Source of the DNA: Georgenia ruanii
Lineage (GTDB): Bacteria; Actinomycetota; Actinomycetes; Actinomycetales; Actinomycetaceae
Reading direction: 5' to 3'
DNA: 53,279 nt
Assembly (NCBI RefSeq): GCF_009193175.1
Contig: NZ_VUKE01000025.1
Coordinates: 1 to 53,279 of the forward strand
Shown here: in pieces, positions 1-53,279 of the stretch
Numbering within the stretch: position 1 is the first letter of the stretch
Layout: every line of letters begins with the position of its first letter
Position numbers and translations under genes: made by a program
Notes under the pieces: model-generated
What the model saw: only the letters and a program-made list of their open reading frames with translations
What the model was told of the DNA's origin: nothing
Databases searched by the model: none

Positions 1-71
1 CATCGTTCGACTTGCATGTGTTAAGCACGCCGCCAGCGTTCGTCCTGAGCCAGGATCAAACTCTCCGTAAA
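1..71 (-). rRNA. rrs: 16S ribosomal RNA, 5' end only
   Basis: The reverse complement carries the universal 16S start AGAGTTTGATCCTGGCTCAG at 64 to 45, followed by the near-universal segment ending in CACATGCAAGTCGAACG. Taking AGAGTTTGAT as E. coli position 8 places the mature 5' end near base 71. The gene runs off the left edge, so only about 71 nt are present. It is transcribed leftward from the promoters at 369-603. Confidence 0.97.
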
Positions 72-285
72 AAAATGCTGCCAAACCCCCAAAAGAGGGC
101 GACAAACCATACGAAGACAACCCCCCGGGCAAACCCGGACGGGTCAATCCATGGCATCACACCCCCACCCGACGAGGCAGGCAGAAGGCGCGTAACCAAA
201 ACAAAACAAAACCCGCGGACACCACCACACCAGACCCTCGGCCCGGCCAGCGACGCCCACGAATCCATATGGCATCAAAAACTTG

Positions 286-312
286 GCACACTGTTGAGTT
301 CTCAAAGAACAG
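286..312 (-). promoter_or_regulatory. rrn leader boxA-like antitermination element
   Basis: The minus strand reads TTTGAGAACTCAACAGTG inside this stretch. It closely resembles the conserved element in actinobacterial pre-16S leaders that is regarded as the Nus-factor (boxA-type) antitermination site. It lies about 215 nt upstream of the mature 16S end and downstream of both promoters, the right place for this role. The rest of the leader (72-285) holds T-rich runs at 196-213 and no gene. Confidence 0.7.
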
Positions 313-368
313 ACACACACCATCAGACCCGGAAACCACGTTCCCGACCCCTCCGGGGCAACCTCTCT

Positions 369-397
369 ATCTTAACCATTCGATTCCCGGCCGTCAA
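369..397 (-). promoter_or_regulatory. Proximal rrn promoter
   Basis: On the minus strand a -35 TTGACG (397-392) is separated by exactly 17 bp from a -10 TAAGAT (374-369), near the sigma-A consensus. The expected transcript start is near 362, giving a 16S leader of about 290 nt that includes the boxA-like element. Confidence 0.8.
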
Positions 398-574
398 AAC
401 CCGGTGATGTGATCTCACCGGCGGTTAGGCCGCGATTCAGATGGTCCCTCGCACGACATTTACCGACGACGATGTCACCGGTGCATTGTTGTTGGAGGTT
501 CTGCGTCTGGTGGAACCGGCCTCGAGCGCCTGTCGGCCTCTCGTCCGTGCCTCCCGTCCGGAGCAGCAGGAAGT

Positions 575-603
575 ACATTACGGGGCTCCGCAGGGGGCGT
601 CAA
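575..603 (-). promoter_or_regulatory. Distal rrn promoter
   Basis: On the minus strand a -35 TTGACG (603-598) and -10 TAATGT (580-575) are spaced 17 bp apart, about 206 bp upstream of the proximal rrn promoter and sharing its -35 hexamer. Tandem promoters are usual for rRNA operons. No gene is seen in the rest of the 398-827 interval. Confidence 0.7.
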
Positions 604-827
604 CTTCAGGTTTCACCGAGGTGGCCGACACGTGAACGCGCTCCTGACCTGCGGTTTTACACGCTCCGCGGTCCCGGTCGGCCCTCTTGACGGGCCTGGG
701 AGCGGGCGAGACGCTCCGCACACGGCGACGCCCGGCGCGCCGGCTTGCGTCCGCACCGGGGTGCATGTCCGCGTCCCGTGCGTCGGCCGAACCGCGTCCC
801 CGTTGATCCCCGGGCCGGCAGTACGCA

Positions 828-865
828 ACATGGCGGGTCGGGACCGTGGTCCCGACCCGCCATGT
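828..865 (-). terminator. Long perfect hairpin after tyrS
   Basis: Arms of 18 bp (acatggcgggtcgggacc at 828-845 and its exact reverse complement at 848-865) enclose a 2-nt centre. The hairpin begins about 33 bp past the tyrS stop and separates tyrS from the rrn promoters. There is no real U tract on either side, which is common for actinobacterial hairpin terminators. Confidence 0.65.
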
Positions 866-897
866 CAGTCGCCGATGCGAGCGGCCGCCCGCGGCTG

Positions 898-2166
898 TCA
901 GCCTTGCGCGGCCACGCCGACCGCGAGGTGCCGGCGTCCCTTGCGGACCAGGGCGTAGCCCCCGTCGAGGAGGTCCTGGTCGGTGAGCACGCGGTCCTCG
1001 TCCTCGATCTTCTCGTTGTTGAGGTAGGCCCCACCGCTCGCGATGGTGCGGCGGGCCGCGGAACGTCCCTTCTCCAGGCCCGTGGACAGCAGGAGGTCGA
1101 CGACGGTGGACTCCCCCACCGCCACCTCGCCGCGGGGCAGCTCGGCGACCGCGTCGCGCAGGGTCACGCCGTCCAGCTCGCGGAGGTCGTCCCGGCCGAA
1201 CAGGGCCTGCGAGGCCCGCCGCACCCGCTCGGCTGCCCCCGGGCCGTGGACGAGGGCGGTGACGTCCTCGGCCAGCGCACGCTGCGCCTCGCGCGCCTGC
1301 GGGCGCTCGGCGACGGCCCGCTCGAGCGCTTCGAGCTCCTCCCTGGAGCGGAAGGTGAAGACCTTGAGGTAGTGCACGACGTCGGCGTCGGCGGTGTTGA
1401 GCCAGAACTGGTAGAAGGCGTACGGCGTGGTCAGCTCGGGATCGAGCCATACGGTGCCGGACTCGGTCTTGCCGAACTTGGTCCCGTCCGCCTTGGTGAT
1501 GAGGGGCGTGGTGAGCGCGTGCACGACGGCCCCCTCCACCTTGCGGACCAGCTCGACGCCGGACAGCAGGTTGCCCCACTGGTCGTTGCCGCCGGTCTCG
1601 AGCACGCACCCGTAGCGGCGGTGGAGCTCCAGGTAGTCCATGCCCTGGAGGATCTGGTAGCTGAACTCGGTGAAGGAGATCCCGTCGTCGCTGGCCAGCC
1701 GGCGTGCCACCGTGTCCTTGGCGAGCATGGTCCCGAGCCGGAAGTGCTTGCCGACGTCCCGGAGGAAGTCGATCGCTGACAGCCCGGCGGTCCAGTCGAG
1801 GTTGTTGACCATCTGGGCGGCGTGGGGTCCGTCGAAGTCCAGCAGCGGCTCGATCTGTGCCCGGATGCGCTCGACCCACCCCGCGACGACGTCGCGCTCG
1901 TTGAGCGTGCGCTCGCCGGTCATCTTCGGGTCGCCGATGAGGCCCGTGGCCCCGCCGACGAGCGCCAGGGGCCGGTGGCCGGCCAGCTGCAGGCGCCGCA
2001 CCGTCAGGATCTGGACAAGGTTCCCGATGTGCAGGCTCGGCGCCGTCGGGTCGAAACCGCAATAGAAGGTGACCGGACCCTCGGCCAGCACCGAGCGCAG
2101 CGCGTCGATGTCGGTTGACTGTGCCAGCAGCCCGCGCCACTGGAGCTCGTCGAGGATGTCAGTCAC
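898..2166 (-). CDS. tyrS: Tyrosyl-tRNA synthetase
   Basis: A 422-residue class I aminoacyl-tRNA synthetase that charges tRNA-Tyr in the cytoplasm. The nucleotide-binding HIGH-type motif is HIGN (near residue 46), preceded by the bacterial TyrRS signature [12 protein letters not shown]. The KMSKS loop appears as KFGKT (near 230), and the last 65 or so residues form an S4 RNA-binding domain ([20 protein letters not shown]). Length is normal for bacterial TyrRS. The start is GTG at 2166 with a GAGAGG ribosome site 8 nt upstream. It follows argH and mpg on the same strand, with a 195-bp gap in which I see no gene. Confidence 0.97.
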
Positions 2167-2361
2167 TCTTGTGCCTCTCGTCGTTCCGCCCGGGACCTGT
2201 CCCCGGACACGCCTACCAGTGTGCCGCGCCCGACGGCGAAGCCCCGCATCCGGGCCCCGGGAGCCGGGTCACGCCGCCGCCGAACCTCGGTCGGTCCGAG
2301 GCTCGCTGAGCTGCCCCACCCAGCGCGGGCTCGACCGGTTGCGGCGCGGGCGCCGGCCGCG

Positions 2362-6010
<3,649 letters not shown>

Positions 6011-6036
6011 CACCGAGGCGAACAGGGGTAGAAGGC

Positions 6037-7062
6037 GTGACCAGCGACCTGCACGGACGGAGCTTCCTCAAGGAGCTGGACTTCACGCCCGGGGAGTGGC
6101 GCTCGCTGCTCGACCTGGCGGCCGACCTCAAGGCGGCCAAGAAGGCCGGCCGGGAGGAGCGCCGCCTCGCCGGCCGCAACATCGCCCTGATCTTCGAGAA
6201 GACCTCCACCCGCACCCGCACCGCGTTCGAGGTCGCCGCCCACGACCAGGGCGCCCACGTGACCTACCTCGACCCGGCCGGCTCCCAGATCGGGCACAAG
6301 GAGTCCTTCAAGGACACGGCCCGGGTGCTGGGGCGCTTCTTCGACGGCATCGAGTACCGCGGCGCCCGCCAGGCCGACGTCGAGACCCTCGCCGCCCACG
6401 CCGGCGTGCCCGTCTTCAACGGCCTGACCGACGAGTGGCACCCCACCCAGATGCTCGCCGACCAGCTGACGATGCGCGAGCACGCCGCCGTCGACGGCCG
6501 GGCCAAGGCCGACGAGGAGATCGCCTTCGCCTACGTCGGCGACGCCCGGAACAACACCGCCCACTCGCTGCTGGTCGCCGGGGCCATGCTCGGCATGGAC
6601 GTGCGCCTGGTCGCCCCGGCCGGGCTCCAGCCCGAGGCCGGCGTGGTCGCCCAGGCCCGCGAGGTGGCCGCCCGCACCGGCGCCCGCCTCACGGTCACCG
6701 ACGACGTCGCCGCGGGCGTGCGGGGCGTGGACTTCGTCTACACCGACGTGTGGGTGTCCATGGGCGAGAAGAAGGAGGCGTGGGACGAGCGCATCGCGTT
6801 GCTGCGCGACTACCAGGTCAACGCCGACCTCCTGGCCGCCACGGGCAACCCGGACGTGAAGTTCATGCACTGCCTGCCGGCCTTCCACGACCTGGGCACC
6901 TCGCTGGGCCGGGACATCTACGCCCGCACCGGCCTGGACGCCCTCGAGGTCACCGACGAGGTATTCGAGTCCCCCGCCTCGATCGTCTTCGACCAGGCGG
7001 AGAACCGGATGCACACCATCAAGGCCGTGCTCGTCGCGACGCTGGCCGCGCCGGCGTCGTGA
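6037..7062 (+). CDS. arcB: Ornithine carbamoyltransferase, catabolic (ArcB-like) type
   Basis: A 341-residue transcarbamylase interconverting citrulline plus phosphate with ornithine plus carbamoyl phosphate. It has the carbamoyl-phosphate site STRTRTAFE, the ornithine loop DVWVSMGE and the catalytic Cys in HCLPAFH. Opening [26 protein letters not shown] and [18 protein letters not shown] resemble the long ArcB / E. coli ArgF type rather than the shorter (about 307-residue) actinobacterial ArgF. The GTG at 6037 follows a purine-rich site. Because no other OTCase gene exists in the arg cluster, this may serve biosynthesis too; argF would be an equally defensible name. Confidence 0.9.
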
Positions 7063-7081
7063 CACCGCCCCGCCCGCCGGT

Positions 7082-7133
7082 GAGAGGCCATCTGCTCGGT
7101 GAGATGGGCGTCTCACCGAGCAGATGACCTCTC
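7082..7133. terminator. Bidirectional hairpin terminator between arcB and argG
   Basis: Two 24-nt arms (7082-7105 and 7110-7133) match at 22 positions, the two exceptions being G-T type changes, and enclose the loop gggc. The hairpin lies 20 bp past the arcB stop and 13 bp past the argG stop, so it can end both convergent transcripts. Confidence 0.8.
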
Positions 7134-7146
7134 GCGCCCGGAGGCG

Positions 7147-8427
7147 CTACTCGGCGGCGAGGTCGCCGGTGCCGAGCTCGACGCCGTTGCCGAACTTGAC
7201 GTCGCGGGCCGCGGCGAGCTTCGAGGTCATCCCGAAGATCTCGATGAAGCCCTTGGACTGGGACTGGTCATAGGCGTCGCCGGTGTCGTAGGTGGCCAGG
7301 TTGAAGTCGTACAGGCTCTGCTCGCTGCGCCGGCCGGTGACGGTCGCCCGCCCGCCGTGGAGCACCAGGCGGATGTCGCCGGAGACGTAGCGCTGGGTGT
7401 CGTCGATGAAGGCGTCGAGCGACTTCTTCAGCGGGGAGAACCACTGGCCGTCGTAGACGAGCTCGGTCCAGCGCTGGCCGATTCCGCGCTTGAAGCGGGC
7501 CTGCTCGCGCTCGAGGGTGACGTTCTCGAGCTCCTTGTGGGCGGCGATGAGCACCATGGCCCCCGGGGCCTCGTAGACCTCGCGGGACTTGATGCCCACC
7601 AGGCGGTCCTCGACGATGTCGATGCGGCCGATCCCCTGCGCGCCGGCGCGGCGGTTGAGCTCCTGGATCGCCTGCAGCGGGGTGACCTTCTGGCCGTCGA
7701 TGGCGACCGGGACGCCCTGGGCGAAGGAGATGACGACCTCGTCCGGCGCCGGCGGGTAGGTGGGGTCGTCGGTGTAGTTGAAGACGTCCTTGGTCGGCGC
7801 GTTCCAGATGTCCTCGAGGAAGCCGGTCTCGATGGCCCGGCCCCAGACGTTCTGGTCGATGGAGAAGGGGTTGTGCTTGGTCGTGGCGATGGGCAGGTCG
7901 TGCTTGTTCGCGTACTCGATGGCGACGTCGCGGGTCAGGGCGAGGTCGCGCACCGGGGCGATGCAGCGCACGTCCGGCGCGAGGGAGGTGATGCCGACCT
8001 CGAAGCGGACCTGGTCGTTGCCCTTGCCGGTGCAGCCGTGGGCGACGGTGGTGGCGCCGAACTGCCGGGCGGCGCGCACGAGGTGCTTGACGATGACGGG
8101 GCGGGAGAGCGCCGAGACCAGCGGGTAGGCGTCCATGTACAGGGCGTTGGCGCGCAGCGCCGGCATGCAGTACTCCTCGGCGAACTCGTCGCGGGCGTCG
8201 GCCACATAGGCCTCGACCGCGCCGCAGTCCAGCGCCCGCTGACGGACGACCTCGAGGTCCTCCCCGCCCTGGCCGACGTCGACGGCCACGGCGATGACCT
8301 CCGCGCCGGTGCGCTCGCCGATCCAGCCGATCGCGACGGAGGTGTCCAGGCCGCCGGAGTAGGCCAGGACGACGCGGTCCTTCTTCGGCGATGTGGTGGA
8401 CTCGGGCTGGGTCTGGGTGGCGGTCAT
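7147..8427 (-). CDS. argG: Argininosuccinate synthase
   Basis: A 426-residue enzyme joining citrulline and aspartate with ATP. The N-type ATP pyrophosphatase loop [12 protein letters not shown] is near residue 23, and the citrulline/aspartate-binding [17 protein letters not shown] is intact. A Thr/Ser/Pro-rich tail of about 17 residues precedes the conserved start. The ATG at 8427 follows AGGAGAAG, spaced 5 nt. It is the last gene of the argC-J-B-D-R-G operon and ends at the shared terminator with arcB. Its substrate citrulline can come either from OTCase or directly from the neighbouring arginine deiminase. Confidence 0.97.
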
Positions 8428-8478
8428 GGGGTCTTCTCCTGGTGGTTCGGTCCCGCGCGGCTGGTGCCCGCGGGAGTG

Positions 8479-9042
8479 TCAGAGGGCGGCGGGCGTGGCG
8501 CCCGGGCCCGGAGGCTGGGGCCGCCCGCGCCCGGCGAGGGCGAGCAGGCGGGTGGTCAGCGCCTGGGCGGCCGCGGCGTCCCGGGCGATGACGAGGACGG
8601 TGTCGTCCCCGGCGATGCAGCCGAGCACGCCGGGCAGGACGGAGTGGTCGATGGCGGAGGCCAGCAGCTGGGCGGCGCCCGGCGGGGTGCGCAGCACCAC
8701 CTGGTTCGCGGCGGTGTCCGCGGTGACGAGCACCTCGGCGCACCAGCGCTGCAGCCGCGCCGCGATCTGCTCCTGCTCGCTGACGGGCTGGGCGGTGCCG
8801 CCCTCCGGGGGCAGCGCGTAGACCTGCTCGCCGTCGACCCCGCGGACCTTCAGCGCGCGCAGCTCGTCCAGGTCGCGCGAGAGCGTGGCCTGGGTGGCCT
8901 GGATGCCGCGGGCGGCCAGCGCCTCGCGCAGCTCGGACTGCGAGCGCACCGGGGTGCGCTCGAGGATCTCGGCGATGACGGCGTGCCGGGCCGCCTTGGT
9001 GGCCGGCATCCGGCTGGTCGGCTCCCCCAGGTCCGCGCTCAC
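8479..9042 (-). CDS. argR: Arginine repressor
   Basis: A 187-residue ArgR family transcription factor that represses arginine synthesis genes when arginine is bound, acting as a hexamer. The N-terminal winged helix contains the [25 protein letters not shown] recognition region, split here only for description (residues about 33-57); the C-terminal hexamerisation and arginine site includes [14 protein letters not shown] and [11 protein letters not shown]. The GTG start at 9042 overlaps the argD stop as GTGA; a start 11 codons later is possible. It is followed after 51 bp by argG. Confidence 0.95.
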
Positions 9043-10286
9043 GGCCGGGTCCCGGCGGCGTCGAGCGCGGCGGGCAGGGCGTCGAGGAAGGACTGCGCCT
9101 GCGCGGTGGTCAGCACCAGCGGCGGGGCCAGGCGCAGGGCGTCCGCGCGCACCGGGTTGACGATGAACCCGGCGTCGAGCAGCGCCGCGGCCACCTGCGC
9201 GGCCACCGGCTCGGTCAGCTCGGCGGCGATGAGCAGGCCCTCCCCGCGCACCCCGGCGAGGCGGGCGTGGCCGAGGCCGGCGAGCTTCTCGCGCAGCCAG
9301 GTGCCCAGCTCGGCCACGTGCGCGAGCAGGCCCTCGTCCTCGATGACGCCGATGACGGCGAGCGCGGCGGCGGCGGCCACCGGGTTGCCGCCGAAGGTGG
9401 TGCCGTGCTGGCCGGGGCCGAGCAGCGTGGCGGCGTGCTCGCCGAGGGCCACCGCGGCGCCGATGGGGAAGCCCCCGCCCAGGCCCTTGGCGAGGGTGAC
9501 GACGTCGGGCACCACCCCGCCGCCGACGTGCGGCAGGTGGTGGGCCATCCACGTCCCGGTGCGGCCCATCCCGGACTGGATCTCGTCGAGGACGAGCAGG
9601 GCACCCGCGGCGCTGGTCAGCTCCCGGGCCCGGGCGAGGTAGCCCGGCGGCAGCGGGCGCACGCCGGCCTCGCCCTGGATCGGCTCGAGGAACACCGCGG
9701 CGACGTCGTCGCCCATCGCCGCCTCGAGGGCGGCGAGGTCGCCGAAGGGCACGAACTCCACCCCGCCGGGCAGCGGCTCGAACGGCTCGCGGTAGGCGGC
9801 CTTGTGGGTCAGGGCCAGCGCCCCCATGGTCCGGCCGTGGAAGGCGCCCTCCAGGGCCAGGACCCGCGGCCGGGCGGCGCCGCCGTGGCGGCGGGCCATC
9901 TTGAGCGCGGCCTCGTTGGCCTCGGTGCCGGAGTTGGCGAAGAAGACCCGCGAGCCGGCCGGCGCCCCGCCGGGGGTGACCAGCGCCAGGAGCTTCTCGG
10001 CCAGGCCGACCTGGGCCGGGGTGGCGAAGAAGTTCGACACGTGCCCCAGGGTGCCCAGCTGCTCGGTCACCGCGGCGACGTAGGCCGGGTGGGCGTGGCC
10101 CAGGGCGTTGACGGCGATGCCGCCGAGCAGGTCGAGGTAGCGCCGCCCGTCGGCGTCCCACACGTAGGCGCCCTCGCCGCGCACGAGCACCCGCTGCGGG
10201 GCGCCGAAGGTGTTCATCAGCGCCGCGCCGTAGCGCTGGGCCCAGCCCGGCCCGGTCGCGGCGGAGGTGGTGGTCGGTTCGGTCAT
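9039..10286 (-). CDS. argD: Acetylornithine aminotransferase
   Basis: A 415-residue PLP-dependent class III aminotransferase that makes N-acetylornithine. [27 protein letters not shown] and the PLP lysine in [14 protein letters not shown] are present, as is the TTFGGNPVA segment. The ATG at 10286 overlaps the argB stop (ATGA), and its own stop overlaps argR (GTGA). The absence of any argF between argD and argR is unusual for actinobacteria. Confidence 0.97.
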
Positions 10287-11226
10287 GCCTGTCCCTCCTC
10301 GTCCGGGAGGACGAGCGTGCCCACCCCGGCATCGGTGAAGATCTCCAGCAGCATCGAGTGCTCCTGGCGCCCGTCGATGACGTGCGCCTGCGGCACGCCG
10401 CCGCGCACCGCGCGCAGGCACGCCTCCATCTTCGGCACCATCCCGGACTGCAGCGCGGGCAGCAGGGCCTCGAGCTCGCCGGCGCGCAGCTGGCTGATGA
10501 GCGAGGCGCGGTCCGGCCAGGCGGCGTAGAGGCCCTCGACGTCGGTGAGCACGACGAGCTTGGTCGCGCCGAGCGCGACCGCCAGCGCCGCGGCGGCGGT
10601 GTCGGCGTTGACGTTGAGCACCTGGCCGGGCTCGCCGGCGTCGACGGCGACGGTGGAGACCACAGGGATGCGGCCGGCGGCGAGCAGGTCCTCGACCGCC
10701 TGGGGGTCGACGGCGACGACGTCGCCCACGAGGCCGACGTCGACCGGCTCGCCGTCCACGAGCGCGGGGCGCCGCTCGGCGACCAGCAGCTGACCGTCCT
10801 CGCCCGACAGGCCGACGGCGTGGGCGTCCTCGGCGTTGAGCAGGCTGACGAGCTCGCGCTGGACCTGCCCGGTGAGCACCATGCGCACCACGTCCATGAC
10901 CTCGGGGGTGGTCACCCGCAGCCCGCCGCGGAACTCCGAGACGAGCCCGAGGCGGTCGAGCAGCTGGTTGATCTGCGGCCCGCCGCCGTGGACGACGACC
11001 GGGTGCAGGCCCACCTGGTGCAGGAACAGCACGTCCTGGGCGAAGGCGCGCTTGAGGCGGTCGTCGACCATGGCGTTGCCGCCGTACTTGATCACGACGC
11101 GGGCGCCGGAGAAGCGCCGCAGCCAGGGCAGCGCCTGGATGAGGACCTCGGCCTTCTGGAAGGCGAAGAGGTCCCGCTCGGTGTCGAGGTCCTCGGAGGG
11201 ACCGGGGCTGAAGGTGGTGTGCTCGC

Positions 11227-11230
<4 letters not shown>
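10283..11230 (-). CDS. argB: Acetylglutamate kinase
   Basis: A 315-residue amino-acid kinase family enzyme phosphorylating N-acetylglutamate. The glycine-rich elements KYGGNAM and [10 protein letters not shown] bind the phosphates, and [18 protein letters not shown] and LTDVEGLY are typical. An N-terminal helix of about 30 residues ([20 protein letters not shown]) is the extension seen in arginine-inhibited hexameric forms, so feedback control by arginine is plausible (inference). The ATG overlaps the argJ stop. Confidence 0.97.
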
Positions 11231-13470
<2,240 letters not shown>

Positions 13471-13552
13471 TGGTCGGTCGTGTGCGTCTCGCCATGTGAC
13501 GGCGCCGCCACCCGCTGTGCCGCCGGTCACGGTGTTGCGGCATCCTGGGCGC

Positions 13553-14536
13553 ATGCGCGCCATCCACGCCACCGAAGCCGGTGGCCCCGAGGTCCTGTCC
13601 GTCGTCGACATGCCCGAGCCCCACGCCCGGCCCGGCGAGCTGGTCGTCCGGCTCGCCGCCGCCGGGGTGAACTTCCGCGACACCTACGAGCGCTCGGGCG
13701 TCTACCCCATGCCGTTCCCGCACGTCCCGGGTGCCGAGGGCGCCGGCACGGTGACCGCGGTCGGCGAGGGGGTGACCGACGTCGCGGTCGGGGACCGGGT
13801 GGCGTGGGCCGACGCGCGCGCGTCGTACGCGGAGCAGGTCCTGGTGCCGGCGGCGGCGGCGCTGCCGGTCCCCGACGGGCTGGACCTGGAGACCGCCGCG
13901 GCGCTGCCGCTGCAGGGCATGACGGCGCACTACCTCGTCGCCTCGACGTTCCCCCTCGGCCCCGGCCAGACCGCGCTGCTGACCGCCGCGGCCGGCGGCG
14001 TCGGGCTGCTGCTCACCCAGATGGCCACCGCCCGCGGCGCCCGCGTCATCGGCCTGGTGGGCAGCCGGGAGAAGGAGGTGCTGGCCCGCGAGGCCGGGGC
14101 CGCGGAGGTCGTGCGCTACACCGAGCTCGACGACCTCACCGCCGAGCTGCCCGGGATCGTGCGCGAGCTGACCGGCGGCGCCGGCGTCGACGTGGCGTAC
14201 GACGGCGTGGGCCGCACCACCTTCGACGCCTCGCTGGCCTCGCTGCGCCGTCGCGGCATGCTCGTGCTCTTCGGCGGCGCGAGCGGGCAGGTGCCGCCGT
14301 TCGACCTCCAGCGGCTCAACAGCGTCGGGTCGGCGTTCGTCACCCGGCCCAAGCTGGCCGACTACGTGGCGGACCGGGAGGAGCTGTTGTGGCGGGCCGG
14401 GGAGGTGTTCGGCGCGGCGGTCGCGGGGCGCCTGACGGTGCGCGTGGGCGCGCGGTTCCCGCTGGCCGAGGCGCGCCAGGCGCACGAGGCGCTCGAGGGC
14501 CGGGGCACCACCGGCAAGGTGCTGCTCGTCCCCTGA
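13553..14536 (+). CDS. NADPH:quinone oxidoreductase (zinc-independent MDR family)
   Basis: A 327-residue medium-chain dehydrogenase/reductase of the QOR type, expected to reduce quinones with NADPH in the cytoplasm. It has the QOR features VNFRDTYERSGVYP, HVPGAEGAGTV, the nucleotide loop AAAGGVGLLLTQMA and a C-terminal EGRGTTGKVLL. No zinc-binding cysteines are seen. ATG at 13553 is preferred because family members begin with MRAI; CATCCT is 6 nt upstream, so it may be leaderless. It diverges from argC and converges on the flavodoxin gene 15 bp away. Physiological substrate unknown. Confidence 0.88.
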   Translation: MRAIHATEAGGPEVLSVVDMPEPHARPGELVVRLAAAGVNFRDTYERSGVYPMPFPHVPGAEGAGTVTAVGEGVTDVAVGDRVAWADARASYAEQVLVPAAAALPVPDGLDLETAAALPLQGMTAHYLVASTFPLGPGQTALLTAAAGGVGLLLTQMATARGARVIGLVGSREKEVLAREAGAAEVVRYTELDDLTAELPGIVRELTGGAGVDVAYDGVGRTTFDASLASLRRRGMLVLFGGASGQVPPFDLQRLNSVGSAFVTRPKLADYVADREELLWRAGEVFGAAVAGRLTVRVGARFPLAEARQAHEALEGRGTTGKVLLVP

Positions 14537-14551
14537 CCGCTCGGGCACGCA

Positions 14552-15076
14552 TCAGCGCAGGAGGAGGGGGCGCTCGGCCGGGGCGTGAGCGAGCAGCTCG
14601 CCGGCGACCTCGCGGGCCCAGGCCCGGATCGTGTCCCACTCGCGGTAGTCGCCCTCGGCGGCGCTGCCCAGCCGGGTCACCGCCCGCTCCCGCAGCCCCA
14701 GCGCCCCGGGGTCCAGCCGCCCCTTGAAGGCCGCGTACCCCGACGGCTCGATGCCGCGCACGAGCGCCGACGCCCGCGCCGGGTCGGGCACCTCTCCCCC
14801 GGCCGCCACCCCGGCCAGCCCGGAGGAGAAGACCCACACCGGCAGCCGGCGCAGCACGTCGGCGTGGCGGGCCACGAGGGCGCGCATCGACTCCATCCAC
14901 TGCGTCATGTACACGGCCGAGCCGAGCACGACCGCGTCGACGCCGGCGAAGGTGCGCACCTCCGCGGGGCTCACGCGCCGGACCTGCAGCCCCGCGGCGC
15001 GCAGCTCGGCGACGATGGCGTCGCCGATCTCGGCGGTGGCGCGGTGCTTGGACGCGACGACGACGAGGACTCTCAT
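14552..15076 (-). CDS. Flavodoxin-domain protein
   Basis: A 174-residue protein opening with an FMN phosphate loop (VVVASKHRATAEIG) and carrying LGSAVYMTQW and LPVWVFSSG, a pattern shared with flavodoxin-like proteins related to menaquinone-dependent protoporphyrinogen oxidase (HemG). Whether it acts in haem synthesis is not shown. The start ATG at 15076 has CACAGT 6 nt upstream. It is a single gene between convergent qor and a 40-bp gap to the SDR gene. Confidence 0.8.
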   Translation of the reverse strand: MRVLVVVASKHRATAEIGDAIVAELRAAGLQVRRVSPAEVRTFAGVDAVVLGSAVYMTQWMESMRALVARHADVLRRLPVWVFSSGLAGVAAGGEVPDPARASALVRGIEPSGYAAFKGRLDPGALGLRERAVTRLGSAAEGDYREWDTIRAWAREVAGELLAHAPAERPLLLR

Positions 15077-15116
15077 CCCTCCACTGTGCGGCCCGGCCGC
15101 GGGGCGAAAGGGGGAC

Positions 15117-15962
15117 CTATGTCCTCGCGTCGGGCCAGTCGGTCACCCGCAGCCGCCGGGCCTCCCCCAGCTCGCCGAGGGAGGCCCGGAAGCGCAGCGA
15201 GGCCGGGGTGTCGGTGCCGGCGCGCAGGTACCGGCCGGACAGGTCGTCCAGGCCCCCGCGGGCGATGACGACGGCGAGCTCGACGACGTCGGCCACGTCC
15301 GTCCACTTGGTGCGCCCGGCGTGGGCGCGCATGGAGCGGGTCATGTCGGTGACGACGACGCCGGGGGCCAGCTCGAAGGTGCGCAGCCCGCGCACGTAGC
15401 CGGCCTCGTGCATGCTGCCGCCGAGGCGGAACAGGGCGGTCTTGGCCACGTTGTAGGCGCTGGCGTCGGCGTTGTCGCGCGTGCCGGCCCCGGAGCTGAG
15501 GTCGATGACCCGCCCGCCGCCGCGCGCGAGCATGCCGGGCACCACGGCGCGGGCCAGCAGGAACGGGCCGCGCACGTTGGTCTCCACCACCGACCACCAC
15601 TGCTCGGCGTCGGCCTCCCACAGCGGCACCTCGGCGTCGATGCGCCCGGCGTTGTTGACCAGCAGGTCGATCGGGCCCAGGCCGGCCGCGGCCGTCTCGA
15701 CCGCCGCGGTGACCGCGGCGGGGTCGGTGACGTCCGCGGCCACGGCCACGGCGCGCCGGCCGAGGCCGCGGATCTCCGCCGCGGTCGCGGCCAGCCTCTC
15801 CGCGTCGCGGGCCAGCACCGCCACGTCGAGCCCGGCCCGGGCGAGCCCGACGGCCAGGGCCCGCCCGATCCCGCGGGAGGCGCCGGTGACCAGGGCGGTG
15901 CGGGCGGGCGGGACGACGGGGTCGACCGGCCCCTGCCGCCCGCCCGGCACCGGGGTGGACAT
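15117..15962 (-). CDS. Short-chain dehydrogenase/reductase
   Basis: A 281-residue SDR with the cofactor loop TGASRGIG, the structural NNAG, a Ser in IDLSSGAG and the catalytic YNVAK. Classical SDR length plus a 20-residue Pro-rich start. Substrate cannot be read from sequence. The ATG at 15962 shares a base with the pheT stop (TGATG), so it is translated behind pheT, although no functional link is evident. Confidence 0.88.
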   Translation of the reverse strand: MSTPVPGGRQGPVDPVVPPARTALVTGASRGIGRALAVGLARAGLDVAVLARDAERLAATAAEIRGLGRRAVAVAADVTDPAAVTAAVETAAAGLGPIDLLVNNAGRIDAEVPLWEADAEQWWSVVETNVRGPFLLARAVVPGMLARGGGRVIDLSSGAGTRDNADASAYNVAKTALFRLGGSMHEAGYVRGLRTFELAPGVVVTDMTRSMRAHAGRTKWTDVADVVELAVVIARGGLDDLSGRYLRAGTDTPASLRFRASLGELGEARRLRVTDWPDART

Positions 15963-18592
15963 CAGCTGCGCAGGACGGCGCCGACCCGCTGGCCGGCGAC
16001 CTTGACGATCCGGGTGCGCACGGCGGCGGTCTCCTCCGCCGTGAGCGTGTGGTCGGCGGCGCGCAGGCGCAGCGCGAAGGCCAGGGACTTCTTGCCCGCG
16101 CCCAGCTGCTCGCCGGTGAAGACGTCGAAGAGGCGGACCTCCTCGGCCAGCTCGCCGGCGCCCTCTCGGACCGCGGCGAGCACCTCCCCCGCGGGCACGG
16201 CGGCGTCGACGACCAGCGCCACGTCCTCCTTGGCCGGCGGGAAGGTCGAGACGGGGGCGACCTGCAGCGGCTCGTCCGGGCTCGCGGCGAGCACCGCGTC
16301 GAGGTCGACCTCGAAGGCGACCGTGCGGGCGGGCAGCTCGAGCGCCTCGCACGCCGTGGGGTGCAGCTCGCCGGCGTGGCCGACGACCCGCTCCCCGTCG
16401 CCGGGCAGCACCAGCTCGGCGCACCGCCCGGGGTGCCACGGCTCCTGGGCACCGGCGCGCACGCCCAGGTCCACCCCGACCGTGCGGGCGACCACCCGGG
16501 CGGCCTCGACGGCGTCGGCCCAGTCGGCGGGACGGCCCGGGCCCCACACGCCGTCGGGCACCCGCGGGCCGGCCAGGACGCCGGCGACGTGGCGCGGCTG
16601 GGCCGGGACCGCGGCGCGCAGGGCGGCGAGCTCCGCGTCGGTCGGGCGCCGGTCCACGCCCGGTCCCTGCCCGGCCACCAGCCCGTCGGGCCGGGTGACC
16701 AGGCCGATCTCGAAGACGCCCAGCTCGGCGGCGCCGCGGCTGACGTTGCGCCGGGCGGTGTCCAGCAGGGTGTCGAGCAGGGAGGTGCGCAGCGCCGGGG
16801 CGTCGTCGGCCAGCGGGTTGACCAGCCGCAACGCGCGGCGGCGCGGGTCCTCGGCCGGCAGGCCCATCTTGTCGTGGACGTCGCCGATGAAGGGGTAGGA
16901 CAGCACCTGGGTCAGGCCGTGCTCGGCGAGCGCCCGGGCCACGTCGCGGCGCTGGCGCTGGGCGGTGGTCAGGCCGTGCCCGGCCGGGGCGGTGGGCAGG
17001 ACGGAGGGGATCTCGTCGTAGCCGGCCAGGCGGGCCACCTCCTCGACCAGGTGGGCCGGCCCGACGAGGTCGGGACGCCAGGTGGGCGGGGTGACGGCGA
17101 GGGCGGCGGTGGCGTCGTCGGCGCCGTCGTCGTCGGCGGTGGTGGCCGGGTCGGCGGCCGGGGCGACGGCGCAGCCGATCTGGCGCAGGAGGTCGAGGAC
17201 CTGCTCGCGCGGGTAGGCCACGCCGACCAGGCGGGTGGCCTCGGCCGGGTCGAAGACGATCGGCGCGGGCGCCGTGGTGGTGTCCAGGTCCGAGACGGCC
17301 GGGTCCGCCGTGCCGCCGCCGTGCGCGACGAGCAGGTCGACCACCCGCTGGGCGGCGACGGCCTGCAGGGCGGTGTCCACCCCGCGCTCGAAGCGCTTGG
17401 CGGCCTCGGTGGGCAGCTTGTGGCGCCGGGCGGTGCGGGCGACGGAGACGGGGTCGAAGTGGGCGGCCTCGATCAGGACGTCGGTGGTCGTGGCGGAGAC
17501 CTCGGTGTCGGCCCCGCCCATGACGCCGGCCAGGCCGAGCACGCGGGCGCCGCGGGCGCCGCCGGGCGAGTCGGTGATGAGGAGGTCCTCGGGGTCGAGG
17601 CGGCGCTCGGCGTCGTCGAGGGTGGTCAGCGTCTCCCCGGCGACGGCCCGGCGCACGACGATCGGGCCGGCCACCTTGGCCAGGTCGTAGGCGTGCAGCG
17701 GCTGGCCGAGGTCGAGCATGACGTAGTTCGTCACGTCCACGGCGAGGGAGATCGGCCGCATGCCGGCCTGGACGAGCCGCTCCTGCAGCCACTCCGGCGA
17801 CGGGGCGGCCGGGTCGACGCCGCGCACGACGCGGGTGACGAACCGGTCGCAGCCGGGGACGCGGTTGAGCGGGGCGGCGTCGTCGACCTCGACGGGGAAG
17901 CCGTCCGGCGTCGCCGCCGGCACGCCCCCGCCCGGGAGGTTCTCTGGCAGGCCGGGGTCGGTGAACGCGGCGCCGGTGGCGTGGGAGTACTCCCGGGCCA
18001 CGCCGCGCATGGCGAAGCAGTAGCCCCGGTCGGGGGTGACGTTGATCTCGAGGACCTCGGTGCCCAGGCCGAGCAGGCCGAGGGCGTCGGTGCCGGGCGC
18101 GGGGACCGCGTCGGCGCCGAGCATCCGCTCGAGGACGATGATCCCGGAGTGGTCCTCGCCGATGCCGAGCTCGCGGGCCGAGCAGATCATGCCGTCGGAG
18201 ACGTGCCCGTAGGTCTTGCGCGAGGCGATGGGGAACGGCCCGGGCAGGACGGCGCCGGGCAGGGCGACGACGACGTGGTCGCCCTCGGCGAAGTTGTGCG
18301 CGCCGCAGATGATGCCGCGGCTGGGCAGGTGCGACGGCTCCTTCCCGGTGCCGGGGGCGTCGTTGTGCGCCCCGACGTCGACGCGGCAGTAGTTGATCGT
18401 CTTGCCGTTCTTCTGCTCCTCCTTGGCCACGGTGAGCACGCGGCCGACGACGAGCGGGCCGGTCACCTGCGGCGGGACGATGCGCTCCTCCTCCAGGCCG
18501 ACCCGGACCAGGGCGGCGGCGAGGTCGGCGGCGGTGGTGCCGGCGGGCACCGCGGTGTGCTCGGCGAGCCAGGTCAGCGGGACGTACGGCAT
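15962..18592 (-). CDS. pheT: Phenylalanyl-tRNA synthetase beta chain
   Basis: An 876-residue beta subunit, somewhat longer than the usual 790-850. The N-terminal EMAP/tRNA-binding domain (VGRVLTVAKEEQKNGKTIN) is followed by B3/B4 editing and B5 domains, the catalytic-like core (AELGVFEIG), and the C-terminal FDX-ACB anticodon-binding domain (VSTFPPAKEDVALVVD). Insertions of Asp/Ala-rich residues near 490-500 account for part of the extra length. Its start lies one base from the pheS stop, so the subunits are coupled. Confidence 0.97.
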   Translation of the reverse strand: MPYVPLTWLAEHTAVPAGTTAADLAAALVRVGLEEERIVPPQVTGPLVVGRVLTVAKEEQKNGKTINYCRVDVGAHNDAPGTGKEPSHLPSRGIICGAHNFAEGDHVVVALPGAVLPGPFPIASRKTYGHVSDGMICSARELGIGEDHSGIIVLERMLGADAVPAPGTDALGLLGLGTEVLEINVTPDRGYCFAMRGVAREYSHATGAAFTDPGLPENLPGGGVPAATPDGFPVEVDDAAPLNRVPGCDRFVTRVVRGVDPAAPSPEWLQERLVQAGMRPISLAVDVTNYVMLDLGQPLHAYDLAKVAGPIVVRRAVAGETLTTLDDAERRLDPEDLLITDSPGGARGARVLGLAGVMGGADTEVSATTTDVLIEAAHFDPVSVARTARRHKLPTEAAKRFERGVDTALQAVAAQRVVDLLVAHGGGTADPAVSDLDTTTAPAPIVFDPAEATRLVGVAYPREQVLDLLRQIGCAVAPAADPATTADDDGADDATAALAVTPPTWRPDLVGPAHLVEEVARLAGYDEIPSVLPTAPAGHGLTTAQRQRRDVARALAEHGLTQVLSYPFIGDVHDKMGLPAEDPRRRALRLVNPLADDAPALRTSLLDTLLDTARRNVSRGAAELGVFEIGLVTRPDGLVAGQGPGVDRRPTDAELAALRAAVPAQPRHVAGVLAGPRVPDGVWGPGRPADWADAVEAARVVARTVGVDLGVRAGAQEPWHPGRCAELVLPGDGERVVGHAGELHPTACEALELPARTVAFEVDLDAVLAASPDEPLQVAPVSTFPPAKEDVALVVDAAVPAGEVLAAVREGAGELAEEVRLFDVFTGEQLGAGKKSLAFALRLRAADHTLTAEETAAVRTRIVKVAGQRVGAVLRS

Positions 18593-18593
18593 G

Positions 18594-19721
<1,128 letters not shown>

Positions 19722-19723
19722 TC

Positions 19724-19729
19724 AGTCTA
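19724..19729 (-). promoter_or_regulatory. Probable -10 of the pheS promoter
   Basis: TAGACT on the minus strand matches the actinobacterial -10 form TANNNT and implies a leader of roughly 65 nt ending in the GGAAGG ribosome site. No convincing -35 was found at 16-19 bp. Confidence 0.45.
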
Positions 19730-19767
19730 GTAACAGCGCCCGCCCGGGCAGGTCTCAGCGCGCGTGG

Positions 19768-19790
19768 ACCGGGCCCTGGGCGGGCCCGGT
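19768..19790 (-). terminator. Hairpin after the VOC gene
   Basis: A 9-bp perfect stem (accgggccc and gggcccggt) with loop tgggc lies 60 bp beyond the VOC stop and before the pheS promoter. No U tract follows. Confidence 0.45.
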
Positions 19791-19849
19791 AAATCGCCGG
19801 GAAACGGCGGTCACGACGCGGAGCACGCGGTCATCGTCTCACACGCGGC

Positions 19850-20377
19850 TCAGCCGGTCGGCTCGGCGGTGGTCGGACCGCCCTCCTGCGCCCCGCCGCC
19901 CTGGGCGGCATCGAGCTCCTCCGCCGGGGTCATCGGCTGGCCGCCCGGCTGCCGGCCCGCCTGCCCGGTGGCCGTGGACGCCTCCTGCCCCCGAGCCCGG
20001 GCGGTCTGCCACAGCCCGACGACGTTGCCCTCCGGGTCGCGGAAGTACGCGGCGAAGCCCATGTCGCCCACCGGCTGCCGACCGAGGACCGTCTGTCCGC
20101 CCAGCGCACCGATCGTCTCGAGGGCGGCGTCGATGTCCTCGACGTCCACGGTGACCACGGGCGAGGTGATCTCCCCCTGGCGCTGCATCATCCCGCCGCC
20201 GATGTAGCCCGGCTCGGTGGGCATCCCGCCGCCCTCGGGCGTGGGGCCGGTGGTGACCATGTGGTAGCTCAGCTCGGGCAGGTCCTGGATCTGCCAGCCG
20301 AAGGCCTCGCGGTAGAAGCGCCGGGCACGCTCGGCGTCGTCGAACGGGATCTCGAAGTGCACCACGCGTCCAGACAT
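19850..20377 (-). CDS. VOC (glyoxalase/bleomycin-resistance fold) protein
   Basis: A 175-residue protein whose first 125 residues form a VOC domain: VVHFEIPFDDAERARRFY, FGWQI, and the closing FRDPEGNVVGLWQ. The last 45 residues are Gly/Gln/Ala-rich and probably disordered. VOC proteins include lyases, dioxygenases and binding proteins; substrate is unknown here. The start ATG follows GAGGAGAGGTC. It stands alone between hairpins, with thpR upstream across a 110-bp gap that holds the palindrome gcgcccgcgggcgc (20415-20428). Confidence 0.82.
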   Translation of the reverse strand: MSGRVVHFEIPFDDAERARRFYREAFGWQIQDLPELSYHMVTTGPTPEGGGMPTEPGYIGGGMMQRQGEITSPVVTVDVEDIDAALETIGALGGQTVLGRQPVGDMGFAAYFRDPEGNVVGLWQTARARGQEASTATGQAGRQPGGQPMTPAEELDAAQGGGAQEGGPTTAEPTG

Positions 20378-20487
20378 GACCTCTCCTCGCGTCGAGGGGC
20401 GTCGGTGCGGCGGTGCGCCCGCGGGCGCCGGGGCCGCGGTGCGCCCGGGCGGGCCAGCCTAGGGCAGGCGGGCGGGACGCGGAAGGG

Positions 20488-21108
20488 TCAGCCGCCGCCG
20501 AGGGGGAAGCGGTCGACCACCTCGTAGAGCGGGCCGCCGCTCCTCCCGGCCCCCGGCCGGGAGGAGACGAGGTCGGCGGTGCCGGCCGTCCATGGCGGCC
20601 CGGCGTACACCGAGAGCGCGTGGGCGCGGCCGGCCAGCTCGTCCGGCTCCGGACGGCGCGCGCTGAGCCGGGCCAGGGTGACGTGCGCGCGGTGCCGGTC
20701 GCGCCGCTCGACGCGGGCGAAGTGCTCACCGACGTCCTCGCAGGCGGACATGAGGGTGACGAGCCCGTCCGGCTCGCCGCGGCCGGGACCGGGCGGGGCC
20801 GCGTCGTCGGGGCGCTGCTGCTGCACCCCGATCCACAGGGTGCGCCGGGAGAAGACCCCGGCGCCGCGCAGCTGCAGCCGCAGCGGGGCGAAGCCGGCCA
20901 GCGCCCGGGCGAGCTCGCCGCGCAGCTCCGGCACCACCCCCTCGGGCACCTCGCCGTAGAAGGCCAGGGTGATGTGCCGCTGCTCGAGCGGCACCCAGCG
21001 CAGCGGGTGCGGGCCGGGGCGCCCCTCGTCCCCGAGAAGGGCGGCGGTGGCGAGGTCCAGGTGGCGCTGGACGTCGTCCGGCAGGGCGAGCGCGACGAAG
21101 AGCCTCAT
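20488..21108 (-). CDS. thpR: RNA 2',3'-cyclic phosphodiesterase (2H family)
   Basis: A 206-residue 2H phosphoesterase, formerly called 2'-5' RNA ligase. It has the two diagnostic HxTx motifs, HITL (near 46) and HVTL (near 142), and opens with MRLFVALALPDDV as ThpR proteins do. It is expected to open 2',3'-cyclic phosphates on RNA ends. The start has CACGAT 6 nt upstream, suggesting leaderless translation. A Gly/Arg-rich loop near 170-195 is unremarkable. Confidence 0.88.
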   Translation of the reverse strand: MRLFVALALPDDVQRHLDLATAALLGDEGRPGPHPLRWVPLEQRHITLAFYGEVPEGVVPELRGELARALAGFAPLRLQLRGAGVFSRRTLWIGVQQQRPDDAAPPGPGRGEPDGLVTLMSACEDVGEHFARVERRDRHRAHVTLARLSARRPEPDELAGRAHALSVYAGPPWTAGTADLVSSRPGAGRSGGPLYEVVDRFPLGGG

Positions 21109-21132
21109 CGCCTCATCGTGGCACCGCGGCGC

Positions 21133-21378
21133 TCAGCAGACCCGGGGCTGGGCCGGGGCGGCGACGTCGGCGAGGTGGGCCAGCGCCGCGGCGAGGGCGG
21201 CCACGAGCTCCCCGGCCTCCTCGGCCCGCAGCCGCACGGTCGCGACGCACTCGTCCGCGCGCCACATGCTGAGCACGACCATCCCGGCGTCGTCGTGGGT
21301 GCTCACGCGCACCCCGCGCCCGCCGCCCCGCGGATCCTCGATCCAGCGGGCGTGCGACGCGAGCGGGACGACGCGCAT
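21133..21378 (-). CDS. Small conserved hypothetical protein
   Basis: An 81-residue protein with no recognised function. It has an RGGGRGVRVSTH segment, then a WRADECVATVRLRAEEAGELV segment (kept short here) that looks like alternating strand and helix, resembling small actinobacterial proteins of unknown role. The ATG at 21378 is preferred; an upstream start would run into the CBS promoter. It sits just upstream of thpR and divergent from the CBS gene. Could be a real gene by codon pattern; confidence moderate. Confidence 0.6.
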   Translation of the reverse strand: MRVVPLASHARWIEDPRGGGRGVRVSTHDDAGMVVLSMWRADECVATVRLRAEEAGELVAALAAALAHLADVAAPAQPRVC

Positions 21379-21424
21379 GGCGCGGATGATCCTCCGCGGG
21401 CGGGCTGTCGTCAACGCCCCAGTA

Positions 21425-21453
21425 GTGACGTCCCTCACACCGTGCGGTACAGT
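21425..21453 (+). promoter_or_regulatory. Leaderless promoter of the CBS-domain gene
   Basis: A -35 GTGACG (21425-21430) is followed after 17 bp by -10 TACAGT (21448-21453), and the ATG begins 6 bases after the -10. Transcription should start at or next to the ATG, and there is no Shine-Dalgarno site. Confidence 0.7.
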
Positions 21454-21458
21454 TCGGC

Positions 21459-21902
21459 ATGCGTATCTCAGACGTTCTTCGGCGCAAAGGCGCGACCGTG
21501 ACCACCATCCGCGGCGACGCCACGGTCGCCGAGGTCGTCGAGCTGCTGGTGGTCCACCGCATCGGCGCGGTCGTCGTCTCCGACGACGGCGCCCGGGTGG
21601 ACGGGATCGTCAGCGAGCGGGACATCGTCACCCGGCTGCACGGGCGCGGGGCCGCGCCGGGCGAGGTCCGCGTCCGGGACGTCATGAGCACCGACGTGAT
21701 CACCTGCGGCCTGGAGGACGACCTCGAGGCCCTCGCCCGCACGATGACCGACCGGCGGGTGCGGCACCTGCCGGTGATCGCCGACGGGCGCCTGGCCGGC
21801 ATCGTCAGCATCGGCGACGTCGTCAAGCAGCGGCTCGACGAGCTGCAGGACGAGCGCGACGAGCTGTTCAAGTACGTCCAGCAGGGCCGCCCGGCGACCT
21901 GA
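21459..21902 (+). CDS. CBS-domain pair protein
   Basis: A 147-residue protein consisting of two CBS motifs (about 8-62 and 72-130), each with the typical RIGAVVVSDDGARVDGIVSE or RRVRHLPVIADGRLAGIVS pattern. A paired CBS module binds adenosine nucleotides and usually senses energy state. Stand-alone CBS proteins like this are common in actinobacteria and lack an assigned partner. The C-terminus (LDELQDERDELFKYVQ) is a short helix. pfkB follows 28 bp downstream. Confidence 0.88.
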   Translation: MRISDVLRRKGATVTTIRGDATVAEVVELLVVHRIGAVVVSDDGARVDGIVSERDIVTRLHGRGAAPGEVRVRDVMSTDVITCGLEDDLEALARTMTDRRVRHLPVIADGRLAGIVSIGDVVKQRLDELQDERDELFKYVQQGRPAT

Positions 21903-21930
21903 CCCCGGCCGCCCGTGCCACGATCGGCGC

Positions 21931-22791
21931 ATGGCCGGAGTCGTGTGCTGCGGGTTGATCACCCTCGACGTCACCCAGGTCGTCGACCGCCTGCCCGGCC
22001 CGGACGAGAAGGTCGTCGCCCGCTCCCTCGCGGTGGAGGTGGGCGGGCCCGCCGCGAACGCCGCCCGCACCGCCGCCGCCCTCGGCAGGGACGTCGCCCT
22101 GGTGACGGCGCTGGGTCCCGGGCCCGTCGCCGACCTCGTGCGCGCCCAGCTCGCGCCCGCCGGCGTGGGCGTGGTCGACGTCGCCACCGGCGCCGCGGGT
22201 CCGGCGCTGTCCACCGTGCTGGTCACCGCGGGCACCGGCGAGCGGGCGGTGGTCTCGACCAACGCCGTCGGGCGCCCCACCGCGCCGCCCCCGCCGGGCG
22301 TGCTCGACGGCGCGGGCGCGCTGCTCGTCGACGGCCACCTCCTGCCCGCCCAGGTGGCGCTGGCCGCGCAGGCCCGGGCGCGCGGCGTCGTCGTCCTGCT
22401 CGACGGCGGGTCGTGGAAGCCGGGGCTGGAGGAGCTGCTCGCGCACGTGGACCTCGCCGTGGTGTCCGCGGACTTCGTCGTGCCCGCCGGACTCGGCGGA
22501 ACCGGGGACGTGCTGGCGGCGGCGGCCGGGCTCGGACCCGGCCTGGTCGCCCAGACCCACGGCGCGGGGCCGGTGGCGGTCCTGGACGAGGGCCGCCGGT
22601 ACGCCCTCGACGTGCCGGCGGTGCCGGCGGGCGAGGTCGTCGACTCCCTCGGCGCGGGCGACGTCCTGCACGGGGCGGTCGCGGTTCACCTGGCCGGCGG
22701 GGCGTCGTGGCGCGATGCGCTGGCACGCGGGACAGAGGTGGCGAGCCGCTCGGTGCGCTTCGCCGGCGCGCTGGGCTGGGCGGCTAGCTGA
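21931..22791 (+). CDS. PfkB-family carbohydrate kinase
   Basis: A 286-residue ribokinase-like kinase. The N-terminal GGPAANAARTAAALG matches PfkB signature 1, and the C-terminal DSLGAGDVLHGAVAVH matches signature 2 with the catalytic Asp of GAGD. The family phosphorylates sugars or nucleosides; the substrate is not evident. It is on the short side for PfkB. CACGAT lies 6 nt before the ATG, so it may have its own leaderless promoter. Its last 8 bases overlap the convergent kinase gene. Confidence 0.85.
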   Translation: MAGVVCCGLITLDVTQVVDRLPGPDEKVVARSLAVEVGGPAANAARTAAALGRDVALVTALGPGPVADLVRAQLAPAGVGVVDVATGAAGPALSTVLVTAGTGERAVVSTNAVGRPTAPPPPGVLDGAGALLVDGHLLPAQVALAAQARARGVVVLLDGGSWKPGLEELLAHVDLAVVSADFVVPAGLGGTGDVLAAAAGLGPGLVAQTHGAGPVAVLDEGRRYALDVPAVPAGEVVDSLGAGDVLHGAVAVHLAGGASWRDALARGTEVASRSVRFAGALGWAAS

Positions 22792-23473
22792 CCCCGGTGT
22801 GCCAGCGCACGACCACGTCGGCGCGCTCCCGCGTGGTGGCGATGAGCCGGGCGTTGCGCTCGTCCGAGCCCTCGGCGAACGCGCGGGCGGCCTCGGGGCT
22901 GCGCCCGTGGGCCACGTGGCGGGCGAGCAGGCGCGCGCGCCGGTCGCCGTCGTCGGCCTCGACGAACCAGGTCTCGTCGAGCAGGGCGCGCAGGCGGTGC
23001 CACGGCTCGTCCGCGAGCAGGAGGTAGTTGCCCTCGGTGAGCACCACCGGGGTGGTGGCCACGACGGGCACGGCGCTGCCGACGGGGTTCTCCAGGTGCC
23101 GGTCGAACAGCGGGGCGTACACCGTGGGCGAGTCCGGGCGCTGCACCCGGATGCGGCGCACCAGCGCCACGTACCCCTCGGCGTCGAAGGTGTCCGGCGC
23201 GCCCTTGCGGGCGGCCCGGCCGAGGCGCTCGAGCTCGGCCTGGGCGAGGTGGAAGCCGTCCATCCCGACGACGGCGCAATCGGTGCCGGCCGCGCGCAGG
23301 GCGGTGGCGAGCAGGTCGGCGACGGTGGACTTCCCGGCGCCCGGGGCGCCCACGAGGCCGATCAGCGCCCGGCCGCCCCGCGCCAGGCCGCCACGCTCGC
23401 GCACCGCCGCGACGCGCGCGAGCAGCGCCGCGAGGTCGTGGGGGGCGGCCTCGAGCGCGACCGGCTCAGCCAC
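22784..23473 (-). CDS. P-loop nucleoside/nucleotide-type kinase (FrcK/uridine-kinase-like)
   Basis: A 229-residue kinase with Walker A GAPGAGKST near residue 42, VVGMDGFHLAQAEL after it (the uridine-kinase-like DGFH motif), and VVLTEGNYLLL. This pattern matches the YggC/FrcK-type nucleoside-kinase-like family, often linked to sugar metabolism. The GTG start at 23473 overlaps the methyltransferase stop by 8 bases, so they are one transcript. Lying tail to tail with PfkB suggests, weakly, a shared sugar or nucleoside role. Confidence 0.83.
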   Translation of the reverse strand: MAEPVALEAAPHDLAALLARVAAVRERGGLARGGRALIGLVGAPGAGKSTVADLLATALRAAGTDCAVVGMDGFHLAQAELERLGRAARKGAPDTFDAEGYVALVRRIRVQRPDSPTVYAPLFDRHLENPVGSAVPVVATTPVVLTEGNYLLLADEPWHRLRALLDETWFVEADDGDRRARLLARHVAHGRSPEAARAFAEGSDERNARLIATTRERADVVVRWHTGVS

Positions 23474-24407
23474 GCCCGTCCCCGCGGCGCTGCGCGCGGG
23501 CCGAGGCGTACAGGCACAGGGTCGCCGCGGTGGCCAGGTTCAGCGACTCGGCCAGGCCGTGGATGGGCACGCGCACGACGGCGTCGCAGGCGTCCCGCTC
23601 GGCCGGGGCGAGCCCGTGCGCCTCGTTGCCGAACACCCACACGGTGGGCGCGGCCAGGTCCGGGGCGAGCAGCTCCGTGGCGGCCAGGGCGTCGTCCCAG
23701 GTGGTGGCGGCGCCGATGGCCGCGGAGTGGGCACGGTCCTGCAGCTCGTCGAGGTCCCACTCCCCCGCGGCGTCGGCGGCGAGGACCGTGGGGGCGGCGC
23801 CGGCGGCGGCGCCACGGGCGCGCAGCTCCGCGAGCGTGGCGTCCAGCGGGGCGCCGGTGACGACGGGCAGGTGGAACAGCGACCCGGCGGTGGAGCGCAC
23901 GACCTTGGGGTTGAGCGCCTCCACGCTGCCCGCGGTGAGCACGACGGCGTCGGCGCCGGCGGCGTCGGCGGCGCGGATGACGGTGCCCGCGTTGCCCGGG
24001 TCGGCGACCCCGGCCAGGACGGCCACGAGGCGGGGCGCGGCGCCCTCGACGGCGGCGAGGTCCTCGAGGGTGGCGGAGGTGGTGGCGCCGGCGGCGTCGA
24101 GGACGGCGAGGACGCCCTGGGCGTCCTCGCTCATCGCGTCCAGGACGTCGGCGGTGGCGGTGTGCAGGTGGAGCCGGGCGGCGCGGGCGGCGGCGACGAT
24201 CTCCGGGTGCCGGTCGGCCGCGGCTGGGGTGAGGTAGACGTCGCGCACCTGGCGCGCGGCGTGGACGACGGCCTCGCGCACGCCCTGGGGGCCCTCGACG
24301 AGGAACTGCCCGTGCCGTCGACGCGCCGAGCGCCTGGACAGCCCGCCGACCCGTCGCACCCGCTCGGCGCGGGGGTTGGTCAGCTGGGCGTCCAGGCGCT
24401 CGGTCAT
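23466..24407 (-). CDS. SpoU/TrmH-family RNA 2'-O-methyltransferase
   Basis: A 313-residue SAM-dependent methyltransferase with the deep-knot SpoU fold: N-terminal substrate domain, then GVADPGNAGTVIRAADAAG (motif 1), FGNEAHGL (motif 2) and PIHGLAESLNLATAATLCLY (motif 3). It should methylate a ribose in rRNA or tRNA; position 23S rRNA is likely from context because it follows rplT, as a similar tsnR-type gene does in mycobacteria. ATG at 24407. It heads the kinase gene. Confidence 0.9.
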   Translation of the reverse strand: MTERLDAQLTNPRAERVRRVGGLSRRSARRRHGQFLVEGPQGVREAVVHAARQVRDVYLTPAAADRHPEIVAAARAARLHLHTATADVLDAMSEDAQGVLAVLDAAGATTSATLEDLAAVEGAAPRLVAVLAGVADPGNAGTVIRAADAAGADAVVLTAGSVEALNPKVVRSTAGSLFHLPVVTGAPLDATLAELRARGAAAGAAPTVLAADAAGEWDLDELQDRAHSAAIGAATTWDDALAATELLAPDLAAPTVWVFGNEAHGLAPAERDACDAVVRVPIHGLAESLNLATAATLCLYASARAQRRGDGRG

Positions 24408-24442
24408 GGGTGTTCCGCCGCTGGGGCGGACCTGAGTCCGGC

Positions 24443-24823
24443 TCAGGCGGCCGGGGCGTTGACGTCCGCGGGCAGCGCCTCGCGGGCGGTGGCGACGAGC
24501 GCGGCGAACGCGGCGCTGTCGGACACGGCCAGCTCGGCGAGCATGCGGCGGTCCACCTCGACACCCGCGGCGTGGAGGCCCTGGATGAAGCGGTTGTAGG
24601 TCATGCCCTCCGCGCGCACCGCGGCGTTGATGCGCTGGATCCACAGGCGACGGAAGTCGCCCTTGCGGGCCCGGCGGTCGCGGTAGGAGTAGGTCATCGA
24701 GTGGGTGACCTGCTCCTTCGCCTTGCGGTACAGGCGCGAGCGCTGGCCGCGGTAGCCGCTGGCGCGCTCGAGGGTCGTGCGGCGCTTCTTCTGGGCGTTG
24801 ACCGCCCGCTTGACGCGTGCCAC
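24443..24823 (-). CDS. rplT: 50S ribosomal protein L20
   Basis: A 126-residue L20, with the characteristic basic N-terminus ([20 protein letters not shown]), [16 protein letters not shown] and [23 protein letters not shown] start at 24823 after AAGGAG. Standard gene order infC-rpmI-rplT. L20 in other bacteria represses this operon by binding its leader; no such site was identified here. Confidence 0.98.
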
Positions 24824-24852
24824 GTCAGTCTCCTTCTAGGTGGGGGGCGGCG

Positions 24853-25047
24853 TTACTTGCCGAGCAGCTTCTTGATCTTCTTGGTGTCGGCCGGGGCGAC
24901 GACCTGGTCCTGCGACAGGCGGCGGGTCCGCCGGCTCGACTTGTGCTCGAGCAGGTGGCGCTTGTTGGCCTGCTCGCGCATCAGCTTGCCGCTGCCGGTG
25001 GTCCGGAAGCGCTTCTTCGCACCGGAGTGCGTCTTCATCTTCGGCAT
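24853..25047 (-). CDS. rpmI: 50S ribosomal protein L35
   Basis: A 64-residue L35: [34 protein letters not shown] and a lysine-rich end. Starts with ATG at 25047. The 88-bp gap to infC contains a GC-rich foldback (ccccgg at 25091-25096 with ccgggg at 25108-25113) that might partly terminate or regulate. Confidence 0.98.
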
Positions 25048-25135
25048 GTTCGTCCCTCGGTTGCTGCGCCGGCGGCACAGATCTCTCCTGCCCCGGGCCG
25101 GCGGGCGCCGGGGCGTCTTGCAGGTATGCGGTGCG

Positions 25136-25792
25136 CTAGGAGGCGGTGGGCTCGGCAGGCGCCGCGCCGCCGGCCGCGTCGGCCGGGGCCACGTCGGCGG
25201 CAGCCTCGTCGGCCGGGGCCGAGCCCTTCTTCTCCGCGCGCTCAGCCTCGCGCTTGCGGCGCTGCTCGTGCTTGGCCTCGGCCTTCTTCTTGTGCGGGCC
25301 GATGACCATGGTCATGTTGCGGCCGTCGAGGCGCGGCGCCGACTCCACCGAGCCGAGCTCGGCGACGTCGTCCGCCAGGCGCTGCAGCAGCCGCATGCCC
25401 ATCTCGGGGCGGGACTGCTCACGGCCCCGGAACATGATCATGACCTTGACCTTGTCGCCGCCCTTGAGGAACCGCACGACGTGACCCTTCTTGGTCTCGT
25501 AGTCGTGCGGGTCGATCTTCAGGCGGAAGCGGATCTCCTTGAGAACCGTGTTCGCCTGGTTGCGGCGGGCGTCGCGTGCCTTCATGGCCGACTCGTACTT
25601 GAACTTGCCGTAGTCCATGAGCTTCGCGACCGGCGGGTGCGCGTCGGGCGCGACCTCGACCAGGTCGAGGTCGGCCTCCTGCGCCAGGCGCAGGGCGTCC
25701 TCGACCCGGACCACGCCGACCTGCTCGCCGGCGGGGCCGACGAGACGCACCTCGGGAACGCGGATCCGATCGTTGATGCGGGGCTCGCTGAT
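25136..25792 (-). CDS. infC: Translation initiation factor IF-3, ATC start
   Basis: A 218-residue IF-3 that binds the 30S subunit and checks start codons. The N domain begins [18 protein letters not shown], the linker includes DYGKFKYE, and the C domain has the conserved [14 protein letters not shown] and [11 protein letters not shown] 45-residue Ala/Glu/Lys-rich tail (residues about 170-218) extends beyond typical IF-3. There is no ATG, GTG or TTG at the expected place: the codon at 25792 is ATC, preceded by AGAAGGAG with a 6-nt gap. Rare start codons are known to let IF-3 repress its own synthesis. Confidence 0.93.
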
Positions 25793-26058
25793 GCTGTGCT
25801 CCTTCTGCCTCGTTCGTGCCCTCGACCCGCAGGGACGAAGAAGGCCTCCGCCGTGCGGTGCACGCGGAGGCCTCGAGGTCGGCGCGGGACGCCCGGCGGG
25901 CACCCGCGCGCAAGGGGTCGTGACCCCTTGCTGACCTGACCCGGCCTCTGCCCGCCTTTTCGGACGGTCGAGACCTAGGTGGGAGAATCTCCACTTGCAC
26001 ACCCGGATCGACCCGCGCATGGCGCAGCCCGACCCCGGTTGGTCGGTCTGCAACACTA
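25793..26058 (-). promoter_or_regulatory. Structured infC leader
   Basis: About 270 nt precede infC without a gene. From upstream to downstream it holds TAGTGT (26058-26053, a possible -10), the short palindrome ggagaatctcc (25982-25992), a 9-bp perfect hairpin caaggggtc/gaccccttg (25911-25930), and a 10-bp perfect hairpin aggcctccgc/gcggaggcct (25842-25873) whose loop holds a further gtgc/gcac stem. The last hairpin is followed by TTCTTCG and lies 50 nt upstream of the start codon, so it may attenuate transcription. No L20-type pseudoknot was established. Confidence 0.55.
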
Positions 26059-26064
26059 CCACGC

Positions 26065-26649
26065 ATGCAGCCTGACGACGACGGGAGCGTGGCGCTCACC
26101 GACGAGAGCCCGACCACACCGCCCGCTCCCGCGGCACCGGCCCGTTCCCGGCGCCGGTGGCTCACGGTGCTGCTCGCCGTCGTCCTCGTGGCCACGCTCG
26201 CGACCGGAGCCTACCTCGCCGTGCTGGCCCGGGCGTGGTCGGCGCGGGCCGACGTGCTCGACACCACCGCCACCGACCTCGGCCGCCGGCTGGCGCAGAC
26301 CGAGGCGGACCTCGACCAGCGCAGCAGCGACCTCGGCGCCGTCCAGGCCCAGCTGCAGACCGCCCAGGACCGGCTCGTCCAGCTGGCCGACGAGAAGGCC
26401 CAGACCGGCGACGACCGGGAGGCCCAGCGCCAGCTCGCGGCGTACCAGGCGCGGGTGTCGGAGGCCGCCCGGGCGGTGGCCTCCGCCCTCCAGGAGTGCG
26501 TGCGGGGCCAGGAGCGGCTCATCGGCTACCTCAAGGACCAGGAGCGGTACGACCCCGCGTCCCTGGCCGGGTTCGAGGGGGACGTCACGCGCCTGTGCGA
26601 CCAGGCGGAGGCGGCCAACACCCAGCTGCAGCGCGAGCTGGGCCAGTGA
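26065..26649 (+). CDS. Single-pass membrane protein with coiled coil, unknown function
   Basis: A 194-residue protein: a short acidic/Pro-rich cytoplasmic start, one membrane segment (about 31-52, [19 protein letters not shown]), then a predicted extracellular coiled coil (about 60-135, heptads with repeated Leu/Gln/Asp) and two Cys (near 150 and 178) that could pair. No catalytic motif. Its stop overlaps the GTG of the protease gene (GTGA), so the two are likely produced together. Divergent from infC. Confidence 0.75.
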
Positions 26650-27368
26650 GCCGGCGCGCCCGGTTCGCGCTCGTCGCGGTGGTCGCCGCCGCGCTGGCCG
26701 GCTGCGGGGCGCTGCCCCCGATGCCCGGGCCGCTGCCCGACTACGTCCCCGACGCGCCGGCCCCGCAGGTGGCCGCGTCGGGCTCGCTCACCCCCGACGG
26801 CGTCGCCGCGGCCGAGCGGATGGCGGTGCGGGTGCGCAACGTCGGCTGCGGGTCCCTCTCGGTCGGCTCCGGCTTCGCCCTGGACGAGCACACCGTGGTG
26901 ACCAACCGCCACGTGGTCGCCGACTCCGCCGAGCTCCAGGTGTCCACCTACGACGGGCGCGACGTGGACGTCGTCACCGTGAGCTCGACGCCGGTGGCCG
27001 ACCTCGCCCTGGTCCGCACCGCCGAGCCGCTGCCCCAGGTGCCCGGGCTCGCCGCGGGCGACCCGGCCGCGGGCACGCCGGTGACCGTGGTCGGCTACCC
27101 CAGCGGCGGGGCGCTGACGACGTCGGCCGGGCAGGTGCTCGGCGCCGTGCCGGACCCGCTGGGCACCGGGATGGACCAGGTGATCGTCACGAGCGCGGCG
27201 GTCGTCGGCGGCAGCTCGGGCAGCGCCGCGCTGGACGCCGACGGCCGCGTGGTCGGCGTCGTCTACGCCGGCGACGACCGGGGGCAGAGCTACCTCGTGC
27301 CGCTCAGCCTGCTCCAGGCGCTGCTGGCCGACACCTCGGCGTTCGCGCCGCTCACCGCGTGCCGCTGA
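26646..27368 (+). CDS. Trypsin-like serine protease, lipoprotein
   Basis: A 240-residue S1-fold protease. The N-terminus is a lipoprotein signal (RRARFALVAVVAAALAGC) with lipobox LAGC and Cys20 as lipidation site. The catalytic triad reads His89 in TNRHVV, Asp119 in VADLALV and Ser191 in GGSSGSA. It lacks a PDZ domain. The GTG at 26646 overlaps the previous stop. Processing would need Lgt and LspA; lspA is elsewhere in this window. It ends 8 bp from the convergent sseB stop. The partner coiled-coil protein may be its anchor or substrate (inference). Confidence 0.85.
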   Translation: MSRRARFALVAVVAAALAGCGALPPMPGPLPDYVPDAPAPQVAASGSLTPDGVAAAERMAVRVRNVGCGSLSVGSGFALDEHTVVTNRHVVADSAELQVSTYDGRDVDVVTVSSTPVADLALVRTAEPLPQVPGLAAGDPAAGTPVTVVGYPSGGALTTSAGQVLGAVPDPLGTGMDQVIVTSAAVVGGSSGSAALDADGRVVGVVYAGDDRGQSYLVPLSLLQALLADTSAFAPLTACR

Positions 27369-27375
27369 GCGGGGC

Positions 27376-28260
27376 TCAGCCGGCCTCGACCGCCACCGGG
27401 TAGAGCTCGAGGGAGTCCACCCGCTCGCGCACCTGCGGCTGCTCGGCGAGGGCCTGGCTCACGCGGCCGACGGCGTCGCGCAGCTGCTCGGCCGACAGCC
27501 CGGCGCGCACGGCGAGGACCACCCGCAGCTCCGCCCGCTCCCCGCGCTCCAGACGCACCCCGACCAGGCCGGCGATGCCGGCCAGGGCGGTCGTCAGCAG
27601 CTGCGGCAGCTCGGGGTCGGCCCAGGACGGGGTCCACGGCTTCTGCTGGGCCAGCGCCCACACCGCCGGGCGCGGCACGAGCACGGTCCCCTCGCCGCCG
27701 GGGTCGAGGACCATGAGGGAGTCGGTCTCCCCCACCGCGGACAGCGCCGCACGGGTGGCCTCGACCGGCACCGGCCGGGCGGTGGCGTCCCAGGCGTGCA
27801 GCGCGGCGACGCCGGAGAAGATCGGCAGGGCGGCGCGCCCGTCGGGGGTGCGCACGGAGACCATCGCGGCGGAGGCCATGGCGTCCGCCGCGCGGTCCCC
27901 GGAACGGAACGCGTCGGCGTCGTGGCTGCGGACGGCGCCGTCGTCGGTGGTGCCGGGGTGCTCGTGGGCCACGACCGGCACGAGCACGCGCCCGGTGCGC
28001 AGCGCCTCCACGACGGCGCGCACCCGCTCGCCGTCGTCGGCCTCGGCCAGCGCCGCGGCCATGGCGGGCTCGACCGTCCCGTCGTCGCCCGCGAAGGGGT
28101 TGGGCTTGAGCATCCGCCCCGCCCAGGGCTGCCCGGCGGAGTCGGCGGGTCCGGCGAGGTGGTCGTGGGCGAGCCCCTCCGCGATCCGCAGCGGCTCGCG
28201 GCCGGCGGGCTGGACGAGCCCGCCGTCGGGGCGGGGCACCAGCCGGTCGTCGTCGCTCAC
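27376..28260 (-). CDS. SseB-family protein
   Basis: A 294-residue protein with the SseB core: [13 protein letters not shown], a stretch with [44 protein letters not shown] and an effector-like C-terminal region with [13 protein letters not shown]. SseB-domain proteins are widespread in actinobacteria but have no agreed function. GTG at 28260 overlaps the priA stop (GTGA), a his-operon tail position. A conserved NPFAGDDG motif lies near residue 57. Confidence 0.8.
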
Positions 28261-28991
28261 GGCCGGCCGGCGATATCGAGCGCCTCGGACAGGGTGAAGG
28301 CGCCGGCGTACAGCGCCTTGCCGACGATGGCGCCCTCGACGCCGACGTCGGTCAGCCCCCGCAGGGCCTCGATGTCGTGGAGGTTGGCGATGCCGCCGGA
28401 GGCGACCACCGGCGCCTGGGTGCGCGCGCACACCTCGCGGAGCAGCTCGACGTTGGGGCCGCGCAGGGTGCCGTCCTTGGTCACGTCCGTGACGACGTAG
28501 CGCGAGCAGCCGTCGGCCTCCAGGCGGGCGAGGACCTCCCACAGGTCCCCGCCCTCGCGGGTCCAGCCCCGGGCGGCCAGGGTGGTGCCGCGCACGTCGA
28601 GCCCGACGGCGACGCGGTCGCCGTGCTCGCGGATGACCTTGGAGGTCCACTCGGGGTTCTCCAGGGCGGCGGTGCCGAGGTTGACGCGCCGCGCGCCGGA
28701 GCCGAGGGCCCGCTCGAGGGACTCGTCGTCGCGGATCCCGCCGGAGAGCTCGACCTTGACGTCCAGCTCCCCGACGATCCGGGCGAGCAGGTCGTGGTTG
28801 CTGCCGCGCCCGAAGGCCGCGTCGAGGTCGACGAGGTGGATCCACTCCGCGCCCTCCTCAACCCAGGCGCGGGCCGCCTCGGCCGGGTCGCCGTAGGAGG
28901 TCTCCGAGCCGGCCTCGCCCTGGAAGAGCCGGACGGCCTGGCCGTCCACGACGTCGACGGCGGGCAGCAGCTCCAGGCGCGGTGTGCTCAT
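28257..28991 (-). CDS. priA: PriA: phosphoribosyl isomerase (HisA/TrpF type)
   Basis: A 244-residue (beta/alpha)8 isomerase. Actinobacterial PriA enzymes act on both ProFAR (histidine) and PRA (tryptophan). The catalytic Asp pair lies in [15 protein letters not shown] and [12 protein letters not shown], with [10 protein letters not shown] and the PriA-type loop [15 protein letters not shown] containing the Trp used for both substrates. Bifunctionality is inferred from this loop; no trpF is in the window. Follows hisH after 49 bp; SseB overlaps its end. Confidence 0.92.
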
Positions 28992-29040
28992 GCGGTTCGT
29001 ACCTCTTCTCTTCCGGCGGTCAGCCGTGGTCGTCCGGCGT

Positions 29041-29679
29041 TCAGCCGAGCGTGGAGACCCAGTTGCGCAGCAGCTGGGCGCCGGCGTCGCCGGACTTCTC
29101 GGGATGGAACTGGGTGGCCGACAGCGCGCCGTTCTCCACGGCGGCGACGAACCGGGAGCCGTGCTCGGCCCAGGTGACCAGCGGCTCGCGCAGCGGGGTG
29201 TCCCCGCGCAGCGCCGCGGCCGGGTCGGTCTGGACGCCGTAGGAGTGCACGAAGTAGAAGCGCTCGCCCTCGACCCCCCGGAACAGCACGGTGCCCTCGG
29301 GCGGCTCCACGGTCGACCAGCCCATGTGCGGGACGACGTCGGCGCGCAGCCGTTCGACCTCGCCGGGCCACTGGTCCAGCCCGGCGGTGGTCACGCCGTG
29401 CTCGGTGCCCTTGGTGAACATCACCTGCAGGCCCACGCAGATGCCCAGCACCGGCCGGCCGCCGGCCAGGCGGCGCTCGATCATGCGGTCCCCGCCGACG
29501 GCGCGCAGCTGGTCCATGACGGCGGCGAACGCGCCCACGCCGGGCACCACGAGCCCGTCCGCAGCGGCGACGGCGGCCGGGTCCGCGGTCAGCTCGACCT
29601 CCGCGCCGATGCGCTCGAGCGCGCGGACGGCGGACCGGACGTTCCCCGAGCCGTAGTCGAAGACGACGACCGTGCTCAT
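29041..29679 (-). CDS. hisH: Imidazole glycerol phosphate synthase, glutaminase subunit
   Basis: A 212-residue class I glutamine amidotransferase that supplies ammonia to HisF. The nucleophile Cys is in [10 protein letters not shown], and the His-Glu pair in TQFHPEKS. Opens [16 protein letters not shown] as HisH does. ATG at 29679 overlaps the stop of the unknown gene upstream (ATGA). hisF is not in the window. Confidence 0.96.
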
Positions 29680-30476
29680 GGCTTTCTCCGTCGCAGACCG
29701 CGGGCGAACATGCGGGCGGCCTTCCAGCGCGGCAGCGTGCCGGAGCGCTGGTGGCCCTTGACGTCCTGGGGGCGGACCCGGCCGAGCAGCAGGTCCTCGA
29801 CCACCTGGTCGGCGTTGGCGAGCACCAGCCCGGCGGGCATGTCGCCCTCGGGCTCCCCGCCGGTGTACTGGCGGGCGTGGATGTGCCCGGACAGGCCGGC
29901 CTCGATGCCCACGTCGGTGGCCAGCTCGGCGGCGAGGAGCACGACGCCGGCCCGCGCCAGCCGGGACAGGGTGGTGGCCAGCTCCTCCGCCTCCGGCGGC
30001 AGGCTCGGTCCGCCGCCCTCGCCGACGAGCTCGCTGATGTCCCACTCGTCCGTGGCCTGCTTCGGGGCGAGCTCGAGCACGGCGACCGCTCCGGAGGTGG
30101 AGGGGACGACGTCGACGTCGATGCCGCTCATCGCGCACAGCCCGGCCAGCGCCGGCGCCGAGGCGACCGGGGTGAGCACGAGCGCGATGGCGCCGGGGCG
30201 CTGGTGCGCGGCGGGCGCCCCGGCCTCGTCGGGCGCGCCGCCGGCCTCGGTGCCGCCGACCTGGGTGGCGTCCGGCCCGGGCACCTCGGCGGCCGCGCCC
30301 AGCGCGGCGAGCATCCGCTCGACGTCGGCCTCGGTCAGCGGGGCGTCGCCGGGGGTGCCCTGGTCCGGCAGGTCGCCGGGCACCGACGGCGCGGCGTCGT
30401 CCGGGCGCTCGCCGTCGGGCCGCTCGTCCTCCGGCCGCCGGTCGCCGTCGTCGGGGCGCCCTGCGGCGGGGCTCAC
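29676..30476 (-). CDS. Unknown protein embedded in the histidine operon
   Basis: A 266-residue protein, not recognised. Its first 75 residues are Asp/Pro/Gly-rich and look disordered (for example [19 protein letters not shown]), followed by a globular region of about 190 residues with [20 protein letters not shown], a segment around [20 protein letters not shown], and a basic end ([17 protein letters not shown]). It has GTGA and ATGA overlaps with hisB and hisH, so it is translated as part of the operon. A histidine-related role is suggested only by location. Confidence 0.75.
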
Positions 30477-31090
30477 AGTGCCCCCTTGGTCGACGGCACG
30501 CCCTCCACGCGGGGGTCGAGCGCGACCGCGGCGCGCAGCGCCCGGGCCAGCGCCTTGAACTGCGCCTCGACGATGTGGTGCGGGTCGCGCCCGGCCAGCA
30601 CCCTCACGTGCAGGCAGATGGCGGCGTGGTGGGCGATCGACTCGAGCACGTGCCGGGTCAGCGAACCGGTGAAGTGCCCGCCGATGAGGTGGTACTCCTG
30701 CCCCTCCGGCTCGCCGGAGTGGACGAGGTAGGGGCGCCCGGAGACGTCGACGACCGCGAGCGCGAGGGCCTCGTCCAGCGGCACCATGGCGTCCCCGAAG
30801 CGGGAGATGCCCTTCTTGTCCCCCAGCGCCTGGCGCAGCGCCTCGCCGAGGCAGATGGCGACGTCCTCGACGGTGTGGTGGGCGTCGATGTGGGTGTCCC
30901 CGGTCGCGCGCACGGTGAGGTCGATGAGGGAGTGCTTGCCCAGCGCGGTGAGCATGTGGTCGTAGAAGGGCACCGACGTGGAGATGTCGGTCCGCCCGGT
31001 GCCGTCGAGGTCCAGCTCGACGACGACGTCGGACTCCGACGTCGTGCGCACGACCCGCGCCGTGCGCGTTCCCACCAGCTGCTGCGTCAC
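30473..31090 (-). CDS. hisB: Imidazoleglycerol-phosphate dehydratase
   Basis: A 205-residue dehydratase (single-function, without the phosphatase domain of E. coli HisB). It has the two metal-binding His clusters [15 protein letters not shown] and [16 protein letters not shown], plus [15 protein letters not shown] (GDxHHxxE-like). The GTG start overlaps the hisC stop (GTGA). Length matches other IGPDs. Confidence 0.97.
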
Positions 31091-32238
31091 CAGCCCAGCA
31101 CCTCCTCCAGCGCCGCCTTGAAGGCGGCCGTCTCCTGCGGCGTCCCGACCGAGACGCGCAGCCAGCCCGCGGGCCCCACCTCGCGGATGAGGACGCCACG
31201 CTTCAGCAGACCATTCCACACCGCGTGGCGATCTTCGAAAACTCCGAAGAGCACGAAGTTGGCGTCCGAGTCTGCCACCTGCAGCCCGTGCCCCCGCAGC
31301 CAGGTCACGAGCTCGTCGCGCTCGGCGCGCAGCGAGGCCACCTGGCCCATCAGCGCACCGCGGTGACGCAGCGCGGCCAGTGCGGCCGCCTGCGTCACGG
31401 CGGAGAGGTGGTAGGGCAGCCGGACGACGCGGAGCTTGTCCACCAGCGCCGGGGCCGCCGCGAGGTACCCCAGGCGCAGCCCGGCCATGCCGAACGCCTT
31501 GGACATCGTCCGGGAGACGGCCAGGTGGGGGAAGCGCTCGAGCAGGTCCAGCGCGGTGGGGGTGCCCTCGCGGCGGAACTCGCCGTACGCCTCGTCCACG
31601 ACCACGACCGAGGCGGTGGGGCCGCCGTCGGCGTCGGCCGGCCCGGTGGTCGCGGCCGCCTCGCAGATCGCCTCGATGGTGCTCAGCGGCAGGGCGGTGC
31701 CCGTGGGGTTGTTCGGGCTGGCGAGGAGGATCACCGCGGGGCGGTGGGCGGCGACCTGGGCGACGGCGTAGCCGGGGTCGAGGCTGAAGTCCTCCTCGCG
31801 CCGCGCGGCGATCCACGCGGTGAGGGTGTCGCGGGCGTACTCGGGGTACATCGAGTACGTGGGCGCGAAGGAGAGGACCGCGCGGCCGGTGCCGCCGAAG
31901 GCCTGCAGCAGGTGCAGCATGACCTCGTTGGAGCCGTTCGCCGCCCAGAGGTGGTGCGGGGCGAGCGTGACGCCGGACTCCACGCGCAGGTACTCGGCGA
32001 GCTCGGCGCGCAGCTCGCCGAAGTCGCGGTCCGGGTAGCGGTTGAGGCCGTGGGCGGCCTCGGCGACGGCGGCGGCGATGTCCGCGACGACGGCGTCCGA
32101 CGGCGGGTAGGGGTTCTCGTTGACGTTCAGCCGCACCGGCACGTCGAGCTGCGGCGCGCCGTAGGGCTCGAGGCCCGCGAGCTCGGGGCGCAGCGGCAGC
32201 CGCACGCTCTCGGTCGCCTCGGTGGAGGGGGTGGTCAC
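31087..32238 (-). CDS. hisC: Histidinol-phosphate aminotransferase
   Basis: A 383-residue class I/II PLP aminotransferase. [48 protein letters not shown] and the PLP lysine region [17 protein letters not shown] are all present. The GTG at 32238 is 6 nt after TAGACT, a leaderless arrangement. It is first in the hisC-B-x-H-priA-sseB transcript; hisD, normally just upstream, is 5.6 kb away. Confidence 0.96.
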
Positions 32239-32244
32239 CCCACG

Positions 32245-32250
32245 AGTCTA
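32245..32250 (-). promoter_or_regulatory. Leaderless -10 of hisC
   Basis: TAGACT on the minus strand ends 6 nt before the GTG start, with no ribosome site. It suggests hisC gained or uses its own promoter now that it is detached from hisD. No convincing -35. Confidence 0.6.
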
Positions 32251-32304
32251 GGTGCCGTGGGCGGGCCCGACGGCGCGTGGCCGAGTGACGGACGGTGGCG
32301 CGTG

Positions 32305-32427
32305 GCGCCTGCAGGCGCTCGCCGCGCGGCCCCGCCGTCCCGCTCGGGCCGCGAGCGCCCGGGGCCACTCTTCCCGGGCGGGTTGCCCCGGGGCGCTTCC
32401 GCGGAATCGTCCCGCCCGGCGGGCGGG
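32305..32427. repeat. Cluster of palindromes at the hisC border
   Basis: Within 123 bp there are three exact inverted repeats: gcgcctgcaggcgc (32305-32318), ttccgcggaa (32397-32406) and cccgcc/ggcggg around a 5-nt loop (32411-32427), with a further cccgggc/gccccgg foldback between them. The 257-bp gap between hisC and the TMEM175 gene holds nothing else apart from the two start-site promoters. Confidence 0.55.
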
Positions 32428-32495
32428 CATTGCCGGCGCTACTGGGCTGCCGATGCCGCCGCGTCATGCCGCCCGGCGTCGCTTAGCGTCGATCC

Positions 32496-33095
32496 ATGTC
32501 GACCGGTCGCATGGAGGCGTTCAGCGACGCGGTCATCGCGATCGCCATCACGGTGATGGTGCTCGAGCTGCCCACGCCGCACGACACCACCTGGCACGCC
32601 CTGCGGGACGCGTGGCCGGTGCTGCTGTCGTACGTGCTGAGCTTCGTCATCCTCGGCATCTACTGGAACAACCACCATCACATGCTGCAGGCCACCACGC
32701 GGGTGAACGGGCCGATCCTGTGGGCGAACCTGCACCTGCTGTTCTGGCTGTCGCTGGTCCCGTTCACCACCGCCTGGATGGGCGAGAACGCCTTCGCGTC
32801 GGTGCCCACCGCGGCCTACGGCGTCGTCCTGCTCGCCGCCGCCCTGGCCTACTACGCCCTGCAGGGCCTGATCATCCGGGACCAGGGCGAGGGGTCCATC
32901 GTCGCCGCCGCGGTGGGCCGGGACCTCAAGGGCAAGCTCTCGCCGGTGCTCTACGTGATCGGCATCGGCCTGTCCTTCCTCAGCAGCCGGGCCGCGGTCG
33001 CCGTCTTCGCCACGGTCGCGCTCGTGTGGCTGATCCCCGACCGCCGGATCGAGCGCGGCCTGACCGCCGCTCGTCCGGATGACGGCGGGGAGTGA
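32496..33095 (+). CDS. TMEM175/DUF1211-family membrane protein
   Basis: A 199-residue membrane protein with the hallmark of TMEM175 potassium channels, a first helix beginning GRMEAFSDAVIAIAITVMVLE (FSD motif), and about six membrane segments, including YWNNHHHMLQ. Bacterial members form potassium-selective channels as tetramers. The ATG at 32496 is 6 nt after TAGCGT (32484-32489), with no ribosome site. First gene of the block separating hisD from hisC. Confidence 0.85.
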   Translation: MSTGRMEAFSDAVIAIAITVMVLELPTPHDTTWHALRDAWPVLLSYVLSFVILGIYWNNHHHMLQATTRVNGPILWANLHLLFWLSLVPFTTAWMGENAFASVPTAAYGVVLLAAALAYYALQGLIIRDQGEGSIVAAAVGRDLKGKLSPVLYVIGIGLSFLSSRAAVAVFATVALVWLIPDRRIERGLTAARPDDGGE

Positions 33096-33272
33096 CGAAG
33101 CACCGGTTCTGCTCTCCCTGCACGCGCGGTCGCGGCCTGCCCGCGTGTGCAGCCAGCCCTCGCCGCCGGCGCCACCGATGTTTCCGCGGAAGCGCCCGCA
33201 CCGTGCCCGCACACGGCGCCCCTGGCCGTTCTCGTTCCCTCGGAGGAGTTTCCACATCTTTCTCGAGGCCAA

Positions 33273-33317
33273 GCGACCGATGTCAGCCCCCTCTCCTAGG
33301 CTCGAACGAAGTTTCGA
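33273..33317 (+). promoter_or_regulatory. LexA (SOS) box overlapping the promoter of the HNH-recQ pair
   Basis: TCGAAC, 4 bp, TTTCGA (33302-33317) matches the mycobacterial/actinobacterial LexA box TCGAAC-N4-GTTCGA at 11 of 12 defined positions. It begins at the last base of a probable -10 TAGGCT (33297-33302), with gcgacc (33273-33278) as a weak -35 at 18 bp. LexA bound here would block transcription, so damage induction is expected. The box lies 15 bp upstream of the ATG, before the GGAGGT ribosome site. The rest of the 237-bp upstream gap shows no gene. Confidence 0.65.
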
Positions 33318-33332
33318 CGACGGAGGTGTGCG

Positions 33333-35000
33333 ATGCTGCTGGCAACCGGCGACCCACCCGCGACGGCCATGCCCGAGGATCAACCGGTGTCGGACTCCAC
33401 GTCCCCGCCGGGCGGCCCCGTCCCGGCGTCAGACGAGGCGCTCGTCGACGAGCTGACCACCGTGGCGGCCCACATCGCCGCCGCGACCTGCCGGTTCCTG
33501 GTCCTGCTCGGCGAGTTCGACGCACGGGAGGCCTGGGGCGAGGACGGCATCCTCTCCGCCGCGCACTGGCTCGGCTGGCGATGCGGGATGGGCCCCGTGG
33601 CCGCCCGGGAGCACGTGCGGGTCGCCCGCGCGCTGCGCGCCCTGCCGGTCACGGTCCGGGCCTTCGCCCAGGGCCGCCTCTCCTACTCGAAGGTCCGCGC
33701 CATCACGCGGGTGGCCACGCCCCAGACCGAGGCCGACCTGGTCGACGTCGCCCTGCATGCGCCTGCCCATCACCTCGAGCGTCTCGTGCGCGGGCTGCGC
33801 ACGACGCAGACCCTTGAGGACAGCCGCGAGCGCCACGCGCGCCGGCACCTGTCCTGGCGGTGGGCCGACGACGGCTCGCTGCTCCTGTCCGGGCGCTTCT
33901 CTCCGGAGGACGGGGCGCTGATCGTCCAGGCGCTCGAGGTGCGCCGCGACCGTGCTGAGGCCGAGCTCGCCGACACGGTGCCACCCGAGGCGGACGCCCC
34001 CCCAAGGCGGGAGGACGAGCCGCCGGACCCGACCGTCGCCGACCGCAGGTCCCTCGCCGACGCGCTGGTGGAGCTGTGCGCCGAGGCGCCGGTCCCGGGC
34101 GACGACAGGCCCCGCACCAGCCGCTCCCCCGAGACGGTCGTGCACGTGACGCTCGCCGACCTCCGCTCGCCCACCGCGCCGGTGGACACGGTCGACACCG
34201 CCCCAGCGGTCGACGGGAACGGGACGGCGCCGCTCATGGCGTCCGACGCCGCCCCGCCGCCGCAGGCCCTCGCCACCGAGTCCCTCGTCACGACACCGCG
34301 CCTCGACGACGGCCCGGCCCTGCACCCGGAGACCGCCCGCCGCCTCGCGTGCGACGCGGGGATCGTCGTCGAGGTCCACGACGACGGCGTCGGCGTCTCG
34401 GGCCGCACGCTGGAGGTGGGCGCGAAGGTGCGGAAGCCGACCGCGGCGCTGATCCGGGCGCTGTGGGGCAGGGACCGCGGGTGCCGCTACCCCGGCTGCA
34501 CGCGCAGGCACTTCCTGCAGGCCCACCACGTCCTGCACTGGGCCGACGGCGGACTCACCGTGATCACCAACATGGTGCTCCTGTGCGGCACCAACCACAG
34601 GCTCCTCCACGAGGGCCAGTACTCGCTCACCCTGGATCCCGACGGCTCGGTGACGGTCCGCGACCGGCGCGGCGCGATCATCCATCCCGTACCGGCCCAG
34701 GCCGGGCGGCTCGATGGCTGGCGCCCCGCCGTCGCCGTCGACGCCGCGACCCTCACCCCCGAGTGGTCGGGCGAGCCGCTGGACACCGCCTACGCCACCA
34801 CGGTGCTGCTGGAGAGCTGGGCGCTCGCCGAGGAGCTGGCCGCCGCTGACGCCGAGGACCCCGAGCCGGCGGAAGCCGCCGGCGAGCTCACGGACCCTTG
34901 TCTCTCGCAGGACCAGCAGGTCCCCCGCCGCCCACACCCCGACGACGGGAGGCGCGCCGACTGTGAGAGCGTGGACGCCGACGGAGGGGACGATTCATGA
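33333..35000 (+). CDS. DUF222 / HNH endonuclease domain protein (13E12-type)
   Basis: A 555-residue protein. DUF222 covers about residues 30-340, and an HNH nuclease motif follows with the zinc Cys pair in CRYPGC (384-389), the tandem His in QAHHVLHW (398-399) and the closing LCGTNHRLLH. The last 60 residues are Asp/Glu-rich. This family is abundant in actinobacteria (mycobacterial 13E12 repeats), with unproven function. Start ATG follows GGAGGT. Its stop overlaps the ATG of the recQ-like gene (ATGA), and a LexA box precedes it, pointing to a DNA-damage role or a mobile origin. Confidence 0.9.
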   Translation: MLLATGDPPATAMPEDQPVSDSTSPPGGPVPASDEALVDELTTVAAHIAAATCRFLVLLGEFDAREAWGEDGILSAAHWLGWRCGMGPVAAREHVRVARALRALPVTVRAFAQGRLSYSKVRAITRVATPQTEADLVDVALHAPAHHLERLVRGLRTTQTLEDSRERHARRHLSWRWADDGSLLLSGRFSPEDGALIVQALEVRRDRAEAELADTVPPEADAPPRREDEPPDPTVADRRSLADALVELCAEAPVPGDDRPRTSRSPETVVHVTLADLRSPTAPVDTVDTAPAVDGNGTAPLMASDAAPPPQALATESLVTTPRLDDGPALHPETARRLACDAGIVVEVHDDGVGVSGRTLEVGAKVRKPTAALIRALWGRDRGCRYPGCTRRHFLQAHHVLHWADGGLTVITNMVLLCGTNHRLLHEGQYSLTLDPDGSVTVRDRRGAIIHPVPAQAGRLDGWRPAVAVDAATLTPEWSGEPLDTAYATTVLLESWALAEELAAADAEDPEPAEAAGELTDPCLSQDQQVPRRPHPDDGRRADCESVDADGGDDS

Positions 35001-37300
35001 CGGAGTCAGCAGTGGCCAGCTCGGGAACCCAGGCGCCCGCGACCCTCAGGGAACGGGCCGAGGCGGCCCTGCGGTCGCTGGTCGACCGGGAGGACGCCCG
35101 GCTGCGCGAGGACCAGTGGACCGCGATCGAGGCCCTGGTCGCGCGCCGACGGCGGGCGCTCGTGGTCGAGCGCACCGGATGGGGCAAGTCGGCGGTGTAC
35201 TTCGTCGCGACGATGCTCCTGCGCGCCGGCGCCGCCGACCGCCCGCCCGCCGGCCCGACCGTGATCATCTCCCCACTGCTGGCCCTCATGCGCGATCAGA
35301 TCAACGCCGCGGCGCGCGCCGGCATCCGCGCGGTGACCATCAACTCCTCCAACGTCACGGAGTGGGACGCGGTGCACGCCGCGATCGCCGGCGGTGAGGT
35401 GGACGTGCTGCTGTGCTCCCCGGAGCGGCTGAACAACCCCGCCTTCCGCGACGAGGTGCTGCCGAGCCTGGCCGCCAGCGCCGGCCTCGTCGTCGTCGAC
35501 GAGGCACACTGCATCTCGGACTGGGGCCACGACTTCCGCCCGGACTACCGCCGCATCCGGACCCTGCTCGGGGACCTGCCGGCGGGCATCCCGGTGCTCG
35601 CGACGACGGCGACCGCCAACGCGCGGGTGAGCACCGACGTCGCCGAGCAGCTCGGCGTGGGCCGGCACGACGAAGACGTCCTGGTGCTGCGCGGCTCCCT
35701 CGACCGGCCCTCGCTGCACCTGGGGGTGCTGCCTCTGCCCGACCAGCCCAGCCGGATCGCCTGGCTGGGCCAGCAGCTGGCCCGCTACGACGGCTCCGGC
35801 ATCATCTACACACTCACGGTCTCCGCCGCCCAGCAGGTGACCGAGCAGCTGCGGGCCGCCGGCCACGACGTCCGCGCCTACACCGGCCAGACCGACACCG
35901 CCGAGCGCGAGCAGCTCGAGGCCGACCTCAAGGCCAACCGGGTCAAGGCGCTCGTCGCCACCTCCGCGCTCGGCATGGGCTTCGACAAGCCCGACCTCGC
36001 CTTCGTCATCCACCTCGGCGCCCCCTCCTCCCCCATCGCCTACTACCAGCAGGTCGGCCGCGCCGGCCGCGGCGTCGACCGGGCCGACGTCGTGCTGCTC
36101 CCCGGGCGCGAGGACCAGGACATCTGGGACTACTTCGGCTCGCTCGCGTTCCCGCCCGAGCACGCGGTGCGCGATGCCCTGGCCGCCCTGGCGGCCGGCG
36201 GCACCATGTCCACGGCACGGCTGGAGACGCAGGTGGACCTGCGCCGCAACCGGCTGGAGACCATGCTCAAGGTCCTCGACGTCGACGGCGCCGTGCGCCG
36301 GGTCCGCGGCGGGTGGGAGGCCACCGGGCGGGAGTGGGTCTACGACGGCGAGCGCTACGCCCGCGTCGCCGCCGCCCGCGAGGCGGAGCAGCAGGCGATG
36401 CTCGGCTACGAGCACCTCGACGGCTCCGGGTGCCGGATGGCGTACCTGCGCGCCCAGCTCGACGACCCCGAGCTCGAGCCGGGCTGGCGGTGCGGGCGCT
36501 GCGACCTGTGCGGCGGCCTGAGCCTGGACCCGTCGGTCGACGTCGGCGCCGTGCAGCAGGCCCGCGCGGCCATGGACCGTCCCGGCATCGAGGTCACCCC
36601 ACGGCGGCAGTGGCCCACCGGCATGGAGGCGCTCGGCCTGGACCTGCGCGGGAAGATCCCCGACGCCGAGCGCGCCGAGGACGGCCGGGCGCTGGCCCGG
36701 CTCGACGGGCTCGGCTGGTCCGTCCCCCTGCGTGAGCTATTCGAGCCGGCCCACGGCGCTGGCGCGGCGACGGCCGGCGACCCCGCGGCCGATCCAGCGC
36801 CCACCGACCCTGCGGCCGATCCAACCTCCCCGGCGGGGCCGGTCGAGGCGGCGCACGGCCGGGACGGGCTCCTGCCCGCGGCGCTGCGCCGCCCGGTCCA
36901 GCAGGTGCTCGAGGAGTGGGCGCCAGCCCTCCGCCGCGGAGACGGGTCCCCCGGCGTCGACGGCGTCGTCGTCCTCGCCTCCGCCGCCCGGCCCGAGCTG
37001 GTCACCCACCTCGCCCGCGGCGTCGCCCACATCCTGCGCGCGCCCGTCGTCGGCGAGGTGGTCCCCGACCCGGACCGGCCAGCCGGCCGCCACGACGTCA
37101 ACTCCGCCCAGCGGCTGGCGGGCATCCAGCGCCGCCTGCACCTGAGGCTGTCGGAGGCCGCGGTCGCCGGGCTGCCCGGGCGCACGGTGGTCCTCGTCGA
37201 CGACTACACCGACTCCGGCTGGACCCTGGCCGTCGCGGCGCGCCTGCTGCGTCAGGCCGGCGCCACGGCCGTGCACCCGTTCGTGCTCGCCCAGCGCTGA
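34997..37300 (+). CDS. RecQ-family helicase with C-terminal phosphoribosyltransferase-like domain
   Basis: A 767-residue protein. Helicase motifs: Walker A GWGKS (about 61-65), ISPLLALMRDQ, DEAHCISDWGHDFRPDY (DEAH about 168), ATTATA, and the RecQ motif VI YYQQVGRAGR. Four Cys (about 478-506, GC...CGRCDLC) form the zinc site. A Pro/Ala-rich repeat linker (DPAADPAPTDPAADP) leads to a final 130 residues containing LVDDYTDSGWTL, the PRPP-binding signature of type I phosphoribosyltransferases. Standard RecQ has winged-helix and HRDC domains instead; none is obvious. 3'-5' helicase activity is likely; the PRTase-like part is of unknown use. ATG shares bases with the DUF222 stop. Confidence 0.92.
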   Translation: MTESAVASSGTQAPATLRERAEAALRSLVDREDARLREDQWTAIEALVARRRRALVVERTGWGKSAVYFVATMLLRAGAADRPPAGPTVIISPLLALMRDQINAAARAGIRAVTINSSNVTEWDAVHAAIAGGEVDVLLCSPERLNNPAFRDEVLPSLAASAGLVVVDEAHCISDWGHDFRPDYRRIRTLLGDLPAGIPVLATTATANARVSTDVAEQLGVGRHDEDVLVLRGSLDRPSLHLGVLPLPDQPSRIAWLGQQLARYDGSGIIYTLTVSAAQQVTEQLRAAGHDVRAYTGQTDTAEREQLEADLKANRVKALVATSALGMGFDKPDLAFVIHLGAPSSPIAYYQQVGRAGRGVDRADVVLLPGREDQDIWDYFGSLAFPPEHAVRDALAALAAGGTMSTARLETQVDLRRNRLETMLKVLDVDGAVRRVRGGWEATGREWVYDGERYARVAAAREAEQQAMLGYEHLDGSGCRMAYLRAQLDDPELEPGWRCGRCDLCGGLSLDPSVDVGAVQQARAAMDRPGIEVTPRRQWPTGMEALGLDLRGKIPDAERAEDGRALARLDGLGWSVPLRELFEPAHGAGAATAGDPAADPAPTDPAADPTSPAGPVEAAHGRDGLLPAALRRPVQQVLEEWAPALRRGDGSPGVDGVVVLASAARPELVTHLARGVAHILRAPVVGEVVPDPDRPAGRHDVNSAQRLAGIQRRLHLRLSEAAVAGLPGRTVVLVDDYTDSGWTLAVAARLLRQAGATAVHPFVLAQR

Positions 37301-37303
37301 GCG

Positions 37304-37759
37304 TCACAGCCGCGGCGAGCTGAGCCGGACGAACGGCACGCGCGCCGCGACCTGCTCGAGCGTGCCGGGCCGGTCGAGGTCCAGCCCGAGAGCCCGCGCG
37401 AGCATCCGCGCGCGCCAGGGGTGCAGGCGCCGGTAGCGCTCGAGCAAGCGCGTCCCTTCCGGGGCGTCGAGCAGCTCGGCGCGCCCGCGCACACCGACGG
37501 CGTGGCGCCACCACAGCCGCACGCGGGGGTCGGCGACGAGGTTGCGGTACCACTGCGAGCCCGGCCCGTAGCCGGCCGCCACCACCACCGCGCCGGGCTC
37601 CCGGAGCACGACCGTGAGCACCACGTAGCGTCGCCGTCGCGTGCGCCGCCCGAGGTGCTCGACCAGCACGTACGGGCTCAGGAGCGGGCCGAGCCCGGCG
37701 CGCAGGAGCGGGATGGGCGCCCGGGCCAGCCAACGAGGGATGCGAGCCACGCCGCCCAT
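37304..37759 (-). CDS. F420-type (DDN/DUF385) nitroreductase-family protein
   Basis: A 151-residue protein resembling deazaflavin-dependent oxidoreductases: a hydrophobic N-terminal helix (RWLARAPIPLLRAG), LLSPYVLVEHLGRRTRRRRYVVL, YGPGSQWYRNLVADPRVRLWW, and a helical end with ARMLARALGLD. Such proteins bind F420 or FAD and reduce nitro or quinone groups; substrate unknown. The ATG at 37759 comes directly after the hisD terminator hairpin with no ribosome site, so a GTG three codons later could be used instead. Converges on recQ 3 bp away. Confidence 0.82.
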   Translation of the reverse strand: MGGVARIPRWLARAPIPLLRAGLGPLLSPYVLVEHLGRRTRRRRYVVLTVVLREPGAVVVAAGYGPGSQWYRNLVADPRVRLWWRHAVGVRGRAELLDAPEGTRLLERYRRLHPWRARMLARALGLDLDRPGTLEQVAARVPFVRLSSPRL

Positions 37760-37787
37760 GGTGCCGCCCCGGGGGCGGGGCGGCACC
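37760..37787 (-). terminator. hisD terminator hairpin
   Basis: Perfect 11-bp arms (ggtgccgcccc 37760-37770 and ggggcggcacc 37777-37787) around a 6-nt loop start 7 bp past the hisD stop. The hairpin would end hisD transcription before the F420-type gene and isolates hisD from the rest of the his genes. Confidence 0.75.
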
Positions 37788-37794
37788 GGATGGG

Positions 37795-39147
37795 TCAGAA
37801 CCGCGCGTTGACCGCCTCGCCGTGCGCGGGCAGGTCCTCGGAGGCGGCGAGCGCCGTGAGCGGCGCGGCGACCTCCTTGAGCGCGGTCTCGCCGTACTCG
37901 ATGACCTGGACGGACTTGATGTACGCCGTCACGTTGAGGCCGCTGGCGAAGCGCGCGGTTCCGCCGGTGGGCAGCACGTGGTTGGACCCGGCGAGGTAGT
38001 CGCCCAGCGGCACCGGGGAGTACGGGCCGACGAAGATCGCGCCGGCGTTGCGGATCCGGTCGGCCACCGCGGCGGAGTTCTCGGTCTGGACCTCGAGGTG
38101 CTCGGCACCGTAGGCGTCGGTCACGGCCACCGCCTGGTCCAGGTCCGCGACCAGCACCGTGCCGGACTGCGGGCCGGACAGCGCGGTGCGCACCCGCTCG
38201 GCGTGCTTGGTGGCCGGCACCCGCCGCTCGATCTCGGCGTCGACGGCGTCGGCGAGCTCCGGGGAGTCGGTGATGAGCACCGAGGCGGCCGCCGGGTCGT
38301 GCTCGGCCTGGGAGATGAGGTCCACCGCGACGAACCCCGGGTCCGCCGTCGCGTCGGCGAGCACGGCGATCTCGGTGGTGCCCGCCTCGGCGTCGATGCC
38401 GACGACGCCGCGCACGGCGCGCTTGGCGGCGGCGACGTAGACGTTGCCCGGGCCGGTGACGACGTCCACCGGCGCGCACAGCTGGTCGCCGTCGAGCCCG
38501 GCGGCGGCGAGGTCGGCCCGGTCGGTGGCGGTCTCGGCGCGGGCGCCATAGGCGAACATGGCGACCGCCTGGGCGCCGCCGACGGCGTAGACCTCCTCGG
38601 CGCCCAGGAGCGCGCAGGCGGCGAGGATCACCGGGTGCGGCAGGCCGCCGAACGCCTTCTGCGGCGGGCTGGCGATGGCCAGCTGCTCCACGCCCGCGAC
38701 CTGGGCGGGCACGGCGTTCATCACGACGCTGGAGGGGTAGACGGCGAGGCCGCCGGGCACGTACAGGCCGACCCGGCGCACCGGCACCCAGCGCTGGCGC
38801 ACCACGCCGCCGTCGACGATCGCGGTGGTCGTCTCGCGGGGCAGCTGGGCCTCGTGGCCGGCGCGGTTGTGCGCGATGGAGAGCTCCAGCGCCTCGCGCA
38901 CCGCCGGGTCGAGCTGCTCCAGCGCCCGCGCGATCGCGGCGGCCGGCACCCGCAGGTGCTCCGGCCGCACGCCGTCGAACCGCTCGCCGAGGTCGCGCAG
39001 CGCGGCCGCGCCGCGGTCCCGGACGTCGTCGATGACCGGACGGATCTGGGCCATCGCCGCCTCGACGTCGAGCGCGGCGCGGGGCAGCACGCCGGCGAGC
39101 TCGGCGGAGGACAGGGTCTGGCCACGAAGGTCGATGCGCTGGAGCAT
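37795..39147 (-). CDS. hisD: Histidinol dehydrogenase
   Basis: A 450-residue zinc enzyme oxidising histidinol to histidine in two steps. [15 protein letters not shown] carries the zinc-binding Gln/His, [12 protein letters not shown] and [12 protein letters not shown] are typical, and [15 protein letters not shown] is near the end. The ATG at 39147 is 7 nt after TAGGAT and lacks a ribosome site. In most relatives hisC follows directly; here a terminator does. Confidence 0.97.
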
Positions 39148-39154
39148 GGGGTCG

Positions 39155-39160
39155 ATCCTA
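39155..39160 (-). promoter_or_regulatory. Leaderless -10 of hisD
   Basis: TAGGAT on the minus strand ends 7 nt before the hisD ATG, with no Shine-Dalgarno site, so transcription should begin at the start codon. It belongs to the set of similar sites listed in the findings. Confidence 0.6.
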
Positions 39161-39255
39161 GTTGGCGCCTCGGACGGCGCCGGTGGCGGCTCGGCCGGCC
39201 CGGCGGGCCGCCGCCCCGCGCCGGGTGCTCGCCGCCCGCCTGGCAGGATCGGTTC

Positions 39256-39486
39256 ATGACCGCTGACGACGTCCCCACGATCCCCACGCAGGGCACCATC
39301 CGGCTGGGCCAGTTCCTCAAGCTGGCGAACCTCGCCGACTCCGGCGCCCGGGCGCGCGACCTCATCGCCGACGGCGAGGTCAGCGTCGACGGCGAGGTCG
39401 AGACGCGCCGGGGCCGGCAGCTGGCGCCCGGGATGCTCGTCGAGGTGTCGCTGCCGACCGGCACCGTGGCGGCCAGGGTGGGGTGA
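39256..39486 (+). CDS. Small S4-domain RNA-binding protein
   Basis: A 76-residue protein that is almost all S4 domain: [41 protein letters not shown]. It resembles the stand-alone YbcJ-type family that binds RNA, precise target unknown. ATG at 39256 chosen because an upstream extension is antisense to hisD; CAGGAT is 6 nt before it. A 52-bp gap separates it from the convergent sigma-partner gene. Confidence 0.85.
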
Positions 39487-39538
39487 GCTGCCCGCCGCCG
39501 TCGCGGACCGGTGGGCGGGCGCACGCGAGGCCGCGGCC

Positions 39539-40363
39539 TTACTCGAACGCCGGCACCCGCTCCAGCGTCGTGCCGTCGGCCAGGTGGATCGTCAGCTCGA
39601 ACGCCCCGCCCCCGCTCCCGGGCCACCACGCGCCGTAGAAGCCGTTGTCGACCGTCGCCTGCACCGACTCGGGCACCACACCGGGTGGCGGCGCGTGGGG
39701 GTCGTCGGGCGATCCGAGCGGGTGGACGTCGACGCCGACGACGTCGCTGCCCACGCGCCCGTAGATCGCGGTGTACGCGCCGGCGCCGGCCCCGGCCCCG
39801 GCGGCGAGGACGGTGCCCACCTCGGTAGGTGCCAGCTCCGCCGCTCCGACGAAGCTGCCCCAGCCGGAGCTGGTGACCTGCCCGTCCAGGACCAGGCAGT
39901 GCGCCATGCCCACGGGGCTGGCCGTGACGATGAAGGTCACGTCCCCCCGTTCCTCGGCGAGGACCACCTCGCCGGTGCTCAGGCTCGATTCGCTCGAGCG
40001 GCCAGTCGCGCACGGCAGCTCGCCCAGCCGCTCCTGCAGCCGGGCGACCGGGAGCTCCTCGGGCACGGCCGTCCAGGTGGCGAAGGCGTGCTCCGGGGCG
40101 CCCCACGGCGGCAGCACGACGAGGCCGACGGCCACCGCCGCGGCCGCACCCACGAGCAGCCAGCGGCGCACCGGCCCGCGCGCGGCTGACCCGCCAGCGC
40201 CGCCGCCCCCGCGGGCGGCACCGGCGGGGCCACCGGCCCGCGCCTCGGCGAGGATGCGCTCCAGCATCACCTGCGCGGCGGGCTCCCGGCCGGTCGCCGC
40301 TCGCGGCGCGTGGGCGGGGTCGAGCACCCGGAGGTCGCGCAGGTCGGCGTCGTCGGTGCTCAT
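39539..40363 (-). CDS. Membrane partner of ECF sigma factor (candidate anti-sigma)
   Basis: A 274-residue protein with a cytoplasmic region of about 65 residues ([31 protein letters not shown]), one membrane segment (about 68-90, [19 protein letters not shown]) and an outside domain of about 180 residues. It has no recognisable zinc-binding anti-sigma motif. Its ATG overlaps the sigma-factor stop (ATGA), and this order is the usual anti-sigma position, so the role is inference. Confidence 0.65.
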
Positions 40364-40947
40364 GCGAGGGCTCCTTCGGTCGGGCGGGGATCGTCGAGGT
40401 GGGAGCGGAGCCGGCTTCGCGCCCGGCTCAGCCGCACGCTGAACGCCGACGTCGAGACGCCCAGGACCACCGCGGCCTCGGTCGGCGTCAGCCCGTCCCA
40501 CGCCACCAGGGCGAGCGCCTCCTGGTCGCGGGGTCCGAGGCGGCGGAAGGCGCGGGCGAGGTCGACCCGGTGCACCACCTCCGAAGGGTCGGTGACATGC
40601 GCCGGCGGCTGGGCAGCCACCCGCACCAGCAGCGCCCGAGCCCGGCGACGCCCCCGGTGGGCGTTGGCCAGGGTCCGGTGGGCGACGGCGAAGAGCCACG
40701 GGCGCACGCCGGTCGGGTCCGCCGGGAGGTCGGCGAGACGGCGCCAGGCGACGAGGAAGACCTCGGCGACGACGTCCTCGACGCCGGCCGGGTCGCAGCG
40801 GCGTTCCACGAAGCGCACGACGTCGTCGTAGGCCTCCTCGAAGATCCTGCGGAAGACCGCCGCACCCGGCATATCGGACGACGTCATGCCGTACATCGTG
40901 GCATCGGGCGGCCGGGCGGCGGTCCCGGTCGGAGGTGGCGCGCTCAT
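40360..40947 (-). CDS. ECF-type RNA polymerase sigma factor
   Basis: A 195-residue sigma factor with only regions 2 and 4. Region 2 includes VEDVVAEVFLVAWRRLADLP and WLFAVAHRTLANAHRG; region 4 is a helix-turn-helix at LTPTEAAVVLGVSTSAFSVR. Translation could begin at 40947, 40896 or 40887; the first is shown, though the later ATGs remove a Pro-rich tail. The 164 bp upstream holds an imperfect CATA...TATG repeat next to the first ATG. Confidence 0.88.
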   Translation of the reverse strand: MSAPPPTGTAARPPDATMYGMTSSDMPGAAVFRRIFEEAYDDVVRFVERRCDPAGVEDVVAEVFLVAWRRLADLPADPTGVRPWLFAVAHRTLANAHRGRRRARALLVRVAAQPPAHVTDPSEVVHRVDLARAFRRLGPRDQEALALVAWDGLTPTEAAVVLGVSTSAFSVRLSRARSRLRSHLDDPRPTEGALA

Positions 40948-41020
40948 ACCCCTGATATGTCCGACACTCGCACGATCCCTACAGCCGCGTCCGAGATGGC
41001 GCAGATCGTCGTTTCGCCGC

Positions 41021-41069
41021 TCGGGGCTCGGGGCTCGGGGCTCGGGGCTCGGGGCTCGGGGCTCGGGGC
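41021..41069. repeat. Seven tandem copies of a 7-bp repeat
   Basis: TCGGGGC repeats perfectly seven times in the sigma factor to tetR gap, ending 13 bp before the probable -10 of tetR. The last copy covers the expected -35 zone. A repeat of this type can change copy number by slippage. Confidence 0.95.
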
Positions 41070-41081
41070 CGAGCGTCTAGG

Positions 41082-41097
41082 TAGACTGGTCTGTCTA
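41082..41097 (+). promoter_or_regulatory. TetR operator and -10 of tetR
   Basis: TAGAC, 6 bp, GTCTA is a perfect inverted repeat; within it AGAC-TG-GTCT is a second nested one. TAGACT (41082-41087) is also the likely -10. An operator lying on the -10 directly upstream of tetR is the standard autorepression layout. Confidence 0.65.
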
Positions 41098-41111
41098 GTC
41101 CAGGAGGCGCC

Positions 41112-41741
41112 ATGACCGAAGGGCAGCACCGGGGCGCGCAGGCCCCTCCGCGGGGGCCCGCGCACGGGTCGGCCCGCGACCGGCTGCTGGCCGCCGCCGC
41201 GGAGTGCTTCTACGACCGCGGGATCACCGGCACCGGCATCGACGCGATCACGGCCGCGGCCGGCGTGGCGAAGATGAGCCTGTACAACAACTTCGCGGGC
41301 AAGGACGACCTCGTCCTGGCCTACCTGCACGCGCGGCACGAGGAGTGGCTGGGCCTCTACCGCCGTCGCCTCGCGGAGGCGGCGGGCCCCCGGGACCGAG
41401 TCGCCGCCGTGTTCGACGCCTATACCGACCACGCCGAGATGGCCTACCGCCACGGCTTCCGGGGCTGCGGGCTGCTCAACGCGGCGGCCGAGCTCCCCGC
41501 CGGCGCGCCCGGGCGAGAACTGGTGCGCCGGCACAAGGAAGAGGTGGAGGGGCTGCTGGCGACGCACCTCGCCGAGCTCGACGGCCTGCCGGGCGCCCGC
41601 GTCGCCGCGCTGGGCGAGCACCTGGCGTTCCTGCTCGAGGGGGCGATGGCCCGCGCCGGGCTGGAGGGCGACTCCAGCCGGCTGCACCGGGCGCGCGAGC
41701 TGGCCCTGCAGCTGGTGGACGCCGCCGGGAGCGCCCGGTGA
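41112..41741 (+). CDS. TetR-family repressor
   Basis: A 209-residue regulator. The N-terminal helix-turn-helix is GTGIDAITAAAGVAKMSLYNNF; the ligand domain follows with CGLLNAAAELPAG. The ATG follows AGGAGG. Its stop overlaps the exporter GTG (GTGA), so it most likely controls that gene. Confidence 0.92.
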   Translation: MTEGQHRGAQAPPRGPAHGSARDRLLAAAAECFYDRGITGTGIDAITAAAGVAKMSLYNNFAGKDDLVLAYLHARHEEWLGLYRRRLAEAAGPRDRVAAVFDAYTDHAEMAYRHGFRGCGLLNAAAELPAGAPGRELVRRHKEEVEGLLATHLAELDGLPGARVAALGEHLAFLLEGAMARAGLEGDSSRLHRARELALQLVDAAGSAR

Positions 41742-42688
41742 GACACGGGACGACCTTCGGCAGCCTCTGCGTGCTGGCCGCGGCCCTGCTGTGGGGCACG
41801 ACGGGCACCGCGGCGGCGCTGGCCCCCGGCGTCGGACCGCTCGCCGTCGGGGCGGCGGCGATGGGCGTCGGCGGACTGCTGCAGGCGGCGGCCGCGCACC
41901 GCGGCATGCGCGCCCACCGCGCCGGCCTGCTCGCCCAGTGGCGCACCCTGGCGGTCTCCGCCGCCGCGGTGGCGGTGTACCCGCTGGCCTTCTACACCTC
42001 CATGCGCCTGGCCGGGGTCGCGGTGGGCACGGTGGTCTCCATCGGGTCGGCGCCGGTGGCGGCCGCCCTGGTCGAGCGCATCGTGGACCGCCAGCCGCTC
42101 TCGCACCGGTGGGCGCTCGGCGCCGCGGCCGGCCTTCTGGGCGTGCTGACGCTGGCCGTCGCCCGCGCCGTCGACGCCGGGCCGGCGCCCGGTCCCGGCA
42201 CCGCCGCCGGCACCCATCCGGCGCTCGGCATCGCGCTGGGCCTGGCGGCCGGCCTCACCTACGCGCTGTACTCCTGGGGCGCCGCGCGGCTCATGCGCCG
42301 CGGGCTGCCCTCCCGCCCGGTGATGGGCGCGATCTTCGGGCTCGGCGGCGTGCTGTTGCTGCCGGTCCTGCTGCTCACCGGCGGGCCGATCGTCGCGGCC
42401 GGGCCCCACGTCGCCGCCGTCGCCTACCTCGCCGTCGTGCCCATGTTCCTCGGCTACGTGCTGTTCGGCCGGGGCCTGGGCACCGTCGCCGCGAGCACCG
42501 CCACCGCCCTGTCCCTGCTCGAGCCCGCCGTCGCCGCCGCCCTGGCCGTCCTCGTCCTGCACGAACGGCTCCCGGCCCTGGGCTGGGCGGGCATGGGCAT
42601 CTTGCTGGCCGGCCTGGTGGTGCTCACCGCGCCGCCGCGCGCCCCGCGGCTCAGTGCACGAGGCAGCTGGGGCCGAGCAGCGCCTTGA
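41738..42688 (+). CDS. EamA/DMT-family transporter
   Basis: A 316-residue membrane protein with about ten membrane segments in two EamA halves (first half begins AALLWGTTGTAAALAP; second half begins near LGLAAGLTYALYSWGA, ending PAVAAALAVLVLHERLP). DMT proteins export amino acids or drugs. Coupled to tetR. Its last 38 bases overlap the 3' end of dnaE, coded on the other strand. Confidence 0.88.
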   Translation: MRHGTTFGSLCVLAAALLWGTTGTAAALAPGVGPLAVGAAAMGVGGLLQAAAAHRGMRAHRAGLLAQWRTLAVSAAAVAVYPLAFYTSMRLAGVAVGTVVSIGSAPVAAALVERIVDRQPLSHRWALGAAAGLLGVLTLAVARAVDAGPAPGPGTAAGTHPALGIALGLAAGLTYALYSWGAARLMRRGLPSRPVMGAIFGLGGVLLLPVLLLTGGPIVAAGPHVAAVAYLAVVPMFLGYVLFGRGLGTVAASTATALSLLEPAVAAALAVLVLHERLPALGWAGMGILLAGLVVLTAPPRAPRLSARGSWGRAAP

Positions 42689-45600
42689 GGTCGCCGAACA
42701 GCGCCGAGCTGGGTGCCACGCGCAGGTTGTCCGCCAGCTTCATGACCGTCGCCCGCCCGGGGCTGGTCAGGCGCAGGCGCACCTCCGACGGCCCCGGGTG
42801 GTTGGTGAGGATGCCGCGCAGCTGCTCGACCACCGGGCCGGTGCACCGGTTCGCCGCCAGCGTCAGGCTCACCGGCCCGTCCTCGGCGTCGGAGACGTCG
42901 GGCAGGGTCATCTCCTGGGCGTAGATCGTCGGGATGTCGTCGCGGCGGTTGAGCCGCCCGCGCACCGTGACGATCGTGTCCTCCGCCAGGGCGGTGGAGA
43001 CGGTGGCGAAGGTCTGCGGGAAGAACAGCACCTCGATCGAGCCGGTCATGTCCTCGACCGAGGCGATGGCCCACGGGTTGCCGTTCTTGGTCATCTTCCG
43101 CTGCAGGGAGGTGACCAGGCCCGCGATGTGCACGCTGGACCCGTCCGGCTTCGCGTCGTCCTCGAGCAGCGACGTCACCTGGGTGTCGGCCGCCCGCTGC
43201 AGGACGTGCTCGAGCCCGGCGAGGGGGTGGTCGGAGACGTACAGCCCGAGCATCTGCCGCTCGAAGGCGAGCTTCTGCTTCTTGTCCCACTCGGGCAGGT
43301 CCGGGATCTCCACGGTGAAGCCGGCGCCGGCCGCGCCGTCGTCGCCGCCGAGGGCGGCGAAGAGGTCGAACTGGCCCACGGCCTCGTTGCGCTTGACGTC
43401 GACGACGGCGTCGACCGCCTCCTCGTGCCGGGCCACCAGCGCCCGGCGGGTGTGGCCGAGGGTGTCGAACGCGCCGGCCTTGATGAGGGACTCGATGGTG
43501 CGCTTGTTGCACACCACCACCGGCACCTTGTCGAGAAAGTCGTTGAAGGAGGCGTAGGCGCCCTTCTCCTCGCGTGCCTCGATGATCGCCTGCACGACGT
43601 TGGCGCCGACGTTGCGGATGCCGGCCAGGCCGAAGCGGATCTCGTCGCCCACCGGGGTGAAGTTCGCCGCGGAGGTGTTGACGTCCGGCGGGAGCACGGT
43701 GATGCCCATGTGGCGGCACTCCGCCAGGTACATCCCGAGCTTGTCCTTGTTGTCCTGCGTCGAGGTGAGCAGGGCGGCCATGTACTCGACCGGGTAGTTC
43801 GCCTTGAGGTAGGCGGTCCAGTAGGACACCACGCCGTAGGCGGCCGAGTGCGCCTTGTTGAAGGCGTAGTCGGAGAACGGCAGCAGGATGTCCCAGAGGG
43901 TCTTGACGGCGGCCTTGGAGAAGCCGCGCTCGAGCATGCCCGCCTCGAAGCCGGCGAACTGCTTGTCCAGCTCCGCCTTCTTCTTCTTGCCCATCGCGCG
44001 GCGCAGCAGGTCGGCCTGGCCGAGCGTGAACCCGGCGACCTTCTGCGCGATGGCCATGACCTGCTCCTGGTAGACGATCAGGCCGTAGGTCGTGCCCAGG
44101 ATGTCCTTGAGCGGCTCCTCGAGCTCGGGGTGGATCGGCTCGATCTTCTGCTGGCCGTTCTTGCGCAGCGCGTAGTTCGTGTGGGAGTTGGCGCCCATCG
44201 GGCCCGGGCGGTACAGGGCGCCGACGGCGGAGATGTCCTCGAAGTTGTCCGGGCGCATCAGTCGCAGCAGGGTGCGCATGCCGCCGCCATCGAGCTGGAA
44301 CACCCCGAGGGTCTCCCCGCGCGAGAGCAGCTCGTACGTCTTGCGGTCGTCCAGGCCGAGGCGCTCGAGGTCCGGCGCCTCCTTGCCGTTGAAGGCGATG
44401 TTCTCCAGCGCGTCGCCGAGGACGGTGAGGTTGCGCAGGCCCAGGAAGTCCATCTTGAGCAGGCCGAGGCCCTCGCAGGTCGGGTAGTCGAACTGCGTGA
44501 TGATCGCGCCGTCCTGGGGGCGGCGCATGATCGGGATGATGTCGATCAGCGGGTGCGAGGACATGATGACGGCGCAGGCGTGCACGCCCCACTGCCGCTT
44601 GATGCCCTCCAGGCCCTGCGCCGTCGCGACGATCTTCTGGGCCTCGGGGTCGGCGTTGTAGACCTGCCGGAACTCCTCGGCCTCGGCGTAGCGCTTGTCG
44701 CTGGGGTCGAAGATCCCGTGCAGGGTGATGTCCTTGCCCATCACCGACGGCGGCATCGCCTTGGTGAGCTTCTCCCCCATCGCGTAGGGGTAGCCCAGCA
44801 CCCGGGAGGAGTCCTTCAGGGCCTGCTTGGCCTTGATGGTGCCGTAGGTGACCACCTGGGCGACGCGGTCGTCGCCGTACTTCTTGGTGACGTAGTCGAT
44901 GACCTCCCCGCGCCGGCGCTCGTCGAAGTCGACGTCGAAGTCGGGCATGGACACGCGGTCGGGGTTGAGGAAGCGCTCGAAGATCAGCCCGTGGTTGAGC
45001 GGGTTGAGGTCGGTGATGCGCATGGCGTAGGCGACCATCGACCCGGCGCCGGAGCCACGGCCCGGCCCCACGCGGATGCCCTGGGACTTGGCCCACTTGA
45101 TGTAGTCGGCGACGACGAGGAAGTACCCCGGGAAGCCCATCTGGGTGATGATCCCGACCTCGTACTCGGCCTGCTTGCGCACGTCGTCGGGGATGCCGTT
45201 CGGGAACCGGTAGTGCAGCCCGCGCTCGACCTCCTTGACGAACCAGGATTGCTCGTCCTCCCCCGGCGGGACCTCGAAGACCGGCATGTAGTTCGCGCCG
45301 TCCTTCGTGGTGCGGAACTGCACGTCGCACTGCTCGGCCACGAGGAGGGTGTTGTCGCACGCGTCCGGGTGGTCGCGCCAGACCTCGCGCATCTCGGCGG
45401 CCGAGCGCACGTAGTAGGTGTCGCCGGTGAACTTGAACCGGTTGGGGTCGGCGAGCACGGAGCCGGAGTTGATGCACAGCAGCGCGTCGTGGGTGCTGTG
45501 GTCCTCGGCCTTGACGTAGTGCGAGTCGTTGGTGGCCAGCAGCGGGGCGCCGATGTCCTGGGACAGGCGCAGCAGGTCGGGGATCACCCGGGACTCGATG

Positions 45601-46202
45601 TCGAGCCCGTGCTGCATGAGCTCGACGTAGAAGTTCTCCTTGCCGAAGATGTCCTGGAACTCCCCGGCGGCGCGGCGCGCCTCGTCGTACTGGCCCAGCC
45701 GGATGCGGGTCTGCACCTCGCCCGAGGGGCACCCGGTGGTGGCGATGAGCCCGTTGCCGTAGGTGGTGAGCAGCTCGCGGTCCATGCGGGGGGCCTTGCC
45801 CATCTGCCCGTCCAGCGAGGCCAGGGACGCCATGCGGAACAGGTTGTGCATGCCCTCGGTGGTGCGGGCGAGCAGCGTCATGTGCGTGTAGGAGCCGCGC
45901 GCCGAGACGTCGTCGTCGGTCTGGGAGTCGTCGCCCCAGCGCACGCGGGTCTTGTCGGCGCGGGCGGTGCCGGGGGTCAGGTACGCCTCGACCCCGACGA
46001 TGGGCTTGACGCCGGCGCTCGTGGCCTTGGACCAGAAGTCGTAGGCGCCGAACATGTAGCCGTGGTCGGTCATGGCGATGGCCTTCTGCCCGAGCCGGTT
46101 GACCTCCGCGAACAGCGGGTCCAGCTTGGCGGCACCGTCGAGCATCGAGTACTCGGTGTGCACGTGGAGGTGGACGAAGTCTGCTGATCCTCCGGCTGCC
46201 AT
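42651..46202 (-). CDS. dnaE: DNA polymerase III alpha subunit (DnaE1)
   Basis: A 1183-residue replicative polymerase. The PHP domain opens HLHVHTEYSMLDGA (about 10-23); in actinobacterial DnaE1 this domain can proofread. The catalytic Asp pair is in MPDFDVDFDERRRGEVIDY (about 418-436), and a third is in KMDFLGLRNLTV (about 582). An OB fold near residue 1030 reads AGLVTSLQRKMTKNGNPW. ATG at 46202 is preceded by TAGACT with a 7-nt gap, suggesting a leaderless message. Converges on eamA with 38-bp overlap. Confidence 0.97.
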   Translation of the reverse strand: MAAGGSADFVHLHVHTEYSMLDGAAKLDPLFAEVNRLGQKAIAMTDHGYMFGAYDFWSKATSAGVKPIVGVEAYLTPGTARADKTRVRWGDDSQTDDDVSARGSYTHMTLLARTTEGMHNLFRMASLASLDGQMGKAPRMDRELLTTYGNGLIATTGCPSGEVQTRIRLGQYDEARRAAGEFQDIFGKENFYVELMQHGLDIESRVIPDLLRLSQDIGAPLLATNDSHYVKAEDHSTHDALLCINSGSVLADPNRFKFTGDTYYVRSAAEMREVWRDHPDACDNTLLVAEQCDVQFRTTKDGANYMPVFEVPPGEDEQSWFVKEVERGLHYRFPNGIPDDVRKQAEYEVGIITQMGFPGYFLVVADYIKWAKSQGIRVGPGRGSGAGSMVAYAMRITDLNPLNHGLIFERFLNPDRVSMPDFDVDFDERRRGEVIDYVTKKYGDDRVAQVVTYGTIKAKQALKDSSRVLGYPYAMGEKLTKAMPPSVMGKDITLHGIFDPSDKRYAEAEEFRQVYNADPEAQKIVATAQGLEGIKRQWGVHACAVIMSSHPLIDIIPIMRRPQDGAIITQFDYPTCEGLGLLKMDFLGLRNLTVLGDALENIAFNGKEAPDLERLGLDDRKTYELLSRGETLGVFQLDGGGMRTLLRLMRPDNFEDISAVGALYRPGPMGANSHTNYALRKNGQQKIEPIHPELEEPLKDILGTTYGLIVYQEQVMAIAQKVAGFTLGQADLLRRAMGKKKKAELDKQFAGFEAGMLERGFSKAAVKTLWDILLPFSDYAFNKAHSAAYGVVSYWTAYLKANYPVEYMAALLTSTQDNKDKLGMYLAECRHMGITVLPPDVNTSAANFTPVGDEIRFGLAGIRNVGANVVQAIIEAREEKGAYASFNDFLDKVPVVVCNKRTIESLIKAGAFDTLGHTRRALVARHEEAVDAVVDVKRNEAVGQFDLFAALGGDDGAAGAGFTVEIPDLPEWDKKQKLAFERQMLGLYVSDHPLAGLEHVLQRAADTQVTSLLEDDAKPDGSSVHIAGLVTSLQRKMTKNGNPWAIASVEDMTGSIEVLFFPQTFATVSTALAEDTIVTVRGRLNRRDDIPTIYAQEMTLPDVSDAEDGPVSLTLAANRCTGPVVEQLRGILTNHPGPSEVRLRLTSPGRATVMKLADNLRVAPSSALFGDLKALLGPSCLVH

Positions 46203-46209
46203 GCGGGCC

Positions 46210-46215
46210 AGTCTA
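46210..46215 (-). promoter_or_regulatory. Leaderless -10 of dnaE
   Basis: TAGACT on the minus strand ends 7 nt before the dnaE ATG. The same hexamer appears before hisC, pheS and tetR. No clear -35. Confidence 0.6.
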
Positions 46216-46264
46216 GGTGGCCCCGGTGACATGCCCGGGCGACCCGCTGGCGTGTCCGGGGAGG

Positions 46265-46300
46265 GGCGCGCCACACGGGGTGGGACGCCCCGGGCGCGCC
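46265..46300 (-). terminator. Hairpin after the GNAT gene
   Basis: Two copies of the self-complementary ggcgcgcc (46265-46272, 46293-46300) can pair, with an inner gggg/cccc stem. It lies 14 bp past the GNAT stop and before the dnaE promoter. Confidence 0.45.
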
Positions 46301-46313
46301 GCCCGCCGGGCCG

Positions 46314-46907
46314 TCAGCCGGTGATGCGGTGTGCCATGTCCCGGTGCCAGATGCCGGCGTCGAGGTAGCGCTCCCCGGGCAGCAGCTCGTAGCCCAGCCG
46401 CCGGTAGAAGCCCAGGGCGTGCTCCTGCGCGGACAGCTCGACGGTCACGGCCAGCGCGTCGGCGCCGTCGACCACGGCGTGCTCGGCCAGGGCCAGAGCC
46501 TCGATCCCGACGACCAGGCGCGCCCCGGCGCCCCGGCCGCGCGCGGCGGCCCGCACCGCGAGCCGCCCCAGGTGCACCTCGCCGGGGTGGGCGGGGTCGC
46601 TGAGCAGCCGGCCGGTCCCGAGCACCGCCCCGGACGCGTCCACGGCGAGCACGTGGGTGGTCGAGGCCGCGGTGTCGAGCGCGTCGATCTCCTCCTCGAC
46701 GGGCACCTGCTGCTCCTCGACGAAGACCTCCAGCCGCACCTGCCAGGCCTGCTCGAGCTGGGCGCGGGTGGTCACGCGGACGACGGCGATCCCGCCCGCC
46801 GCGCCGTCGTCGAGCACCGCGCCGTCGTCGAGCACCCTACCGCCGTCGAGCGCCCCACCGCCGTCGAGCAGCGCGCGGTCGTCCCCCGTCGGCCGGTCTC
46901 CGCTCAC
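46314..46907 (-). CDS. GNAT acetyltransferase
   Basis: A 197-residue protein. Residues 1-40 are a repeated LDGG/LDDG segment (see the repeat entry). The GNAT fold follows: [22 protein letters not shown] (ElaA-like start), [21 protein letters not shown] (the acetyl-CoA loop) and [11 protein letters not shown]. Substrate unknown. GTG start at 46907 overlaps the rluD stop (GTGA). Confidence 0.85.
46804..46875 (-). repeat. Four 18-bp in-frame repeats in the GNAT N-terminus
   Basis: Four units of 18 bp, each built on ccgycgtcgagc, encode a six-residue repeat around LDGG or LDDG. The unit is a multiple of three, so length change would keep the frame. Confidence 0.85.
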
Positions 46908-47839
46908 CGGTAGCCCCCTTCGCGCATCATCTCCAGCGCCCGCTCCAGGTCCTCCGGGTAGGGGCTGGCCACCTCCAGCCACCGCCCGGTCGTGGGGTGC
47001 TCGAAGCCCAGGCGGACCGCGTGCAGCCACTGGCGCGAGAGCCCGAGCCGCTCGGCCAGGCGCGGGTCGGCGCCGTAGGTGACGTCGCCCAGGCACGGGT
47101 GGCGCACCGCGGCCATGTGCACCCGGATCTGGTGGGTGCGCCCGGTCTCCAGGTGTACCTCGAGCAGCGACGCGCCGGGCATCGCCTCGACGGTCTCGTA
47201 GTGGGTGACCGAGTCCTTGCCGCCGGCGACGACGGCCATCTTGTAGTCGTGGGTGGGGTGGCGCCCGATGGGCGCGTCGATGGTGCCCGTGGAGGGGTCG
47301 GGGTGGCCCTGCACGAGCGCGTGGTAGACCTTGTCCACCGTGCGCTCCTTGAACGCCCGCTTGAGCACGGTGTAGGCCCGCTCGGACTTGGCCACCACCA
47401 TCAGCCCCGAGGTGCCCACGTCGAGGCGGTGGACCACGCCCTGGCGCTCGGCCGCCCCGGAGGTGGAGATGCGGTGGCCGGCGGCGGCCAGCGCCCCGAC
47501 CACGGTCGGCCCGCCCCAGCCCGGGCTGGGGTGGGCGGCCACGCCCACCGGCTTGTCGACGACGACGACGTCGTCGTCCTCGTAGACGATGCCCATCCCC
47601 GGCACGGGCTCCGGGGCCGCGGCGGCGGGTGCGGCGACGTCGGGGAGGGTGACCTCGAGCCAGGCGTCGGCCACGAGCCGGTCGGACTTGCCCAGCTGCC
47701 GCCCGTCGAGCGTGACGTGCCCGGCCGCCGCGAGCTCGGCCGCCCGGGTGCGCGAGAGGCCGAGCAGGCGCGCCAGGGCGGCGTCGACCCGCTCCCCCGC
47801 CAGCCCGTCGGGCACCGGCAGCGACCGGACCTCAGGCAC
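46904..47839 (-). CDS. rluD: 23S rRNA pseudouridine synthase, RluD family
   Basis: A 311-residue protein with an N-terminal S4 domain ([20 protein letters not shown]) and the RluA-family catalytic motif [15 protein letters not shown], Asp being the nucleophile. [12 protein letters not shown] is also typical. RluD enzymes modify helix 69 of 23S rRNA; the exact site here is inferred. GTG at 47839, overlapping lspA by 8 bases. Confidence 0.92.
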
Positions 47840-48437
47840 GGGCGCTCCCCCCGGGCGCCTCGGTGCCGGTGCCGGAGGGCAGGTCCTCGTCGGCCGCGGG
47901 GCCGTCGGCCCGGCCGTGCGCCCGGCTGCCGTCGACCTCGCGGCCGAGCACGGCCAGCAGCGCGACCGCGACGGCCGCCCCGACGATGGCGATGTCGGCG
48001 ACGTTGCCGACGAAGTAGCCGGCGTAGTTGATGAAGTCGACCACGTGCCCGACGGCGAGGCCGGGCTCGCGGAAGAGCCGGTCGTAGAGGTTGCCCAGGC
48101 AGCCGCCCAGCAGCAGGCCCAGGGCCAGCGCCCACCCGAGGGAGCCCAGCCGCCGGGAGATGCGGACCACGACCACCACGACGACGACGGAGACGAGGGT
48201 GAAGATCCACGTCATCCCGGTCGCCAGCGAGAACGCGGCGCCGGGGTTGTAGATGAGCTGCAGCCCGAGCAGGTCGCCGAGCAGCGGCGTGAGCGTGCCG
48301 GGCGTCAGGCGCTGCTCGGCGAGGTACTTGGTGACCTGGTCGACGGCGAAGACGACGACGGCGAGCCCGACGAGGAGGGCGAGGAGGCGCCGACGGCGCG
48401 CGGGCGCCACGGCGGGGGTCTCAGGCTGGTTGTCCAT
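47832..48437 (-). CDS. lspA: Lipoprotein signal peptidase
   Basis: A 201-residue membrane aspartyl peptidase, four membrane segments. Conserved motifs: [32 protein letters not shown] and NVADIAI with the two catalytic Asp. The last 35 residues are a hydrophilic Gly/Ala/Glu tail. GACACT lies 7 nt upstream of the ATG (leaderless candidate). The lipoprotein protease at 26.6 kb is one expected client. Confidence 0.94.
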
Positions 48438-48459
48438 CCCGGGAAGTGTCCCACGAACG

Positions 48460-48494
48460 ACGGCGGCGACGACCCGGTGGGTCGTCGCCGCCGT
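48460..48494 (-). terminator. divIVA terminator
   Basis: A 15-bp perfect stem (acggcggcgacgacc, 48460-48474, and its complement 48480-48494) lies 15 bp past the divIVA stop and before the lspA start. No U tract. Confidence 0.7.
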
Positions 48495-48508
48495 GCGTCA
48501 GCAGGACG

Positions 48509-49111
48509 TCAGAGCGCCTCGGCCTTGGCGCCGCCCTCGACGTTGCTCAGCAGCGACTCGAGGTAGCTCTTCAGGCGGGTGCGGTAGTCGCGCTCGAAGG
48601 TGCGCAGCTCGTCGATCTTGCGCTCGAGGAGCGAGCGCTCCTGCTCGAGCTGGGTGAGGGTCCGGTTGTGCTGGTCCTCGGCCTCCTTGATGATCCGCTG
48701 GCCCTCGATCTGGGCCTCGGAGATGATCCGGTCGCCCTCTTCCTTGCCGTTGCGCACGTACTCGTCGTGCAGGCGCTGGGCCAGGGCGAGCATCCCGGTG
48801 GCGGACTCGGGCTCGGTCGCACCCGCCGCGGCGGGCGCCGGTGCGGGGGCGGCCTGCGGCTGGGGCGCCGGCTGGGCCTGGGGGGCGGGACGGGCGGGGG
48901 CCTCGGTGCCCTCGCCGCGGCTCAGCTCGGCAACACGACGCTCAGCGGCGGCCAGCTTGGCCTTGAGCTCCTCGTTCTCGCCGGTCACCACCCGCAGCGT
49001 GTTGACCACCTCGTCGAGAAAGTCGTCGACCTCGTCCTGGTCGTAGCCCTCACGGAACTTGGTGGGCTGGAACTTCTTGTTGAGGACGTCGTCTGCCGTG
49101 AGCAGCGCCAT
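48509..49111 (-). CDS. divIVA: DivIVA / Wag31 polar growth protein
   Basis: A 200-residue cytoskeletal protein. The N-terminal lipid-binding domain is ADDVLNKKFQPTKFREGYD with QDEVDDFLDEVV after it; a Pro/Gln/Ala linker (about 70-105) and a C-terminal coiled coil (LAQRLHDEYVRNGKEEG onward) follow. In actinobacteria Wag31 directs polar growth and cell shape. ATG after GAGGTG. Confidence 0.95.
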   Translation of the reverse strand: MALLTADDVLNKKFQPTKFREGYDQDEVDDFLDEVVNTLRVVTGENEELKAKLAAAERRVAELSRGEGTEAPARPAPQAQPAPQPQAAPAPAPAAAGATEPESATGMLALAQRLHDEYVRNGKEEGDRIISEAQIEGQRIIKEAEDQHNRTLTQLEQERSLLERKIDELRTFERDYRTRLKSYLESLLSNVEGGAKAEAL

Positions 49112-49216
49112 GAGTCGTCACCTCGGTGTCGTGTCGTTCGGTCGTGAGCCCTGGTCCCCACTCACGGAACAAACCGTAGCGGACCATCGGCGGCGGGTGT
49201 CGGCTGAGGGTATCAG

Positions 49217-49510
49217 TCAGCTCGCCGCGAGAACCGCCGCGATGTTCCTCAGGAACGACACGGCGATGAAGAGGATGAGGAAACCCAGGTCGATGGAGAT
49301 CTGCCCGATGCGCAGCGGCGGGATGAGGCGCCGCAGGAAGCGCAGGGGCGGGTCGGTCAGCGAGTAGATGACGTTGGCGATCACGAGCACGACGCCGGTG
49401 GGCCGCCAGCTACGCGCGAAGACCTGGATCCAGTCGAAGACCAGCCTCGCCACGAGGACGAGCATGTACAGCAGAAGAAGGAAAGCAAGAATCTCGAAGA
49501 AGATGCTCAC
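49217..49510 (-). CDS. YggT-family membrane protein
   Basis: A 97-residue protein with two membrane segments (about 5-25, FFEILAFLLLLYMLVLVARL; and 73-92) and the family motif DPPLRFLRRLIPPLRIG between. Usually next to sepF and divIVA; function unclear. GTG start at 49510, 5 bp after the sepF stop. Confidence 0.9.
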   Translation of the reverse strand: MSIFFEILAFLLLLYMLVLVARLVFDWIQVFARSWRPTGVVLVIANVIYSLTDPPLRFLRRLIPPLRIGQISIDLGFLILFIAVSFLRNIAAVLAAS

Positions 49511-49515
49511 ACAAC

Positions 49516-50004
49516 TCAGCTCTGGTTGAAGAAGCGGCCGGGGATCCGCTCGTCGGCACGGTCGGACTCAACCTCAACGGTGGCTGGCGACAGGAGGAAC
49601 ACCCGGTTGGTCACCCGCTCGATCGCGCCGTGCAGCCCGAAGACGAGCCCCGCCGCGAAGTCGACCATCCGCTTGGCCTCGCTCTCGCTCATGCCGGTGA
49701 GGTTCATGATGACCGGCGTGCCCTCCCGGAAGGCCTCCCCGATCACCCGCGCCTCATTGTAGGTGGCGGGGTGCACGGTGACGATGCGTCGCAGGTCCTC
49801 CACGGCGGCCGGCTCCTCGGTGTGCAGCGACACGGCGCGCGAGATGGGGGTGACCTCGGCGCGGTGCTCGGCGCGCTCGGTGACCTCGGTCCGCACGTCG
49901 TCCTCCTCGCGGTAGGCCTCCGCTTCGGGGCCGTCCTCGTACAGCTCGTCCTCCGGCTCGGCCAGGGAGAGGTACTCCATCATCTTGCGCATGGTTCCGG
50001 CCAT
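49516..50004 (-). CDS. sepF: SepF, FtsZ-ring membrane anchor
   Basis: A 162-residue protein with an N-terminal amphipathic helix (RKMMEYLSLAE), an acidic linker (EDELYEDGPEAEAYREEDD) and the SepF core with RRIVTVHPATYNEARVIGEA, VIMNLTGMSE and GLHGAIERVTNRVFLLSP. In actinobacteria, which lack FtsA, SepF links FtsZ to the membrane. ATG after GAGGAG. Confidence 0.95.
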   Translation of the reverse strand: MAGTMRKMMEYLSLAEPEDELYEDGPEAEAYREEDDVRTEVTERAEHRAEVTPISRAVSLHTEEPAAVEDLRRIVTVHPATYNEARVIGEAFREGTPVIMNLTGMSESEAKRMVDFAAGLVFGLHGAIERVTNRVFLLSPATVEVESDRADERIPGRFFNQS

Positions 50005-50186
50005 CGCTGCTCCTCGTCGCTCATCCCGGCAGGACGTCGGGTCACGCCGTACCGCTCGTTCCGACGCTAGACCAGCGCCGTCGGCCGCACGGGCACGTGC
50101 GACGGCGTGTCGCGGCACACCGGCCGGCGAGGCGGACCGCCCGGCGCCCGGACGCCCGGACGCGCGGACCCCGCCGCGCGCGGCGC
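50005..50186. other. Gap where yggS is expected
   Basis: The 182 bp between pgeF and sepF contain no gene. In many actinobacteria the PLP-homeostasis gene yggS lies here. No remnant of its barrel motifs is visible in any frame. Confidence 0.6.
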
Positions 50187-50972
50187 TCAGGCGGCGGTGC
50201 GGACCACCCCGGCGAAGCGGCCCGTGGGACCGGCCCCGTGCTCGCCGGCGCGGCGGTAGGAGTAGAAGCGAGCGTCCTCGCGGGTGCACGCCTGGACGTG
50301 GTGGACCCGGGTGACGCCGCGGGCGGCCAGCTGACCGAGCACGCCGGCCGGCAGGTCCAGGGCCGGGGTGCCCCACGCCGTGGTGGCGGCGGTGCCGGGC
50401 ACCTGCGCGGCCACCTCCTCGCGGAGGGCGGCGGGCACCTCGTAGCAGCGCCCGCAGATGCTCGGCCCGACGGCGGCGTGCAGGCCCGCGGGCGGGACGC
50501 CGAGCTCGGCGAGGCGGTCGAGCGCGGCGGGCAGCACCCCGCGCACCAGCCCTTGGCGCCCGACGTGGACGGCCGCCACGGCGGACCCGTCGGCGGCGGC
50601 GAGCAGGACCGGCACGCAGTCGGCGACGAGCACCCCGGCGGCCACCGGCCCGGCGGACCCGGCGAGGGCGACGAGCCCGTCGCACTCCCCCTCGCTGCGC
50701 GGGTCCGGCGCGCCGTCGAGCACGCGGACGGCGGCGCCGTGCACCTGGTCCATCCAGCCCACCGGCGCCCCGAGGGCGGCGGCGACCCGGTCCCGGTTGG
50801 CGAGCACGGCGGCGGGGTCGTCGCCCACGCGCAGCCCGAGGTTGAGCCCGCCGCCGGTCCCGCCGGCGTACGGCCCGCCGGAGACGCCGCCGGCGCGCGC
50901 GGTGAAGCCACCGCGCGCGCCGGGACCGAGGTCGGCGGGGAGGAGCTGCACGAGGTCCTCCGCCGGGCTCAC
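50187..50972 (-). CDS. pgeF: PgeF/YlmD laccase-domain protein (purine nucleoside phosphorylase)
   Basis: A 261-residue protein of the YfiH/YlmD fold. The zinc-site and catalytic regions are [32 protein letters not shown] and [12 protein letters not shown]. Family members act on purine nucleosides or edit peptidoglycan precursors; which applies here is open. GTG overlaps the ftsZ stop (GTGA), as is common in division clusters. Confidence 0.9.
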
Positions 50973-52234
50973 TTGAGGAAGTCGGGGATGTCCAGGTCCT
51001 CGTCGCGCCGGCGGACCGGCTCCTCGTCGAAGACCCGCGGCACCTCGAAGGAGCGGCTGCGCTGGAACTCGCCGTCGCCGATGAAGGCCGGGACCTGCTC
51101 CCCGGACGTGGCGCCGGCGGGCGAGGGCGCGACGACGGTGGGCTCCTCGACCACCGGGACGGCGCGGTGGGCCGGCTCGACCGGCTCGGGGCTGGGCGCG
51201 CTGGGCGTGACCGCGGCGGGGGCGAGCACCTGCGGCGGGGCGACCTGGGCGCGGCCGCCGAGCTTCGCCGACGCGCCGGCGGGGCCGCTGCCGTCGTCGA
51301 AGCCGGCGGCGATGACGGTGACGCGCACCTCGTCGCCCAGGGCGTCGTCGATGACCGCACCGAAGATGATGTTCGCCTCGGGGTGGGCGGCCTCCTGCAC
51401 CAACCGGGCCGCCTCGTGGATCTCGAACAGGCCGAGGTCCGAGCCACCCTGGATGGACAGCAGCACGCCGTGGGCGCCGTCGATGCTCGCCTCGAGCAGC
51501 GGCGAGGAGATCGCCAGCTCCGAGGCTTGCACCGCGCGGTCCTCCCCGCGGGCCGAGCCGATACCCATGAGGGCGCTGCCGGCGCCCTGCATGACCGACT
51601 TGACGTCGGCGAAGTCGAGGTTGATCAGGCCGGGGGTGGTGATGAGGTCGGTGATGCCCTGGACGCCGGAGAGGAGCACCTGGTCGGCCGACTTGAAGGC
51701 GTCGAGCACCGACACGCTGCGGTCGCTGATGGAGAGCAGGCGGTCGTTCGGGATGACGATGAGGGTGTCGACCTCGGCGCGCAGCGCCTCGATGCCGGAC
51801 TCAGCCTGCACGCCGCGCCGCCGGCCCTCGAACGTGAAGGGGCGGGTGACCACGCCGATGGTCAGGGCGCCGAGGGAGCGGGCGATGCGGGCCACGACCG
51901 GCGCGCCGCCGGTGCCGGTGCCGCCGCCCTCGCCGGCGGTGACGAAGACCATGTCGGCCCCGCGCAGGACCTCCTCGATCTCCTCCGCGTGGTCCTCGGC
52001 GGCCTTCTTGCCGACCTCGGGGTCGGCGCCGGCGCCGAGGCCGCGGGTGAGCTCGCGGCCGACGTCGAGCTTGACGTCGGCGTCGGACATGAGGAGGGCC
52101 TGGGCGTCGGTGTTGACGGCGATGAACTCGACGCCCTTCAGACCGACCTCGATCATCCGGTTGACGGCGTTCACGCCGCCACCGCCGATGCCCACCACCT
52201 TGATCACTGCCAGGTAGTTCTGCGGTGCCGCCAC
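50969..52234 (-). CDS. ftsZ: Cell division protein FtsZ
   Basis: A 421-residue tubulin-like GTPase. The T1 loop is [14 protein letters not shown], the tubulin signature is [13 protein letters not shown], and [15 protein letters not shown] follows. The C-terminal peptide LDIPDFLK binds SepF. GTG at 52234 follows GAGAGGG; a TTG 11 codons earlier has no ribosome site. A linker of about 100 residues joins GTPase and tail. Confidence 0.97.
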
Positions 52235-52265
52235 GTCGGTCCCTCTCGTCGTCTTTCCCGAGCCC

Positions 52266-52303
52266 AACCCTCAACCTCTACTTCAGGGTTAGACTTATGT
52301 CAT
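52266..52303 (-). promoter_or_regulatory. ftsZ promoter and leader repeat
   Basis: A -35 ATGACA (52303-52298) and -10 TAGAGG (52280-52275) are 17 bp apart. AACCCT...AGGGTT (52266-52290) is an inverted repeat spanning the -10. Sequences of this form precede ftsZ in other actinobacteria as I recall. Confidence 0.55.
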
Positions 52304-52366
52304 TTGGTGCCCACCCAGGACGCTAGGTGCCCGGCTGGGACGGGGCAATCACCGCGCCAGGTGTGT

Positions 52367-52386
52367 CGCGCGCCGTGTGGCGCGCG
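52367..52386 (-). terminator. Hairpin between ftsQ and ftsZ
   Basis: An 8-bp perfect stem cgcgcgcc/ggcgcgcg with loop gtgt begins 25 bp past the ftsQ stop. It may partly end ftsQ transcription before the ftsZ promoter. No U tract. Confidence 0.4.
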
Positions 52387-52411
52387 CCTCTCCCGGTGCC
52401 CGGCCGCCCGG

Positions 52412-53279
52412 TCAGGCGGTGGTCGGCGAGCGAGGCACGCTCACGTCGTACACGCCCGCCGGCTGCTGGCGCAGCACGCGCAGCACCTCGGTCTTGAGCG
52501 CGTTCTCCTCCGCGCTCCCCCACCGCACGGCGGCGCCGTCGTCGAGGGTGAGGGTGACCTGCGCGGTGCCGGTGGCCCCGGCCTGCGCCACCTGCCCGAG
52601 GAGGTCCGGCGGCAGGGCCGCGAGCACGCCCAGCACGGCGCGCAGCGCGGGGGCCGTCTCGGCGCTGTCCCCCAGCGGCACGGTCACCTCGGGCAGCCCC
52701 TCGGGCACCTCGCCCACGGACCCCACCCGCACGCCGTCGCCGTCGACCAGGGCCCAGCCGCCCTCGGGCGCCGGCGCGGCGGCCACCGGCTCGCGCGCGG
52801 TGACCCGCACGGTCAGGCCGTGCGGCCAGGCCCGGACCACCTCGGCGTGCTCGACCTCGACGACCCGCCCCAGCCGCTCGGCGAGCCCGGCCGCGCGCAC
52901 CCGCAGCAGCGGCGTGCCGACCGCGGGGGCGAGGACGTCGCGGACCTCGGCCTCGTCGACCGTGGTGCCGGTGACGCGCAGGTCGACGGCGTCGGTGCGC
53001 AGGGCGAACAGCGGGGAGACCAGCAGGGCCCAGGCCACGGCGCCGAGCACGACGACGACGCCGGCCGCCACCGCCAGGCGGACGCGGCGCAGCCGCCGGG
53101 CCGCCGCATCGCGCTCGGCGAGGCGGGCGGACAGCCCGGTCACCGCCCGGCCCAGGCCGTTGCCGGTGCCGACCGGTCGGGCGCCGGGCTCGACCCGGGC
53201 GGCGGTGGGGCGCGCGGCGGGCGCGCCGGGCGCGGGCTGGCGTGCGGCGGGCGCGCCGGGCGCGGGCTGGGGAGGCGCC
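52412..53279 (-). CDS. ftsQ: FtsQ, divisome protein (N-terminus beyond window)
   Basis: At least 288 residues; the frame stays open to the right edge, so the start is outside. The visible part has an Ala/Pro-rich cytoplasmic region with two 10-residue repeats, a membrane segment (LAVAAGVVVVLGAVAWALLV), the POTRA domain (FALRTDAVDLRVTGTTVDEA) and FtsQ-type strands (WPHGLTVRVTAREPVA). FtsQ scaffolds FtsL/FtsB. A GTG at 53143 is a possible internal start. Confidence 0.9.
   Translation of the reverse strand, partial: APPQPAPGAPAARQPAPGAPAARPTAARVEPGARPVGTGNGLGRAVTGLSARLAERDAAARRLRRVRLAVAAGVVVVLGAVAWALLVSPLFALRTDAVDLRVTGTTVDEAEVRDVLAPAVGTPLLRVRAAGLAERLGRVVEVEHAEVVRAWPHGLTVRVTAREPVAAAPAPEGGWALVDGDGVRVGSVGEVPEGLPEVTVPLGDSAETAPALRAVLGVLAALPPDLLGQVAQAGATGTAQVTLTLDDGAAVRWGSAEENALKTEVLRVLRQQPAGVYDVSVPRSPTTA
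53211..53270 (-). repeat. 30-bp tandem duplication in ftsQ
   Basis: Two 30-bp units (53211-53240 and 53241-53270) differ at one base and encode QPAPGAPAAR twice, in frame. It may continue beyond the window. Confidence 0.9.

Follow-up and report, generated by a model that had tools for sequence, protein, structure and literature searches.

A DUF222/HNH gene overlapping rqlH behind LexA-type and RecA-NDp-like promoter elements in Georgenia ruanii

On a 53,279-nt stretch of DNA from the soil actinobacterium Georgenia ruanii (the window; contig NZ_VUKE01000025.1, genome G000), a DUF222/HNH gene and rqlH, two damage-response-like genes, are arranged in what on balance appears to be a damage-inducible operon that couples a DUF222/HNH nuclease to RqlH, probably for repair. 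This reading draws on promoter elements, gene order, the overlap of both genes, the occurrence of the pair in three genera, purifying selection, and the promoters of solo rqlH genes, all of them taken from sequence; it is predicted from them that LexA and PafBC bind the promoter, that both genes are induced on a common transcript, that the HNH protein cuts DNA, and that the pair serves in repair. The elements of the locus are as follows.

33281..33302, + strand: putative RecA-NDp/PafBC-type core promoter, TGTCAG-N10-TAGGCT, by comparison with the published consensus
33302..33317, + strand: LexA-type box TCGAACGAAGTTTCGA, which has one base in common with the end of the -10-like TAGGCT
33322..33326, + strand: GGAGG, likely ribosome-binding site, read from the sequence
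33333..35000, + strand: DUF222/HNH gene, 555 aa (P0001)
33438..34181, + strand: DUF222 domain, residues 36-283 (E 1.4e-15)
34497..34610, + strand: HNH domain, residues 389-426 (22.0 bits, cut-off 21.4; motif aligned)
34962..34974, + strand: rqlH leader element TGTGAGAGCGTGG, inside the DUF222 frame near its 3' end
34997..35000, + strand: ATGA, 4-base overlap of the DUF222 stop and the rqlH start, read from the sequence
34997..37300, + strand: rqlH (767 aa, P0002), combining a RecQ-like helicase and a C-terminal phosphoribosyltransferase domain
35108..36070, + strand: helicase core, DEAD (residues 38-210) and Helicase_C (residues 260-358), by domain search
37157..37291, + strand: phosphoribosyltransferase part, residues 721-765 (Pribosyltran PF00156, 27.1 bits, cut-off 26.3)

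The one-mismatch LexA-type box that a first-pass annotation had placed before the nuclease gene was confirmed at 33302-33317: TCGAACGAAGTTTCGA differs at one position from TCGAAC-N4-GTTCGA, and 15 nt lie between the end of the box and the ATG at 33333. Here and in the scans described below, LexA boxes and RecA-NDp motifs are consensus matches. In the 4.42 Mb genome of G. ruanii, 27 distinct places with at most one mismatch to the LexA consensus were detected, and due to the fact that such boxes are also situated upstream of recA, lexA, dnaE2, and an Rv2578c-type radical SAM gene, this type of box suits the genome. The RecA-NDp-like core promoter of the window gene had been missed by the first-pass annotation. 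Passages of PMC5656591 give tTGTCRgtg - 8 nt - TannnT as the consensus of a RecA-independent damage promoter, which is named RecA-NDp and linked to PafBC in passages of PMC6789036 and PMC8223512. The core promoter in the window fits the relaxed form TGTCR-N11-TAnnnT, not the full form TGTCRGTG-N8-TAnnnT. The full form was found at 19 sites of the G. ruanii genome and its reversed pattern at none. Nine sites precede genes with repair-type domains, namely recA, uvrB, uvrC, polA, sbcD, a UvrD-type helicase gene, an O6-methylguanine methyltransferase gene, an exonuclease-domain gene, and a SprT-like gene; four precede DUF222 genes, and six are located before genes without a clear link to repair (a 5'-nucleotidase, two ABC transporter genes, an LLM oxidoreductase, a DAK2-domain gene, and one unassigned). 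Tandem WYL genes at G000:C35:19.9-21.1 kb resemble PafB-PafC and, judged by their tandem arrangement, may represent PafB and PafC.

In the domain search, DUF222 and HNH were recovered above cut-off in P0001, and DEAD (1.8e-22), Helicase_C (3.2e-18), and Pribosyltran were found in P0002, in agreement with the earlier description of a DUF222/HNH gene and of a RecQ-type helicase with a PRPP motif at its C-terminus; the bases reported to be shared by the nuclease stop and the helicase start are the ATGA at 34997-35000. The sequence VVLVDDYTDSG in the phosphoribosyltransferase part of P0002 is presumably the PRPP-type loop. P0002 reaches 223.0 bits against TIGR00614 (cut-off 219.8) and 664.8 bits (E 3.5e-200) against PADLOC PDLC03928 PsyrT, and judged by these matches the helicase is a member of the RqlH/PsyrT family, which has already been described. 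At E <= 1e-10, the solved structures matching P0002 are mostly RecQ helicases and none matches the phosphoribosyltransferase part. The structure search with P0001 yielded no match to DUF222, the best hit (E 0.52) being an HNH enzyme, and in the main texts of the open-access literature no described function of DUF222/HNH genes was found. The product is a presumed nuclease, and its HNH region is alignable in all paired copies. Between G000 and its sister genome G007, dN/dS amounts to 0.33 for the DUF222 gene and 0.12 for rqlH; both genes are under purifying selection.

rqlH is located between hisC and hisD in all nine genomes of the genus. A DUF222 gene adjoins it, with the ATGA overlap, in two of them, G000 and G007 (81% identity). 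In case of G010, a member of another genus of the same family, a DUF222 gene with 54-57% identity occupies the same hisC-hisD interval, overlaps the rqlH start by GTGA, and carries a one-mismatch LexA box. In another family, f13, a DUF222 relative precedes rqlH in three of four sampled genomes of genus g48, with a gap of approximately 80 bp in two of them and an inserted gene between both in the other; the fourth genome has no DUF222 gene before rqlH. For one paired copy of g48 (L276), a seeming frame change was observed near the 3' end. A restriction of the pair to one strain or genus, which had been named as refuting a two-gene module, was thus not observed, as pairs occur in three genera and two families. 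With pairs in G007, G010, and genus g48, a single-strain artefact was rejected, and the assumption that the DUF222 gene is a local insertion in one strain was overturned by these paired relatives as well. A RecA-NDp-type element precedes the LexA box in all six paired copies, in its full form in G298 and G134 and also before rqlH of G008 (see below). The box shows one mismatch in G000, G007, and G010, two in G298 and G181, and three in G134.

The pairing is a minority arrangement. A search for DUF222-RecQ pairs, as proposed earlier, recovered pairs in relatives (with G000 included, five out of six paired copies have a LexA box of at most two mismatches), but none in the 80 best-scoring rqlH loci of a genome scan, one of which stems from a congener and six of which have less than 2 kb of upstream DNA. 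Among 172 rqlH loci from overlapping sets, an adjacent DUF222 gene was present only in G000, G007, and G010, and one further locus contains a DUF222 piece approximately 5.6 kb away. Starting from the DUF222 side, 396 genomes of the order were searched, 74 of which gave a match, and 20 places were fetched; in 17 of these no rqlH was found within the fetched stretch, one stretch being short on one side. The genomes behind these counts are best-scoring or evenly drawn samples. In the DUF222 tree, in which the C30 gene is not represented, the paired copies of f13 fall together with solo copies from the same family. Since the deeper order of this tree is weakly supported, it does not distinguish an ancestral pair that was later lost in places from repeated joining or from transfer.

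In the rqlH tree, G008 falls together with G000 and G007 (support 100). No DUF222 gene precedes rqlH in G008; the full-form core TGTCAGTG-N8-TAGGGT and, after it, a perfect LexA box are situated about 180-200 bp ahead of rqlH, the start of the box being 179 bp away. According to the simplest reading, the nuclease gene was lost and the promoter kept, which would have left rqlH directly behind a damage promoter; because of this LexA/RecA-NDp promoter, the view that G008 has a mere solo rqlH locus was given up. The leader TGTGAGAGCGTGG is present before rqlH in all nine genomes of the genus, with one mismatch in two of them, regardless of whether a DUF222 gene is present. In G000 and G007 the DUF222 frame covers it with its 3' part, as seen in an alignment covering seven of nine congeners (for two, no anchor was found). 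The leader scan lacked an anchor for 6 of the 80 best-scoring rqlH loci.

In the clade of P0001 (families f1 and f13), TGTC[AG]-N11-TAnnnT was observed within 260 bp upstream of all 14 genes, five of which have the full form. The same upstream scan revealed no RecA-NDp-like motif for nine out of nine more distant DUF222 relatives, and the relaxed motif was absent before the other predicted genes of these loci (0/141, covering 22 of the 23 loci). Altogether, 18 relaxed-motif matches were counted on both strands across the 23 scanned DUF222 loci. A LexA-like box abuts the motif in 6 of the 14 clade promoters at up to one mismatch and in 9 at up to two; it is poor or missing in five, with three mismatches in G134, G377, and G285b and no recognisable box in G207 and G151. 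Besides the window gene, the G. ruanii genome contains 15 DUF222 genes or pieces. The relaxed motif occurs within 700 bp upstream of eight of these 15, without further matches in those loci, and three of all 16 show a box with one mismatch or none in the scanned upstream stretch. In case of the C4 DUF222 gene, the box lies inside the longest reading frame, and the true start is therefore probably located further on.

For the genus, DUF222 genes were considered if 400 bp or more of upstream DNA were available; 49 unique genes remained, 10 out of 59 having been dropped. The relaxed motif is present in 25 of these genes, the full form in 17, the LexA box in 11, and both elements in 6. In 600-bp control windows of the same loci, counted on both strands and including the DUF222 promoters themselves, the relaxed motif was detected in 32 and the LexA box in 53 of 836; as judged by these rates, the motif is strongly concentrated at the DUF222 promoters of the genus and the LexA box less so. 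Across the phylum (296 genomes), the 26 best DUF222 genes, left after 3 of 29 were dropped for short upstream DNA, have the relaxed motif in 12 cases, the LexA box in 11, and both in 6, and in five of these six the starts of both elements are 22-23 nt apart. The corresponding control windows, again on both strands and with the DUF222 promoters included, gave 15/314 for the motif and 23/314 for the box. Taken by itself, the LexA box is a frequent element of these DUF222 loci. A composite promoter of the DUF222 family across the phylum was not found reported in the main texts of the open-access literature, and the open-access passages on PafBC and HNH endonucleases contain nothing on DUF222 promoters.

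Damage-type promoters were also detected for rqlH itself. After merging of duplicates and removal of loci with less than 300 bp of upstream DNA, 137 distinct rqlH loci remained, among them the paired copies G007 and G010. A RecA-NDp-like motif occurs within 300 bp upstream of rqlH in 32 of these, G007 and G010 not being included, with the full form in seven; 25 of the 32 motifs are situated within 80 bp of the start. The matched control, other predicted genes of the rqlH loci, gave 6/623, tiled windows of the loci gave 15/8624, and the reversed pattern 0/137. By set, the motif was found in 20/35 loci of the order, 8/21 of L024-L044, 2/15 of the family, 1/7 of the genus (G008), and 1/59 of L045-L103, which are mostly Streptomyces and Nocardioides. 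Among 147 rqlH loci with at least 300 bp of upstream DNA (two of them paired copies), 2 show a LexA box of up to one mismatch within 700 bp before rqlH, namely G008 and a metagenome bin, and as a box of this quality occurs within 300 bp in 3/137 rqlH loci compared to 9/623 for other genes, LexA boxes are not enriched at rqlH. Thus, in part of the phylum, DUF222 genes and rqlH each look damage-responsive independently of the other, and a functional pairing gains likelihood compared with what one of the two sequences alone would suggest.

If the operon functions as proposed, LexA bound to the box at 33302-33317 would block the PafBC/RecA-NDp-type core promoter in the undamaged cell. Upon damage, LexA would be removed through RecA and PafBC activated, and the DUF222/HNH nuclease and RqlH would be made together via the 4-base stop/start overlap. 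For repair, damaged or branched DNA might then be cleaved by the HNH protein and unwound by RqlH as 3'-5' helicase. The earlier idea of a damage-induced two-gene unit gains from the pairing beyond the genus, the box kept in most copies, and the second promoter element, but loses from LexA boxes at DUF222 genes without adjoining rqlH and from the many sampled rqlH genes without DUF222 nearby. Further points count against an operon: a core promoter of the relaxed form only, the minority status of the pairing, an own rqlH leader and maybe separate transcription, as well as the g48 genome devoid of the DUF222 gene, the inserted gene in g48, the poor box in 5/14 clade promoters, and the lack of LexA enrichment at solo rqlH genes.

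The main rival of the operon reading, which we regard as possible but doubtful, is a capture of the promoter, in which one member of the multi-copy, damage-regulated, and perhaps selfish DUF222/HNH family came to lie before rqlH and lent it LexA control in the absence of any joint biochemical function. The 15 further genes or pieces in this genome and 15-27 DUF222 matches (matches, not genes) in each of eight congeners fit such a scenario, as do the varied loci of solo clade members (most neighbours were judged by eye), the rqlH genes that mostly lack a DUF222 neighbour, and the conserved rqlH leader, which in G000 and G007 is traversed by the DUF222 frame. Against it stands the arrangement of the pair: in two genera of one family, the DUF222 gene lies at the same position and on the same strand with a 4-base overlap, and in another family the gene order recurs with the gap of approximately 80 bp. 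The damage-type promoters that DUF222 and rqlH carry independently of each other and the purifying selection on both genes also oppose it. The leader, being conserved with or without DUF222, might instead indicate a neighbourhood without co-regulation, in which the leader would drive rqlH and the LexA box would act on the DUF222 gene alone. Due to the 4-base overlaps in G000, G007, and G010, and to the LexA promoter that stands before rqlH in G008 even though the DUF222 gene is gone, we consider this improbable.

A defence or toxin-antitoxin unit, with RqlH as PsyrT-like toxin and the DUF222/HNH protein in place of PsyrA/RqlI, appears very unlikely. According to passages of PMC4670107, RqlH is a RecQ-family helicase with a phosphoribosyltransferase domain, 3'-5' helicase activity was reported for RqlH of M. 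smegmatis, the protein is genotoxic in E. coli F11 without RqlI, rqlI is located downstream of rqlH, and 99.6% of the examined Gram-positives encode RqlH only, without RqlI. The last point and the strong PADLOC match to PsyrT would suit such a unit. However, no RqlI/PsyrA-like gene was found among the adjacent genes of rqlH at the locus, the DUF222 gene is situated upstream and not downstream of rqlH and missing at most sampled rqlH loci, and the neighbours (TMEM175, an aminotransferase (hisC), an F420H2 quinone reductase, and histidinol dehydrogenase, the latter two downstream on the opposite strand) place the locus among his genes. The defence reading was also discarded at the protein level: the PADLOC matches of P0002, led by PsyrT and DpdF, are mainly on the helicase part, and P0001 matches restriction enzymes in PADLOC only weakly (E 0.03 or worse).

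The proposed operon has relatives among known systems: the RqlH/PsyrT family and LexA-controlled HNH genes have been reported, and the joining of RqlH to DUF222/HNH differs from them. RqlH (Mycobacterium smegmatis MSMEG_5935; E. coli F11) and PsyrT have the same RecQ-like core and C-terminal phosphoribosyltransferase domain, whereas here the gene is joined to an upstream DUF222/HNH gene behind a LexA-type box. In the toxin-antitoxin-like pair PsyrTA/RqlHI, an RqlH-family protein is likewise part of a two-gene unit, but the partner at the present locus is the upstream DUF222/HNH protein and not a downstream RqlI/PsyrA. We take the mycobacterial 13E12 genes to be DUF222 members. For these genes, named among those with SOS boxes in the first-pass annotation, passages of PMC4181829 report LexA control as HNH genes of Mycobacterium tuberculosis; passages of PMC8151990 mention five putative HNH endonucleases under LexA control in the same species. 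The likeness lies in HNH genes with LexA control, here with DUF222 plus HNH and many copies per genome. Unlike the mycobacterial genes, the window gene overlaps rqlH, and a RecA-NDp-like core next to the box was not found reported in the open-access literature.

It is tempting to speculate, as a tentative reading, that the many-copy DUF222/HNH proteins of Actinomycetota constitute a dedicated damage-induced nuclease family with one composite promoter and RqlH as its helicase, an undescribed pathway that would form an operon in some lineages. LexA repression would abut a PafBC-activated core, and RqlH itself would be PafBC-controlled in many genomes. The recurring composite damage promoter gives this many-copy family a testable job, the operon names RqlH as candidate partner of DUF222/HNH in Gram-positives that mostly lack RqlI, and the predicted logic has two inputs, LexA release and PafBC activation at one promoter. 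Passages of PMC8223512 describe genes of actinobacteria, e.g., recA, that combine an SOS box with a RecA-NDp motif, and both elements are located upstream there as here, recA of G. ruanii included. In case of the latter, the two elements start approximately 80 bp apart, whereas in the promoters of the DUF222 clade they abut.

In all nine congeners, i.e., the genomes of the genus including that of G. ruanii, rqlH is located inside the hisC-hisD interval (window 31087-39147), while the remaining genes of the interval differ. In the window these include a TMEM175 gene and an F420H2 quinone reductase gene, and in another congener (L024) a methyltransferase gene, as judged by eye. With rqlH constant and its neighbours variable, the interval has the look of an exchange site. 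Two features in and near the interval are:

34962-34974, before rqlH: leader TGTGAGAGCGTGG, common to 9 of 9 congeners
40363-40947, minus strand: ECF sigma factor gene, close to the his genes

The leader differs by one mismatch in two of the nine congeners. At up to two mismatches, it was absent from the 74 other scanned loci among the best 80 rqlH loci (scan set L025-L103 minus six loci, with L024 added as a congener). In 16 family loci a single match was found, with two mismatches.

Damage-type elements also occur at rqlH genes without a DUF222 neighbour. In congener G008, which lacks the DUF222 gene, rqlH (L171, contig C1) is directly preceded by a perfect LexA box and a full RecA-NDp core (PafBC-type promoter), beginning 179 bp and 200 bp upstream, respectively. 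In G150, a member of another family, a one-mismatch LexA-like box (L332, 11348-11363) overlaps the start of a solo rqlH.

The arrangement of composite DUF222 promoters varies. In some, e.g., L177 (G. ruanii, contig C30) and L361 (G555), the LexA box lies over the RecA-NDp motif, overlapping its spacer and -10-like part, whereas in others the box follows the motif.
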